A stretch of DNA of 42,745 nt from contig JAFQDL010000002.1 of the NCBI GenBank assembly GCA_017399265.1, forward strand, positions 1 through 42,745, given 5' to 3'. Under the pieces are notes generated by a model. The model was not told where the DNA came from, did no database searches, and saw nothing but the letters and a program-made list of their open reading frames with translations. Made by a program: the position numbers and the translations under genes. How positions within the stretch are numbered: position 1 is the first letter of the stretch; each line of letters opens with the position of its first letter. Below, piece by piece: positions 1 to 42,745 of the stretch. Source of the DNA: Clostridia bacterium (lineage in GTDB: Bacteria; Bacillota; Clostridia; Christensenellales; UBA1242).

Positions 1-615
1 CAGATGGAACACGATGTGGATAAGCTGGCGGCGCATTCGCTGTCCTTTTCTGAGCAGATGGAAACGGTTATTGAGGATTATTTGACAGAGCACGATATGT
101 CTTGTACGCTGACCGCCTGAAAACTCTGATAATTTCTTATATTTATCTTCTTCACTAAATCCAAATTTTTTAATTGCAGTATTATATTCCTTTTGATATG
201 TATAACCACCAATGATATCAAATTGTCTTAACATATCATCATACTTGATAACATCTTTATTTGCCCCACTACTCATAGAGTGTTCTAATACTTCAATTTT
301 TGACTTTAGATCTAATATGTTTTTATACACTTTTAGTATTTCATTCTCAAATGTCTCACTATCGTCATCAAATGCTATTTGTTTAAGATATCCTATTTCA
401 AATTTACCAGTCTTTTGAATTTTGTCTTTAACATTGTGCTGAAAAGACGAGTCGATATCTTGCTCGCCAGTAATAACCTTTAAAAGTGTTGTTTTACCAC
501 AACCATTTCTACCAATGATTGCAACCTTGTCATTTTTATTAACTTCAAAATTTATGTTTTTTAATACTTCTTTTTCACCGAAAGAAACACTTACATCACT
601 TAAATATAATCTCAT
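1..615 (-). CDS. ABC-F family ATPase, N-terminal half only; terminal ~100 bp of foreign composition
   Basis: ABC-F proteins are soluble tandem ATPases that act on the ribosome (translation factor or antibiotic protection type). Visible from the ATG at 615: MRLYLSDVSVSFGEKEVLKN, Walker A GRNGCGKTTLL, a long linker, and the signature SGGQRT at 120-103. After SGGQRTR the expected continuation (a helix, then the Walker B LLLDEPTNHLD) is absent. Instead the frame stays open to base 1 with unrelated residues (HIVLCQIIL...). That last stretch is about 49% GC by hand count, against ~30% around it. I read it as a real ABC-F gene cut near base 100 by a chimeric contig end or a rearrangement. No Shine-Dalgarno site precedes the ATG; the promoter -10 ends only 9 nt upstream, so the mRNA is probably leaderless. 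Subfamily cannot be assigned. Confidence 0.8.
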   Translation of the reverse strand, partial: MRLYLSDVSVSFGEKEVLKNINFEVNKNDKVAIIGRNGCGKTTLLKVITGEQDIDSSFQHNVKDKIQKTGKFEIGYLKQIAFDDDSETFENEILKVYKNILDLKSKIEVLEHSMSSGANKDVIKYDDMLRQFDIIGGYTYQKEYNTAIKKFGFSEEDKYKKLSEFSGGQRTRHIVLCQIILNNRFHLLRKGQRMRRQLIHIVFHL

Positions 616-624
616 AATACTTAG

Positions 625-653
625 ATTGTATCACAGATATGGATTATTTGCAA
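625..653 (-). promoter_or_regulatory. Sigma-A promoter of the ABC-F gene, near-leaderless
   Basis: -35 TTGCAA (653-648), 17-bp spacer, -10 TACAAT (630-625). The ATG at 615 lies 9 nt past the -10, so a start site at the usual distance leaves a leader of about 0-3 nt. Confidence 0.65.
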
Positions 654-755
654 ATATTAAATTTCTTCCAAATTTCAAAAATTTATGCACGTTTTACATA
701 TCTAAAGAATACATATAGATTAATAAATTTTGGGTAACTTTTTTTCACTTACCTA

Positions 756-784
756 TTGAAATTCATATTTCCATATGATAAAAT
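756..784 (+). promoter_or_regulatory. Sigma-A promoter of the HAD phosphatase gene
   Basis: -35 TTGAAA (756-761), 17-bp spacer, -10 TAAAAT (779-784), followed by AAAAAGGAG and the ATG at 810. Confidence 0.6.
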
Positions 785-809
785 TATATCACAAAAAAGG
801 AGTATTCTT

Positions 810-1574
810 ATGAAAGCAATTATATTTGACTTTGACGGAACATTAACTAAAGGTGGAGATAACATCTGGAAAGCTATGTGGAAATATCTTGGATACGACA
901 TTGGCCAAGGATCACTATATCGTCAACTATTTATTAGATTTTTATCACATGATATAGATCATCAAACATGGTGTGATTTATCTGCAGATGCTTTTATGGA
1001 AAGAGGTATTTCTAAAGATATCATGCTAAATCTTGCAAAAAATACTGAGTTAATAGATGGTGCTAAAGAGACTTTTAAAAAATTAAAAGAGAATGGCCAC
1101 TCACTGCACGTAGTTAGTGGAAGCATGACTGCGGTAATTAGACAAGTATTGGGAGATAATGTTAAATACTTTGACAGCATAAATGGCAATGAAGCATTGT
1201 TTGACGAAGACGGAAACATGATAGGTATCAAGGGTACTAAATACGACTTTGAAGGTAAAGCAAGATTTGTAGAAGAATTAATTGCGAAAACTGGAATTGA
1301 CAAAAGCGATATCTGCTTCGTAGGCAATGGCGATAATGATGAGTGGGTTTACAAATCTGGTTGCAAAACTCTTTGCATCAACCCAGAAGACACAGACACA
1401 TCTAACACAACAATCTGGCATAAATCAATTGACAACTTAACTGATTTAAGAGATATTTTACCAGCACTTAATGTTGCACCAACATTACAGGAACTAATTA
1501 GCAATGGAGACGAATCAAATAACAAAACAACTCATATATGTCCTATGATGGCTGAGTTCATGTGCAAAGATTAA
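810..1574 (+). CDS. HAD-IB-type phosphatase (SerB-like), 254 aa
   Basis: Haloacid-dehalogenase superfamily phosphohydrolase that would cleave a phosphate monoester through an aspartyl-phosphate. Motif I DFDGTLT begins at residue 6 (nucleophile and acid/base Asp). Motif II is the Ser in HVVSGS, and motif IV is GNGDNDEWVYKSG. The helical cap between motifs I and II fits subclass IB (SerB/CicA-like), but the substrate cannot be read from sequence. The ATG at 810 is chosen because AAAAAGGAG sits 8 nt upstream; an open frame reaches back to 756 but covers the promoter. The C-terminus (HICPMMAEFMCKD) carries two Cys and is not typical of SerB. Monocistronic, with its own promoter and a terminator at 1607. 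Confidence 0.8.
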   Translation: MKAIIFDFDGTLTKGGDNIWKAMWKYLGYDIGQGSLYRQLFIRFLSHDIDHQTWCDLSADAFMERGISKDIMLNLAKNTELIDGAKETFKKLKENGHSLHVVSGSMTAVIRQVLGDNVKYFDSINGNEALFDEDGNMIGIKGTKYDFEGKARFVEELIAKTGIDKSDICFVGNGDNDEWVYKSGCKTLCINPEDTDTSNTTIWHKSIDNLTDLRDILPALNVAPTLQELISNGDESNNKTTHICPMMAEFMCKD

Positions 1575-1606
1575 AAATATAGAAGAATAAAAATATTAGT
1601 AGTTAA

Positions 1607-1643
1607 AAAAAGAGAAAATATTAGTCAAATATTTTCTCTTTTT
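1607..1643. terminator. Bidirectional intrinsic terminator
   Basis: A 16-bp stem (1607-1622 with 1628-1643), loop of 5, flanked by A and T runs on both sides. It serves the HAD gene (+) and the convergent surface-protein gene (-). Confidence 0.85.
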
Positions 1644-1662
1644 ACATAGTTGACTTCAATAA

Positions 1663-2385
1663 CTATTTTTCTCCGCCATTCTCTATTGTAACAATTAGAT
1701 TACCAGTATAGTTCGCATCTTGATTAATATCTGTTACACACATAACAAAAGCAACTAAGCCCTCTTCTTCTGGTGCTAATATAAGATCACTCAAAGTATC
1801 ATCTAGACCACCATTCTCGCCTACATTGTAACTATCTTCATAACAACACCATATCCAAATATTATCCTCAGTACCAGTGTAACTTAAGGTAATCGTTATA
1901 TTATTAGGACCTGTATTTTTTATTTTAAAATAATAACCAACTTCAGAAGAAGCCGTTGAATTATTATAATCAGCTACAGGCTGCATAACAACATCTTGAA
2001 AAGAATGTTCTCTAGTCGCAATAGTTTGCCCACTTTCATTTGTCCCCTCATTCTCATAAGCATGAATAACATCTGTCACTGATCTAAGTGTAATATCGTT
2101 ACCTTCAGAATCTTTAGCGTCTATTAGAATAGCCTTTTTAGTGTCTGTATCCTCTTCTGGAAGCGCAGTATCCGCAATCACTCTCGCATCCTCACCACCA
2201 CCCAAAAAATGCAATCCCCAAGAAGTAATTTCGCAATTCACATTATTTGCTTTATAGGTCACGGATACAGAATTTGTCATTTGTACTTGTTGTGCAACCA
2301 ATACCAATCCAATTGCCAATCCTGCAATTATTAGTACTAGTACACTTGCAACAACTGAGGTGATTATTTTATACTTCCTTGTCAT
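1663..2385 (-). CDS. Membrane-anchored or secreted surface protein, 240 aa, unknown family
   Basis: N-terminal MTRKYK followed by one hydrophobic segment (about residues 8-31, VVASVLVLIIAGLAIGLVLV): an uncleaved anchor or a signal peptide. The rest (VSVTYKANNVNCEITSWG..., GYYFKIKNTGPNNITITLSY, ending in GNLIVTIENGGEK) is strand-rich and acidic and resembles single-domain beta-sandwich surface proteins of Clostridia. I do not recognise a named family. Start at 2385 because AAGGGGA lies 6 nt upstream; an upstream extension beginning GTG/ATG (MMGGGG...) is only the translated poly-G tract. It stands alone between a terminator and a promoter whose spacer contains 14 consecutive G, so expression may switch by slippage. 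Confidence 0.7.
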   Translation of the reverse strand: MTRKYKIITSVVASVLVLIIAGLAIGLVLVAQQVQMTNSVSVTYKANNVNCEITSWGLHFLGGGEDARVIADTALPEEDTDTKKAILIDAKDSEGNDITLRSVTDVIHAYENEGTNESGQTIATREHSFQDVVMQPVADYNNSTASSEVGYYFKIKNTGPNNITITLSYTGTEDNIWIWCCYEDSYNVGENGGLDDTLSDLILAPEEEGLVAFVMCVTDINQDANYTGNLIVTIENGGEK

Positions 2386-2410
2386 CAGAAATCCCCTTAT
2401 TATATCATTT

Positions 2411-2449
2411 TTTATATAGTTTACCCCCCCCCCCCCCATCACATGTCAA
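2411..2449 (-). promoter_or_regulatory. Promoter with a 14-G homopolymer in its spacer (possible phase-variable switch)
   Basis: On the minus strand a consensus -35 TTGACA (2449-2444) is followed by TGTGAT, then 14 G (2437-2424), then TAAACT (2423-2418) and TATATA (2418-2413) as possible -10 elements. The present spacer is 20 bp to TAAACT and 25 bp to TATATA, both longer than the preferred 17. Gain or loss of G residues would tune promoter strength, as known for Neisseria porA and opc. Which -10 is used is not decided by sequence. Confidence 0.55.
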
Positions 2450-2529
2450 GTAAATTGATACAAGTTACAAAAAAACATTTTGAAACAATCCACAATACTG
2501 ATATAATTTAGAAAAAAAGGAGAATGGTA

Positions 2530-2844
2530 ATGGTAGGCAAATATAAAGTAATTACGCTTTGCGGCAGTACAAAATTCAAAGAAGATTTTATAAGAGAACA
2601 AAAAAGATTATCCTTGGAAGGTAATATAGTTATATCTGTCGGACTATTTGGTCATAGCGGTGATTTTGAGGCTATGACACCTGAAACCAAACTAATGCTT
2701 GCCGACATGCATAAGCGAAAGATTGATATGGCTGATGAAATATTTGTAATTAACAAAGACGGATATATCGGAAGCAGCACACGAAGCGAAATAGAGTATG
2801 CACTATCAACAAACAAAAAAGTTAATTATATGGAAAATATTTAG
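2530..2844 (+). CDS. DUF4406 / nucleoside 2-deoxyribosyltransferase-fold protein, 104 aa
   Basis: Small Rossmann-like protein of the nucleoside 2-deoxyribosyltransferase superfamily. CGSTKFKEDF near the N-terminus matches the phosphate/sugar-binding start of the fold. MADEIFVINKDGYIGSSTRSEIEYA carries the Glu (in SEIEYA) that is the nucleophile in characterised deoxyribosyltransferases. Such proteins may handle nucleosides or NAD-like substrates; the substrate here is unknown. Two ATGs exist (2524 and 2530). AGGAG ends at 2522, so 2530 gives a workable 7-nt spacing and 2524 does not. It ends before a bidirectional terminator shared with pfkA. Confidence 0.75.
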   Translation: MVGKYKVITLCGSTKFKEDFIREQKRLSLEGNIVISVGLFGHSGDFEAMTPETKLMLADMHKRKIDMADEIFVINKDGYIGSSTRSEIEYALSTNKKVNYMENI

Positions 2845-2850
2845 ATAACA

Positions 2851-2890
2851 AAAAAACACACCAGGTTCATACAGCTCTAGTGTGTTTTTT
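2851..2890. terminator. Bidirectional terminator between the DUF4406 gene and pfkA
   Basis: A perfect 11-bp stem, AAAAAACACAC (2851-2861) with GTGTGTTTTTT (2880-2890), and an 18-nt loop. The A/T tails suit both strands, and the two genes converge here. Confidence 0.8.
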
Positions 2891-2892
2891 AT

Positions 2893-3861
2893 TTATTTCT
2901 GATTGTGCATCTTTTTTAATTTGTTATATAATTCCACTTCAAAAGGCCTTGGAATATTCAAACAACTCTCCAATGGCACATACACCATTTCATTATTCTT
3001 CATGCCAAGAGCAACATTATATACCCCTTCTTGCAATAGTTCAACAGCCCAAATACCCATATTCATGCCATACATTCTATCAAATATTGAAGGAGAACCA
3101 CCTCTTTGAATATATCCAAGTTCAGTAGCACGAGTATCTATCTTTAGGTTCCTTCTGATCGCTTTTTCTACATCTTTTGCAGTGTACTCTAGATTTTCAC
3201 TTAATATTACTAATGGACTCGTATCTCCTGCATCTAAACATACTTTTACATCAGATACAATCTCTTCAATTGTTGTGCCTAATTCTCTAGCCCCCATAGC
3301 ACTTGCCATTGAACCTACAGCTGAATAAAGAGCAATGTCTCCACAATTTCTACCCATAACAGTTACAATCATACCTCTATTATTCGCATCCATTGTTTGC
3401 ATCATATCATCTATAGCCTTTACAGCATTATTAACAGCAGTATCAAAGCCTAGACTCCTATCAGTATAATAAAGATCATTATCTATTGTCCCTGGAATAG
3501 CAATAACTTTAATGCCATATTTAAGAAGGTTGATGGAACCTGCAATAGAACCATTTCCGCCAATTACAACAAGTGCATCAATACCATTCTTATTTAAATT
3601 TCTAGCAGCCTTCTCAAGTCCTGAATTGGTCCTAAACTCTTCACTTCTGCTTACCTTTAGAACACTTCCTCCAAGGCCTTGAATATTTTTAATCACTGTA
3701 TCATCTAGGAATATCATATCATTCTCTATTAATCCTTGATACCCCCTGCGAATACCTATCGGAATAATTCCGTGACTTTTACAAGTATTAGCAAAGGCAT
3801 TAATACAAATATTCATGCCTTGACTATCTCCACCACTTGTTAAAATTGCTATTTTTTTCAT
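2893..3861 (-). CDS. pfkA: 6-phosphofructokinase (ATP-type), 322 aa, with altered active-site residues
   Basis: Phosphorylates fructose 6-phosphate to fructose 1,6-bisphosphate in glycolysis. Length matches the bacterial PfkA family (about 320). Motifs in order: TSGGDSQGMN (nucleotide loop), RGYQGL, SEEFR (Arg72 equivalent), VVIGGNGS, PGTIDNDL (catalytic Asp127/Asp129 equivalents kept), MGRNCGDIA, GYIQRGGSP. Two positions depart from Escherichia coli PfkA: the Mg-ATP Asp103 of GGDGS is Asn, and His249 of GHIQRGG is Tyr. Gly104 (not Asp) argues for ATP rather than pyrophosphate as donor. Start ATG with GGTAGG upstream. It lies 9 bp after dnaE on the same strand, the usual Clostridia/Bacilli neighbourhood, so it is probably co-transcribed. 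Confidence 0.92.
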   Translation of the reverse strand: MKKIAILTSGGDSQGMNICINAFANTCKSHGIIPIGIRRGYQGLIENDMIFLDDTVIKNIQGLGGSVLKVSRSEEFRTNSGLEKAARNLNKNGIDALVVIGGNGSIAGSINLLKYGIKVIAIPGTIDNDLYYTDRSLGFDTAVNNAVKAIDDMMQTMDANNRGMIVTVMGRNCGDIALYSAVGSMASAMGARELGTTIEEIVSDVKVCLDAGDTSPLVILSENLEYTAKDVEKAIRRNLKIDTRATELGYIQRGGSPSIFDRMYGMNMGIWAVELLQEGVYNVALGMKNNEMVYVPLESCLNIPRPFEVELYNKLKKMHNQK

Positions 3862-3870
3862 TCTTTTTTC

Positions 3871-6800
3871 CTACCTTATAATTAAGTTTTCTTCTCCTAA
3901 ATATGCCCTAAGCTCTGGCACTGCAAAACCTTCACAACTAACTGTAAAGTTTAATTTAAATACTTGCCCAGTAGTAGAGCATTTTATGACAACCGGAGAT
4001 TTGCCCGGATATGTTTGAAGCACCTCAAATATTTCTTTCTTAAATTCATTGTCTTGAGTATTAAACTTTAGATACATAGTTGGCACTGGTTTTTCTTCCA
4101 CTTCTACTTTCTCGACTATGTGCATAGCCTCGATATTGTCTGCCATAACTGATGGTTTTTGACCTTCTCTTATACTGATTTTACCAGATGCTTTAATGAC
4201 AGCGTCCATTTGTAGTAAATCCTTATATTTAGCATATGCATTTGCAAATAATAATAACTCGATCTGACCATACAAGTCCTCTAATGTAACAAAAGCCATC
4301 TCTTTGCCTGTTTTCTTAGACAACATTTTTTTAATTCCTACAATTACACCACCACAAGTCACTTGCATGCCGTCTTGTAAATTGTTCTCTTCTTGAACAC
4401 TTTCTCCCATATCTTCATCGACAACTTCTTCTGTATTTTCTTCTAACATGTCAGATGTTAATGAGAATTCGTTAAATATATGTGCAAATTTTTCTAATGG
4501 ATGACCGGAAATATACACACCTACAACTTCTTTTTCTAACTTTAACTTTGTTTGAGAGTCGAACTCTGGGATCCTTGGAACAGCTACAACATTAGTTGCA
4601 TCGTCTTTTAATATTTCATCAAAGAAACCGATTTGGCCAGAAGCTTGTTTCTTTCTGTCGGTTACTACTTTATCTATTATTAAAGGATACATTTGCATCA
4701 TTTGAGATCTATGCAGCTTAAAACAATCAAACGCACCACTCAAAATCAAACTTTCTATACAACGTTTGTTTAGTGCTTGAGAGTCCATTCTTTCAACAAA
4801 ATCTTCTAGCGATTTAAAATCTCCATTCTTTTCTCTTTCTGCAATTATTCCATCAACAACACCTATTCCAACATTTTTTAATGCAGCTATACCAAATCTG
4901 ATTTTACCGTCTTTAACGTGGAAATATGTCTTTGATTTATTAATATCTGGAGGAAGAACTTCTATCTTTTCCTCTTTAGCATAGGTAACATAATTTTTTA
5001 ACTCATCAGAGTTTGTAATTCTATTGTTAAGAACACTAGTCAAAAACTCTGGTTCATAATATGTTTTTAGATAGGCAGTCTCGTAAGTTATTATACTATA
5101 TGCTGCAGCATGTGATTTGTTAAAGGCATATGACGCAAAGCTTTCCATCTCGCCCCAAATCTTGCTTGCAACTTCTTCTGGAACACCCCTCTTTATCGCA
5201 CCATCTATAGCAGGCTTTCCATTCTCTGCAGGTTTGCCATATAAGAATACTGCTTTTTCCGCTTTCATGGCATCTAGTTTTTTCTTACCCATCATTCTAC
5301 GTACCATATCGGCTTGACCAAGAGTATATCCTGCCATGTCTTGAACTATTCTCATGACTTGCTCTTGATAAACAATACAGCCATAAGTTACATTCAGAAT
5401 TGGTTCTAATATTGGGTGGTCATATGTTACTTTGTCTGGATTGTGTTTGTTGTATACATACCTAGGGATACTATCCATTGGTCCTGGACGATACAACGAC
5501 ACACCTGCAGTAATATCTTCAATGCTTGTTGGTTGCAATTCTTTTAAGAACTTTCTAAATCCTGGACTTTCTATCTGGAATATTGCTTTTGTATTTCCTG
5601 TTGATATCATCTTGTATACATTAGGATCTGCAAAACCAAGCTTGTTAAAGTCTATCTCTACACCATGATTTTCTTTAACATATCTAATACATGTTTGAAT
5701 ATCATTTAAGTTTCTAAGTCCTAAGAAGTCCATCTTTAGATGGCCTAATCTTTCAATATCTGTCATTGAGTATTGAGTAGTTAAATCATCACCATTTCTA
5801 GATAGTGGCATAAATTTCTGCAAGTCATCGCAACCAATAACCACACCACAAGCATGTGTAGAACATTGTCTAGGCATACCCTCAAGCTTCATGGCAATAT
5901 CTACAACTTTTTTGACATTAGGGTTTGAGTTGTACGCAGCAACCAAGTCTGGAACTGGATACATACCATATTCTTTATCACCTTCTTTAGGTTCTCCAGC
6001 GAAACCAAACGACTTCTTTATAACATCGTGGTGTTTGGCACTAAGCCCAGGGATATTCTTTGTAATTTGATCCATTTCAGAATATGGAACATTCAATACA
6101 CGACCTACATCTTTTATTGCGTTCTTTGCCGCCATTGTACCAAATGTAACGATTTTTACAACCTTATCATGCCCATATTTATTAGCCACATAGTCTATAA
6201 CTTCTTGCCTTCTATCATCGGCAAAGTCTACGTCAAAATCGGGCGCGGTTACACGTTCTGTGTGCAAAAATCTTTCGAACAGCAAATCAAATTTAAAAGG
6301 ATCAATATCTGTTATGCCTATCGCATAAGCAACAACACTTCCCGCCCCAGAACCTCTTCCTGGACCAACTGGAATTCCCATAGATTTTGCAGCAAATATA
6401 TAATCCCAAACTGTTAAGAAATATTGTGCAAAACCTTGTTTTATAATTACTCCTAATTCCCTATCAACACGTTCTCTAATTACGTCTGTATATCCACCAT
6501 ATCTTCTTTCAATGCCCTTGTCAACAAGTTCTTTAAGATACTCTACAATTTCTTTGTCATCAGGGGCTTTGAATGGCGGGAACATGTACATGTTTTTATC
6601 AATATTATCTTCTTCAAATGAATAATTACATTTTTCAGCTATTTCCAATGTTGTGTGTAATGCATCAAGATCATTTGGGAAAATCTCTTTCATTTCGTCA
6701 TAACTCTTTAGGAAAAACTCGTCTCCGGTGAATTTCAATCGGTTTGGATCATCTAGAGTTTTGCCCATTTGCACACACATTAGGACGTCTTGAGTCAATG

Positions 6801-7434
6801 CATCTTCTCTGGTCAGATAGTGAACGTCATTTGTTGCCACTAGCTTAATATTGTATTTTGCTGCATATTCATGAAGTTTTAAATTAACAACCCTTTCCTC
6901 TTCTAGAAAATGGTTTTGGATTTCCAAATAAAAATCTTCCTTAAAGGTTTCTTTAAAAAACTGAATTAATTCTTCCGCTTTGTCTAATTCGCCACTTAAT
7001 ATATACCTAGGGATATCACCAGCAATACATGCAGATAGACAAACAACACCTTCTGAGTGTTCTTTTAATACATTATAGTCAATTCTACCTTTACCAAAGT
7101 AATAACCATCACGGAAAGCAATTGTATTAAGCTTTGCTAGATTTAAGTATCCTGTACGATTTTTTGCAAGAAGGATTAAGTGAGAGTTCTTGCTTCGACC
7201 TTGCTTTACTGTTAGATCATTTACAACATAGAACTCACAACCAAAAATTGGCTTTATACCCGCCTTTTTGCAAGCATCATAAAACGTAATAGCACCATAC
7301 ATATTGCCATGATCGGTAATAGCACAAGCAGGCATATCCATTTCTTTACACATTTTTACCAATTTCTCAATTCTGGCGGCACCATCAAGCAAACTATATT
7401 CTGTATGTACATGTAAGTGAACGAAATTTTCCAA
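3871..7434 (-). CDS. dnaE: DNA polymerase III subunit alpha (DnaE), 1187 aa, TTG start
   Basis: Replicative or primer-extending C-family polymerase. Domains: PHP (about 1-200), palm/thumb/fingers (about 280-830), helix-hairpin-helix region, OB-fold (GMQVTCGGVIVGIKK..., near residue 1000). Polymerase carboxylates are PDFDVDF (about residue 400) and MDFLGL (about 570). The PHP metal ligands look intact (HVHTEYS, ITDHGNM, GCEFY, SACIAGD, NDVHY), unlike the degenerate E. coli PHP, so an intrinsic exonuclease or phosphatase activity is possible. The start is TTG at 7434: GAGG lies 8 nt upstream and MENFVHLHVHTEYS matches the family N-terminus. First gene of a dnaE-pfkA transcript. Firmicutes usually also carry PolC; it is not in this window. 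Confidence 0.96.
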   Translation of the reverse strand: MENFVHLHVHTEYSLLDGAARIEKLVKMCKEMDMPACAITDHGNMYGAITFYDACKKAGIKPIFGCEFYVVNDLTVKQGRSKNSHLILLAKNRTGYLNLAKLNTIAFRDGYYFGKGRIDYNVLKEHSEGVVCLSACIAGDIPRYILSGELDKAEELIQFFKETFKEDFYLEIQNHFLEEERVVNLKLHEYAAKYNIKLVATNDVHYLTREDALTQDVLMCVQMGKTLDDPNRLKFTGDEFFLKSYDEMKEIFPNDLDALHTTLEIAEKCNYSFEEDNIDKNMYMFPPFKAPDDKEIVEYLKELVDKGIERRYGGYTDVIRERVDRELGVIIKQGFAQYFLTVWDYIFAAKSMGIPVGPGRGSGAGSVVAYAIGITDIDPFKFDLLFERFLHTERVTAPDFDVDFADDRRQEVIDYVANKYGHDKVVKIVTFGTMAAKNAIKDVGRVLNVPYSEMDQITKNIPGLSAKHHDVIKKSFGFAGEPKEGDKEYGMYPVPDLVAAYNSNPNVKKVVDIAMKLEGMPRQCSTHACGVVIGCDDLQKFMPLSRNGDDLTTQYSMTDIERLGHLKMDFLGLRNLNDIQTCIRYVKENHGVEIDFNKLGFADPNVYKMISTGNTKAIFQIESPGFRKFLKELQPTSIEDITAGVSLYRPGPMDSIPRYVYNKHNPDKVTYDHPILEPILNVTYGCIVYQEQVMRIVQDMAGYTLGQADMVRRMMGKKKLDAMKAEKAVFLYGKPAENGKPAIDGAIKRGVPEEVASKIWGEMESFASYAFNKSHAAAYSIITYETAYLKTYYEPEFLTSVLNNRITNSDELKNYVTYAKEEKIEVLPPDINKSKTYFHVKDGKIRFGIAALKNVGIGVVDGIIAEREKNGDFKSLEDFVERMDSQALNKRCIESLILSGAFDCFKLHRSQMMQMYPLIIDKVVTDRKKQASGQIGFFDEILKDDATNVVAVPRIPEFDSQTKLKLEKEVVGVYISGHPLEKFAHIFNEFSLTSDMLEENTEEVVDEDMGESVQEENNLQDGMQVTCGGVIVGIKKMLSKKTGKEMAFVTLEDLYGQIELLLFANAYAKYKDLLQMDAVIKASGKISIREGQKPSVMADNIEAMHIVEKVEVEEKPVPTMYLKFNTQDNEFKKEIFEVLQTYPGKSPVVIKCSTTGQVFKLNFTVSCEGFAVPELRAYLGEENLIIR

Positions 7435-7465
7435 TGTTGTATCCTCTTTTATTTTTATCTTAATT

Positions 7466-7494
7466 ATTTTAATCTAATTAATCACAAAAAGCAA
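7466..7494 (-). promoter_or_regulatory. Probable promoter of dnaE-pfkA
   Basis: -35 TTGCTT (7494-7489), 17-bp spacer, -10 TAAAAT (7471-7466), upstream of GAGG and the TTG start. Confidence 0.5.
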
Positions 7495-7541
7495 GTGATT
7501 GAGTCAAGTAGGCTTGTAGATTTGAAATTTATATGTATCAA

Positions 7542-7571
7542 AAAATACGACATATTACTATGTCGTATTTT
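7542..7571 (-). terminator. Intrinsic terminator after the MBL-fold gene
   Basis: A perfect 13-bp stem (7542-7554 with 7559-7571) with a 4-nt loop, just past the stop codon at 7574 on the minus strand, followed by TTTTTTGAT. Confidence 0.85.
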
Positions 7572-7573
7572 AT

Positions 7574-8971
7574 TTACATCCTATTCGCCTGATACCATGC
7601 ACTTGCCTCTATTGTATCAGTAGTACCTGTACAATAAACTTGGAGACCACTATCTGTTGATACAATAATAATGTTTCCATTAAAGGATTTACCTTCTTCG
7701 GTTTCCGGATCATACTCCGTCGTAACATAAATCTTATCTGTATAATTCTTTATGCTATCACAAACACGTTTGCCAGGGAATATTACATCTATATCATCAG
7801 TATATTCTGCCCTACCCATACAAGTTGTAATACATATTATTTCAGGATTAATAACAGCAAGCAATGCATCTGTTGTAGCAGTATTAGACCCATGATGACC
7901 TGCTTTAAAAACATCCACCTGTCCTAATTGTCCACTACTGGACAACAATTCTTCACCTTCGCCTTCCAAGTCACCAGTAAACAAGAATTCATTGTCGCCA
8001 TCTTTTAGCATACATACTACCGAATAGTTATTTTCATTGCTTGTGTAATTTTCATAATAATAATTGTATAAAATATTTAGCGTAACTTCTCCATTTGTGT
8101 CCAAATAATATACTCTTTGTGCACCATCTTGATTGTTATAGCATTGCAAAGCAGAATATCTTACCGCTCCTGCCGCCACTTCGGCTTCACGTTCTAACAA
8201 ATATCTTTGATACAATTGTGAAGTTGAATTAGTTCTTGGGAAATCTATAATAATTTCACACTCATATCTGTCAAATATAGTTCTATAGCTTGAACTTTTG
8301 CTTCCTCCAAAACATGCAATATGATCTTCATGAGCATGTGTAACTATTACATATTCTAATATTCCGTCAGTGCAATATGTATCAATGTATGCAGAGATTG
8401 TTTCTATACTATTAGTAGCTGAGCCAGCATCAATTAATACTTCTGTATCACCATATTTTGCTAAAATACAATCCCCAGCATTTGCATTGCCAAGCTCCAA
8501 ATAATGAACAGAAAGTTCATTTTCTTGAATAATCATATTTTCTGCAGGTTTGGCCGTAGCCTTATAATCTAATTTGCCGCATATAGTACAATCAACTTCT
8601 CCTGAATGCGAACATCTGTATTGACACTCTAAGCATCTACCATTCAACCACTCATGGTTTTCTTCTGCTACTATTATAATTTCGCAACAAGGATAATACT
8701 GTTTATGTGTCGTTGCAGTTTTTTGCCAAATTAACTCTTCATGTCCTTTAGGCTCTCCATATTCTAGCCCACAACCTTCACACACTGCTTTTTCAGTACA
8801 TGTAGCAGTACCACCAGAGTGTAAATCAGTGATATTATGCAATACTTGCATAAATTTAACTGGATTTACAAAATAAAATATTCCCAATCCAATCGCAAGG
8901 ATTAGCACTATAATAAACAATGCAAGTATAGTATGCTTGCTATAATTTTTTCTTTTACGTCTTTTTGCCAT
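7574..8971 (-). CDS. Exported ComEC-type metallo-beta-lactamase-fold hydrolase with cysteine-rich segments, 465 aa
   Basis: N-terminal basic stretch (MAKRRKRKNYSK) and one membrane segment (about 13-34), so the body is likely outside the cell. Residues about 50-145 hold repeated Cys/His clusters (CTEKAVCEGCG, GRCLECQYRCSHSG, CTICG), like the zinc-binding repeats of clostridial surface proteins. From about residue 155 follows an MBL domain: VLIDAG, THAHEDHI (metal-binding HxHxDH), FTGDLEGEG and GHHGS. This set matches the hydrolase domain of ComEC/Rec2 and its stand-alone relatives, thought to be nucleases or phosphodiesterases. No competence-channel domain is present. GAGGTG precedes the ATG. 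It lies 18 bp after the next gene upstream, so they likely form an operon. Confidence 0.8.
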   Translation of the reverse strand: MAKRRKRKNYSKHTILALFIIVLILAIGLGIFYFVNPVKFMQVLHNITDLHSGGTATCTEKAVCEGCGLEYGEPKGHEELIWQKTATTHKQYYPCCEIIIVAEENHEWLNGRCLECQYRCSHSGEVDCTICGKLDYKATAKPAENMIIQENELSVHYLELGNANAGDCILAKYGDTEVLIDAGSATNSIETISAYIDTYCTDGILEYVIVTHAHEDHIACFGGSKSSSYRTIFDRYECEIIIDFPRTNSTSQLYQRYLLEREAEVAAGAVRYSALQCYNNQDGAQRVYYLDTNGEVTLNILYNYYYENYTSNENNYSVVCMLKDGDNEFLFTGDLEGEGEELLSSSGQLGQVDVFKAGHHGSNTATTDALLAVINPEIICITTCMGRAEYTDDIDVIFPGKRVCDSIKNYTDKIYVTTEYDPETEEGKSFNGNIIIVSTDSGLQVYCTGTTDTIEASAWYQANRM

Positions 8972-8989
8972 TTTTCACCTCGTTCAGTA

Positions 8990-9793
8990 TTAAATTACAA
9001 ATTGCAAATAATGCGCTCCTAGTGTCATCTCCGCCATCGTCTTTAAAGCGAATACATTTATAATATCCTTAACCATTGTAGTGACCATGTCTTGAGTCCC
9101 GTTTTTATCAACAGTACTAATTAGTAAAAGTGCTGACTCGTTGTCTTCTTCACTTAGATCATTAACTTGAGTCTTTACATCGCTAATATAGAATATATTA
9201 TTTTTTACTTCACATATGCCCGTGCTTTTAGTATATATAGTCTTAATTTCGCTGAACTGTCCTGGCAATTCGTCGGTGACTTTAGACAAATCCATTTTTG
9301 CCACAATAGTAATAACCATATTAGCATCAATTGTTAACTCTAATATTTCGAGCATAATATCTGTTGTGCCATCATTTATAACTTGACCACAGAATACTCC
9401 CAGCTCATAATCAGCCAATGTAAAGTCTCTCATTGGACTCAACTCAAAAACACTTGCATATACTTGGCCATCAACATTATTGCCTATAAAAATTGGTAAA
9501 TCTGCACCATTAGGCCCTATTTCTTCATATAGAGAACTCCTATCCCCTGCCTTAATTCTATTGCTAGAAAGCATTAAAGTGTAATCGTATGGTTGGGCTA
9601 ATTCTTGCGCTATTCTATAAAAATTACCCATAGCACAACTACACCCGCCGAAAACTTCTCTCACTGATAATACTATCACTACAATAAAAATGCCAAAGAC
9701 TAACCATCGCTTTAGCCTTTTTTTATTCCAAAATTTTTTCTTCTTTTTTTCTTTTTTATCTTTTTTTATTCCAAACATACGTATATTATACAA
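8990..9793 (-). CDS. Single-pass membrane-anchored protein, 267 aa, unknown family
   Basis: A very basic cytoplasmic N-terminus (KKDKKEKKKKKFWNKKRLKR) followed by a membrane segment (about 30-47, WLVFGIFIVVIVLSV) and an extracellular body of about 215 residues. GGCSCAMG follows the membrane segment but is not a usual lipobox. No known domain recognised. Start uncertain: TTG at 9793 has AAAGAG 9 nt upstream; ATG at 9778 (MFGIKK) lacks a ribosome site. I keep TTG. Located 18 bp upstream of the MBL-fold gene, which suggests that both act at the cell surface. Confidence 0.6.
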   Translation of the reverse strand: MYNIRMFGIKKDKKEKKKKKFWNKKRLKRWLVFGIFIVVIVLSVREVFGGCSCAMGNFYRIAQELAQPYDYTLMLSSNRIKAGDRSSLYEEIGPNGADLPIFIGNNVDGQVYASVFELSPMRDFTLADYELGVFCGQVINDGTTDIMLEILELTIDANMVITIVAKMDLSKVTDELPGQFSEIKTIYTKSTGICEVKNNIFYISDVKTQVNDLSEEDNESALLLISTVDKNGTQDMVTTMVKDIINVFALKTMAEMTLGAHYLQFVI

Positions 9794-9845
9794 TATAATC
9801 TACTCTTTAAGAAATAAATTAATTATTTTATTTATTTTTTTAACA

Positions 9846-10595
9846 TTATTTATTATCTTTAATCTTATTTTTCGTTATTGTTTTTGCAAGCAAATACAAT
9901 ACTAGATAGACCACTACAAACACAGCAATTAATGACAATGTATACAACCAATTAATTTGAAACCAGCCATACATACTTGTTGGTATAGCATTGTATAAAA
10001 ATTTCAAAGGAGTTCCTTTATAGCTATATAGATAAAAATAATTAGGCTCCCACTCAAACCACAACCTAAACAAGTTATTGCAAAGAATTGCAACTAAAAG
10101 ACAACCTGCCACAAATATTAGAGATCTCTTTAAGTCTCTTTTATTAAGATTGTTTTTGTACATAAACATACAATAAAGTGCGCCAACAACTATTAAGATA
10201 TGCCCCCATATATACGTTTGAGGTCTAATCTTTAAAATTGTATCATAATTAGCCAAACTATCAGCAAATACCATTGCTAATAACGCGGGCATTAAATTAA
10301 AACAAAACGCAATTATGCTTAACCAATTCTTTTTTAGTATAAGCGCTAATCCCACCATTATGCTTCCAATATGACACACTTGCAATGGGATAACTTCCGC
10401 ATTCCAACCCGATCTAATATAAATATCTACATTCCTTAACACTATACATATTATAGACATTGCACCTAATATAATACCTACTATATACTTAGTCCTTTCA
10501 CTTTTATTTCTTAATACAAAGTACATTATTGCAAAAATAATAAATGGCGATAATATATATAATATATGCCATATAGACCACATTTCAAATTTCAT
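9846..10595 (-). CDS. YwaF / TIGR02206 family membrane protein (TMEM164-like), 249 aa
   Basis: Polytopic inner-membrane protein with about seven hydrophobic segments. The sequence VIPLQVCHIGSIMVG and the layout WSIWHILYILSPF ... SGWNAEVIPLQVCHIGS ... YGWFQINWLYTL match the YwaF family (TIGR02206). The eukaryotic relative TMEM164 has been reported as a phospholipid acyltransferase using a conserved Cys; the Cys-His pair here may be equivalent, but that is inference. AAAGGAG lies 7 nt before the ATG. It sits between lgt and the anchored-protein gene, all on the minus strand. Confidence 0.8.
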   Translation of the reverse strand: MKFEMWSIWHILYILSPFIIFAIMYFVLRNKSERTKYIVGIILGAMSIICIVLRNVDIYIRSGWNAEVIPLQVCHIGSIMVGLALILKKNWLSIIAFCFNLMPALLAMVFADSLANYDTILKIRPQTYIWGHILIVVGALYCMFMYKNNLNKRDLKRSLIFVAGCLLVAILCNNLFRLWFEWEPNYFYLYSYKGTPLKFLYNAIPTSMYGWFQINWLYTLSLIAVFVVVYLVLYLLAKTITKNKIKDNK

Positions 10596-10664
10596 AAATT
10601 TACTCCTTTGTTACATCTTACCAATATATTGTAAATTAGTCAAATAATGAGTTGTTAAAAAAAT

Positions 10665-10695
10665 AAAAGAACCCCGTTGCATACGAGGATCTTTT
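10665..10695 (-). terminator. Terminator after lgt
   Basis: Stem of 12 positions (10665-10676 with 10684-10695) with one mismatch and one G-U pair on the minus strand, followed by TTTTATTTTTTT. It starts 6 nt after the lgt stop. Confidence 0.75.
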
Positions 10696-10701
10696 GTAAT
10701 T

Positions 10702-11493
10702 TTATTTATCAATAACATTTGTAGTTTGACGTTTATTTTTTATTCTTTTTATCGTCTCTATTACTAATAGTATAACTGCAACAGAGAATATAATAATGCT
10801 TATCCATTGAGACGTAGAGATACTAAAAAGTGAGCCTCTTTCGGCATCTCCCCTGAAAAATTCCAGAACAAACCTTATCACAGAATAACTTAACGCATAC
10901 AAATATATTACTAGTTTTGAATTATTTAATTTAAGAAATACAAAAAGTAATACACTAAACAATAGCATCAGTAGTACAGCTTCTATCAATTGTATTGGAA
11001 GAAGAGGTACACCAATAGGAGTGGAAGCATCTATTGCAGTTTCGTATACATGACTTAAAATGCCATCGTACTCTATTCCATAACAACAACCACCAAGGAA
11101 ACAACCAACTCTACCAAAAGCATGACCTATGCATAATGGCACACCAAATACACTAGCATATTCTATAAAACTTACTTTCTTAACTTTACATGTTATAAAT
11201 AAGCCTATCACACCACCAATCAGGCCGCCATAAAAAACAAACCCACTCCTGATAACAATCTCCAAAGCTTCCATTGCAGGCAATACTTCAAATAAATTAA
11301 CTATTAAGTTCCAATTAACAATTATTGATAAAATTTTAGCTCCAGCAAGTGCACTAAGCAAAGTGATTACCACAACTAACATAAAATCAAAAAATTCATA
11401 CTTTCTATGCCTTGCTAAAAGTAAGCCAATAACAGCAGCGACTCCTATTCCTATCATGCAAAGCAATCCATAACTAGTAATTTCTATATCCAT
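10702..11493 (-). CDS. lgt: Prolipoprotein diacylglyceryl transferase, 263 aa
   Basis: Transfers diacylglycerol from phosphatidylglycerol to the lipobox Cys of prolipoproteins at the cytoplasmic membrane. Seven membrane segments, with the Lgt signature GRVGCFLGGCCYG near residue 130 and a conserved Arg-rich C-terminal part (SVIRFVLEFFRGDAERG). The frame is open to 11559, but that extension runs across a terminator hairpin (11515-11535). MDIEITSYGLL at 11493 fits the family N-terminus, so it is the chosen start even though no good ribosome site precedes it. It would be expressed by read-through from the DUF4190 gene or from an unrecognised promoter. Confidence 0.9.
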   Translation of the reverse strand: MDIEITSYGLLCMIGIGVAAVIGLLLARHRKYEFFDFMLVVVITLLSALAGAKILSIIVNWNLIVNLFEVLPAMEALEIVIRSGFVFYGGLIGGVIGLFITCKVKKVSFIEYASVFGVPLCIGHAFGRVGCFLGGCCYGIEYDGILSHVYETAIDASTPIGVPLLPIQLIEAVLLMLLFSVLLFVFLKLNNSKLVIYLYALSYSVIRFVLEFFRGDAERGSLFSISTSQWISIIIFSVAVILLVIETIKRIKNKRQTTNVIDK

Positions 11494-11514
11494 AACTATC
11501 TGATGAGCAAAGAA

Positions 11515-11535
11515 AAAGCCGTACAAGACGGCTTT
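11515..11535 (-). terminator. Terminator/attenuator between the DUF4190 gene and lgt
   Basis: AAAGCCGT (11515-11522) pairs with ACGGCTTT (11528-11535) with a 5-nt loop; on the minus strand it is followed by TTTTTCTTT. It lies 17 nt after the DUF4190 stop and about 20 nt before the lgt start. Confidence 0.75.
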
Positions 11536-11551
11536 ATATGGTGAATTCTTA

Positions 11552-11821
11552 TTATGCAACTGATGCAGCTAATACTACGCATAGTCCACAAGAAACAAAC
11601 GCAATACCAGTTAGAACAACAGCGATAATGCCGATAACTAGACCAGCTGTAGCTATGCCTGAAGGAGCATTATTTGCTTTTAATTTCTTACCACCAACTA
11701 TTGAAAGAACTAAACCAACAATAGCTAATGGAAGAGCCGCAAATGCAAGTACACCAAACCAGCAAAGAACAAGAGAAACAATACCTAGCACCATTCCTGA
11801 AACCGCCAAACCTTTACCCAT
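11552..11821 (-). CDS. DUF4190-type small membrane protein, 89 aa
   Basis: Two long hydrophobic segments (LAVSGMVLGIVSLVLCWFG... and GIATAGLVIGIIAVVLTGIA) separated by GGKKLKANNAPSG: the usual DUF4190 hairpin in the membrane. Function unknown. Start at 11821 because GGAGGAT is 5 nt upstream; the longer frame to 11893 runs through the promoter. It is driven by a fully consensus promoter whose spacer holds a perfect palindrome, and faces a divergent XRE repressor gene, so repression by that protein is likely. Confidence 0.75.
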   Translation of the reverse strand: MGKGLAVSGMVLGIVSLVLCWFGVLAFAALPLAIVGLVLSIVGGKKLKANNAPSGIATAGLVIGIIAVVLTGIAFVSCGLCVVLAASVA

Positions 11822-11864
11822 CTTTATCCTCCGTAATTTATTTGATAAATGAATTATCACGTAT

Positions 11865-11893
11865 ATTATATTCCCAGTATACTGGAATGTCAA
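11865..11893 (-). promoter_or_regulatory. Consensus sigma-A promoter with operator palindrome in the spacer
   Basis: -35 TTGACA (11893-11888), 17-bp spacer, -10 TATAAT (11870-11865), all consensus. The spacer contains the perfect 12-bp palindrome CCAGTATACTGG (11874-11885), read more widely as TTCCA-N6-TGG. A repressor bound here would exclude RNA polymerase. Confidence 0.8.
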
Positions 11894-11900
11894 GTATTTT

Positions 11901-11916
11901 TTCCATTATTGTGGAA
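11901..11916. promoter_or_regulatory. Second operator-like inverted repeat upstream of the XRE gene
   Basis: TTCCATTATTGTGGAA: half-sites TTCCA and TGGAA separated by 6 bp, the same half-site and spacing as in the neighbouring promoter spacer (one mismatch there). It ends 11 bp before the XRE ATG, where it would overlap the XRE gene's own promoter. Confidence 0.6.
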
Positions 11917-11926
11917 TAATAAAATT

Positions 11927-12130
11927 ATGGAAACTTTTGGCGAAAGATTAAAACAATTAAGAACAGAAAAACACATCGGCCAAATAGAATTATCTAAACA
12001 TCTAAATGTTGGTAAATCTATAATAAGCTTATGGGAAAAAAATCAATGCGAACCGACTTTAACCAAATTAATAAGTATCGCAAATTTTTTCCATGTAACA
12101 ATAGATTATTTAGCTGGTCTTGAAGATTAA
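11927..12130 (+). CDS. XRE-family transcriptional regulator, 67 aa
   Basis: Single helix-turn-helix domain: FGERLKQLRTEKHIGQIELSKHLNVGKSIISLWEKNQCEPTLTKLISIANFF. Helix 2/3 (QIELSKHLNVGKSIISLWE) matches the Cro/CI-like HTH, and nothing else is fused to it. DNA-binding repressor, probably a dimer. The ATG at 11927 begins the domain exactly. No ribosome site is visible and an AT-rich -10-like AATAAT lies 6 nt upstream, so the mRNA may be leaderless. Divergent from DUF4190; two related palindromes lie between them, so it probably represses itself and DUF4190/lgt. Confidence 0.85.
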   Translation: METFGERLKQLRTEKHIGQIELSKHLNVGKSIISLWEKNQCEPTLTKLISIANFFHVTIDYLAGLED

Positions 12131-12174
12131 GTCATTATTTTTTTTAATAAATTTCTAATAACAGCGCATAATTA

Positions 12175-12234
12175 TTATACTTTATTCTGACTACGCAATT
12201 TAAATTTTTCATCTGTGCATTTAGTGTCTAACAT
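12175..12234 (-). CDS. Possible 19-aa peptide with perfect ribosome site
   Basis: An ATG at 12234 is preceded by AAGGAGGT (12249-12242) at 7-nt spacing, one of the best Shine-Dalgarno sites in the window. The frame encodes MLDTKCTDEKFKLRSQNKV, then TAA. The peptide is hydrophilic with one Cys and no secretion signal. A longer frame to 12402 crosses the terminator of the upstream gene and is not credible. It may be a true short peptide, a leader, or the remnant start of a lost gene; the sequence alone does not decide. Confidence 0.4.
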   Translation of the reverse strand: MLDTKCTDEKFKLRSQNKV

Positions 12235-12259
12235 AGATATTACCTCCTTATGTTTCAAT

Positions 12260-12330
12260 ATTACGTCTTGGCAGACTACATATTTTAACGTAATGAGTTT
12301 TTTTGTTCGACGATGAACCTCAACTGAACC
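12260..12330 (-). promoter_or_regulatory. Putative activator-type promoter region upstream of the 19-codon ORF
   Basis: On the minus strand: direct repeat GGTTCA (12330-12325) and GGTTCA (12319-12314), 11 bp apart, then a weak -35 (TCGAAC), 17 bp, and -10 TAAAAT (12287-12282). An inverted repeat ATTACGT/ACGTAAT (12294-12288 and 12266-12260) overlaps the -10 and the likely start site. Two direct half-sites one helical turn apart beside a poor -35 is the layout of response-regulator-activated promoters. This is inference from layout. Confidence 0.35.
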
Positions 12331-12356
12331 TTCTGAAAAATATGGACTAAAACAAA

Positions 12357-12384
12357 AAATCCCACATATATTTAAATGGGATTT
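12357..12384 (-). terminator. Terminator after the 12463 gene
   Basis: AAATCCCA (12357-12364) pairs with TGGGATTT (12377-12384); on the minus strand it is followed by TTTTTGTTTT. Confidence 0.75.
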
Positions 12385-12462
12385 TGGGCGATACAGATAC
12401 AAATAAATCTAAACCGGAAAATATTTACCAAATATTGTCGTTTACGAATAGCACAAAGATTG

Positions 12463-12867
12463 CTAACTTTTTTTGACTAAATCATTGAGTTTTGACAAAT
12501 TTTTTGACAAAGTTATAGTTTCTTTATTTATCTTGATCAATTTGTTATCTACTGCAACATAATTAATGAATTCTATTTCAAAGCCCAATTTAGTTATTTC
12601 ATCTTGTAAATAATGAAGTTGAATACAGTGTGGAGATTTGTCAACACTTGCAAAAACAACTTTAGAAATTTTTTTTGCTCTAATCATTCCAAGCAGCTTT
12701 GTAATAGCCATATTGATATGTGTTTGCTCCAAACATAATTCAAATATCGGATAATTCATATTTTTTAATTCCTCAAAAGCCTTAGGTTGCATAACATTTA
12801 AACAGCTACCAACAATTATTATTTTATCAGAACAATCGTATATATTACTTTTCATTAAATCTTTCAT
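12463..12867 (-). CDS. Conserved-looking hypothetical protein with Cys/His motifs, 134 aa
   Basis: Cytosolic alpha/beta protein. Starts with strand-loop IIIVGSCLNVMQPKAFEEL, then IFELCLEQTHINMAITKLLGMI, KISKVVFASVDKSPHCIQLHYL and FEIEFINYVAVDNKLIKINKETI. The Cys in the first loop and the PHCIQLHY segment look like conserved functional residues (metal or redox), but I cannot name the family. Ribosome site GGAG 6 nt before the ATG at 12867; own terminator at 12357. No signal peptide or membrane segment. Confidence 0.65.
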   Translation of the reverse strand: MKDLMKSNIYDCSDKIIIVGSCLNVMQPKAFEELKNMNYPIFELCLEQTHINMAITKLLGMIRAKKISKVVFASVDKSPHCIQLHYLQDEITKLGFEIEFINYVAVDNKLIKINKETITLSKNLSKLNDLVKKS

Positions 12868-13023
12868 AATTAACTCCTACGCATTCATTATAACATATTT
12901 TTTTTAGATAGTATACTTTTTACAAAAAAATAGCAAATTTTAGATTTCTCCTGGCTAGTGCTTAAATGTTAATTGACAATCATTAGATCTTTACAAAAAT
13001 GTAAACACATTTAATAACTAAAA

Positions 13024-13050
13024 AACCTCACTTCTAATTGAAGCGAGGTT
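13024..13050 (-). terminator. Terminator of the tRNA-ended ncRNA
   Basis: AACCTCGCTTC/GAAGTGAGGTT hairpin on the minus strand (13050-13040 with 13034-13024, one G-U pair), followed by TTTTTAG. It begins 3 nt after the CCA-like end of the ncRNA. Confidence 0.8.
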
Positions 13051-13053
13051 GTT

Positions 13054-13203
13054 TGGTGCACCGTAAGGGGACTTCGAAATCGCTTCTACCCTTCCTCTTG
13101 CCCTTACTCACGCTTGCAATCCGTTTCTCTTGTTTTACACACCATAGTCACCTCAGACAGTTGCCAACTGCCGAACCAGGGGTTCTCCTCCCTAGGTGCA
13201 TCA
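13054..13203 (-). ncRNA. Structured non-coding RNA with tRNA-Arg-like ends (possible raiA-class RNA)
   Basis: A ~150-nt, GC-rich island in AT-rich DNA, with no credible ORF. On the minus strand it begins TGCACCTAGGGAGG and ends CCCCTTACGGTGCACCA, so 5' TGCACC pairs with 3' GGTGCA and leaves an ACCA tail. Near the 3' end TTCGA resembles a T-loop. An internal hairpin is GGCAGTT-GGC-AACTGTC, followed by a purine-rich region (GAGGTGAC, AAGAGGAAGGGTAGAAG). It is followed by its own terminator and lies directly after tRNA-Arg and that gene's terminator. No promoter fits just upstream, so read-through and processing from the tRNA transcript is plausible. Size, clostridial context and closed-end fold suggest the raiA-motif class, but I recall that motif only roughly. 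It is not tmRNA (no tag ORF) nor SRP RNA. Confidence 0.65.
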
Positions 13204-13215
13204 GTTTAAAAAAAA

Positions 13216-13234
13216 CTCACTTTTTTGAAGTGAG
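13216..13234 (-). terminator. Terminator of tRNA-Arg
   Basis: CTCACTT (13234-13228) pairs with AAGTGAG (13222-13216) on the minus strand, followed by eight T. Its A-rich loop and weak stem may allow read-through into the ncRNA. Confidence 0.7.
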
Positions 13235-13240
13235 GTTGAC

Positions 13241-13317
13241 TGGTGCACCGTAAGGGAGTCGAACCCCTAACCTTTGGTTCCGTAGACCAACGCTCTATCC
13301 AATTGCGCTAACGGTGC
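13241..13317 (-). tRNA. tRNA-Arg (anticodon ACG), CCA encoded
   Basis: 77 nt on the minus strand. Acceptor GCACCGT pairs with ACGGTGC, discriminator A, encoded CCA. D-arm AGCGCAATTGGATAGAGC. Anticodon stem-loop TTGGT-CTACGGA-ACCAA gives anticodon ACG (Arg, CGU; CGC/CGA by inosine). T-arm GGGGTTCGACTCCC. Driven by a consensus promoter and followed by a terminator. Confidence 0.95.
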
Positions 13318-13365
13318 ATAAATGAAATTGTGTGAAATTGATAAATATATCTAAATCACGAACTA

Positions 13366-13394
13366 ATTATAAGGAATTTAGAGATGTTTGTCAA
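13366..13394 (-). promoter_or_regulatory. Consensus sigma-A promoter of tRNA-Arg
   Basis: -35 TTGACA (13394-13389), 17-bp spacer, -10 TATAAT (13371-13366), about 50 bp before the mature 5' end, so a short 5' leader must be removed by RNase P. Confidence 0.85.
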
Positions 13395-13453
13395 TATATA
13401 AAACCAATCTTAATTAAAAAATTATTTATTACACAGATTATCAAAACAAAAAA

Positions 13454-13476
13454 AGCAATCATTTACATAGATTGCT
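13454..13476 (-). terminator. Terminator after the paralogue pair
   Basis: AGCAATC (13454-13460) pairs with GATTGCT (13470-13476); minus-strand tail TTTTTTTG. Confidence 0.7.
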
Positions 13477-13549
13477 CTTTTGCTCTTATAGATAATTGTA
13501 AACTTTGCTTTTACTTATCTATTATTTACAAATAATTTACTGAAATTAA

Positions 13550-14167
13550 TCACATGCAAGAATCTTTGTTATAATATTTATTATTTACATTCCAATTTTG
13601 AGATGCTTGATTAAATCTTCGCTCTAATTGCTTACCTATTGGATTAAAATTAGGATTTTCTGTATACCAAATTTCATTTATTTTTACAAACTTGCCATTT
13701 TCATCTCTATATACACCTATAGCAGCATGTCCACAATTGTATTCTTCCACTCTGGCATAAGTCCAGTATTTACCACCTTTCTTATCTTCTAATTCCACCA
13801 TTCCTTCATATGTTTCTTGATAAAGCCAACTTCTTTTTTTGCTAAGCGGACCCATCAGTGTATGAAATGTAGTACATATAGTATCGTTACCACGAGCGTT
13901 CCCTATCATTTCTTTTGTACCTAATTTACTTTCGTCAAAAGTATCTAAATATGCTTGATATTTTACCTCTTCTTGTTCTTGGAATTTTCTCTCTTCTTCT
14001 TTTTCTTCCAAATGTTTTTTTATAGCATTGATCGGTTTAGTAACAGGAGATGCTAGTGCCTCTAAAAAATTTGCAATTTTTTGTTGTCTTTCTTGTTTTT
14101 TGATTGCTTTTCTTTTATTTTCTAATTCTATATTTTTGTCACTTATTATTTTCTCTAAACCTTTCAT
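13550..14167 (-). CDS. Hypothetical protein, 205 aa, paralogue B of a coupled pair
   Basis: Cytosolic. The N-terminal ~75 residues are charged and heptad-like (ENKRKAIKKQERQQKIANFLEA..., HLEEKEEERKFQEQEEVKYQ), suggesting a coiled coil. They are followed by a compact domain with YLDTFDESKLGTKEMI, KGGKYWTYARVEEYN and VYRDENGKFVKINEIWYTE. The same three blocks appear in the same order in the gene just upstream, so the two are duplicates. Its ATG overlaps the upstream stop by 4 nt (ATGA), indicating translational coupling. Stop followed by a terminator. No known family recognised. Confidence 0.7.
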   Translation of the reverse strand: MKGLEKIISDKNIELENKRKAIKKQERQQKIANFLEALASPVTKPINAIKKHLEEKEEERKFQEQEEVKYQAYLDTFDESKLGTKEMIGNARGNDTICTTFHTLMGPLSKKRSWLYQETYEGMVELEDKKGGKYWTYARVEEYNCGHAAIGVYRDENGKFVKINEIWYTENPNFNPIGKQLERRFNQASQNWNVNNKYYNKDSCM

Positions 14168-14724
14168 TTTAAATCACCCTCATTTTCTTGTATATCTACC
14201 ATTTCACATTGGAATCTGTTATATAATTCTGTGTATAAATAAGTTGTATTTTGTTCTACCACAAACTTACCATCTTCATCTCTATATGCTGAACCAAACA
14301 TTGGATTGTTCATACTATGTGCAAAAGTCCAGTACTCACCACCTCTTTTGTTTTGCTTAAGAATCATACCTTCCATGTAATTTATACCAGACGCATTGTA
14401 TGATATAGAAATAGGACCTTTGTCTGTATGTACCACTACTTTAACATCTTTGCGATCCTTAATTACCTCTGTCGTGCCTATTTTAGTTTCGTCAAAAGTG
14501 TCCAAGTATCTTTGATAGATATTTTCTTGTATTTCTTGCATTTCTGCTTCTTGTTTTTTTCTAGCGACATCTTGTTTGATGCCTTCTACAACGTTGCCTG
14601 CAGTGCCTTGTACTTTGTCTATCATTGAACTGATTTTTGATTTTATATTATATATCTGCTCATTTATATTATCTCGTTTCAACTCTTTATTAATATCTGC
14701 AATTCTCTTTTCTAATTCTTTCAT
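14164..14724 (-). CDS. Hypothetical protein, 186 aa, paralogue A of a coupled pair
   Basis: Same architecture as its downstream neighbour: an N-terminal helical region (MKELEKRIADINKELKRDN..., DVARKKQEAEMQEIQENIYQ), then YLDTFDETKIGTTEVI, RGGEYWTFAHSMN and AYRDEDGKFVVEQNTTYLYTEL. Start at 14724 because GAAGGTT lies 6 nt upstream; the longer frame to 14790 covers the promoter. First gene of a two-gene operon; the products probably interact or act on alternative partners. Function unknown. Confidence 0.7.
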   Translation of the reverse strand: MKELEKRIADINKELKRDNINEQIYNIKSKISSMIDKVQGTAGNVVEGIKQDVARKKQEAEMQEIQENIYQRYLDTFDETKIGTTEVIKDRKDVKVVVHTDKGPISISYNASGINYMEGMILKQNKRGGEYWTFAHSMNNPMFGSAYRDEDGKFVVEQNTTYLYTELYNRFQCEMVDIQENEGDLK

Positions 14725-14761
14725 ATTTAACCTTCTTAAATTATTTAAATTTTGTAAAAGA

Positions 14762-14790
14762 ATTATATCATAGTATTTTTCGAATTTCAA
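14762..14790 (-). promoter_or_regulatory. Sigma-A promoter of the paralogue-pair operon
   Basis: -35 TTGAAA (14790-14785), 17-bp spacer, -10 TATAAT (14767-14762). Confidence 0.7.
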
Positions 14791-14832
14791 TAGTGTTCTT
14801 TAAAAACTTTGTAATTCTAGCCTTGCATTTTG

Positions 14833-14844
14833 CCAAAATTTTGG
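14833..14844. promoter_or_regulatory. Palindrome between two divergent promoters
   Basis: The perfect 12-bp palindrome CCAAAATTTTGG ends 2 bp before the -35 of the plus-strand promoter, in the space between the divergent 14724 and 14907 genes. Candidate operator or upstream binding site. Confidence 0.4.
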
Positions 14845-14846
14845 TA

Positions 14847-14875
14847 TTGACAACTAATATATGCCATGATATAAT
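14847..14875 (+). promoter_or_regulatory. Consensus sigma-A promoter of the zinc-ribbon gene
   Basis: -35 TTGACA (14847-14852), 17-bp spacer, -10 TATAAT (14870-14875). Confidence 0.85.
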
Positions 14876-14906
14876 CTATTGAGAGTAATGAATGTAGGAG
14901 ACACTT

Positions 14907-15188
14907 ATGGCAAAAGTTGATATTATAAAAAAAATAAAAATAGGTAACATTACCAAGATTGAAACAGAAACTTACGAAACCCCTAACACAATACTTTGTC
15001 CAAAAGACGGAGGCATAATGTACTATAATAGTTACTCGGAAAGTTATGTTTGTACCAAATCCTCTTGCAGAAATGTGATAACAGCACAAGAGTATGTTAA
15101 TCAAGAACTTCGAAGAGTAGAACACAAACAGGAAGTAGATGAGGAAATAAGTAATTTGAAAGCAAGAGCAATGTTTCAAGAAGATTAA
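14907..15188 (+). CDS. Small zinc-ribbon protein, 93 aa
   Basis: One zinc-ribbon-like finger: CPKDGG (Cys31), then about 16 residues later CTKSSC. The spacing CPxDG-...-CxxxxC is looser than a standard CxxC knuckle, so metal binding is likely but not certain. The C-terminal half is helical and charged (AQEYVNQELRRVEHKQEVDEEISNLKARAMFQED). TAGGAG lies 7 nt before the ATG. Consensus promoter and own terminator (15187), hence monocistronic. Possibly a nucleic-acid-binding or adaptor protein; family not recognised. Confidence 0.7.
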   Translation: MAKVDIIKKIKIGNITKIETETYETPNTILCPKDGGIMYYNSYSESYVCTKSSCRNVITAQEYVNQELRRVEHKQEVDEEISNLKARAMFQED

Positions 15189-15213
15189 GAACTATTACTA
15201 GTTCTTTTTTTTG
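15187..15213 (+). terminator. Terminator after the zinc-ribbon gene
   Basis: AAGAACTA (15187-15194) pairs with TAGTTCTT (15199-15206), followed by a T-run; the stem overlaps the stop codon. Confidence 0.75.
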
Positions 15214-15294
15214 TCTATATAATTTTGAGAATTCTTGTATTTATCTTATAATATTATCATTGTTTTGATATATAGTAGATTTTAGGAGGAAATA

Positions 15295-15771
15295 ATGTCA
15301 ATAGTAAAAGTAAAAGAATATTTTAGGCAATATGGAAGAGAAAATGATGTGTTAGAATTTGAAGTATCTAGCGCAACAGTAGCTTTGGCAGCACTTGCGC
15401 TTGGCTGCAAAGAATCGGAAATCGCAAAAACATTATCCTTTAGATTAAAAGATAGTGTAATATTAATAGTAATGGCTGGAGATTACAAAATCGACAATTC
15501 TAAGTTCAAAGGAATCTTTGGAGAAAAAGCTGTAATGCTAAAATTCTATGAAGTTGAACCGGCTATTGGTCATGCCGTAGGGGGCGTGTGTCCATTTGCT
15601 ATTAATGAAGGAGTGGATGTTTATTTAGACAATTCTCTAAAAGAGCATAACTTTGTCTATCCAGCGTGTGGCAGCGCTAATAGTGCTATAAAGTTAACAT
15701 TAGAAGAATTAGAAAATTATTCTAAAGGTTCTTGGATAGATATAACAAAGAAAATAGAACCAATAATATAA
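15295..15771 (+). CDS. YbaK/EbsC-type aminoacyl-tRNA deacylase, 158 aa
   Basis: YbaK-like proteins hydrolyse mischarged aminoacyl-tRNAs (Cys-tRNA-Pro for YbaK, others for related families). Family pattern visible: ALGCKESEIAKTLSFRLKDSVILIVMAGDYKIDNSKF, then IGHAVGGVCPFAINEGVDVYLDNSL and VYPACGSANSAIKLTLEEL. GGVCPF, the invariant Lys in AKTLSF and the PACGS block are diagnostic. TAGGAGG sits 6 nt before the ATG. Monocistronic, between a terminator upstream and one at 15789. Exact tRNA specificity unknown. Confidence 0.88.
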   Translation: MSIVKVKEYFRQYGRENDVLEFEVSSATVALAALALGCKESEIAKTLSFRLKDSVILIVMAGDYKIDNSKFKGIFGEKAVMLKFYEVEPAIGHAVGGVCPFAINEGVDVYLDNSLKEHNFVYPACGSANSAIKLTLEELENYSKGSWIDITKKIEPII

Positions 15772-15788
15772 ATATAACCTAATTATGG

Positions 15789-15821
15789 AAAATACACCAT
15801 CTTATTATGTTGGTGTATTTT
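15789..15821. terminator. Bidirectional terminator between the YbaK and GNAT genes
   Basis: AAAATACACCA (15789-15799) pairs with TGGTGTATTTT (15811-15821), 11-nt loop, convergent genes on both sides. Confidence 0.85.
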
Positions 15822-16328
15822 TTAGATATCATAATTATAATCTTCATTCAAAGGAGTGTTGTTCCACTTCTCTTTTTTGTCACTTAAAAACTTTGTATAT
15901 ATTACAAAATTGTTAGTTGATCCTATCTTGTCAGGATATGTATAATCTTCTCGAAGATCAAATAGTTTATCATACAATTTTGTTGAAACATAATTGACAA
16001 CTTTATCAGTATAAACTCTCAAATAATCATATTTCATTTTTTTCACTTCAGCTATAATATAGTTTAGTATTTCATGTCCGATACCATTTTGCTGAAATTC
16101 TGGCAAAACCCCGAACCAACCTACAAACGCATTTTTACTATTATACTCATACCAACCTATAGTCGCGCACTCACAGTCGTCTTTTAAAATCAAATAATAA
16201 TTAGATTTAGTCACGTCGTTAAAATATTCTTCATAATCATCATCTGAATTTGATTCTGGAAACAACTGATGTTTAATATTTAGCACATCTTTATAATTAT
16301 CCTTACTTAATTTCTGATATACAATCAT
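15822..16328 (-). CDS. GNAT-family N-acetyltransferase, 168 aa
   Basis: Acetyl-CoA-dependent acyltransferase fold. The pyrophosphate loop QQNGIGHEILNYIIAEVKK (consensus Q/RxxGxG/A) follows strand 4 AFVGWFGVLPEF, and the C-terminal part YDYLRVYTDKVVNYVSTKLYDKLF is the usual helix 4/strand 6. Substrate unknown. Start at 16328 (MIVYQKLSKDNY), with AGAGGTT upstream; the frame to 16376 lacks a ribosome site. Confidence 0.82.
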   Translation of the reverse strand: MIVYQKLSKDNYKDVLNIKHQLFPESNSDDDYEEYFNDVTKSNYYLILKDDCECATIGWYEYNSKNAFVGWFGVLPEFQQNGIGHEILNYIIAEVKKMKYDYLRVYTDKVVNYVSTKLYDKLFDLREDYTYPDKIGSTNNFVIYTKFLSDKKEKWNNTPLNEDYNYDI

Positions 16329-16489
16329 CTTAACCTCTAAAATCTTTATAGTATTAATTCTGCAATATATTACCACATATCTGTTAATATTTAAAATGAT
16401 TGCAATATTAAAATTATTAAAGCAGGTTAACTAATATTTTTCTTTTTTATTTTTGTATTTTGTGTTAATATTTGATTAGGAGAAATAAT

Positions 16490-17296
16490 ATGACGGATTT
16501 ACACATACACACGCTTTATTCAGATGGAGAATATAACGAACACGAAATTGTGGAATTAATTGAAAATAGCCAAGTTACAGAGTTCGCAATTACCGATCAT
16601 GATACAATCATAGGCAGTATGAAAGTAGCTGAAGTGTTAAAACAAACAAATTCGAATATAATATTCCATTCTGGAGTGGAAATGACTTGCAGAATTTTTG
16701 ACTACATGGGCGGCATTAATGTTCACCTACTATATAGAGACTTTGATTATGACAATCCTGTTTTAGAAAAATTTCTAATAAAAGGACAATTACTTCGTAA
16801 AGAAAAAATTGCAGCCACCAGAGAATTTGTTAAAGACACGATTGGAATAGAAATCCCTTGGGAGAGGTTAAATGAATTCTGTGAAAATATACATGTATTT
16901 GCAAAACCGCATATGTACAAACTAATATGCGAATATGCTAATTATGATCGAGATAAATACTACAAAATAATGGACAAGATGGACACTCAAAGATTTAAGC
17001 TAGATGCAGTTGATGTAATAGAGGCTTTAAGAGAATATAAAGGATATTTTACTCTAGCACACCCTAGAGAAATCATGAACGAATATGACTTAAACTATCA
17101 AGATATTGACAATATAGTATCATATCTTGCACAACACGGACTAAAAGGTATAGAAACTAAACATTCAAAACAAAGTGAATTGGACCATATAGAATTTTCA
17201 AAAATTGCTAAAAGATACAATCTGATAGAAACTTTTGGCAGTGATTATCACGGCCCAACAGTTAAACCAACCGTCAAGTTAGGTGGATATAGATAA
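16490..17296 (+). CDS. PHP-domain phosphoesterase (TrpH/RNase AM-like), 268 aa
   Basis: Metal-dependent PHP hydrolase. Motif 1 DLHIHTLYSDG (residues 3-13), motif 2 AITDHDT, Glu in FHSGVEMTC, motif 3 LAHPRE, motif 4 GSDYHG near the C-terminus. The layout matches the YciV/TrpH group, where characterised members degrade 5'-phosphorylated short RNA or 3',5'-bisphosphates. Start at 16490 because TAGGAG lies 7 nt upstream; the frame from 16472 has no site. Followed after 49 bp by a Nudix gene in the same direction, possibly co-transcribed. Confidence 0.82.
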   Translation: MTDLHIHTLYSDGEYNEHEIVELIENSQVTEFAITDHDTIIGSMKVAEVLKQTNSNIIFHSGVEMTCRIFDYMGGINVHLLYRDFDYDNPVLEKFLIKGQLLRKEKIAATREFVKDTIGIEIPWERLNEFCENIHVFAKPHMYKLICEYANYDRDKYYKIMDKMDTQRFKLDAVDVIEALREYKGYFTLAHPREIMNEYDLNYQDIDNIVSYLAQHGLKGIETKHSKQSELDHIEFSKIAKRYNLIETFGSDYHGPTVKPTVKLGGYR

Positions 17297-17345
17297 AACA
17301 TAATGCAACATATTATTTTGATAAAATAAACGGAGGTATAATATT

Positions 17346-17756
17346 ATGTTTACAGTTACGTTTAATAAATTAGGAGAAATTGATGAATCTTTATATACTA
17401 GAGTCGTTTGTGTATCAAGATATAATGGCAAGTGGGTATATTGCAGACACAAAGAAAGAGAAACCTGGGAAATCCCAGGAGGTCATATTGAGTCAGGAGA
17501 AGATTGGTTAACCGCAGCAAAAAGAGAAATGTTTGAAGAAACAGGCGCTACAGATCTTGAAATAGAACCAATCTGTATATATTCCATTTCTAAACCTGGA
17601 CTATTATGTTTTGCAGAAATTAAAGAATTCGGAGAAATCCCAGAAGAATTCGAAATAAAAGAAATTGGATTCTTTGATGAAGAACCAGAGAATTTGACAT
17701 ATCCAGACACTCACAAACTATTATTTAAGAAAATAAAAGAAGTAAAAAGTTTATAA
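17346..17756 (+). CDS. Nudix hydrolase, 136 aa
   Basis: Hydrolyses a nucleoside diphosphate linked to another moiety. Complete Nudix box GGHIESGEDWLTAAKREMFE followed by ETGA: consensus Gx5Ex7REUxEExGU with all Glu present. Small single-domain enzyme; substrate not predictable. GGAGG precedes the ATG by 9 nt. Downstream of the PHP gene and closed by a terminator. Confidence 0.88.
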   Translation: MFTVTFNKLGEIDESLYTRVVCVSRYNGKWVYCRHKERETWEIPGGHIESGEDWLTAAKREMFEETGATDLEIEPICIYSISKPGLLCFAEIKEFGEIPEEFEIKEIGFFDEEPENLTYPDTHKLLFKKIKEVKSL

Positions 17757-17799
17757 AAAATACGACAATTAGAGTTAATGCTTTAATTGTCATATTTTT
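17756..17799. terminator. Terminator after the Nudix gene
   Basis: AAAAATACGACAATTA with TAATTGTCATATTTTT, one mismatch, 12-nt loop, T-run on the right and A-run on the left. Confidence 0.7.
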
Positions 17800-17848
17800 T
17801 CTTTAAGAATATCAACATACACTATCTTTATTATCAACAAATAAAAAA

Positions 17849-18682
17849 TTACATTTCTTTTTCACTTGTACGTAGTGCTGCAATCAAACCCAAACCCATC
17901 TGTGGTTCAACACAAGTAAACTTGCTTACAACTTTATCAAATTGTTTTTTTGAGATATCCATATTATAAGCATATTTTTCGTCTACAACGATATTTTTAT
18001 CAATATCTGTTAAGATCTCTTTCCAGCCTACAATGTGCCCGTTTTTATCTTTTTTAAAAGGTATACCGCAATTACAATGTTCTATAAAATAAGGTTTATT
18101 TCTTTTAGATGCAATCCTAACAATTTCTTCAATAGCAGTACACGGATATCTCCCAACTATTATATCAACTCCTGATACGTTTGTATTTCTAGTAAAATAC
18201 TCCCCTACTCGTGCCTTTACTCCCATATTTTCTAAAGATTCCTTTGATAACAAAAACTTGTATCTATCAAAAGCGGTAACATCATCAATCTTTTCTGCTA
18301 TAACAATAGATGAATGAGGAACTTCGCCAGCGCCTACATCTAATACACTCTTACATCTTAACTTCTTTGCAAACTTGCTAGCTATATCTCCAAAAGTTTC
18401 TTGTTGTACTATGTTAGATGGTTTTAAAAATCTTCTTATTGTTGAGCATTGTTCAATCAATTTTTTTCTCTGATCAGCAAAGTTTTCTTCCGTCAAGTCT
18501 TTGCTTTCTAATACTCTCATTGCAAAATGTGAAAAATAATGAATTGCATCTTTATAATCCTTTGGGGACGAAATTGCAACTCTTGAATAATCTCTAAACA
18601 AATCAATATATGATATATCCTCAATATGTTCCATAGTACTTTCTAAAAATCTCTTTGTGAATACGTAGTCAAATGCTTTCAT
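17849..18682 (-). CDS. SAM-methyltransferase-fold-like protein, 277 aa
   Basis: The centre of the protein has a class I methyltransferase-like motif I (CKSVLDVGAGEVPHSSIVIA, about residues 109-128) followed by an acidic strand end, VTAFDRY, as expected for cofactor ribose binding. Later parts (DIIVGRYPCTAIEEIVRIASKRNKPYFIEHCNCGIP) would be strands 4-5. The N-terminal ~105 residues are helical. Target unknown; SAM binding is inferred from one motif. Start ATG with AAGGAGAGG upstream. Confidence 0.6.
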   Translation of the reverse strand: MKAFDYVFTKRFLESTMEHIEDISYIDLFRDYSRVAISSPKDYKDAIHYFSHFAMRVLESKDLTEENFADQRKKLIEQCSTIRRFLKPSNIVQQETFGDIASKFAKKLRCKSVLDVGAGEVPHSSIVIAEKIDDVTAFDRYKFLLSKESLENMGVKARVGEYFTRNTNVSGVDIIVGRYPCTAIEEIVRIASKRNKPYFIEHCNCGIPFKKDKNGHIVGWKEILTDIDKNIVVDEKYAYNMDISKKQFDKVVSKFTCVEPQMGLGLIAALRTSEKEM

Positions 18683-18782
18683 AAACCTCTCCTTATAAGT
18701 AAATATTATTGTACCATACTATTTCTGTAATTTCAAGATCAAAATATTCTAAAAAGCATGTCAAATTTAAGAATTTTGGGTA

Positions 18783-18811
18783 TTGACAAGCAAACAAACC
18801 TATAGTAAAAT
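18783..18811 (+). promoter_or_regulatory. Sigma-A promoter of the 18849 gene
   Basis: -35 TTGACA (18783-18788), 17-bp spacer, -10 TAAAAT (18806-18811). Confidence 0.75.
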
Positions 18812-18848
18812 ATGTATAATGAAATATTTTGTACCGGAGGGATTATTT

Positions 18849-19502
18849 ATGAAATTTTTTGATTCATTAAAAGGACATATCAATAAAGGAATTTATGATT
18901 TTAAGAAAGCCAATGGATATATTTTAAACAATACTCACGAAGCTTTGCAAAAAAGAATTAAAAGCGAAATTGATAGCGAATTCACAACTATGGAGCATTT
19001 CCCTGAATATACCTTTAGTGATGAATTTGTTAAACAACTAAGAGAATCTTATACTTGCAACTTTATAGAAAAACACCCTTATTTAACCATTCAGGGCAAT
19101 AAGATTATTTTCAATAGAGGCAACTCACCTTTTGTAAATAAAAATAATAATTTATCAGCCTATCTTCTTCGTGATAAGATCAAAGACAGCTTTAGAGATA
19201 TTACAGATATCCTAGCAATGGCTGACGCTACATACTTATCTGAAAATAGCGACATCTTAAAAGAAATGGTTGACGTAATTAGAGAAGACTCTAAAGTACT
19301 TGCTGCTAATTCTCCAGCATGCTTACATACAAGACAAATTTTGCAAAGAAATTTAGAGAATGCAAAACAATTAGAGATAGATAGATCTTTTATCTGTTCT
19401 ACAGCTCAAAAATATGTAGAACACCATAACCAATGTATTTCAGACATTGAGAAAGATACAGAGATAATTGATATAGATGATATATCCGAACAGGAACAAT
19501 AA
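18849..19502 (+). CDS. Hypothetical cytosolic protein, 217 aa
   Basis: No known domain recognised. Mostly helical and charged: starts MKFFDSLKGHINKGIYDFKK, central MADATYLSENSDILKEMVDVIREDSKVLAA, tail acidic (DIEKDTEIIDIDDISEQEQ). No signal peptide or membrane segment. Start at 18849 with GGAGGG 7 nt upstream; the longer frame begins inside the promoter. Own near-consensus promoter and terminator, so monocistronic, like most lineage-specific genes in this window. Confidence 0.65.
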   Translation: MKFFDSLKGHINKGIYDFKKANGYILNNTHEALQKRIKSEIDSEFTTMEHFPEYTFSDEFVKQLRESYTCNFIEKHPYLTIQGNKIIFNRGNSPFVNKNNNLSAYLLRDKIKDSFRDITDILAMADATYLSENSDILKEMVDVIREDSKVLAANSPACLHTRQILQRNLENAKQLEIDRSFICSTAQKYVEHHNQCISDIEKDTEIIDIDDISEQEQ

Positions 19503-19550
19503 TTTCTAAATAAAGTAAGCACTAAAGGTTATCCCTTTTGAAACTAGTGA

Positions 19551-19581
19551 AAAACAAGTCTAAAAATATATGACTTGTTTT
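19551..19581. terminator. Terminator between convergent genes
   Basis: AAAACAAGTC (19551-19560) pairs with GACTTGTTTT (19572-19581), 11-nt loop. Confidence 0.8.
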
Positions 19582-19585
19582 TTCC

Positions 19586-20140
19586 TTAATATTCAGTACG
19601 TAATTCATAAACTACGATGTTTTCATTATTTATTCCAACTGGTTTATCAAAGTATGCAAATTCTACAATGATGTTTTGTAATTTATTATCTACAATATAT
19701 TTATAGATCTCATCAAAATAAGGAATTTGATTAAGTGTTTTATCATCAAAAATGTTAGTCATAAAATTAAAGTCGGGATTTCTAATAGCATCTCTTACTG
19801 AATATCTGCTATTTGTTGAAAGAATAGCATTGACACTTGTATTTGAAATAAAAATTTCTCCAACCAACAATTGATTGTCTATATAATTATAAGAGCTAAC
19901 ATTGATAGAAAACAAATCATAACTAGACACTTCATTTATTATATTTTGTGGCTCTACCTTTAACTTAAATACGCCACCAGCTTTTGATTTATCCCTAATA
20001 GCATAATAATTTGCCGGGTATGTATTAATAAAATCTTGCACTTCATTTATTTCGGAAGATTTAAAAATCTTTTCAGGAAAGCGATTTAATCCCAATTCAA
20101 CAATTTTATTATAACTTTCTAACTTGTTTTTAATTTTCAT
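19586..20140 (-). CDS. Hypothetical protein, 184 aa, in operon with xth
   Basis: Starts MKIKNKLESYNKIVELGLNRFPE and continues EINEVQDFINTYPANYYAIRDKSKAGGVFKLK..., VSSYDLFSINVSSYNYIDNQLLVGEIFISNTSVNAILSTNSRYSVRDAIRNPDFNF. An alpha/beta cytosolic protein with a mid-region strand pattern but no motif I can name. Only 2 bp separate its start from the xth stop, so it is co-transcribed and probably translationally coupled with exonuclease III. A DNA-repair link is possible but unsupported. Confidence 0.65.
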   Translation of the reverse strand: MKIKNKLESYNKIVELGLNRFPEKIFKSSEINEVQDFINTYPANYYAIRDKSKAGGVFKLKVEPQNIINEVSSYDLFSINVSSYNYIDNQLLVGEIFISNTSVNAILSTNSRYSVRDAIRNPDFNFMTNIFDDKTLNQIPYFDEIYKYIVDNKLQNIIVEFAYFDKPVGINNENIVVYELRTEY

Positions 20141-20142
20141 AA

Positions 20143-20940
20143 TTAATCCTTTAAATTCAACACAACAGGAAGATGGTCGCTATAAGGCAAATCAAGAATA
20201 TTACATTCTTCTATTTGAGAATTCAAACCATCTGATACTAAAATATAATCAATTCTATATTTCCAACTATTATAATTTTCATCATATCTTGAACGATAAC
20301 TTCTCCAAGTGTATTCAACTTTTTCAGGGTTGACAAATCTATAACAATCAGCAAAACCAAAAGATAGCAACTCACCAAATGCTGTGCGTTCTATTGGTAA
20401 GAAAACCGATTTGTTTTTACACTGTTTTGGGTGAGATAAATCTATTTCATTGTGGGCAATATTAAAATCTCCAACACAAATAACATTATAGCTTTCTTTT
20501 AGTTTATTTAGATATTTAGTTAAAGCTGATAAATATTGCATTTTAAATTCAAGCCTACTATTGCCATTTGGTATATATGCGTTAACTATTGCAGTATTTC
20601 CCAAAATGATGGTTGTAGTTCTTCCTTCATCATCAGTCCAAAATTCTTGCATGTCTAATATTATTTTATCTGGTTTTACCTTGCTTAAAATTAATGTTCC
20701 TGCATAACCAGCCCTTAATCCACAATTATAAGTAGCATAATAGTTAGATAAATTGGTTTGGGAGTCTTCAAATAATGACATTTGTTCTTTTCTGTCAAAT
20801 ATTAATTCTTTGGTTAAATTTTCATTACATCTGACTTCTTGAATACAATAAATATCTGCATTAAACTTTTTTAACCAATCAAGCAAACCTAGTTTTATGC
20901 TTGCACGAATTCCATTTACATTATAAGTTACGATTTTCAT
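20143..20940 (-). CDS. xth: Exodeoxyribonuclease III / AP endonuclease, 265 aa, leaderless
   Basis: Base-excision repair enzyme that cleaves 5' of abasic sites and has 3' exonuclease activity. Motifs of the exonuclease-endonuclease-phosphatase fold: YNVNGIRA (Asn), IQEVRC (metal Glu), GLRAGYAGTLILSK, VNAYIPNG, GDFNIAHNEID (Asp and Asn), FADCYRF...YTWRSYR, RIDYILVS, PYSDHLPVV (catalytic His). Length fits the family. Start at 20940 (MKIVTYN). There is no ribosome site; the -10 TATAAT ends 7 nt before the ATG, so the mRNA very likely starts at or next to the A of ATG. First gene of a two-gene operon. Confidence 0.93.
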   Translation of the reverse strand: MKIVTYNVNGIRASIKLGLLDWLKKFNADIYCIQEVRCNENLTKELIFDRKEQMSLFEDSQTNLSNYYATYNCGLRAGYAGTLILSKVKPDKIILDMQEFWTDDEGRTTTIILGNTAIVNAYIPNGNSRLEFKMQYLSALTKYLNKLKESYNVICVGDFNIAHNEIDLSHPKQCKNKSVFLPIERTAFGELLSFGFADCYRFVNPEKVEYTWRSYRSRYDENYNSWKYRIDYILVSDGLNSQIEECNILDLPYSDHLPVVLNLKD

Positions 20941-20947
20941 ATAAATC

Positions 20948-20976
20948 ATTATAGCATATTTTGTTCATAATTACAA
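20948..20976 (-). promoter_or_regulatory. Promoter of xth giving a leaderless mRNA
   Basis: -35 TTGTAA (20976-20971), 17-bp spacer, -10 TATAAT (20953-20948), then 7 nt to the ATG. Confidence 0.75.
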
Positions 20977-21006
20977 TGAATTAGTAAAATTATAATTTTT
21001 CAAAGT

Positions 21007-21035
21007 TTGACTTTTTATATTACTTTCAATATAAT
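21007..21035 (+). promoter_or_regulatory. Intact promoter in front of a pseudogene
   Basis: -35 TTGACT (21007-21012), 17-bp spacer, -10 TATAAT (21030-21035), only 4 nt before ATG 21040 and 16 nt before ATG 21052. Confidence 0.65.
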
Positions 21036-21039
21036 TGAA

Positions 21040-21268
21040 ATGGAAACAAAGATGAATAAGATTATAAAAGTATTAATTACTGGTAGTGTTCATGCAGGAA
21101 AAGACACAACCATTAAACGATTGAAAAATGATTTAAAACAATCAATTTTATAATATGTATAAAAGATATTACTCTAATATTAAATATATTAAAGCAAATG
21201 ACGATTTTGAAGAAAAGTATGAGAAAATTTTAGAAACACTTAAAACTGAACTAAATAAGTTTTTATAA
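21040..21268 (+). pseudogene. Remnant of a P-loop NTPase/kinase gene (internal deletion plus frame change)
   Basis: Frame 1 (21040-21153) reads METKMNKIIKVLITGSVHAG, then KDTTIKRLKNDLKQSIL and stop: a strand plus a Walker A-like GSVHAGKDTT. Two bases later, in the next frame, 21155-21268 reads MYKRYYSNIKYIKANDDFEE, then KYEKILETLKTELNKFL and stop, which looks like the C-terminal tail of the same type of ATP-binding protein. Everything between is missing. With a good promoter kept in place, this looks like a recently decayed gene. It may instead be two short peptides, which I consider less likely. Confidence 0.55.
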
Positions 21269-21279
21269 ATTGGCACTTA

Positions 21280-21337
21280 GACGTGTGCTTGTCATATACA
21301 AGTGTTCTCGCTTCGCTCGAACAGACAAGCACACGTC
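21280..21337. repeat. Long perfect inverted repeat (hairpin), GC-rich
   Basis: GACGTGTGCTTGTC (21280-21293) is perfectly complementary to GACAAGCACACGTC (21324-21337). The 30-nt loop contains a second pairing TGTTC/GAACA around CGCTTCGC. Composition is richer in GC than neighbours. Could be a terminator-like fold, a structured RNA or a small mobile repeat. Confidence 0.7.
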
Positions 21338-21359
21338 AACGAACTAAATTTAAGCAGAC

Positions 21360-21402
21360 AAAAAGCGAAAGTGTTAGTGAACGTAACACACTTTCGCTTT
21401 TT
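21360..21402. terminator. Strong hairpin with A/T tails, second of a tandem pair
   Basis: AAAAAGCGAAAGTGTTA (21360-21376) pairs with TAACACACTTTCGCTTTTT (21384-21402) with a 2-nt bulge and 7-nt loop. Terminator-like on both strands; the minus-strand ORF at 21409 ends just before it. Confidence 0.7.
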
Positions 21403-21408
21403 GCTGTT

Positions 21409-21597
21409 CTATACAATGGCTAATTTATTCCATGGTGTTCTTGACAAGAGTCTCTGAAATAAGTTTTCTTTTTTGCTGGTTAAGACAGAGAAACTAAAAT
21501 TATGCTTATGGCTTTGTCGTTTTTGTTTCTCTGCCTTTTGATATTGTGTTTTCATTTTTTCTCTTGTCAAGTACCTTTCACGGCATAAAGTAGCCAA
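21409..21597 (-). CDS. Doubtful short ORF, 62 aa
   Basis: Reads MATLCRERYLTREKMKTQYQ, then KAEKQKRQSHKHNFSFSVLT..., very basic, opening with TTG. An internal ATG at 21555 (MKTQYQ) has GAGAAAAA upstream. No family recognised; sequence composition differs from neighbouring genes and it abuts the two hairpins. It may be part of a small mobile or repeated module, or chance. The rest of the 21.27-21.76 kb gap shows no other gene. Confidence 0.25.
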   Translation of the reverse strand: MATLCRERYLTREKMKTQYQKAEKQKRQSHKHNFSFSVLTSKKENLFQRLLSRTPWNKLAIV

Positions 21598-21759
21598 TAA
21601 AAAAGAGAAGTAGATTTTTTATTCTAATTCTCTTAATTATTACACTAGTTTCAAAATGCAGTGACTAAGCTTACTTTTTTTTGTTTTGTAATTATATGAT
21701 TTGATAAAATTCATAATTTGTGATATATCTAAAACTAGAGAATTTTTTAGAGGTGTCAA

Positions 21760-22599
21760 ATGATAATAGATGGAAAAGCAATTGCTGCAGAAATAAAAGA
21801 AAATGTCAAACAGGAAATTGAAAGAGATTACTTATCAAAAGGTCTTACACCACCAAAACTAGCTTGTATAATAGTAGAGGGAAATAAGGCAAGTGAGGTC
21901 TATGTTGCCTCTAAAGAAAAAGCTTGTGCTAGCGTTGGTATGGAATCAGTTATTGTAAGGCTTAAAGAAGACATAACTAAAGAACAATTAAAAATGGAAA
22001 TAGAAAAATTAAATAATGATGATAGTGTGTCGGGAATTTTGTTACAACTTCCCCTTCCAAGCCATTTAGACGATAAAGAAGCAACAAATTGGATTAGCCC
22101 CAAAAAAGATGTGGATTGCTTAACTTTTGAAAATCTAGGAGCTTTGTTTTCTGCAAGACATATCATTGCACCTTGTACAGCAACAGGAATAATAAAAATA
22201 TTAAATCACGAAAACATAGATATTGTTGGCAAAAATGTGGTAGTAATTGGCAGAAGCTTATTGGTAGGTAAGAGTGTTGCAAACTTATTGGAGCAGAAAA
22301 ATGCCACAGTAACAATATGTCATAGTAAGACCAAAGACCTAGAGATGGTTTGCAAAAATGCAGATATACTAGTAGTAGCAATTGGTAAGCCTAATTTTGT
22401 AAATGAGAATTATGTAAAAAAAGATGCTGTTGTAATCGATGTAGGAATCAACAGAACCGACAATGGATTGATCGGAGACGTAGACTTTTCATCAGTAAAA
22501 GACATCGCATCTTATATAACACCGGTTCCTGGCGGTGTTGGGCCTTTGACTGTTGCATGTCTTCTTGAAAACACCTTAATATTAGATAAATACAAATAA
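21760..22599 (+). CDS. folD: Bifunctional methylenetetrahydrofolate dehydrogenase/cyclohydrolase, 279 aa
   Basis: Interconverts 5,10-methylene-, methenyl- and 10-formyl-tetrahydrofolate with NADP. Catalytic Lys in YVASKEKAC (about residue 53), SGILLQLPLPSHLD, DVDCLT, the PCTATGI block, Rossmann loop VIGRSLLVGKSVANLL and signature PVPGGVGPLTVACLLENT. Length matches the family. GAGGTG lies 6 nt before the ATG. Own terminator at 22604; convergent with the ThyX-like gene, which would consume its methylene-THF product. Confidence 0.95.
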   Translation: MIIDGKAIAAEIKENVKQEIERDYLSKGLTPPKLACIIVEGNKASEVYVASKEKACASVGMESVIVRLKEDITKEQLKMEIEKLNNDDSVSGILLQLPLPSHLDDKEATNWISPKKDVDCLTFENLGALFSARHIIAPCTATGIIKILNHENIDIVGKNVVVIGRSLLVGKSVANLLEQKNATVTICHSKTKDLEMVCKNADILVVAIGKPNFVNENYVKKDAVVIDVGINRTDNGLIGDVDFSSVKDIASYITPVPGGVGPLTVACLLENTLILDKYK

Positions 22600-22603
22600 C
22601 AAC

Positions 22604-22644
22604 AAAAAAAAGAATTCTACGTAAAATATAGAATTCTTTTTTTT
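22604..22644. terminator. Bidirectional terminator between folD and thyX-like gene
   Basis: 16-bp perfect stem (22604-22619 with 22629-22644) containing AGAATTCTA, 9-nt loop, A and T tails. Confidence 0.85.
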
Positions 22645-22672
22645 ATTACTCTCAGTAAATGTACATTATATA

Positions 22673-23845
22673 TTATATCAATCTTTGCTCTAATACTCCA
22701 TCTATAAACATACATTTTGCTGTACATTCAAAATTAGGAAACGTACACCTAGCACCTTTAGAAAACTGCTCCATTTCTTTAGCTCTTTGATGATTATTAT
22801 CATGCAAGGCTTTATTATATTTATCAAATGTTTCTTTGACTTGTTCATTAATCTCCAACTGAGCACATGTACATCTTCTTTCATACATCTTTAAAATAAA
22901 GTTGTCTAATGTGCCATATTCAGTAACTTTAACAAGCATTCCTTGAGGATATGTATCTTTAACTATCTCGAAGTCATTCAACCATTCTTGAACTAATTCT
23001 TGATCATTTCTAATAATAGGAGGAATATAGAATTCAGCGTTATCTAATAATGACATATTGTAGTCTATTGTTCTATGCCTTTGCGCTTGAGCAAGTTGTG
23101 CGAAAGATGCTTTGTACTGAGTCTGATACACATCAGAGAAATAATCTACAACATCATAAGTCAAATTATTAAATAAACTAAATCTTCGACCTTTGTTGTT
23201 TTGACTCAATGTTTCATCGTAATAAGGTAATGATTTCAATTTCTCTAACAATTCTACAAGATAAGGAGTTAATCTCTCTTGCAAATCATTTTTGATGTCT
23301 TTATCAATTTCTGATTGAATAAAACCACACAAGTAGTTAAATTGTCTATACGACACCGAATATGCCATGCTCGTAGGCGTAAACACAGAAGTAAAATTTC
23401 TTGCATTTTCTTGGGCTAATTTCTTAATTCTTAAATCTGTAAAATAATCTGGACATTTTTCTTGATATTTATCTTTAATTAGTACAATGAATTTCTCTAG
23501 CCATTTATCATAAATACGTTGCACATCTTCAGATAAATTCATTTTTGTATATCTAGCAGACTTTTCTGAGGTTGTATACATTTTTTCATTATTAAGAAGC
23601 ATCGCTACAATTTTTGGGATATCTTCTAAATATAAATTAATAAAATCATGATCGAATACGCTATGATGCCCATTACCTTTCGTCATAGCAATACGCCTAT
23701 TAGTTTTAGAAACATCTTCGTTAGCTAAATCTTCGTATGAATGCGCCATATAACATATTCCGGCTGCCTTTCCGCTAAAATCTTCAAATTCTTCCTTGCT
23801 TGCTACATAATTAGGCTTTGTTGATCCAATAACACTTATTTTCAT
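22673..23845 (-). CDS. ThyX-like protein with two tandem flavin thymidylate synthase domains, 390 aa
   Basis: ThyX makes dTMP from dUMP with methylene-THF and FAD. The protein is about 1.7 times the usual ThyX length and shows the fold twice. Copy 1 (about 50-200): NGHHSVFDHDFINLYLEDI, SEKSARYTKM at 93-102, then ENARNFTSVFTPTSMAYSVS, but no RHR. Copy 2 (about 225-380): FAQLAQAQRHRTIDYNMS (RHR at 256-258), EFYIPP, LVKVTEYGTLDNFILKMYER, CTCAQLEIN. The canonical RHRxxSxxxxSxRY is thus divided: RHR in copy 2, SxxSxRY-like in copy 1. The C-terminus is Cys-rich (CTFPNFECTAKC). It may be an active pseudo-dimer or a specialised paralogue. GGAGG precedes the ATG; monocistronic. Confidence 0.8.
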   Translation of the reverse strand: MKISVIGSTKPNYVASKEEFEDFSGKAAGICYMAHSYEDLANEDVSKTNRRIAMTKGNGHHSVFDHDFINLYLEDIPKIVAMLLNNEKMYTTSEKSARYTKMNLSEDVQRIYDKWLEKFIVLIKDKYQEKCPDYFTDLRIKKLAQENARNFTSVFTPTSMAYSVSYRQFNYLCGFIQSEIDKDIKNDLQERLTPYLVELLEKLKSLPYYDETLSQNNKGRRFSLFNNLTYDVVDYFSDVYQTQYKASFAQLAQAQRHRTIDYNMSLLDNAEFYIPPIIRNDQELVQEWLNDFEIVKDTYPQGMLVKVTEYGTLDNFILKMYERRCTCAQLEINEQVKETFDKYNKALHDNNHQRAKEMEQFSKGARCTFPNFECTAKCMFIDGVLEQRLI

Positions 23846-23996
23846 TTACACAATCCTCCAAAATATTCCATCTCATTTTAACACAATTTGACATATTTAC
23901 AAATTTTTATAATATAGTTTATTTATTAAAAAAGATTAACCAACATAGTTAACCTTTCTTTAAATACAATAATTAATAATAATTCCTTGACTGGAC

Positions 23997-24902
23997 TTAG
24001 ATTTCTATAATCTCATACTCTCTTACACCCAAGCCCAATCTTGCGGCTTCTTCTACTAAATGTATAGCATTTCTATCGTTCATTCTTTTTACTAAAGACG
24101 CCTTACCGTGATCATGCGAATTGATTATAGCATCATAACAACATTGATCCAATGCTACAGGATCAATACTTGCATATATTCCTATATCCGCCATCTCTGG
24201 AGCTTTAGGATTGGCACTGCAATCGCAATCTATTGATAAATTATTAGCCACATTAATATAAACAATATTCTCTTTCCCAAAATAATTTATCACTGACTCA
24301 CACGCTTCTGCCATACTTTCCAAAAAATAATCTTGTTCTTTCTTGCCATTTAATGTATTGGAAATAAAGTCCCAAAACGTATCCAAATCAGTAGTATTGC
24401 CCCATGTATGAATCCATGCTTTGCCTTCTCTTGACGCAAGTCCAATGCTCATATTTTTCAAAGCTCCGCCAAAGCCACCCATTTGGTGACCTTTAAAATG
24501 TGATAACATTAACATAGAATTATAATTAACAATATTTTTCCCCACCAAATTATAACCTTTTAAGTGTTTACCATTAACAACTTCTAGTTTCATGTCACCA
24601 TCTTCGTCTAAGATATCGCAAGGAGCAATAGCTTTAAATCCATGTTCTTCCATCACTTTCCAATGTTCTGCTGGTTCAAACCTTCTTCCTTTGTATGCAG
24701 TACAACATTCCACTATTGTACCATTTAATTTGTTTACTAAAGGTTCAATCACCTTAGCATCTAAAAAATTATGTCCTCCCGGCTCTCCTGTAGAAAGTTT
24801 AACAGCAACTTTGCCTTTTAACTCTACGTTTAGAGCATCAAAAATTTTTATCAAATTTTCTTTTGTAATATTTTTCGTAAAATAAACCTTTGAATTATCC
24901 AT
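23997..24902 (-). CDS. DUF362 domain protein, 301 aa
   Basis: DUF362 proteins are found with iron-sulfur clusters; the biochemical role is not established. Visible blocks: LKGKVAVKLSTGEPGGHNFL, GTIVECCTAYKGRR, KGYNLVGKNIVNYNSMLMLS, HFKGHQMGGFGGALKNMSIG, NLSIDCDCSANPKAPEMADI, GIYASIDPVALDQCCYDAI. Conserved Cys pairs (DCDCSANP, DQCCYD) could bind a cluster, but no separate ferredoxin domain is present. AAAGGAGAAGG just before the ATG. A hairpin at about 23935-23965 may terminate it. Confidence 0.82.
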   Translation of the reverse strand: MDNSKVYFTKNITKENLIKIFDALNVELKGKVAVKLSTGEPGGHNFLDAKVIEPLVNKLNGTIVECCTAYKGRRFEPAEHWKVMEEHGFKAIAPCDILDEDGDMKLEVVNGKHLKGYNLVGKNIVNYNSMLMLSHFKGHQMGGFGGALKNMSIGLASREGKAWIHTWGNTTDLDTFWDFISNTLNGKKEQDYFLESMAEACESVINYFGKENIVYINVANNLSIDCDCSANPKAPEMADIGIYASIDPVALDQCCYDAIINSHDHGKASLVKRMNDRNAIHLVEEAARLGLGVREYEIIEI

Positions 24903-25002
24903 ACCTTCTCCTTTTTCTAATTAAGTATAACACACTTTAACGATTATTAATATTATTTTTTTAGAAAAAATTACAAAGGTTAATAATTACTGCCAAATAA
25001 AA

Positions 25003-25024
25003 AAATAGCATATGAATGCTATTT
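25003..25024 (-). terminator. Terminator of the 25023 gene
   Basis: AAATAGCAT (25003-25011) pairs with ATGCTATTT (25016-25024), 4-nt loop, minus-strand tail TTTTTTATTT. Confidence 0.75.
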
Positions 25025-25511
25025 AAAGGTCCCTTGTTGGCTGAGTTGAATACATACAAAGCATAATCCTGTTATACATATCGTATGACTTTTCTAAGCT
25101 TGTAGTATCCATCTTTTTACCAAAAAAATATTTTTTTGTTTCTATTCTTGTCTCCAAATCATTTAATCTTCTTTCGCAAGTTGATAATACATCTTTTTCA
25201 AACGCTACTCTATCAAAATCTTGTCCTAATCCCAAATGATATGTGTTTTGAAACTCATTCAACTCAACTCTATAATATTCTAGACTTTCACCTAGAAACT
25301 CACCCGTATCTCTAGCATTATCAATTGCTAGAATATAATACTTTAATTTCGATATATAGGCATCTATCATTGTTTTATTAGGGTATTCTTTACCCACTTT
25401 AAAACCAAAATAGTCTGCCTCAAAAGGTGCTATTTTTTTACTAGAATTATTATTAAAGCTCTTTGTTATTCTATCTATTAATACTTGTTTTGTATCTTGC
25501 TTAATTTCCAT
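25023..25511 (-). CDS. Hypothetical protein, 162 aa, leaderless
   Basis: Helical, charged cytosolic protein: MEIKQDTKQVLIDRITKSFN..., FEADYFGFKVGKEYPNKTMI, a long helix YYRVELNEFQNTYHLGLGQDFDRVAF and CERRLNDLETRIETKK. No family recognised. The frame is open to 25553, but that part contains the promoter. From 25511 the -10 TATACT is just 6 nt upstream, so the transcript should begin at the ATG itself, without a ribosome site. Confidence 0.7.
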   Translation of the reverse strand: MEIKQDTKQVLIDRITKSFNNNSSKKIAPFEADYFGFKVGKEYPNKTMIDAYISKLKYYILAIDNARDTGEFLGESLEYYRVELNEFQNTYHLGLGQDFDRVAFEKDVLSTCERRLNDLETRIETKKYFFGKKMDTTSLEKSYDMYNRIMLCMYSTQPTRDL

Positions 25512-25517
25512 GATATA

Positions 25518-25546
25518 AGTATACAATATACTAATGCAATTGTCAA
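25518..25546 (-). promoter_or_regulatory. Consensus promoter giving a leaderless mRNA
   Basis: -35 TTGACA (25546-25541), 17-bp spacer, -10 TATACT (25523-25518), then 6 nt to the ATG at 25511. Confidence 0.8.
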
Positions 25547-25567
25547 TAGGCAAATTTCGACATAATT

Positions 25568-26059
25568 TTACACGTCTATATCTTCAATTTTAGTATCAAT
25601 ATCATATATCATTTGCTCGTCCATGTCCTCAGATGCAATTAAAGATTTATCCATTTTAAAATATTTTACAACCGCACTGGCAAGTACAACACCATCCATA
25701 TCCATAATTTTTGCCTTTGCTTCATATGCACGACGAGTATCTACAGAGATTTCACCCACTGCTTTTAAATCAACATTATAAGGAACTGGTTTATGGAACT
25801 TAACCTCCAAACTTGTAGTTACTGCATAAATATCCGGTTGGGTAATCCAAAGCACCCTACCAGCCAATTCGTCTAGCATTGCAGTTATCATCCCCCCATG
25901 CACTCTGCCCGGATAACTTTGATGCTCCTTCTTAAACTGAAAAACACTCGCAATTCGCCCATCTTGAAGTTCAAAAAAAGGCGCCTGAACTCCTAAACTA
26001 TTTTCCATCCCACAGATAATACAATCTTTGCTGTTTTTTTGTGCTTTGATAATTCTCAT
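25568..26059 (-). CDS. PaaI-type hotdog-fold thioesterase, 163 aa
   Basis: Acyl-CoA thioesterase fold: helix-entry GRVHGGMITAMLDELAGR (hotdog central helix with HGG and the catalytic acidic residue), VTTSLEVKFHKPVPYNVDLK and GVVLASAVVKYFKM. An N-terminal CIICGMEN may bind metal, as in some HGG-thioesterases. Substrate unknown. Start at 26059 (MRIIKAQ) because TGGAGA lies 6 nt before it; the ATG at 26071 overlaps that site. Confidence 0.82.
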   Translation of the reverse strand: MRIIKAQKNSKDCIICGMENSLGVQAPFFELQDGRIASVFQFKKEHQSYPGRVHGGMITAMLDELAGRVLWITQPDIYAVTTSLEVKFHKPVPYNVDLKAVGEISVDTRRAYEAKAKIMDMDGVVLASAVVKYFKMDKSLIASEDMDEQMIYDIDTKIEDIDV

Positions 26060-26200
26060 TCGTATCTCCATTAATATTGTTAAGTATATAATACCATAAA
26101 TATTGTAAACTTCAAGTAAATAAGAATTAAATTAAAAATTATTAGTCAAATTTGAATAAATAGTATAAAATAATAATGTTTAAAATATTGGAGATTATTT

Positions 26201-26602
26201 ATGGAATTAGAAAAATATATTGACGAATTAAAAGCTGCCGCTATTGAAGCGAGAAAATTTGCCAGTGTTAATGCTGCTAACTTTACAGTAGGTGCTGCAT
26301 TGCTAACTAAAAGCGGAAAAATATATACTGGTTGTAATATTAATACCAGTACACTTTTATTTAATGTGTGTGCAGAACAAACTGCTATTGTAAAAGCAAT
26401 AAGTGAAGGAGAAAAAGAATTCGTTGCAATTGCTGTTTGCGGAGAAGAAGCAGAAAAAGAGTATGATAGACTTCTTCCTTGCGGAACATGTAGGCAACTA
26501 CTTGCAGAGTGCAATCCTAATATGAAAGTTATAGAATTTAATAAAACTCAAACTGTAATCCACACTGTAAAAGACTTAATACCTCATTCTTTTGATATAT
26601 AA
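26201..26602 (+). CDS. cdd: Cytidine deaminase, 133 aa
   Basis: Deaminates cytidine and deoxycytidine in pyrimidine salvage. Zinc site: CAEQTAI (Cys ligand and catalytic Glu; most family members read CAERTAI) and PCGTCRQLL (two Cys ligands). N-terminal substrate block FTVGAALLTKSGKIYTGCNI. Three-Cys tetrameric type, usual length. TTGGAG 8 nt before the ATG. The Arg-to-Gln change removes a residue that balances zinc charge in tetrameric enzymes. Monocistronic. Confidence 0.92.
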   Translation: MELEKYIDELKAAAIEARKFASVNAANFTVGAALLTKSGKIYTGCNINTSTLLFNVCAEQTAIVKAISEGEKEFVAIAVCGEEAEKEYDRLLPCGTCRQLLAECNPNMKVIEFNKTQTVIHTVKDLIPHSFDI

Positions 26603-26720
26603 TTTTTATTATTTAGTAACAATTAATCATTTTTTTGCATAAAAACTAAATATCAAAAATTATTTGACAAGAATTTTAATTTTTGGCATCATAAGAATAT
26701 CTTAGAAAGGAGGAAAAACT

Positions 26721-27230
26721 ATGGCAAAGAAAAAATCTAAAAAAATGAATCTATTACTTTCAATCATAACTGCTGTTGTGGGAATTGCATCATTTGTTCC
26801 ACTACTACTTGACACTTGGGGTGGTTTTGCTAAAATTGGCGATAAGGCAAGTGAGGTTGAAGCAATAGGTGGATACTTTACAGATTATTCTGACCTTGCA
26901 AAAGCTTTTGAGCTTGCAGATAGTTGGTTAGCTCCAGCTTTTTCAATTATCGCTGGTATTGCGGTATGCGTTGCAACAGCTTTAGCACTTTTATTTGTAG
27001 TAGGCGTTGTTCTAAATTGTATGAATAAAGATGGTTCAAAGCTTTGCAAATTAGCATCTATTGGATTGTTGATAAGTGCAATAGTAATTGCTATAAGTTC
27101 AATTATATTTGTTCTACCTACAATTTCTGCTACTGGCTTTGAATCACATATTGTTATGATGTTTGCTGGTTATTTAGGTTTTATTATTCCTGCCGCTGCT
27201 GGAGTATTAGGCTTAATTAGCACAAAATAA
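26721..27230 (+). CDS. Hypothetical four-helix membrane protein, 169 aa
   Basis: Basic N-terminus (MAKKKSKKMN) then four hydrophobic segments: about 10-28, 70-97 (APAFSIIAGIAVCVATALAL), 110-133 (LASIGLLISAIVIAISSIIF) and 146-166. An acidic external loop (KIGDKASEVEAIGGYFTDYSDLAKAFELAD) separates the first two. No family recognised. AAGGAGG precedes the ATG; a -35 TTGACA at about 26664 is paired with a weak -10 (CATCAT). Monocistronic with a long terminator. Confidence 0.7.
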   Translation: MAKKKSKKMNLLLSIITAVVGIASFVPLLLDTWGGFAKIGDKASEVEAIGGYFTDYSDLAKAFELADSWLAPAFSIIAGIAVCVATALALLFVVGVVLNCMNKDGSKLCKLASIGLLISAIVIAISSIIFVLPTISATGFESHIVMMFAGYLGFIIPAAAGVLGLISTK

Positions 27231-27240
27231 ATAAACATGA

Positions 27241-27290
27241 AAAAAACTAATATTGTAAATCTATATAGATAAAACAATATTAGTTTTTTT
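27241..27290. terminator. Terminator between convergent genes
   Basis: A-rich arm ending CTAATATTGT (27241-27256) pairs with ACAATATTAG plus T-run (27274-27290), 17-nt loop. Confidence 0.75.
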
Positions 27291-27308
27291 TATTTGTATA
27301 ACATATAT

Positions 27309-27614
27309 CTAATAGCATCGAACAAATAAATACCCTTTTATTATAAATTCGCTTTCATAGATAATGTCGTCTGTTATAAATTCCTCAACTTCTCTGGAGA
27401 GTAAAAATATTTTAGAAATATCTAGGCCATTTATTTGGTTAAAGAAAAAATATCTTGACATCTCTGGCACTTTTGCAACTTTACCAGTATATGGAATATA
27501 GCATTTATATTTTAATGTGTGAATGTTATATTCTAACTTTTCCACATTTTCACATAAATAACCTTCTATATACACCCCATTAGCTACAGGTTTGTCTATT
27601 AAACACAAATTCAT
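27309..27614 (-). CDS. Hypothetical protein, 101 aa
   Basis: Small soluble protein: MNLCLIDKPVANGVYIEGYL, then CENVEKLEYNIHTLKYKCYI, ending IIYESEFIIKGYLFVRCY. Strand-rich; four Cys scattered. No family recognised. The ribosome site is weak (GGTAG). Divergent from the HD-domain gene, with overlapping -35 elements. Confidence 0.55.
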   Translation of the reverse strand: MNLCLIDKPVANGVYIEGYLCENVEKLEYNIHTLKYKCYIPYTGKVAKVPEMSRYFFFNQINGLDISKIFLLSREVEEFITDDIIYESEFIIKGYLFVRCY

Positions 27615-27643
27615 ACTCTACCAACTTTTTATATTATATCTGT

Positions 27644-27694
27644 AGTATATAATTTTAATAAACTCTTGTCAATTAGTAATTTATTTGATAAAAT
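27644..27694. promoter_or_regulatory. Back-to-back divergent promoters sharing their -35 bases
   Basis: Plus: -35 TTGTCA (27666-27671), 17 bp, -10 TAAAAT (27689-27694) for the HD gene. Minus: -35 TTGACA (27672-27667), 17 bp, -10 TATACT (27649-27644) for the 27614 gene. The hexamers overlap by 5 bp, so both cannot be occupied at once. Confidence 0.7.
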
Positions 27695-27719
27695 AAATTT
27701 GTTAATAATGAGGTGTATT

Positions 27720-28406
27720 ATGAATATTGAGAATTTAGATAATATATTACTTTCAAATAATGTTGTAGAGAGTTTTCACGAACATTATGATAACAATAAA
27801 GTATTTAAAACTTTTATAAACAAAATACTCCCTGAAATTGAAGATTGTAAAAATCAAGTACAAAACAACCCATGGCATAAATACAATGTTTTAGACCACA
27901 TACTTCACTCAGTAGAAGAAATGAATAAACAGACTACCAATTTGCCCGAAAACGATAGAAGACTTCTTGCATACACAATGCTTTTACATGACATCGGAAA
28001 GCCTGCCTGCCATATACAAAGAATGAAAGATGGCAAAATGATAGATTCATTTTTTAATCATAATCTTGAAAGTGAAAGAGTTGCAAACAGGGTTTATTCT
28101 GCTCTGGGATTTAGCGAGGAAGATGGTAAAATTTTAGCTAAACTTGTTAGAGATCATGATATATTTATGAATATAAAATTATTTAATCCTAAAAATCCAT
28201 ATTGGAAACAATTAACTCCAGAACTTGTACAATCGCATATTGATGACTTGTCTGCAGTAGGAGATGGTGGAAAATTAATGAGGTATCTTGTTAAAGTAGG
28301 ACGAGCAGATAATCTAGCACAAAATGAAAAAATGACAAAAGAAAGCCTTGATATGTTGCAAGTTTTTGACAAAATCTTAGACGATAAAGAATTGCAAAAG
28401 CAATAA
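27720..28406 (+). CDS. HD-domain phosphohydrolase, 228 aa
   Basis: Metal-dependent HD fold: WHKYNVLDHILHSVEEMN (His/His), LAYTMLLHDIGKP (His-Asp pair), FNHNLESERVA, LVRDHDIFM and a distal Asp in GRADNLAQ. The arrangement resembles the HD domain at the C-terminus of bacterial CCA-adding enzymes, here free-standing. Likely a 2',3'-cyclic or nucleotide phosphohydrolase; substrate unknown. Start at 27720 with GAGGTG 4 nt upstream; the longer frame from 27666 begins within the promoter. Confidence 0.82.
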   Translation: MNIENLDNILLSNNVVESFHEHYDNNKVFKTFINKILPEIEDCKNQVQNNPWHKYNVLDHILHSVEEMNKQTTNLPENDRRLLAYTMLLHDIGKPACHIQRMKDGKMIDSFFNHNLESERVANRVYSALGFSEEDGKILAKLVRDHDIFMNIKLFNPKNPYWKQLTPELVQSHIDDLSAVGDGGKLMRYLVKVGRADNLAQNEKMTKESLDMLQVFDKILDDKELQKQ

Positions 28407-28491
28407 AAAACTTCAAAATACTACACTTTTTACCTGAAAAGCTTTCAAATATAAAAGTGTCATAAAACTTATATATATAAAAGTATAATAT

Positions 28492-28527
28492 AAAAAAGAA
28501 ATAGTATAACAACTATTTCTTTTTTTG
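28492..28527 (+). terminator. Terminator downstream of the HD gene
   Basis: AAAAAAGAAATAGT (28492-28505) pairs with ACTATTTCTTTTTT (28512-28525), loop of 6. It lies about 85 bp past the stop; nothing else is visible in that gap. Confidence 0.75.
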
Positions 28528-28641
28528 TCCGACAAAATTAAAAGTGATTATGGAGGCTTTAATATGATTGGCTTCTGCATATAAAACTGAAAAATAGGCT
28601 TAAGTTAATAACATTTGCCATATGAATTTTTCTATTAGGTA

Positions 28642-28670
28642 TTGATTAAAAGTTTTAAATATGCTATACT
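28642..28670 (+). promoter_or_regulatory. Promoter of the 28695 gene
   Basis: -35 TTGATT (28642-28647), 17-bp spacer, -10 TATACT (28665-28670). AAGGAG then precedes the ATG at 28695. Confidence 0.65.
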
Positions 28671-28694
28671 ACCTACACATTTAAGGAGTTTTTT

Positions 28695-28997
28695 ATGGAA
28701 ATTAATGATGGTTTTTTTGATAATGTTCTTGATGGAAACGGAACAAAAGATAATTTGATTAGTACTCTTCGTGATGGCACTTTGTCTTTATCTGAGCAAA
28801 TAAAAATATTATCAGATGGTATAAGATTAGCAATTCACGAACCAACACTAAAATTAACAAAAGCTGAAATTAAAGAACTAGAAAAAGTTTCTGAAGATTT
28901 AACAAGTGCAAAAATGGCTATATATGTTGCTTATAAAAAATCAACATGTATGAAAGAGTTAGATCTCCAATCAGAAGAAGATATTTTAAGCAAATAA
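28695..28997 (+). CDS. Hypothetical small helical protein, 100 aa
   Basis: Acidic and Lys-rich: MEINDGFFDNVLDGNGTKDN, SLSEQIKILSDGIRLAIHEP, LTKAEIKELEKVSEDLTSAK. Two or three amphipathic helices; no membrane segment. No family recognised. AAGGAG lies 8 nt before the ATG. Own promoter and own terminator: an independent unit between HD and leuS. Confidence 0.6.
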   Translation: MEINDGFFDNVLDGNGTKDNLISTLRDGTLSLSEQIKILSDGIRLAIHEPTLKLTKAEIKELEKVSEDLTSAKMAIYVAYKKSTCMKELDLQSEEDILSK

Positions 28998-28998
28998 T

Positions 28999-29031
28999 AA
29001 AAAGAAGAGCAATAATTTTGCTCTTCTTTTT
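28999..29031. terminator. Bidirectional terminator between the 28695 gene and leuS
   Basis: 14-bp perfect stem AAAAAGAAGAGCAA with TTGCTCTTCTTTTT (28999-29012, 29018-29031), 5-nt loop. Confidence 0.85.
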
Positions 29032-29065
29032 GTATTATCAAATCGAAATATTTTTAACCAATATA

Positions 29066-31477
29066 TTATTTAACAATTAAATTCAATATTTTCTTTGGCA
29101 CATATATTACTTTTACAATATTTCCAGTTATGAATTTTGCTACTTCTTCATTTGATTTAGCAATCTCAACAATCTCATCTTGACTTGCAGAACTAGGGAT
29201 AGTAACAACCGCTCTAACTCTGCCGTTAACTTGTACAGGCATTTCGATTTCATCTAACTGCAAAGCTTTTTCGTCGACTTGAGGCCATGCACAATCTTCG
29301 ATACTTCTACCATACCCCATGATATCAAACAACTCATTTGCTAAATGAGGAGCAAATGGACTGATAAGAAGTAGAAGTTTTTTGTACTCATCATTTGATA
29401 ATTTTTTAACTTTATATATCTCATTTACAAGTATCATTATTGCTGAAATTGCAGTATTGAACTTATTATTTTCAATATCATTAGTAACTTTTTTAATTGC
29501 AGTATTTAAAGCAAATTGCAACTCTTTCGTTGGATTATCTCCATTAACTAACTCTTGAATATTCCATATTTTATTTAAGAATTTATTACAAGCCTTTAAG
29601 CCGTCTTCACTCCAATTAACTTTTTCAGAATATTCTCCCATGAATGACATCCATACACGAAGAGAGTCTGCACCATATCTTTCTACCATTATTCTAGGAT
29701 CTACACCATTCCCAGCACTCTTACTCATCTTTTTGCCATCTGCGCCAAGAATAAGTCCTTGAGAAATTCTCTTTTTAAACGGTTCGTCAACAGGAACCAA
29801 ATCTAAGTCATATAATACTTTAACCCAGAATCTAGCATATAGTAAGTGTCTAGTTGTATGTTCATTACCACCGTTATATAATTTTACTGGAAGCCATGCT
29901 TTTAGAGCCTCTTTGCTAGCAAACTCCTTTGTATTGTGTGGATCACAATATCTTAAGAAATACCATGAAGAACCTGCCCAACCTGGCATTGTATCTGTTT
30001 CTCTTTTTGCAGCAGCACCACAAACTGGACAAATAGTGTTCACAAATTCTGGAATAACAGAAAGTGGAGATTCTCCATCTTTAGTTGGTTCATAACTATC
30101 TACGTGAGGCAATGTTAAAGGCAAATTTTCTTCCTTTTCAGGAACCCAGCCACAATGAGGACAATTAATCATTGGAATTGGCTCGCCCCAATAACGTTGT
30201 CTTGAGAATATCCAATCACGCATCTTAAAGTTTAATTTCTTCCTTGCAACACCCATATTAACTAATTTATCAGTAATTGCAACTTTTGCCTCTTCGACGG
30301 TCATACCTGTAAACTCTTCTGAGTTTATAAGTTTAATACCTTTACCTAAATAATCATATTTTTCTAAAGCTTTCTCACTTACATCGCCTTCGATAACTTG
30401 TATTTTAGGAATGCCAAATTTGTCAGCGAATTCATAGTCTCTTTGGTCATGTGTTGGCACTGCCATAACAGCTCCTGTACCATAACCTGCAAGAACAAAA
30501 TCTCCGATATAAATATCTACTTCTTTGCCATTCACTGGATTAATAGCTGATACTCCTTGCAATTTCAAACCAGACTTGTCTTTGTTCATTTCTGTTCTAT
30601 CAAACTCTGATTTCTTAGCAGTCTCTGCCCTATACTTTAATACCTCGTCCCAATTTGTAATTTTATCTTTCAAATTGTCAACAACCTTACTTTCTGGGGC
30701 TAAAACCATAAAAGTAATGCCATAAATTGTCTCTATGCAAGTTGTAAATATAGAAAATTTGCCACCTTGTTTAATTTCGAAATCAACTTCGACACCTTCG
30801 CTTTTTCCAATCCAATTTAACTGGCTAAGTTTGATATGATCTAAATAGTCAGTTTTATCCAAGTCATCAGCAAGTCTTTCACCATACTCTGTCATTTTCA
30901 AAACCCATTGAGCCTTTGCTTTTTGGGTAGTCTCAGCATGGCATTGGCAACATGTTCCATCTTCTACTTCTTCGTTTGCAAGAACTCCACAATTAGGACA
31001 CCAGTTCACAGTAGTTTCTTGTTTTTCTGCTAAACCTTTTTTAAAGAATTGAATAAATTGCCATTGTGTCCACTTGTAATAATCTTCGTCACATGAATTA
31101 ATAGTTCTAGACCAATCAAAAGAAAGGCCAATTTCTTTTAATTGACTATGGAATACTTGAATATTACGCTCAACAATCTCTTGAGGCAATTTCTTTTCTC
31201 TAATTGCAGTTCTTTCCGCTTCCAAACCAAAAGCATCTGTACCGAAAGGAAATAACACGTTTTTACCACAAAGACGCTTCATTCTAGCAACTGCATCAAT
31301 TGCGGTATAACTACGACAATGACCTAAATGTAGGCCTATTCCGCTTGGATATGGGAACTCTATAAGGATATATTCATTCTCTTTACCCTCGACATGATCT
31401 TTAACATTATATGTTTTATTTTCTTCCCAGAATTTTTGCCATTTCTTCTCGACTTCGGCAGGATTATATACTTTCAT
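29066..31477 (-). CDS. leuS: Leucyl-tRNA synthetase, 803 aa
   Basis: Class I synthetase charging tRNA-Leu. HIGH motif as HLGH in PYPSGIGLHLGHCRSY; zinc knuckles CPNCG...CCQCH and CPHCG...CPVCG; editing CP1 domain with YGTGAVMAVPTHDQRDYEFA; KMSKS motif in GKKMSKSAGNGVDP (about residue 585); C-terminal tRNA-binding part. Length fits the bacterial form. Start at 31477 (MKVYNPAEVEKKW): GGAG lies 7 nt upstream, while the TTG at 31489 would make the ribosome site coding. The short leader contains no T-box. Confidence 0.97.
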   Translation of the reverse strand: MKVYNPAEVEKKWQKFWEENKTYNVKDHVEGKENEYILIEFPYPSGIGLHLGHCRSYTAIDAVARMKRLCGKNVLFPFGTDAFGLEAERTAIREKKLPQEIVERNIQVFHSQLKEIGLSFDWSRTINSCDEDYYKWTQWQFIQFFKKGLAEKQETTVNWCPNCGVLANEEVEDGTCCQCHAETTQKAKAQWVLKMTEYGERLADDLDKTDYLDHIKLSQLNWIGKSEGVEVDFEIKQGGKFSIFTTCIETIYGITFMVLAPESKVVDNLKDKITNWDEVLKYRAETAKKSEFDRTEMNKDKSGLKLQGVSAINPVNGKEVDIYIGDFVLAGYGTGAVMAVPTHDQRDYEFADKFGIPKIQVIEGDVSEKALEKYDYLGKGIKLINSEEFTGMTVEEAKVAITDKLVNMGVARKKLNFKMRDWIFSRQRYWGEPIPMINCPHCGWVPEKEENLPLTLPHVDSYEPTKDGESPLSVIPEFVNTICPVCGAAAKRETDTMPGWAGSSWYFLRYCDPHNTKEFASKEALKAWLPVKLYNGGNEHTTRHLLYARFWVKVLYDLDLVPVDEPFKKRISQGLILGADGKKMSKSAGNGVDPRIMVERYGADSLRVWMSFMGEYSEKVNWSEDGLKACNKFLNKIWNIQELVNGDNPTKELQFALNTAIKKVTNDIENNKFNTAISAIMILVNEIYKVKKLSNDEYKKLLLLISPFAPHLANELFDIMGYGRSIEDCAWPQVDEKALQLDEIEMPVQVNGRVRAVVTIPSSASQDEIVEIAKSNEEVAKFITGNIVKVIYVPKKILNLIVK

Positions 31478-31512
31478 TTTCTTCTCCAAAATATGTTCTT
31501 AAATATGTATTT

Positions 31513-31541
31513 ATAATACCACGATTATTAAATTTTTTCAA
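31513..31541 (-). promoter_or_regulatory. Promoter of leuS
   Basis: -35 TTGAAA (31541-31536), 17-bp spacer, -10 TATTAT (31518-31513), 35 bp before the ATG. Confidence 0.65.
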
Positions 31542-31616
31542 TGAATTTGCGCACATTTTAACTAGATTTATTAAACATATAACTATATACGTATTACTAA
31601 AACCGATGAACACAAA

Positions 31617-31642
31617 AAAAGCACAAATAAATTTGTGCTTTT
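31617..31642 (-). terminator. Terminator of the str operon after tuf
   Basis: AAAAGCACAAAT pairs with ATTTGTGCTTTT, 2-nt centre, minus-strand tail TTTTTTTGTG. Confidence 0.8.
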
Positions 31643-31653
31643 AATTAGTTTAA

Positions 31654-32856
31654 TTATTGGATGATTGATGAAACAACACCAGAACCAACTGTTCTACCAC
31701 CCTCACGGATAGCGAATCTCAAACCTTGCTCAATAGCGATTGGAGTGATAAGTTTGATAGTCATTCTTACGTTGTCACCAGGCATAACCATTTCAACACC
31801 TGCAGGAAGTTCGATAGAACCTGTAACGTCAGTAGTTCTGAAGTAGAATTGTGGTCTGTAACCATTGAAGAATGGAGTATGTCTTCCACCTTCTTCTTTC
31901 TTTAGAACGTATACTTCAGCTGTGAATTCAGTGTGAGGTTGGATTGAAGCTGGTTTGCAAAGTACTTGACCTCTTTCGATATCAGTTCTTTGAACACCAC
32001 GAAGTAGAAGACCTACGTTATCACCAGCAACTGCTTGATCAAGCATCTTTCTGAACATTTCAACACCTGTAACAACAGTTTGAAGTTTAGAATTCATACC
32101 AACGATTTCTACAGTATCACCAACTTTGATAGTACCTCTTTCAACTCTACCAGTAGCAACTGTTCCACGACCAGTGATTGTGAATACGTCCTCAACTGGA
32201 AGAAGGAATGGTTTGTCAGTAGCTCTTTCTGGTTCTGGAATGTAAGTATCAAGAGCATTCATAAGTTCGAAAATTGGTTTGCAATCTTCTGAATCAACGT
32301 TACCGTCTTTAGCAGCTTCTAGAGCTTTTAAAGCAGAACCTTTGATGATTGGAGTAGCATCTCCAGGGAAACCATATTCAGTAAGAAGATCTCTGATTTC
32401 CATTTCTACTAATTCTAGAAGTTCAGGATCGCCTACTTGGTCAGTTTTGTTCATGAATACAACGATGTATGGAACACCAACTTGACGAGCAAGAAGGATA
32501 TGTTCTCTTGTTTGAGGCATTGGACCATCAGTTGAAGCAACAACTAGAACAGCACCGTCCATTTGAGCAGCACCAGTGATCATGTTTTTAACATAGTCAG
32601 CGTGTCCTGGGCAGTCAACGTGAGCATAGTGTCTAGTATCTGTTTCGTACTCAACGTGAGAAGTATTGATTGTAATACCTCTTTGTCTTTCTTCTGGAGC
32701 TTTATCGATAGCGCCATAATCCATTGCTAATGCATTACCTTTAGCAGCCAATGTAACTGTGATAGCAGCTGTTAAAGTAGTTTTACCGTGGTCAACGTGA
32801 CCAATTGTACCAACGTTAACGTGTGGTTTAGTTCTTTCAAATTTAGCTTTTGCCAT
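31654..32856 (-). CDS. tuf: Elongation factor Tu, 400 aa
   Basis: GTPase that delivers aminoacyl-tRNA to the ribosome. G1 GHVDHGKTT, effector region with [15 protein letters not shown]3 [12 protein letters not shown]4 NKTD (more often NKCD), G5 SALKA. Domains 2 and 3 complete ([12 protein letters not shown] ... [21 protein letters not shown]). AAAGGAG precedes the ATG. Last gene of the str operon, 120 bp after fusA; the gap contains no clear promoter. Confidence 0.98.
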
Positions 32857-32976
32857 TTTCTGAAATTCTCCTTTAAAAATATTTTATAAAATAATTTTTT
32901 TGATTAGAAATCTCTTTCTAAAATCTCCTAGATATTTTTACATATATTTAGGAAAAAGTAAAGCAAATTAATGCAA

Positions 32977-35049
32977 TTACTTTTTATTGCCAATAACTTT
33001 TTCAGCAATATTTTTTGGAACTTCACTATAATGTGAGAATTCCATGTTGAATGAACCTCTACCTTGAGTAAGTCCACGCAAGTCTGTAGCATAACCGAAC
33101 ATCTCAGATAGTGGAATAGTAGCATCAATTACTTGTTGACCATTTCTAGTCTCAGTACCTGCAACCATACCTCTACGTCTATTAACGTTACCAAGAACGT
33201 CACCAAGATATTCATCTGGCATTTCGATTTCGACTTTCATGATAGGCTCTAAGATAACAGGATCTGCTTTCTTCATACCTTCTTTGAATGCAAGTGAAGC
33301 AGCAACTTTGAACGCCATTTCACTAGAGTCGACATCGTGATAAGAACCATCGTAAACAGTAGCTTGGAAGTCAACTGTTTCGTAACCAGCTAGAACACCG
33401 TTGTTCTTAGCTTCTTGGATACCATTGTCAATAGCTGGGATATATTCTTTAGGAATAGTACCACCAACAATTTTGTTAACAAATTTGTATCCTTCGCCTG
33501 GTTGAAGTGGTTCAAATTTAATCCAGCAGTGACCATATTGTCCGTGACCACCAGATTGTTTAATATATTTACCTTCTGCCTCAATTGCTTTTCTGATAGT
33601 TTCTTTGAATGCAACTTGAGGAGCACCAACGTTTGCCTCTACCTTAAATTCTCTTAGAAGTCTGTCTACAATAATCTCTAAGTGTAATTCACCCATACCA
33701 GCGATAATTGTTTGACCAGTTTCTTGATCTGTATAAGTTTTGAATGTTGGGTCTTCTTCAGCAAGTTTTACAAGAGCTAAAATCATCTTTTCTTGACTTG
33801 CTTTGGTTTTTGGTTCAATAGCTACTCTAATAACTGGTTCTGGGAAATCCATACTCTCTAAGATTATTGGATTTGATTCATCACAAAGAGTTTCACCAGT
33901 TGTAGTATCTTTAAGACCAACGATAGCAACGATATCACCAGCGTAAGCCTCTTCGATTTCTTGTCTGTTATTAGCGTGCATTCTGATAAGTCTTCCAACT
34001 CTTTCTTTTCTACCTTTGCAAGAGTTATATACATAACTACCAGAAGTTAGAACACCTGAGTATATACGGAAGAATGTTAATCTACCAACAAATGGGTCTG
34101 TCATTATCTTGAATGCTAGACCAGCGAAAGGTTCAGTATCTGAACTTTCTCTTGAAATTTCTTCTTCACTATTTGGTTTTGTACCTTTAATAGCTTCAAT
34201 ATCAGTAGGTGCTGGCATATAATCTACCATAGCATCTAGCAACATTTGAACACCTTTGTTCTTGAATGCAGATCCGCAGAATACTGGGCTGAAAGCCATA
34301 GTAACAGTACCTTTACGAATACCTGCTTTGATTTCTTCAACTGTAAGTTCTTCACCTGCGAAATATTTTTCCATTAGATTATCATCTAAGCTTGCAACAG
34401 CTTCAATGATATCATTACGATATTTCTCCACGTCTGCTTGCATATCAGCAGGAACAGCAGCTTCTTCAATTTCTTTTCCAAGGTCATCTTTATAGATATA
34501 AGCAGTTCTAGTAATAAGGTCTACCATACCTACGAATTCAGATGCTTGACCAATTGGTAATTGCATTGGAAGAGGATTAGCTCCTAGTCTTTGTTTCATT
34601 TGTGCAACAACTCTTAAGAAGTTTGCATCTTCTCTATCCATTTTGTTAACGAATGCAATTCTTGGAACTCTATATTTGTCAGCTTGTCTCCAAACTTTTT
34701 CAGATTGAGGTTGTACACCACCTCTGGCACAGAATACTGCAACAGCACCATCTAGAACTTTAAGTGATCTTTCAACCTCAGCTGTAAAGTCAACGTGTCC
34801 TGGAGTATCAATAATGTTAATTTGGTGATCTTTCCAGAAACAAGTTGTAGCAGCAGAAGTAATAGTTATACCTCTCTCTTGTTCTTGTGCCATCCAGTCC
34901 ATTGTAGCGCCGCCATCGTGCACTTCACCAATCTTGTGAGTACGTCCGGTATAAAACAAAATTCTCTCAGAAGTTGTTGTTTTACCGGCGTCAATGTGAG
35001 CCATAATTCCCACATTTCTAAATTTAGTAATTGGAATTTGTCTTGGCAT
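32977..35049 (-). CDS. fusA: Elongation factor G, 690 aa
   Basis: Translocase GTPase. G1 [12 protein letters not shown], switch [16 protein letters not shown]3 [10 protein letters not shown]4 NKMDR, domain IV with [18 protein letters not shown] and the tip loop around NGVLAGYE, domain [16 protein letters not shown]. Full length. AGGAG before the ATG. 23 bp after rpsG within the str operon. Confidence 0.98.
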
Positions 35050-35072
35050 TGTTTTTTTCTCCTAATAAAATA

Positions 35073-35543
35073 TTACCAACGATAATGTGCAAATGCTTTA
35101 TTACTTTCAGCCATTTTATGAACATCATCTTTTTTCTTATAAGCACCACCAGTGCTGTTATGAGCATCCATAATTTCAGATGCTAATTTTAAATCCATAC
35201 CTCTTTCATTTCTCTTTTGAGCGTAAGCTACTAACCAACGGATTGCAAGAGTTTGTCTTCTTGCTGGGCTTACTTCTAGAGGCACTTGGTAGTTAGAACC
35301 ACCTACACGTCTTGACTTTGTTTCTAGCAATGGTTTAAGGTTTTCCAATGCTTCCATAAAGTATACGTCTGGCTCAACTGCAAGTTTTTCTTGTATAATA
35401 TCAAATGCTCCGTACACTATACCTTGAGCGATTGCTTTCTTTCCATCTTGCATAACTTGGTTAATAAGCTTAGTGATAACCTTATTTCCATACTTTGGAT
35501 CTGGCAATACGTCTCTCTTTGGTACGCCTGCTCTTCTTGGCAT
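35073..35543 (-). CDS. rpsG: 30S ribosomal protein S7, 156 aa
   Basis: Binds the 16S rRNA 3' major domain and organises the 30S head. [20 protein letters not shown], then [20 protein letters not shown] and [13 protein letters not shown] are typical. Start at 35543 gives the standard length of 156 and has AAAGGAG upstream; eight extra codons to 35567 lack support. Lies between rpsL (55 bp) and fusA (23 bp). Confidence 0.98.
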
Positions 35544-35598
35544 AATTTCTCCTTTTATAAATTTCAAATTAAATTTATTATTGTATTTTAGTTTTTAA

Positions 35599-35970
35599 TT
35601 ATTTAGCTCTTTTAGCGCCGTATTTTGATCTAGATTGTTTTCTCTTACCAACACCAGCAGTATCTAAAGTGCCTCTAATGATGTGATATCTTACACCAGG
35701 TAAGTCTCTTACTCTTCCACCACGGATAAGTACTACGCTGTGTTCTTGTAAGTTGTGTCCTTCACCTGGAATGTAAACAGTACCTTCTTGACCATTTGAA
35801 AGTCTAACTCTGGCAATTTTTCTTAAAGCTGAGTTTGGCTTCTTTGGAGAAGTAGTTGTAACAGATAGACATACTCCTCTCTTTTGTGGATTTTGGTCTA
35901 GGATAGGAACATTAGACTTAACAACTGTCTTCTTTCTGCCTTGTTTTACTAATTGATTAATTGTAGGCAT
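35599..35970 (-). CDS. rpsL: 30S ribosomal protein S12, 123 aa, with Arg at position 88
   Basis: Decoding-centre protein. Typical blocks: [33 protein letters not shown] (Lys43 kept), [20 protein letters not shown], then [12 protein letters not shown]. Aligned without gaps to E. coli S12, residue 88 is Arg (AGA codon) instead of Lys. Lys88Arg is a known streptomycin-resistance substitution, so intrinsic resistance is possible. AAGGAGG lies before the ATG. First gene of the str operon. Confidence 0.97.
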
Positions 35971-36241
35971 TTTGTCCTCCTTGATAAATTTTACTTCAAC
36001 GCATTCTTCCTTTCAACCCTTTAGGAAATAGCGTTTAAATTTGCTCGCTTATAGCACATTTTTTGCAACAGTAACGGTGTCAAACCATGCGTATCATAAT
36101 ATCGCGAGCTAATATAAGTAAATTAAGGTCTTTCACACCATAACCATTCATTTACTTCCAATTGACACTAAAAAAGTTTAGCCACAATTGGCATATTATA
36201 ATACGATTAAGATTGTACCAAAACTTGAGTATATTTGTCAA
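35971..36241 (-). promoter_or_regulatory. Promoter and ~230-nt structured leader of the str operon
   Basis: Promoter: -35 TTGACA (36241-36236), 18 bp, -10 TACAAT (36217-36212); a second TATAAT-like element follows at about 36200. About 230 nt then separate it from rpsL without an ORF. The leader contains GCTCGC (36119-36114) complementary to GCGAGC (36048-36043), enclosing a GC-richer segment. Such a leader may be an r-protein binding site or other control RNA; I recognise no known class. Confidence 0.55.
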
Positions 36242-36303
36242 TGCTTTTATCAGATTTTTTATTAAAAATTACAAAGGTTTTTTATTTGTTTTAATAAAAA
36301 AAA

Positions 36304-36322
36304 TCGTGTAATTTTAACACGA
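36304..36322 (-). terminator. Terminator after the DUF1097-like gene
   Basis: TCGTGT (36304-36309) pairs with ACACGA (36317-36322); minus-strand tail TTTTTTTATT. Confidence 0.65.
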
Positions 36323-36335
36323 CTTTTATATTAAA

Positions 36336-36902
36336 TTATTTCCCTTCTTCGTTTTTATTTTCAACTGACTTTTCTTCAGTCTTTGAGCACTTATTAAAGA
36401 AGAATATTGAGAAATATGCACAAAGCAGTCCTAGTACTCCATATACAAGTATTATTCCAAGCATTGTACCAAATTGTCCAAAGCTTGCTAGTGGATTTAG
36501 ACCTACTCCAAGTCCGCTAAATGATAACCAAATACCAACAAATATACCTGTAATAGAATTCATCCAAAACTTTTCAGTTTTTTCAAAATACATAACTAAG
36601 CCATTTACTAAGAATACACCTAATAAACAGCTAATACTGATAGTAAACACATTTAGTGTAAAAGTACTTGTAATAAACATCATAAGAATGGCTGATAAGA
36701 ACCCAATGACTGCACCAATAAGTCCTTTAATTCTATCTTTAACACTTGCACTGAAAAACACAGTCCAAAAAGCAAAGCCAACCCACATAAATGAGCCACC
36801 ATCAACAAATAGTCCACCAATTAAAGCGTCTATTATATATAATATACTCGCTATAACAGCTATAACTAATGGTTTTTTAGAAACTTGCCAAAATTTTTTC
36901 AT
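36336..36902 (-). CDS. DUF1097-like inner-membrane protein, 188 aa
   Basis: About six membrane segments starting VIAVIASILYIIDALIGGLF, with the block FMWVGFAFWTVFFSASVKDRIKG resembling the conserved core of DUF1097 (Ala-Trp-Gly/Phe rich). The C-terminus is charged and cytosolic (FFFNKCSKTEEKSVENKNEEGK). Function of the family unknown, possibly transport. GGAGG lies 6 nt before the ATG. Monocistronic with its own terminator. Confidence 0.65.
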   Translation of the reverse strand: MKKFWQVSKKPLVIAVIASILYIIDALIGGLFVDGGSFMWVGFAFWTVFFSASVKDRIKGLIGAVIGFLSAILMMFITSTFTLNVFTISISCLLGVFLVNGLVMYFEKTEKFWMNSITGIFVGIWLSFSGLGVGLNPLASFGQFGTMLGIILVYGVLGLLCAYFSIFFFNKCSKTEEKSVENKNEEGK

Positions 36903-36981
36903 TTTATACCTCCATTTTTCTTATTGTAAAATTTTTGATATCAAAAGTCAATAAAATACATATTATATATAATTAAAAAAA

Positions 36982-37031
36982 TCACATAATATTTTAGTAA
37001 CTTGATGCAGGTCCATTATAATATTATGTGA
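36982..37031 (-). terminator. Terminator of paralogue gene 37038
   Basis: TCACATAATAT (36982-36992) pairs with ATATTATGTGA (37021-37031), long 28-nt loop, minus-strand tail TTTTTTTAATT. Confidence 0.7.
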
Positions 37032-37037
37032 GTAATA

Positions 37038-37886
37038 TTAATCTAAATAGTGATGATATTCATCATATGCTACTTTAACTGTATCTGGCATATCTCTTGA
37101 AATCTCTCCAGCAACAGCAGGTTCTAATTTGTCTAATAAATTAAATATTTTAACTAAAGTCTTTTTATCGCCACTAGTAAGACGGCCCTCGAAGTCATTA
37201 TCTAAAATTTGGACTATCTTCTCATTTGAATCATAATTATCGCCCAAAAGTCCATTGTCATTATGCATAGCAACGATATATCTATATTTTAAGCTTTCTG
37301 TTTGTTTATCGGCAGGTCTAACCCCCTGATCTTTTTCAATTAAAGCAAATATACCATTCTTTCTGGTTTGTCTTTCATATTCATCACAAGGCAAATTCTC
37401 TATATCTTCCGCAATTAATTTTTTTGCTTCAATGTATGGAACCTTATATTGACTAAATTTTATACGTTCTCTTTGTAGCTCTACCCCATTTTCTGAAAAA
37501 CGAGAGACTTGAGCCTTTCTCTTCACTTCAAATTTAGCCCCAAAATAAAAGCCATCTTCTAAAACATCAGATCTTATACTTGTTGTAAAACCTTCCTCAG
37601 TAGGTCTTAACTCATAAGTTAACACTGCTTCATTTTTACCATCTTTTGTCTTCGCTTCACAAAAAAGTGACCCGTCTGGTTGAGGCTCTCCAAAAAGCTT
37701 GTCTAAAATATAATCATAATTACATCTTGGTCTATGTAATTTTTCCTGATCAAACGTATCTAACGTTTCTTTTGCTGCAGCTCCTATAAAACTAGTCAAA
37801 TGTTGTTTTGCAGTTTGTGTTTTTGCGGCATATCCTAAACCATACTTTTGTATTGCTACATCAACTAAATTTGGTAAAAATTTCAT
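37038..37886 (-). CDS. Hypothetical protein, 282 aa, member of a tandem paralogue pair
   Basis: Shares its plan with the next gene upstream (38014-38862): N-terminal LVDVAIQKYGLGYAAKTQTA, then KQHLTSFI, then LDKLFGEPQPDGSLFCEAK, a strand-rich middle (YELRPTEEGFTTSIRSDVLE) and a helical C-terminus (KIFNLLDKLEPAVAGEISRD). Both are exactly 282 residues. Soluble, no signal peptide. No family recognised. Promoter TTGACA, 18 bp, TATCAT upstream; own terminator. Confidence 0.68.
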   Translation of the reverse strand: MKFLPNLVDVAIQKYGLGYAAKTQTAKQHLTSFIGAAAKETLDTFDQEKLHRPRCNYDYILDKLFGEPQPDGSLFCEAKTKDGKNEAVLTYELRPTEEGFTTSIRSDVLEDGFYFGAKFEVKRKAQVSRFSENGVELQRERIKFSQYKVPYIEAKKLIAEDIENLPCDEYERQTRKNGIFALIEKDQGVRPADKQTESLKYRYIVAMHNDNGLLGDNYDSNEKIVQILDNDFEGRLTSGDKKTLVKIFNLLDKLEPAVAGEISRDMPDTVKVAYDEYHHYLD

Positions 37887-37981
37887 AACTACCTCTTATA
37901 ATCTTTTCGTTAAACAATGATATCATACTAATGGATATCTTGTCAAATAAAATTTTATCACTGTTTTTATGTATATAAAAA

Positions 37982-38006
37982 TCCACATATTATCACAATA
38001 TGTGGA
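37982..38006 (-). terminator. Terminator of paralogue gene 38014
   Basis: TCCACATATT (37982-37991) pairs with AATATGTGGA (37997-38006), 5-nt loop, minus-strand tail TTTTT. Confidence 0.8.
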
Positions 38007-38013
38007 CAACTTA

Positions 38014-38862
38014 TTATTGCTCCATTTCACAATCTGGAACGTTGCAAATATTTTTAAGACAATCTGGTAGCATTTCAACCATTTCATCATATACTGGTCT
38101 TTCTAGGCATTTTAGTTGATCTAGTGCATCATTTATTTGCTTTGCATCTTTTTGATTTAATGCTTCAAAATTCAATCTAGTTAAGAACTCCTCTGCATCA
38201 ATATCCGTATTTGGCATTAAATCTTCAATTCTTTTACCTTCAGTATAATCATTAAATAATACTTCTACTTTTTTGCCATTTAGACATGACTCAGACTCTA
38301 CTAAAACTAATATGCCATCTATTCTTTTATATTTAAGCAAGGCCAACTTATCAAACTTTCTAACATCTTCACCCACCATCTTAAATATATAACCTGGCGT
38401 ATTATCCATATATGAAGAAATTTCTTCCATTTCCACTTCTATCCCATTGGCTGAATATGATTTAGTTGTTTCACTCTTTACCAATCTAATATCTATAGAA
38501 CCAATTAAAGCATTTACAACATCAGATTTTGTAACAATATCAAATCCTTCTTTTGTTTTTCTCAATGAATACTGAGAATTATCAATTATTGTTCTACCAG
38601 CTTCTTTTTCAACATCACAAACTAATGAATTATCTTGACTTGGCTTGCCAAATGTTTTAGTCAATAAAGAATCAACAACATTTACATCATCAGAACAAAT
38701 TACCAAATCCATGCGTTCAAAACGCGTTAACTTTTCACTCATAACGTTACTTATAAAGTCAGTTAATCTTTGTTTTGTTAATCCAGTCCTATTCATATAA
38801 TCTAATCCATATTTTACTATGGCATATTCTACTACACTTTGTGGAACTATAAAGTCTTTCAT
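38014..38862 (-). CDS. Hypothetical protein, 282 aa, second member of the tandem pair
   Basis: Matches its neighbour at SVVEYAIVKYGLDYMNRTGL, then TKQRLTDFI, then TKTFGKPSQDNSLVCDVEK and YSLRKTKEGFDIVTKSDVVN; overall similarity is low outside these blocks, so the duplication is old. C-terminus CLKNICNVPDCEMEQ has three Cys absent from the other copy. Soluble; unknown function. Own consensus promoter and terminator: two independent single-gene units rather than an operon. Confidence 0.68.
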   Translation of the reverse strand: MKDFIVPQSVVEYAIVKYGLDYMNRTGLTKQRLTDFISNVMSEKLTRFERMDLVICSDDVNVVDSLLTKTFGKPSQDNSLVCDVEKEAGRTIIDNSQYSLRKTKEGFDIVTKSDVVNALIGSIDIRLVKSETTKSYSANGIEVEMEEISSYMDNTPGYIFKMVGEDVRKFDKLALLKYKRIDGILVLVESESCLNGKKVEVLFNDYTEGKRIEDLMPNTDIDAEEFLTRLNFEALNQKDAKQINDALDQLKCLERPVYDEMVEMLPDCLKNICNVPDCEMEQ

Positions 38863-38887
38863 AATAACCTCCGTTTAACACACATAT

Positions 38888-38916
38888 ATTTTAACATAGT
38901 TAATACGGAGTGTCAA
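38888..38916 (-). promoter_or_regulatory. Consensus promoter of the 38862 gene
   Basis: -35 TTGACA (38916-38911), 17-bp spacer, -10 TAAAAT (38893-38888). Confidence 0.75.
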
Positions 38917-38946
38917 TACCCTATCTTTTTACAAGTATAAACAAAA

Positions 38947-38973
38947 AAATAAGCCCTTAATTTAGGCTTATTT
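38947..38973 (-). terminator. Terminator overlapping the stop of the HicB-like gene
   Basis: AAATAAGCC (38947-38955) pairs with GGCTTATTT (38965-38973), minus-strand tail TTTTTTTGTT. Confidence 0.75.
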
Positions 38974-39258
38974 ATCAACTTTTATTGCTTTGTTTTTATC
39001 ATTCAAAGTACTCTCTATTAGTACTACCATTTCTTTAGGATGTGCTGACACCATTTTATCGAATTCTGTTGCTTCTGGTATATCCAATTCTTCTTTAAAT
39101 GCAGTTTCTAGATAGATATCCATAAACTGACCCGCACGTTTGTGGGCTTCCTCTACTGTATCTCCTTCTACAACTATTCCTAAATCTTCTATATGCATTA
39201 CATATACCAATGCATCTTCATCATAATATATCACTGCTGGATATACAAATTTTTTCAT
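38968..39258 (-). CDS. HicB-like antitoxin-fold protein without a HicA partner, 96 aa
   Basis: Partial RNase H-fold typical of HicB: KKFVYPAVIYYDEDALVYVM, then HIEDLGIVVEGDTVEEAHKRAGQFM. HicB normally neutralises the HicA mRNA interferase encoded next to it, and often ends with a DNA-binding ribbon or HTH. Here neither a HicA-like ORF (about 60 aa, double-stranded-RNA-binding fold) nor a clear DNA-binding end is seen. Start at 39258 with GGAGAG 3-4 nt upstream; the frame to 39333 has no site. Probably a solitary HicB-family protein. Confidence 0.75.
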   Translation of the reverse strand: MKKFVYPAVIYYDEDALVYVMHIEDLGIVVEGDTVEEAHKRAGQFMDIYLETAFKEELDIPEATEFDKMVSAHPKEMVVLIESTLNDKNKAIKVDK

Positions 39259-39438
39259 AATCTCTCCATTTGGCAATCTTACATAATAATTAGAATAATA
39301 AGTAATTATATTTCCTATTAAGTATTCTATCACAAATATTATATTAAGTAAAATTAATAATTATAAAAATTTTTTAAAAATTTTAAATTTTCCTAAATTT
39401 TTGTATTTACTTATCAATAGTTTTGTAATAATGGTAAA

Positions 39439-39464
39439 AAAATTGGCAACAACTTGCCAATTTT
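39439..39464 (-). terminator. Terminator of the 39475 gene
   Basis: AAAATTGGCAA (39439-39449) pairs with TTGCCAATTTT (39454-39464), 4-nt loop, minus-strand tail TTTTACC. Confidence 0.8.
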
Positions 39465-39474
39465 GTATTTTCCA

Positions 39475-39840
39475 TTATTCAACTGTAGCAACTGCTACTT
39501 CTTCGCCCTCCATCTCATGATTAAAACCATTTAATACACAAGAAACAACTTCTGCAGCAAAACCTTTGAAACCACACTCCTCTAATTTTCTAAAATTATC
39601 AGCTTTGATTTCTACTGCTTCTGGGCTTAATTTTTTAGCAGATGTAAGTCCAAGTTCAGACAAGTTATTTCTCATAAGTTCAATAGCTTTGTTTGATCTG
39701 TTGTATACATTTGCCAATACCAATCTTTCGCCAACATTTGCAAACACAATCCCTTGATCTGCATCTGCCTTAACGATAGGACAGGTAAGTAATAAATCTA
39801 AAACTTCCGCATTAGCTTTTATAATATTTTCATTAGCCAT
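39475..39840 (-). CDS. Hypothetical small helical protein, 121 aa
   Basis: MANENIIKANAEVLDLLLTC, then PIVKADADQGIVFANVGERL, VLANVYNRSNKAIELMRNNL, ending NGFNHEMEGEEVAVATVE. Mostly helical and soluble, one Cys pair too distant for a zinc knuckle. No family recognised. AAAGGAG precedes the ATG; own terminator, and a -35/-10 pair (TTACAA, 16 bp, TATACT) just upstream. Confidence 0.62.
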   Translation of the reverse strand: MANENIIKANAEVLDLLLTCPIVKADADQGIVFANVGERLVLANVYNRSNKAIELMRNNLSELGLTSAKKLSPEAVEIKADNFRKLEECGFKGFAAEVVSCVLNGFNHEMEGEEVAVATVE

Positions 39841-39971
39841 ATGCCATCTCCTTTTTTATTTTTATTACGTGTAAAGTATATCATATAAAATTTAATTTGT
39901 AAATACTAATTTAACATTTTTTTCAAACAGTAAATTTTTGCTAAAAATAGAGGCTAAATTTGGAAATTAAA

Positions 39972-40000
39972 TTGACTAAAACAAAAATATCTTATATACT
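39972..40000 (+). promoter_or_regulatory. Promoter of the 40031 gene
   Basis: -35 TTGACT (39972-39977), 17-bp spacer, -10 TATACT (39995-40000). Confidence 0.7.
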
Positions 40001-40030
40001 TATAGCATAAACTTGAAAAGTGGAGAAAAA

Positions 40031-40630
40031 ATGGGAAATACTGATCTAAATAATTACAAGGCAAATAGAATTGTTTTGGAGAAGTCTTTTATTGGCAAAC
40101 TTAACGATTCTCTAAATGAAACTAATGATTCTTGGAATAATTTATCCAAAATATCTCAAGTAATTCATAAAGCAGACCACGAAATAATATATAATGATTT
40201 ATCTAAAATGATAAAATCCACAATCACTGGCCTTCGAGCTATGAAAAAAATGCAACCTCAAGATATATTGGACAAGGATATATCAGATTTGATGGAATTT
40301 GAATGCAAAATCCCACAATCTAAAAATCAATTTGCATGGCTTACAAGATTTAGAACAGTTTTTGGTCAAGCAAATTGTTTTGTTCGATCTGCATTTTTTG
40401 ATATGATTGGCCTTCAAAAACTATCTTCCATGGATATAGTATCTACATTGCAAAATTGTGAAATGTTTAATTTAAATGAAAAAACAAAATTTGAACAAAT
40501 TCAAATAGTTATGGATATTGTAGATAAAATGTATGAAACAACAACAAGCTCACCATCTATGGAAATAAGTGATGAGGCGTTGTTAAGTGGTAATTTTGAG
40601 CAGATAAGTTGCTTTGAATTAAATGATTAA
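40031..40630 (+). CDS. Hypothetical helical protein, 199 aa
   Basis: All-helical, soluble: MGNTDLNNYKANRIVLEKSF, SWNNLSKISQVIHKADHEII, LTRFRTVFGQANCFVRSAFF, then FEQIQIVMDIVDKMYETTTS. No family recognised. Start at 40031: GTGGAG sits 5-6 nt upstream; six extra codons to 40013 would overlap it. Own promoter, shared terminator with the convergent 40666 gene. Confidence 0.62.
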   Translation: MGNTDLNNYKANRIVLEKSFIGKLNDSLNETNDSWNNLSKISQVIHKADHEIIYNDLSKMIKSTITGLRAMKKMQPQDILDKDISDLMEFECKIPQSKNQFAWLTRFRTVFGQANCFVRSAFFDMIGLQKLSSMDIVSTLQNCEMFNLNEKTKFEQIQIVMDIVDKMYETTTSSPSMEISDEALLSGNFEQISCFELND

Positions 40631-40666
40631 ACAAAAAAGTTATGGAATATTCCATAACTTTTTTGT
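40631..40666. terminator. Perfect bidirectional terminator
   Basis: A 36-bp perfect palindrome centred on GGAATATTCC, with A-run and T-run arms, between convergent genes; it touches the stop codon of the minus-strand gene. Confidence 0.85.
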
Positions 40667-41226
40667 TACTCATGTTCTACTTCTCTTCCAAACACACCAT
40701 CAGCAATCATGTTATTTGAATAACCAGCCCTTAACCCAGCTTCTACTTGTTCCATAGTCTTAACAACACTTGCCATTCTTCTGCCTACAACAGATGACAT
40801 AGGACCTGTAGATGTTTCAAGATAATCTGTGCTTGGTTGACTAAAGTTTTTCAACTCACCATTTTTATCAACTGAAAAATGCATCACAGTGGCATACTCG
40901 CCTTCTTTTTCTTGAGTAAAGAATTTTAAATCTCTATTACCTTTTTCATCTTGAACTAATTCACCAAAAATATTTTCACCTATTTTTAACATTGCAGATA
41001 CAATATCATCTGGTGTTTTTCCAAAATTTCTATTTTTAAGAACAACAAGATTACCAGTTTGTTTTTTTCTACCTAATAAATTAGTTACAGTTTCCGACAC
41101 TGTTAAAGTTTCTTTCTGAGCATCAATCATTTTGTCATAATAATTAAACATACCTTTGACACTTCTATGCTCAAAAACTTGCATATTTAATGCTGCTATT
41201 TCTGATCTTTTTAAAGCTTTTCCCAT
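40666..41226 (-). CDS. Hypothetical protein, 186 aa
   Basis: Soluble: MGKALKRSEIAALNMQVFEH, MFNYYDKMIDAQKETLTVSE, TGNLVVLKNRNFGKTPDDIV, FFTQEKEGEYATVMHFSVDK, then STGPMSSVVGRRMASVVKTM. The segment EKEGEYATVMH...DKNGEL faintly recalls the KGGEYWTFAH...DEDGKF block of the 13.5-14.7 kb pair; too short to claim homology. Start at 41226 with AAAGGAG 5 nt upstream. Own consensus promoter. Confidence 0.62.
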   Translation of the reverse strand: MGKALKRSEIAALNMQVFEHRSVKGMFNYYDKMIDAQKETLTVSETVTNLLGRKKQTGNLVVLKNRNFGKTPDDIVSAMLKIGENIFGELVQDEKGNRDLKFFTQEKEGEYATVMHFSVDKNGELKNFSQPSTDYLETSTGPMSSVVGRRMASVVKTMEQVEAGLRAGYSNNMIADGVFGREVEHE

Positions 41227-41261
41227 TTTTTCTCCTTTTAAACTCAATCTTTATCAGTTTA

Positions 41262-41290
41262 ATTATACCATAAAATATAATTTCTGTCAA
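41262..41290 (-). promoter_or_regulatory. Consensus promoter of the 41226 gene
   Basis: -35 TTGACA (41290-41285), 17-bp spacer, -10 TATAAT (41267-41262): full consensus. Confidence 0.8.
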
Positions 41291-41348
41291 TGTGGCACTT
41301 TTATTTATCCACAACAAATACATTTTTGTGGAATATTTGCTATTAATT

Positions 41349-42065
41349 TTACTCTAAAATATTAGTTTTTTCTAGCCTTTTTTTAAAATTAATTTTAACA
41401 TTATATTTTTTTATAAATATATTACATATACTTAGTACTATTCCACCCAATATAAGCCCACCAATAACGTCTGTAGCAAAATGAACTCCAAGATATATTC
41501 TAGATATACCAACTAAAAATATAACAACTGCACTAACAACCCATGATAAGCTTTTTAGCCAATTCTTTTGCGTTGAATTTAATATAAGTAAATGTATTAC
41601 ACCATAAAGAATAGTTGCTGTAGCAGTATGCCCACTTGGAAAACTATACCCGTCTTCTGTTACTAAAAACCACTCTATGGGTCTTGCTCTTTGAAAAATA
41701 GCTTTAATAACTAAAAATAAAGCTGATATTAATATAACTGATAGTAAAAATATTATCCAAGGCAAAAACCTATTAAATAAGTTATTAGTTTTTTCTTTTT
41801 TAGTAATAGTAACATAACTGTATTTATCTTTATTCTGTAAAATTAAAATCATTAATAAAACAAATATTACAGTATAATATTTATCAGCTAAAGTTGTAAT
41901 AATTTTAAAAACGACTGTCATAAAATCACTTCTCAAACTCGCAACACCTTTAAAAACAGCAGTATCAAAAGATGCAACATCACCAACAAAGACAAATAAT
42001 ATTATAGATACAAATAAAATAATACCAATTAAACCTGCAATTAACTCTTTTTTATATTTATTCAT
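41349..42065 (-). CDS. PAP2-family membrane phosphatase, 238 aa
   Basis: Membrane-embedded acid phosphatase, probably acting on undecaprenyl pyrophosphate or phosphatidylglycerol phosphate-type lipids on the outer face. All three PAP2 motifs are present: KAIFQRARP (Kx6RP), YSFPSGHTATA (PSGH) and SRIYLGVHFATD (SRx5Hx3D). Six membrane segments. A long loop between segments 2 and 3 (ILQNKDKYSYVTITKKEKTN) is somewhat unusual. GGAG lies 7 nt before the ATG. It is the first gene downstream of the rRNA operon terminator. Confidence 0.9.
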   Translation of the reverse strand: MNKYKKELIAGLIGIILFVSIILFVFVGDVASFDTAVFKGVASLRSDFMTVVFKIITTLADKYYTVIFVLLMILILQNKDKYSYVTITKKEKTNNLFNRFLPWIIFLLSVILISALFLVIKAIFQRARPIEWFLVTEDGYSFPSGHTATATILYGVIHLLILNSTQKNWLKSLSWVVSAVVIFLVGISRIYLGVHFATDVIGGLILGGIVLSICNIFIKKYNVKINFKKRLEKTNILE

Positions 42066-42188
42066 ATGTACTCCAAACTTATATTATTTTAATTCTAACA
42101 TAAAAACACACATAAATACTACTTATTTTGAATTAATATAATAATATTAAAAATAATATCGATAGTTAAAATTTATCAAAACGTAAAA

Positions 42189-42212
42189 AAAGCACACTAT
42201 GATGTGTGCTTT
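42189..42212 (-). terminator. Terminator of the rRNA operon
   Basis: AAAGCACAC (42189-42197) pairs with GTGTGCTTT (42204-42212), 6-nt loop, minus-strand tail TTTTTTTACG, just after 5S. Confidence 0.85.
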
Positions 42213-42223
42213 TTAATTGAAAA

Positions 42224-42338
42224 CTGGCAACGTCCTATTTTCCCGATCAGCTTCCCGATAAGTATCTTCGGCGCTAGAGGTCTTTACTTCTGTGTTCGGA
42301 ATGAGAACAGGTGTTTCCCCTCTGCTATAATCACCAGT
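42224..42338 (-). rRNA. rrf: 5S ribosomal RNA
   Basis: Minus strand reads ACTGGTGATTATAGCAGAGG, then GAAACACCTGTTCTCATTCC and GAACACAGAAGTAAAGACCT: the conserved 5S loops (CACCTGTTCTCATTCCGAAC, GAAGTTAAG-type) in about 115 nt. Its 5' and 3' ends pair (TGGTGAT... / ...TTGCCAG). Located about 115 nt after the 23S end, before a terminator. Confidence 0.92.
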
Positions 42339-42455
42339 AATGATTGAATGAACTTAAAGTACATTCACAACTACATATTTATAAAATATAATTTAGACAC
42401 TATTAATTAATCAAGGTATTCGCTATCTTACGATTATTTATAATCAAAATATTTT

Positions 42456-42745
42456 TGATCAAGCCCTCGACCTATTAGTACCAGTCAGCTACATATATTA
42501 CTACACTTCCACCTCTGGCCTATCAACCTTGTCATCTTCAAGGGGTCTTACTTGCTTAAAGCAATGGGATATCTCATCTTGTGGTCGGTTTCACGCTTAG
42601 ATGCTTTCAGCATTTATCCGTTCCGTACTTCGCTACCCTGCCATGCCGCTGGCGCGACAACAGGTACACAATAGGTACGTTCACTCTGGTCCTTTCGTAC
42701 TAGGAGCAAATCCACTCAAATATCCAACGCCCACGACGGATAGGG
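42456..42745 (-). rRNA. rrl: 23S ribosomal RNA, 3' end only
   Basis: The last ~290 nt of 23S, cut by the window edge. It includes the sarcin-ricin loop (CTAGTACGAAAGGACCAGAG, minus strand near 42705-42686), GGCATGGCAGGGTAGC, AAAGCATCTAAGCGTGAAAC and the terminal GGTCGAGGGCTTGATC. The sarcin-ricin loop reads ACGAAAGG rather than the usual ACGAGAGG (base 42694). Followed by 5S without an intervening tRNA. Confidence 0.93.

Follow-up and report, generated by a model that had tools for sequence, protein, structure and literature searches.

A GC-rich unit of about 150 nt lies directly behind a tRNA-Arg(ACG) gene on the minus strand of the window, by which we mean the whole 42,745-nt stretch analyzed here (contig JAFQDL010000002.1 of the Clostridia bacterium assembly GCA_017399265.1). 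The tRNA gene (13241–13317), which encodes its CCA end, was recognized by ARAGORN and by Rfam (RF00005, 59.5 bits) as an intact host tRNA and is preceded by a promoter-like site of the consensus sigma-70 type (13366–13394; TTGACA-17-TATAAT, 12/12). A terminator scan placed the tRNA's own intrinsic-terminator-like site at 13216–13234, with a T run to ~13207, and a second copy at 13024–13050, whose likeness to the first was read from the sequence; shuffled sequences gave 0.1 such sites, compared with these two. Between them lies the unit, which starts with TGATGCACC at 13203 and ends with GGTGCACCA at 13054. Its GC content is 52% (13054–13197) versus 31.8% for the window, a value equaled in 1 of 3488 segments (144 nt, step 12 nt, first 42,000 nt, the element's own place included). 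A preliminary description of this DNA had placed a structured RNA at 13054–13317, a span that contains the element but also takes in tRNA-Arg. Its account of a GC-rich ~150-nt island with TGCACC close to the 5′ end, GGTGCACCA at the 3′ end, and a terminator behind it (13050–13024, with the similar site behind the tRNA) agrees with what we find, as does the statement that the element has no good promoter of its own: the scan returned no promoter-like site within it on the same strand. Elsewhere in the window, a 5S rRNA and the 3′ end of a 23S rRNA occupy 42222–42745 on the minus strand, at the window's end.

Both ends of the unit are related to the neighboring tRNA. The 3′-terminal 16 nt, CCCTTACGGTGCACCA (13054–13069), are identical to the tRNA 3′ end at 16/16 positions and constitute the longest word shared by the two, there being no common 17-mer; the last 15 nt of this tail copy occur twice in the window's genome (G000). 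The 5′-terminal ~31 nt (13173–13203) match the tRNA 3′ half in antisense (TGATGCACC..AGGGAG..GAACCCC..TGGTTC), covering the acceptor, T-arm, and variable region, with TC of the T-loop replaced by GA; the local alignment score is 34.6, whereas shuffled sequences average 16.0 (p = 0.005, the lowest value that 200 shuffles allow). The tRNA-like closing stem therefore consists of two copies of the tRNA tail, an antisense one on the 5′ side opposite a sense one on the 3′ side. The proposal that the element is tRNA-derived is thereby confirmed, while the claim that both ends form the neighbor's acceptor holds for the exact 3′ copy only, the 5′ end being the antisense of the 3′ half rather than a real 5′ acceptor strand. 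Since TGATGCACC is complementary to most of the CCA end GGTGCACCA, that end, as read from the sequence, would be mostly paired and not free, and the aminoacylation or RNase P processing suggested earlier is not supported by this anatomy. Downstream of the antisense copy lies a hairpin, GGCAGTT-GGC-AACTGTC (13156–13172), the signature of what we call the class A core. The fold of the window unit as a whole is ordinary (z −0.31; 81 of 200 shuffles at least as stable). The terminator is duplicated along with the tRNA tail, and the window carries one unit only, without a tandem array.

Size and tRNA-like ends would fit a known RNA class such as raiA, tmRNA, T-box, or Y RNA, and a raiA-type RNA had been offered as one identity. 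A cmscan search of Rfam 15 over 12900–13400 (E ≤ 10) nonetheless returned the tRNA as the sole match at a gathering score, plus nine others far short of theirs, so that no Rfam 15 family is assigned to the window unit; raiA is absent from these matches, as is tmRNA, which ARAGORN did not report either. For the RtT RNA family (RF00391; gathering score 45 bits), whose E. coli control scored 133–138 bits, the model gave no match in the window region (E ≤ 10) or in 17 other loci (E ≤ 1), and the window unit does not reach the gathering score. Other Rfam families gave only sub-threshold matches to the units; the recurrent one was the antisense RNA family HPnc0260, with 51–52 bits against a gathering score of 59 opposite two tRNA-Ile units (L137:268-435 and L204:1679-1802, cmscan). 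It was discarded as the identity of the units: in L137, where the alignment was viewed, the aligned part is mostly the antisense of the tRNA T-arm. Membership of a known RNA class is already refuted at the sensitivity of Rfam 15.

The same arrangement recurs behind other tRNAs of the host family, a GTDB family of small (~1 Mb) genomes available as draft assemblies. Because BLAST with the window unit alone was too weak to recover kin, as leads we used exact tail pairs in G002, a genome of the same genus, and recurrent short matches in G041, a genome of another genus. A scan was then made for copies of each tRNA's 3′ 14-mer (≤2 mismatches, ending in CCA, ≤330 nt downstream, outside a full tRNA) in fetched stretches of 14 genomes, which hold part of each tRNA set (18 of 24 in G000); the scan is blind to degenerate tails. 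Tail copies were found behind 23 of 197 tRNAs in ten genomes of the window's family (G000 4/18, G041 3/23, G002 7/24, G006 1/23, G012 1/7, G046 0/1, G034 0/36, G045 4/20, G032 1/23, and G050 2/22), where by our own arithmetic chance would give ~0.1. One member of the family, G034, thus has none behind the 36 tRNAs covered, and four genomes of other families likewise gave 0/48, a sample too small to exclude units there. Inspection by eye added two units in G000: one follows tRNA-Tyr, and the other, which follows tRNA-Leu, is truncated by a contig end. We had also noted that tail copies always stand behind the last tRNA of a run (23 of 113 "last" tRNAs versus 0 of 84 others), and we dropped this finding because "last" was defined as having no tRNA start within 150 nt, which the unit itself causes; in L216 and L222 another tRNA does lie downstream of a unit.

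These units share a layout. A terminator copied from the local tRNA comes first, and in most units the 3′ half of that tRNA clearly follows as an antisense copy; next are a folded core and, last, the sense copy of the 3′ end with CCA. The cores (A in the window; B/C and D elsewhere) lie inside or beside the loop of a copied T-arm or anticodon arm. The tRNA ahead of the unit is thus left whole, and its tail and terminator are present a second time as a block. In G002, tRNA-Arg is followed by another GC-rich unit that also ends in the tRNA tail and a terminator, and G041 has ~195-nt units behind tRNA-Met, one complete and one broken, others behind tRNA-Glu, and, at contig ends, tandem or single units with Arg-like and other tails. 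Near-identical units stand in tandem behind Gly (three) and Lys (two) in G002, Ile (two) in G032, and Thr (two) in G045, and tandem arrays are present in G041 too. Unit lengths range over 82–257 nt (n = 30), with 28 of the 30 at 121–257 nt; the 82-nt Thr unit of G050 may be a plain tRNA fragment. The test for an antisense copy took the final 41 nt of each tRNA, so that copies of other tRNA parts escape it; among 30 family units and one E. coli unit, 18 of 31 gave p ≤ 0.01 and six gave p > 0.1 (Thr unit 1 of G000, Tyr of G002, Leu of G045, both Ile units of G032, and Thr of G050). Outside these genomes, phages and plasmids gave no match, and viral contigs gave no exact-pattern match for types B and D. 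The pattern GAGAACCN{2,10}GGTTCGGCAG hit 51 loci in viral contigs, none with a further class A signature by eye, and was attributed to chance, as was the 17-mer match in the one contig inspected of ten, from goat gut (L037), which by eye looks like part of a protein-coding gene. Several contigs end inside units, as if repeats break the assembly (G000:C13, L116; G041:C2, L057; G041:C19, L055), and G000:C3 (L119) ends just behind tRNA genes, inside an apparent next tRNA.

BLAST comparisons among the units revealed that core types cut across tRNA identities. Type B (GTAGTCGGG..CCCGAC) is common to Lys, Tyr, Arg, Glu, and Asn units, and type A is common to the window's Arg unit and a Met unit of G041. 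A covariance model (R1) trained on two G041 units only, with the window unit excluded, matched the latter at 13195–13053 with 24.2 bits (E = 7.4e-4 in 69 kb), its second hairpin coinciding with the signature hairpin above. Class A, which rests on the window unit and the units of one other genome, is rare: with strict filters R1 matches only G041 among 247 family genomes, a search that omits the window unit because its match is too weak for it. Of the conservation and covariation for which the preliminary description had proposed a check, conservation is seen in the match of a model from another genus to the window unit, and strong covariation in the class D core described next. A reader of the window by itself could not see how many other tRNAs have this layout behind them, or that the core forms part of a distinct family.

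Units of different genera, one behind tRNA-Asn (G002) and one behind tRNA-Ile (G032), share the type D core with 89% identity over 93 nt. At E ≤ 0.01 this core occurs in 100 of 247 sampled family genomes and in 27 of 42 genera, with no match at this threshold in the window's own genome; none of the 20 loci scanned reached an Rfam gathering score on the D core. Among 37 copies in 30 loci of the best matches, 25 have a same-strand tRNA ≤450 nt upstream, and these represent 10 anticodons (Ile 3, Arg-ACG 2, Asn 3, Ser-GGA 2, Leu-CAA 6, Leu-AAG 1, Leu-TAA 4, Met 2, Arg-TCT 1, and His 1). The other 12 lack such a tRNA, some of them lying at contig ends; L204, L205, L218, and L223 have ~1.5 kb of flank with no tRNA called, L219, L220, and L226 have an upstream tRNA on the opposite strand, and L225 has a same-strand tRNA downstream. 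In the 25 copies, the sense copy measures 16–17 nt, from the 3′ strand of the T-stem, in 13 and 47–48 nt, from approximately the 3′ strand of the anticodon stem, in six, all of them Leu; it is shorter, diverged, or cut in the remaining six. The core begins directly after the T-loop TTCG in 14 of 37 rows, and the antisense tRNA segment ahead of it has a mean longest match of 12.2 nt versus 5.6 nt in shuffles (25 copies). With strict filters, the class D model (R2) gave three weak matches in 299 genomes of the phylum, two of them in 3-kb loci without a tRNA. The third is in a genome of another family of the phylum, where the D core motif was seen by eye beside a tRNA-Met on the opposite strand, flanked by tRNA-Met tail copies (L232 ~230-390, G889:C67). 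A strong OLE RNA match (RF01071, 393.8 bits; L208:503-1089, G020:C7) was found within a few hundred bases of two class D units that follow tRNA-Asn.

Covariation was assessed on 29 of the 37 D copies, leaving out L206 (identical to L205), the second copies in L208, L212, L215, and L227, and L217, L220, and L225, which have odd or cut ends. RNAalifold predicted 21 pairs, 15 of which show double changes, with 56 double-change cells versus 10.9 in shuffles and a covariation score of 0.304 versus 0.085; none of 500 shuffles scored as high on any of five measures. The rows are relatives found by similarity, so the shuffle comparison is not a probability, and the slid controls, which preserve relatedness, stayed at or below 0.072. 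Only 5 G-U pairs occur among ~581 paired cells, and the core also contains conserved unpaired sequence such as GGCTAAAAA.

What stands behind a given tRNA changes between close relatives. Within the window's genus, the stretch separating a tRNA-Met from a facing tRNA-Glu was compared in three genomes. G007 carries a pair of D units here, together with the remnant of a different type; in G002 a broken second copy accompanies a unit whose 3′ part is B-like; and G006 lacks a unit. Because the G006 interval is filled by other sequence, it does not qualify as a clean empty site, and the comparison turned up no such site. Behind tRNA-Arg(ACG) stand a type A unit in G000, a type B unit in G002, and in G012 a unit that by eye is degenerate; class A itself stands behind Arg in G000 and behind Met in G041. 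One core thus occurs at different tRNAs with local ends, and contents vary between close relatives. This combination, of contents differing at one tRNA and one core behind many tRNAs, is what a mobile element would be expected to leave, and it is from this distribution that we infer mobility.

We therefore favor, with a probability of roughly 58%, the reading that the window unit is a small, non-coding element which spreads from tRNA gene to tRNA gene, remaking its ends from the tRNA at each site. Cores would move or be copied between tRNA genes and acquire local tRNA ends on arrival. The mobile form would probably be a folded single strand, either ssDNA or RNA turned into cDNA, and insertion would occur at tRNA arm loops through a putative recombinase, transposase, or reverse transcriptase acting in trans. 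The ends could be copied from the local tRNA, antisense then sense, by template switching or fold-back synthesis, and tandem arrays might then grow and shrink by ordinary recombination between tail repeats. A tRNA gene would be a safe harbor because its 3′ end is rebuilt. A wider version of this proposal, which we hold tentatively and at slightly under even odds, is that a new class of non-coding mobile elements resides in tRNA tails: the core would insert at an arm loop (the T-loop, or the anticodon loop in tRNA-Leu), the tRNA would keep working, the antisense and sense ends would be built locally each time, and the tyrT/RtT repeat of E. coli would be one settled member.

The units might instead serve the host as small RNAs of the RtT type, with read-through of the first terminator giving a joint tRNA–element RNA that is cut at the tRNA ends and whose core or antisense segment regulates translation, tRNA maturation, or the stringent response. 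The strong covariation of class D counts in favor of such a role, and wherever a same-strand upstream tRNA was found (25 of 37 copies) the D core lies downstream of it; in E. coli, RtT is annotated as a noncoding RNA adjoining tyrV. Folding also speaks for structure, since the units as a group fold better than mononucleotide shuffles (25 units; mean z −2.8 forward and −2.4 reverse), and between sister copies (11 pairs) predicted paired positions have changed less often than unpaired ones (38 of 918 versus 60 of 761; odds ratio 0.50, p = 0.0016), a rough count, as the structures are single-sequence folds. Neither result favors a strand, however: the forward strand gives the better fold in 9 of 25 units, and changes inside the stems of sister copies comprise 8 G-U, 7 A-C, 2 Watson–Crick, and 21 broken pairs. 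A folded single DNA strand, or hairpin correction at the DNA level, fits these observations as well as RNA action does. Against a host RNA we also count the class D total of G-U pairs, which we take as low because an RNA would be expected to show more, the differing core types behind one tRNA within a genus, the terminator that separates tRNA and unit, and the ordinary fold of the window unit. On balance, we consider this explanation unlikely.

Two further accounts dispense with a dedicated element. Template switching during replication at the palindromic tRNA 3′ half could yield an inverted and a direct copy and tandem duplications, the cores being debris that hairpin correction maintains in perfect form. 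The antisense-then-sense order is the expected product of a double template switch, tandem copies are common, and hairpin arms change jointly with hardly any G-U intermediates, but such a by-product leaves unexplained why the same ~90-nt core stands behind 10 anticodons and in 27 genera and why unpaired core sequence such as GGCTAAAAA is conserved; we regard it as improbable. Alternatively, the units could be scars left at tRNA 3′ ends by ordinary phages or islands, in the form of attL/attR repeats around deleted DNA. For many integrases, the crossover lies in the T-loop or anticodon loop. Mobile elements that integrate into tRNA genes do leave partial tRNA genes (PMC9897764). Conserved folded cores, antisense copies, a uniform small size, and copied terminators are unexpected of random scars, and this origin is very improbable.

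The closest known parallel is the tyrT repeat of E. coli, reportedly described in 1978, and its RtT RNA, reportedly in 1991. This RNA is released as a stable RNA from the tRNA transcript, the repeat is known at one tRNA locus, and we know of no accepted origin for it. In E. coli K-12 (NC_000913), three 178-nt units stand behind the tyrV tRNA-Tyr, each ending in the tRNA 3′ end, and a further RtT match (L155:1264-1395) lies upstream of tyrV, ahead of that tRNA gene. The likeness to the units described here extends to several features. Each ends in the 3′ end of the upstream tRNA (16 nt, exact, in the window), and both occur in tandem (here in G041, G002, G045, and G032). The first E. coli unit opens with an antisense copy of the tRNA 3′ half (33.4 versus 15.9, p = 0.005), and TC of the T-loop is changed to GA (GGATGAGAA in E. 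coli), as in the window and the Met units of G041. With filters off, the top four R1 matches in the 1.4-kb E. coli locus are the four RtT copies (E = 1.4e-4 to 1.2e-3), although these matches depend mainly on the closing stem and CCA. In contrast, R1 with default filters gives no E. coli match, the cores themselves align weakly (for the best class A unit p = 0.016, for the window unit 0.28), and the present units stand behind many tRNAs with several cores, whereas in E. coli they are known from one tRNA locus. RtT has been described as possessing a covarying tandem GA motif (PMC7657543). The comparison is only suggestive of homology between class A and the RtT core of E. coli. Having the same anatomy without an RF00391 match, the window unit is built like RtT but is not a member of RF00391, and it perhaps works like RtT. 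The earlier suggestion of an undescribed system is largely right.

Other small non-coding hairpin elements, such as REP/REPIN, MITE, and attC-type repeats, are possibly moved by an enzyme acting in trans. They differ in that they are not bound to tRNA tails and have fixed ends rather than ends copied from the local tRNA. In Methanopyrus kandleri, about half of the tRNA genes have a palindromic motif ~10 bp behind them, which likewise links a palindrome to tRNA 3′ ends genome-wide, but the motif is ~20 nt long and the accessible part of that account reports no tRNA copy (PMC5217627). Partial tRNA genes of the attR type resemble the present units in placing a partial tRNA copy beside or apart from the full gene; their inserts, however, are thousands of bases of viral or island DNA, whereas those found here are ~120–260 nt, non-coding, and folded and carry an antisense copy (PMC9897764). 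In the open-access literature, as represented by titles and abstract openings and with subscription papers outside its scope, we found no description of such elements.

With a core in 100 of 247 genomes and clear covariation, a one-off curiosity of E. coli becomes a class open to comparative study, which allows the copying of ends from the local tRNA, the moving enzyme, and host use of the RNA to be investigated. The units may also explain some assembly breaks behind tRNA genes and some "partial tRNA" annotations in such genomes. In G041 (L129:240-417, G041:C6), inspection by eye showed, behind a tRNA-Ala, a tRNA-Ile-like gene that is split by a short insert after the anticodon and is followed by a tRNA-Ile that reaches the contig end.
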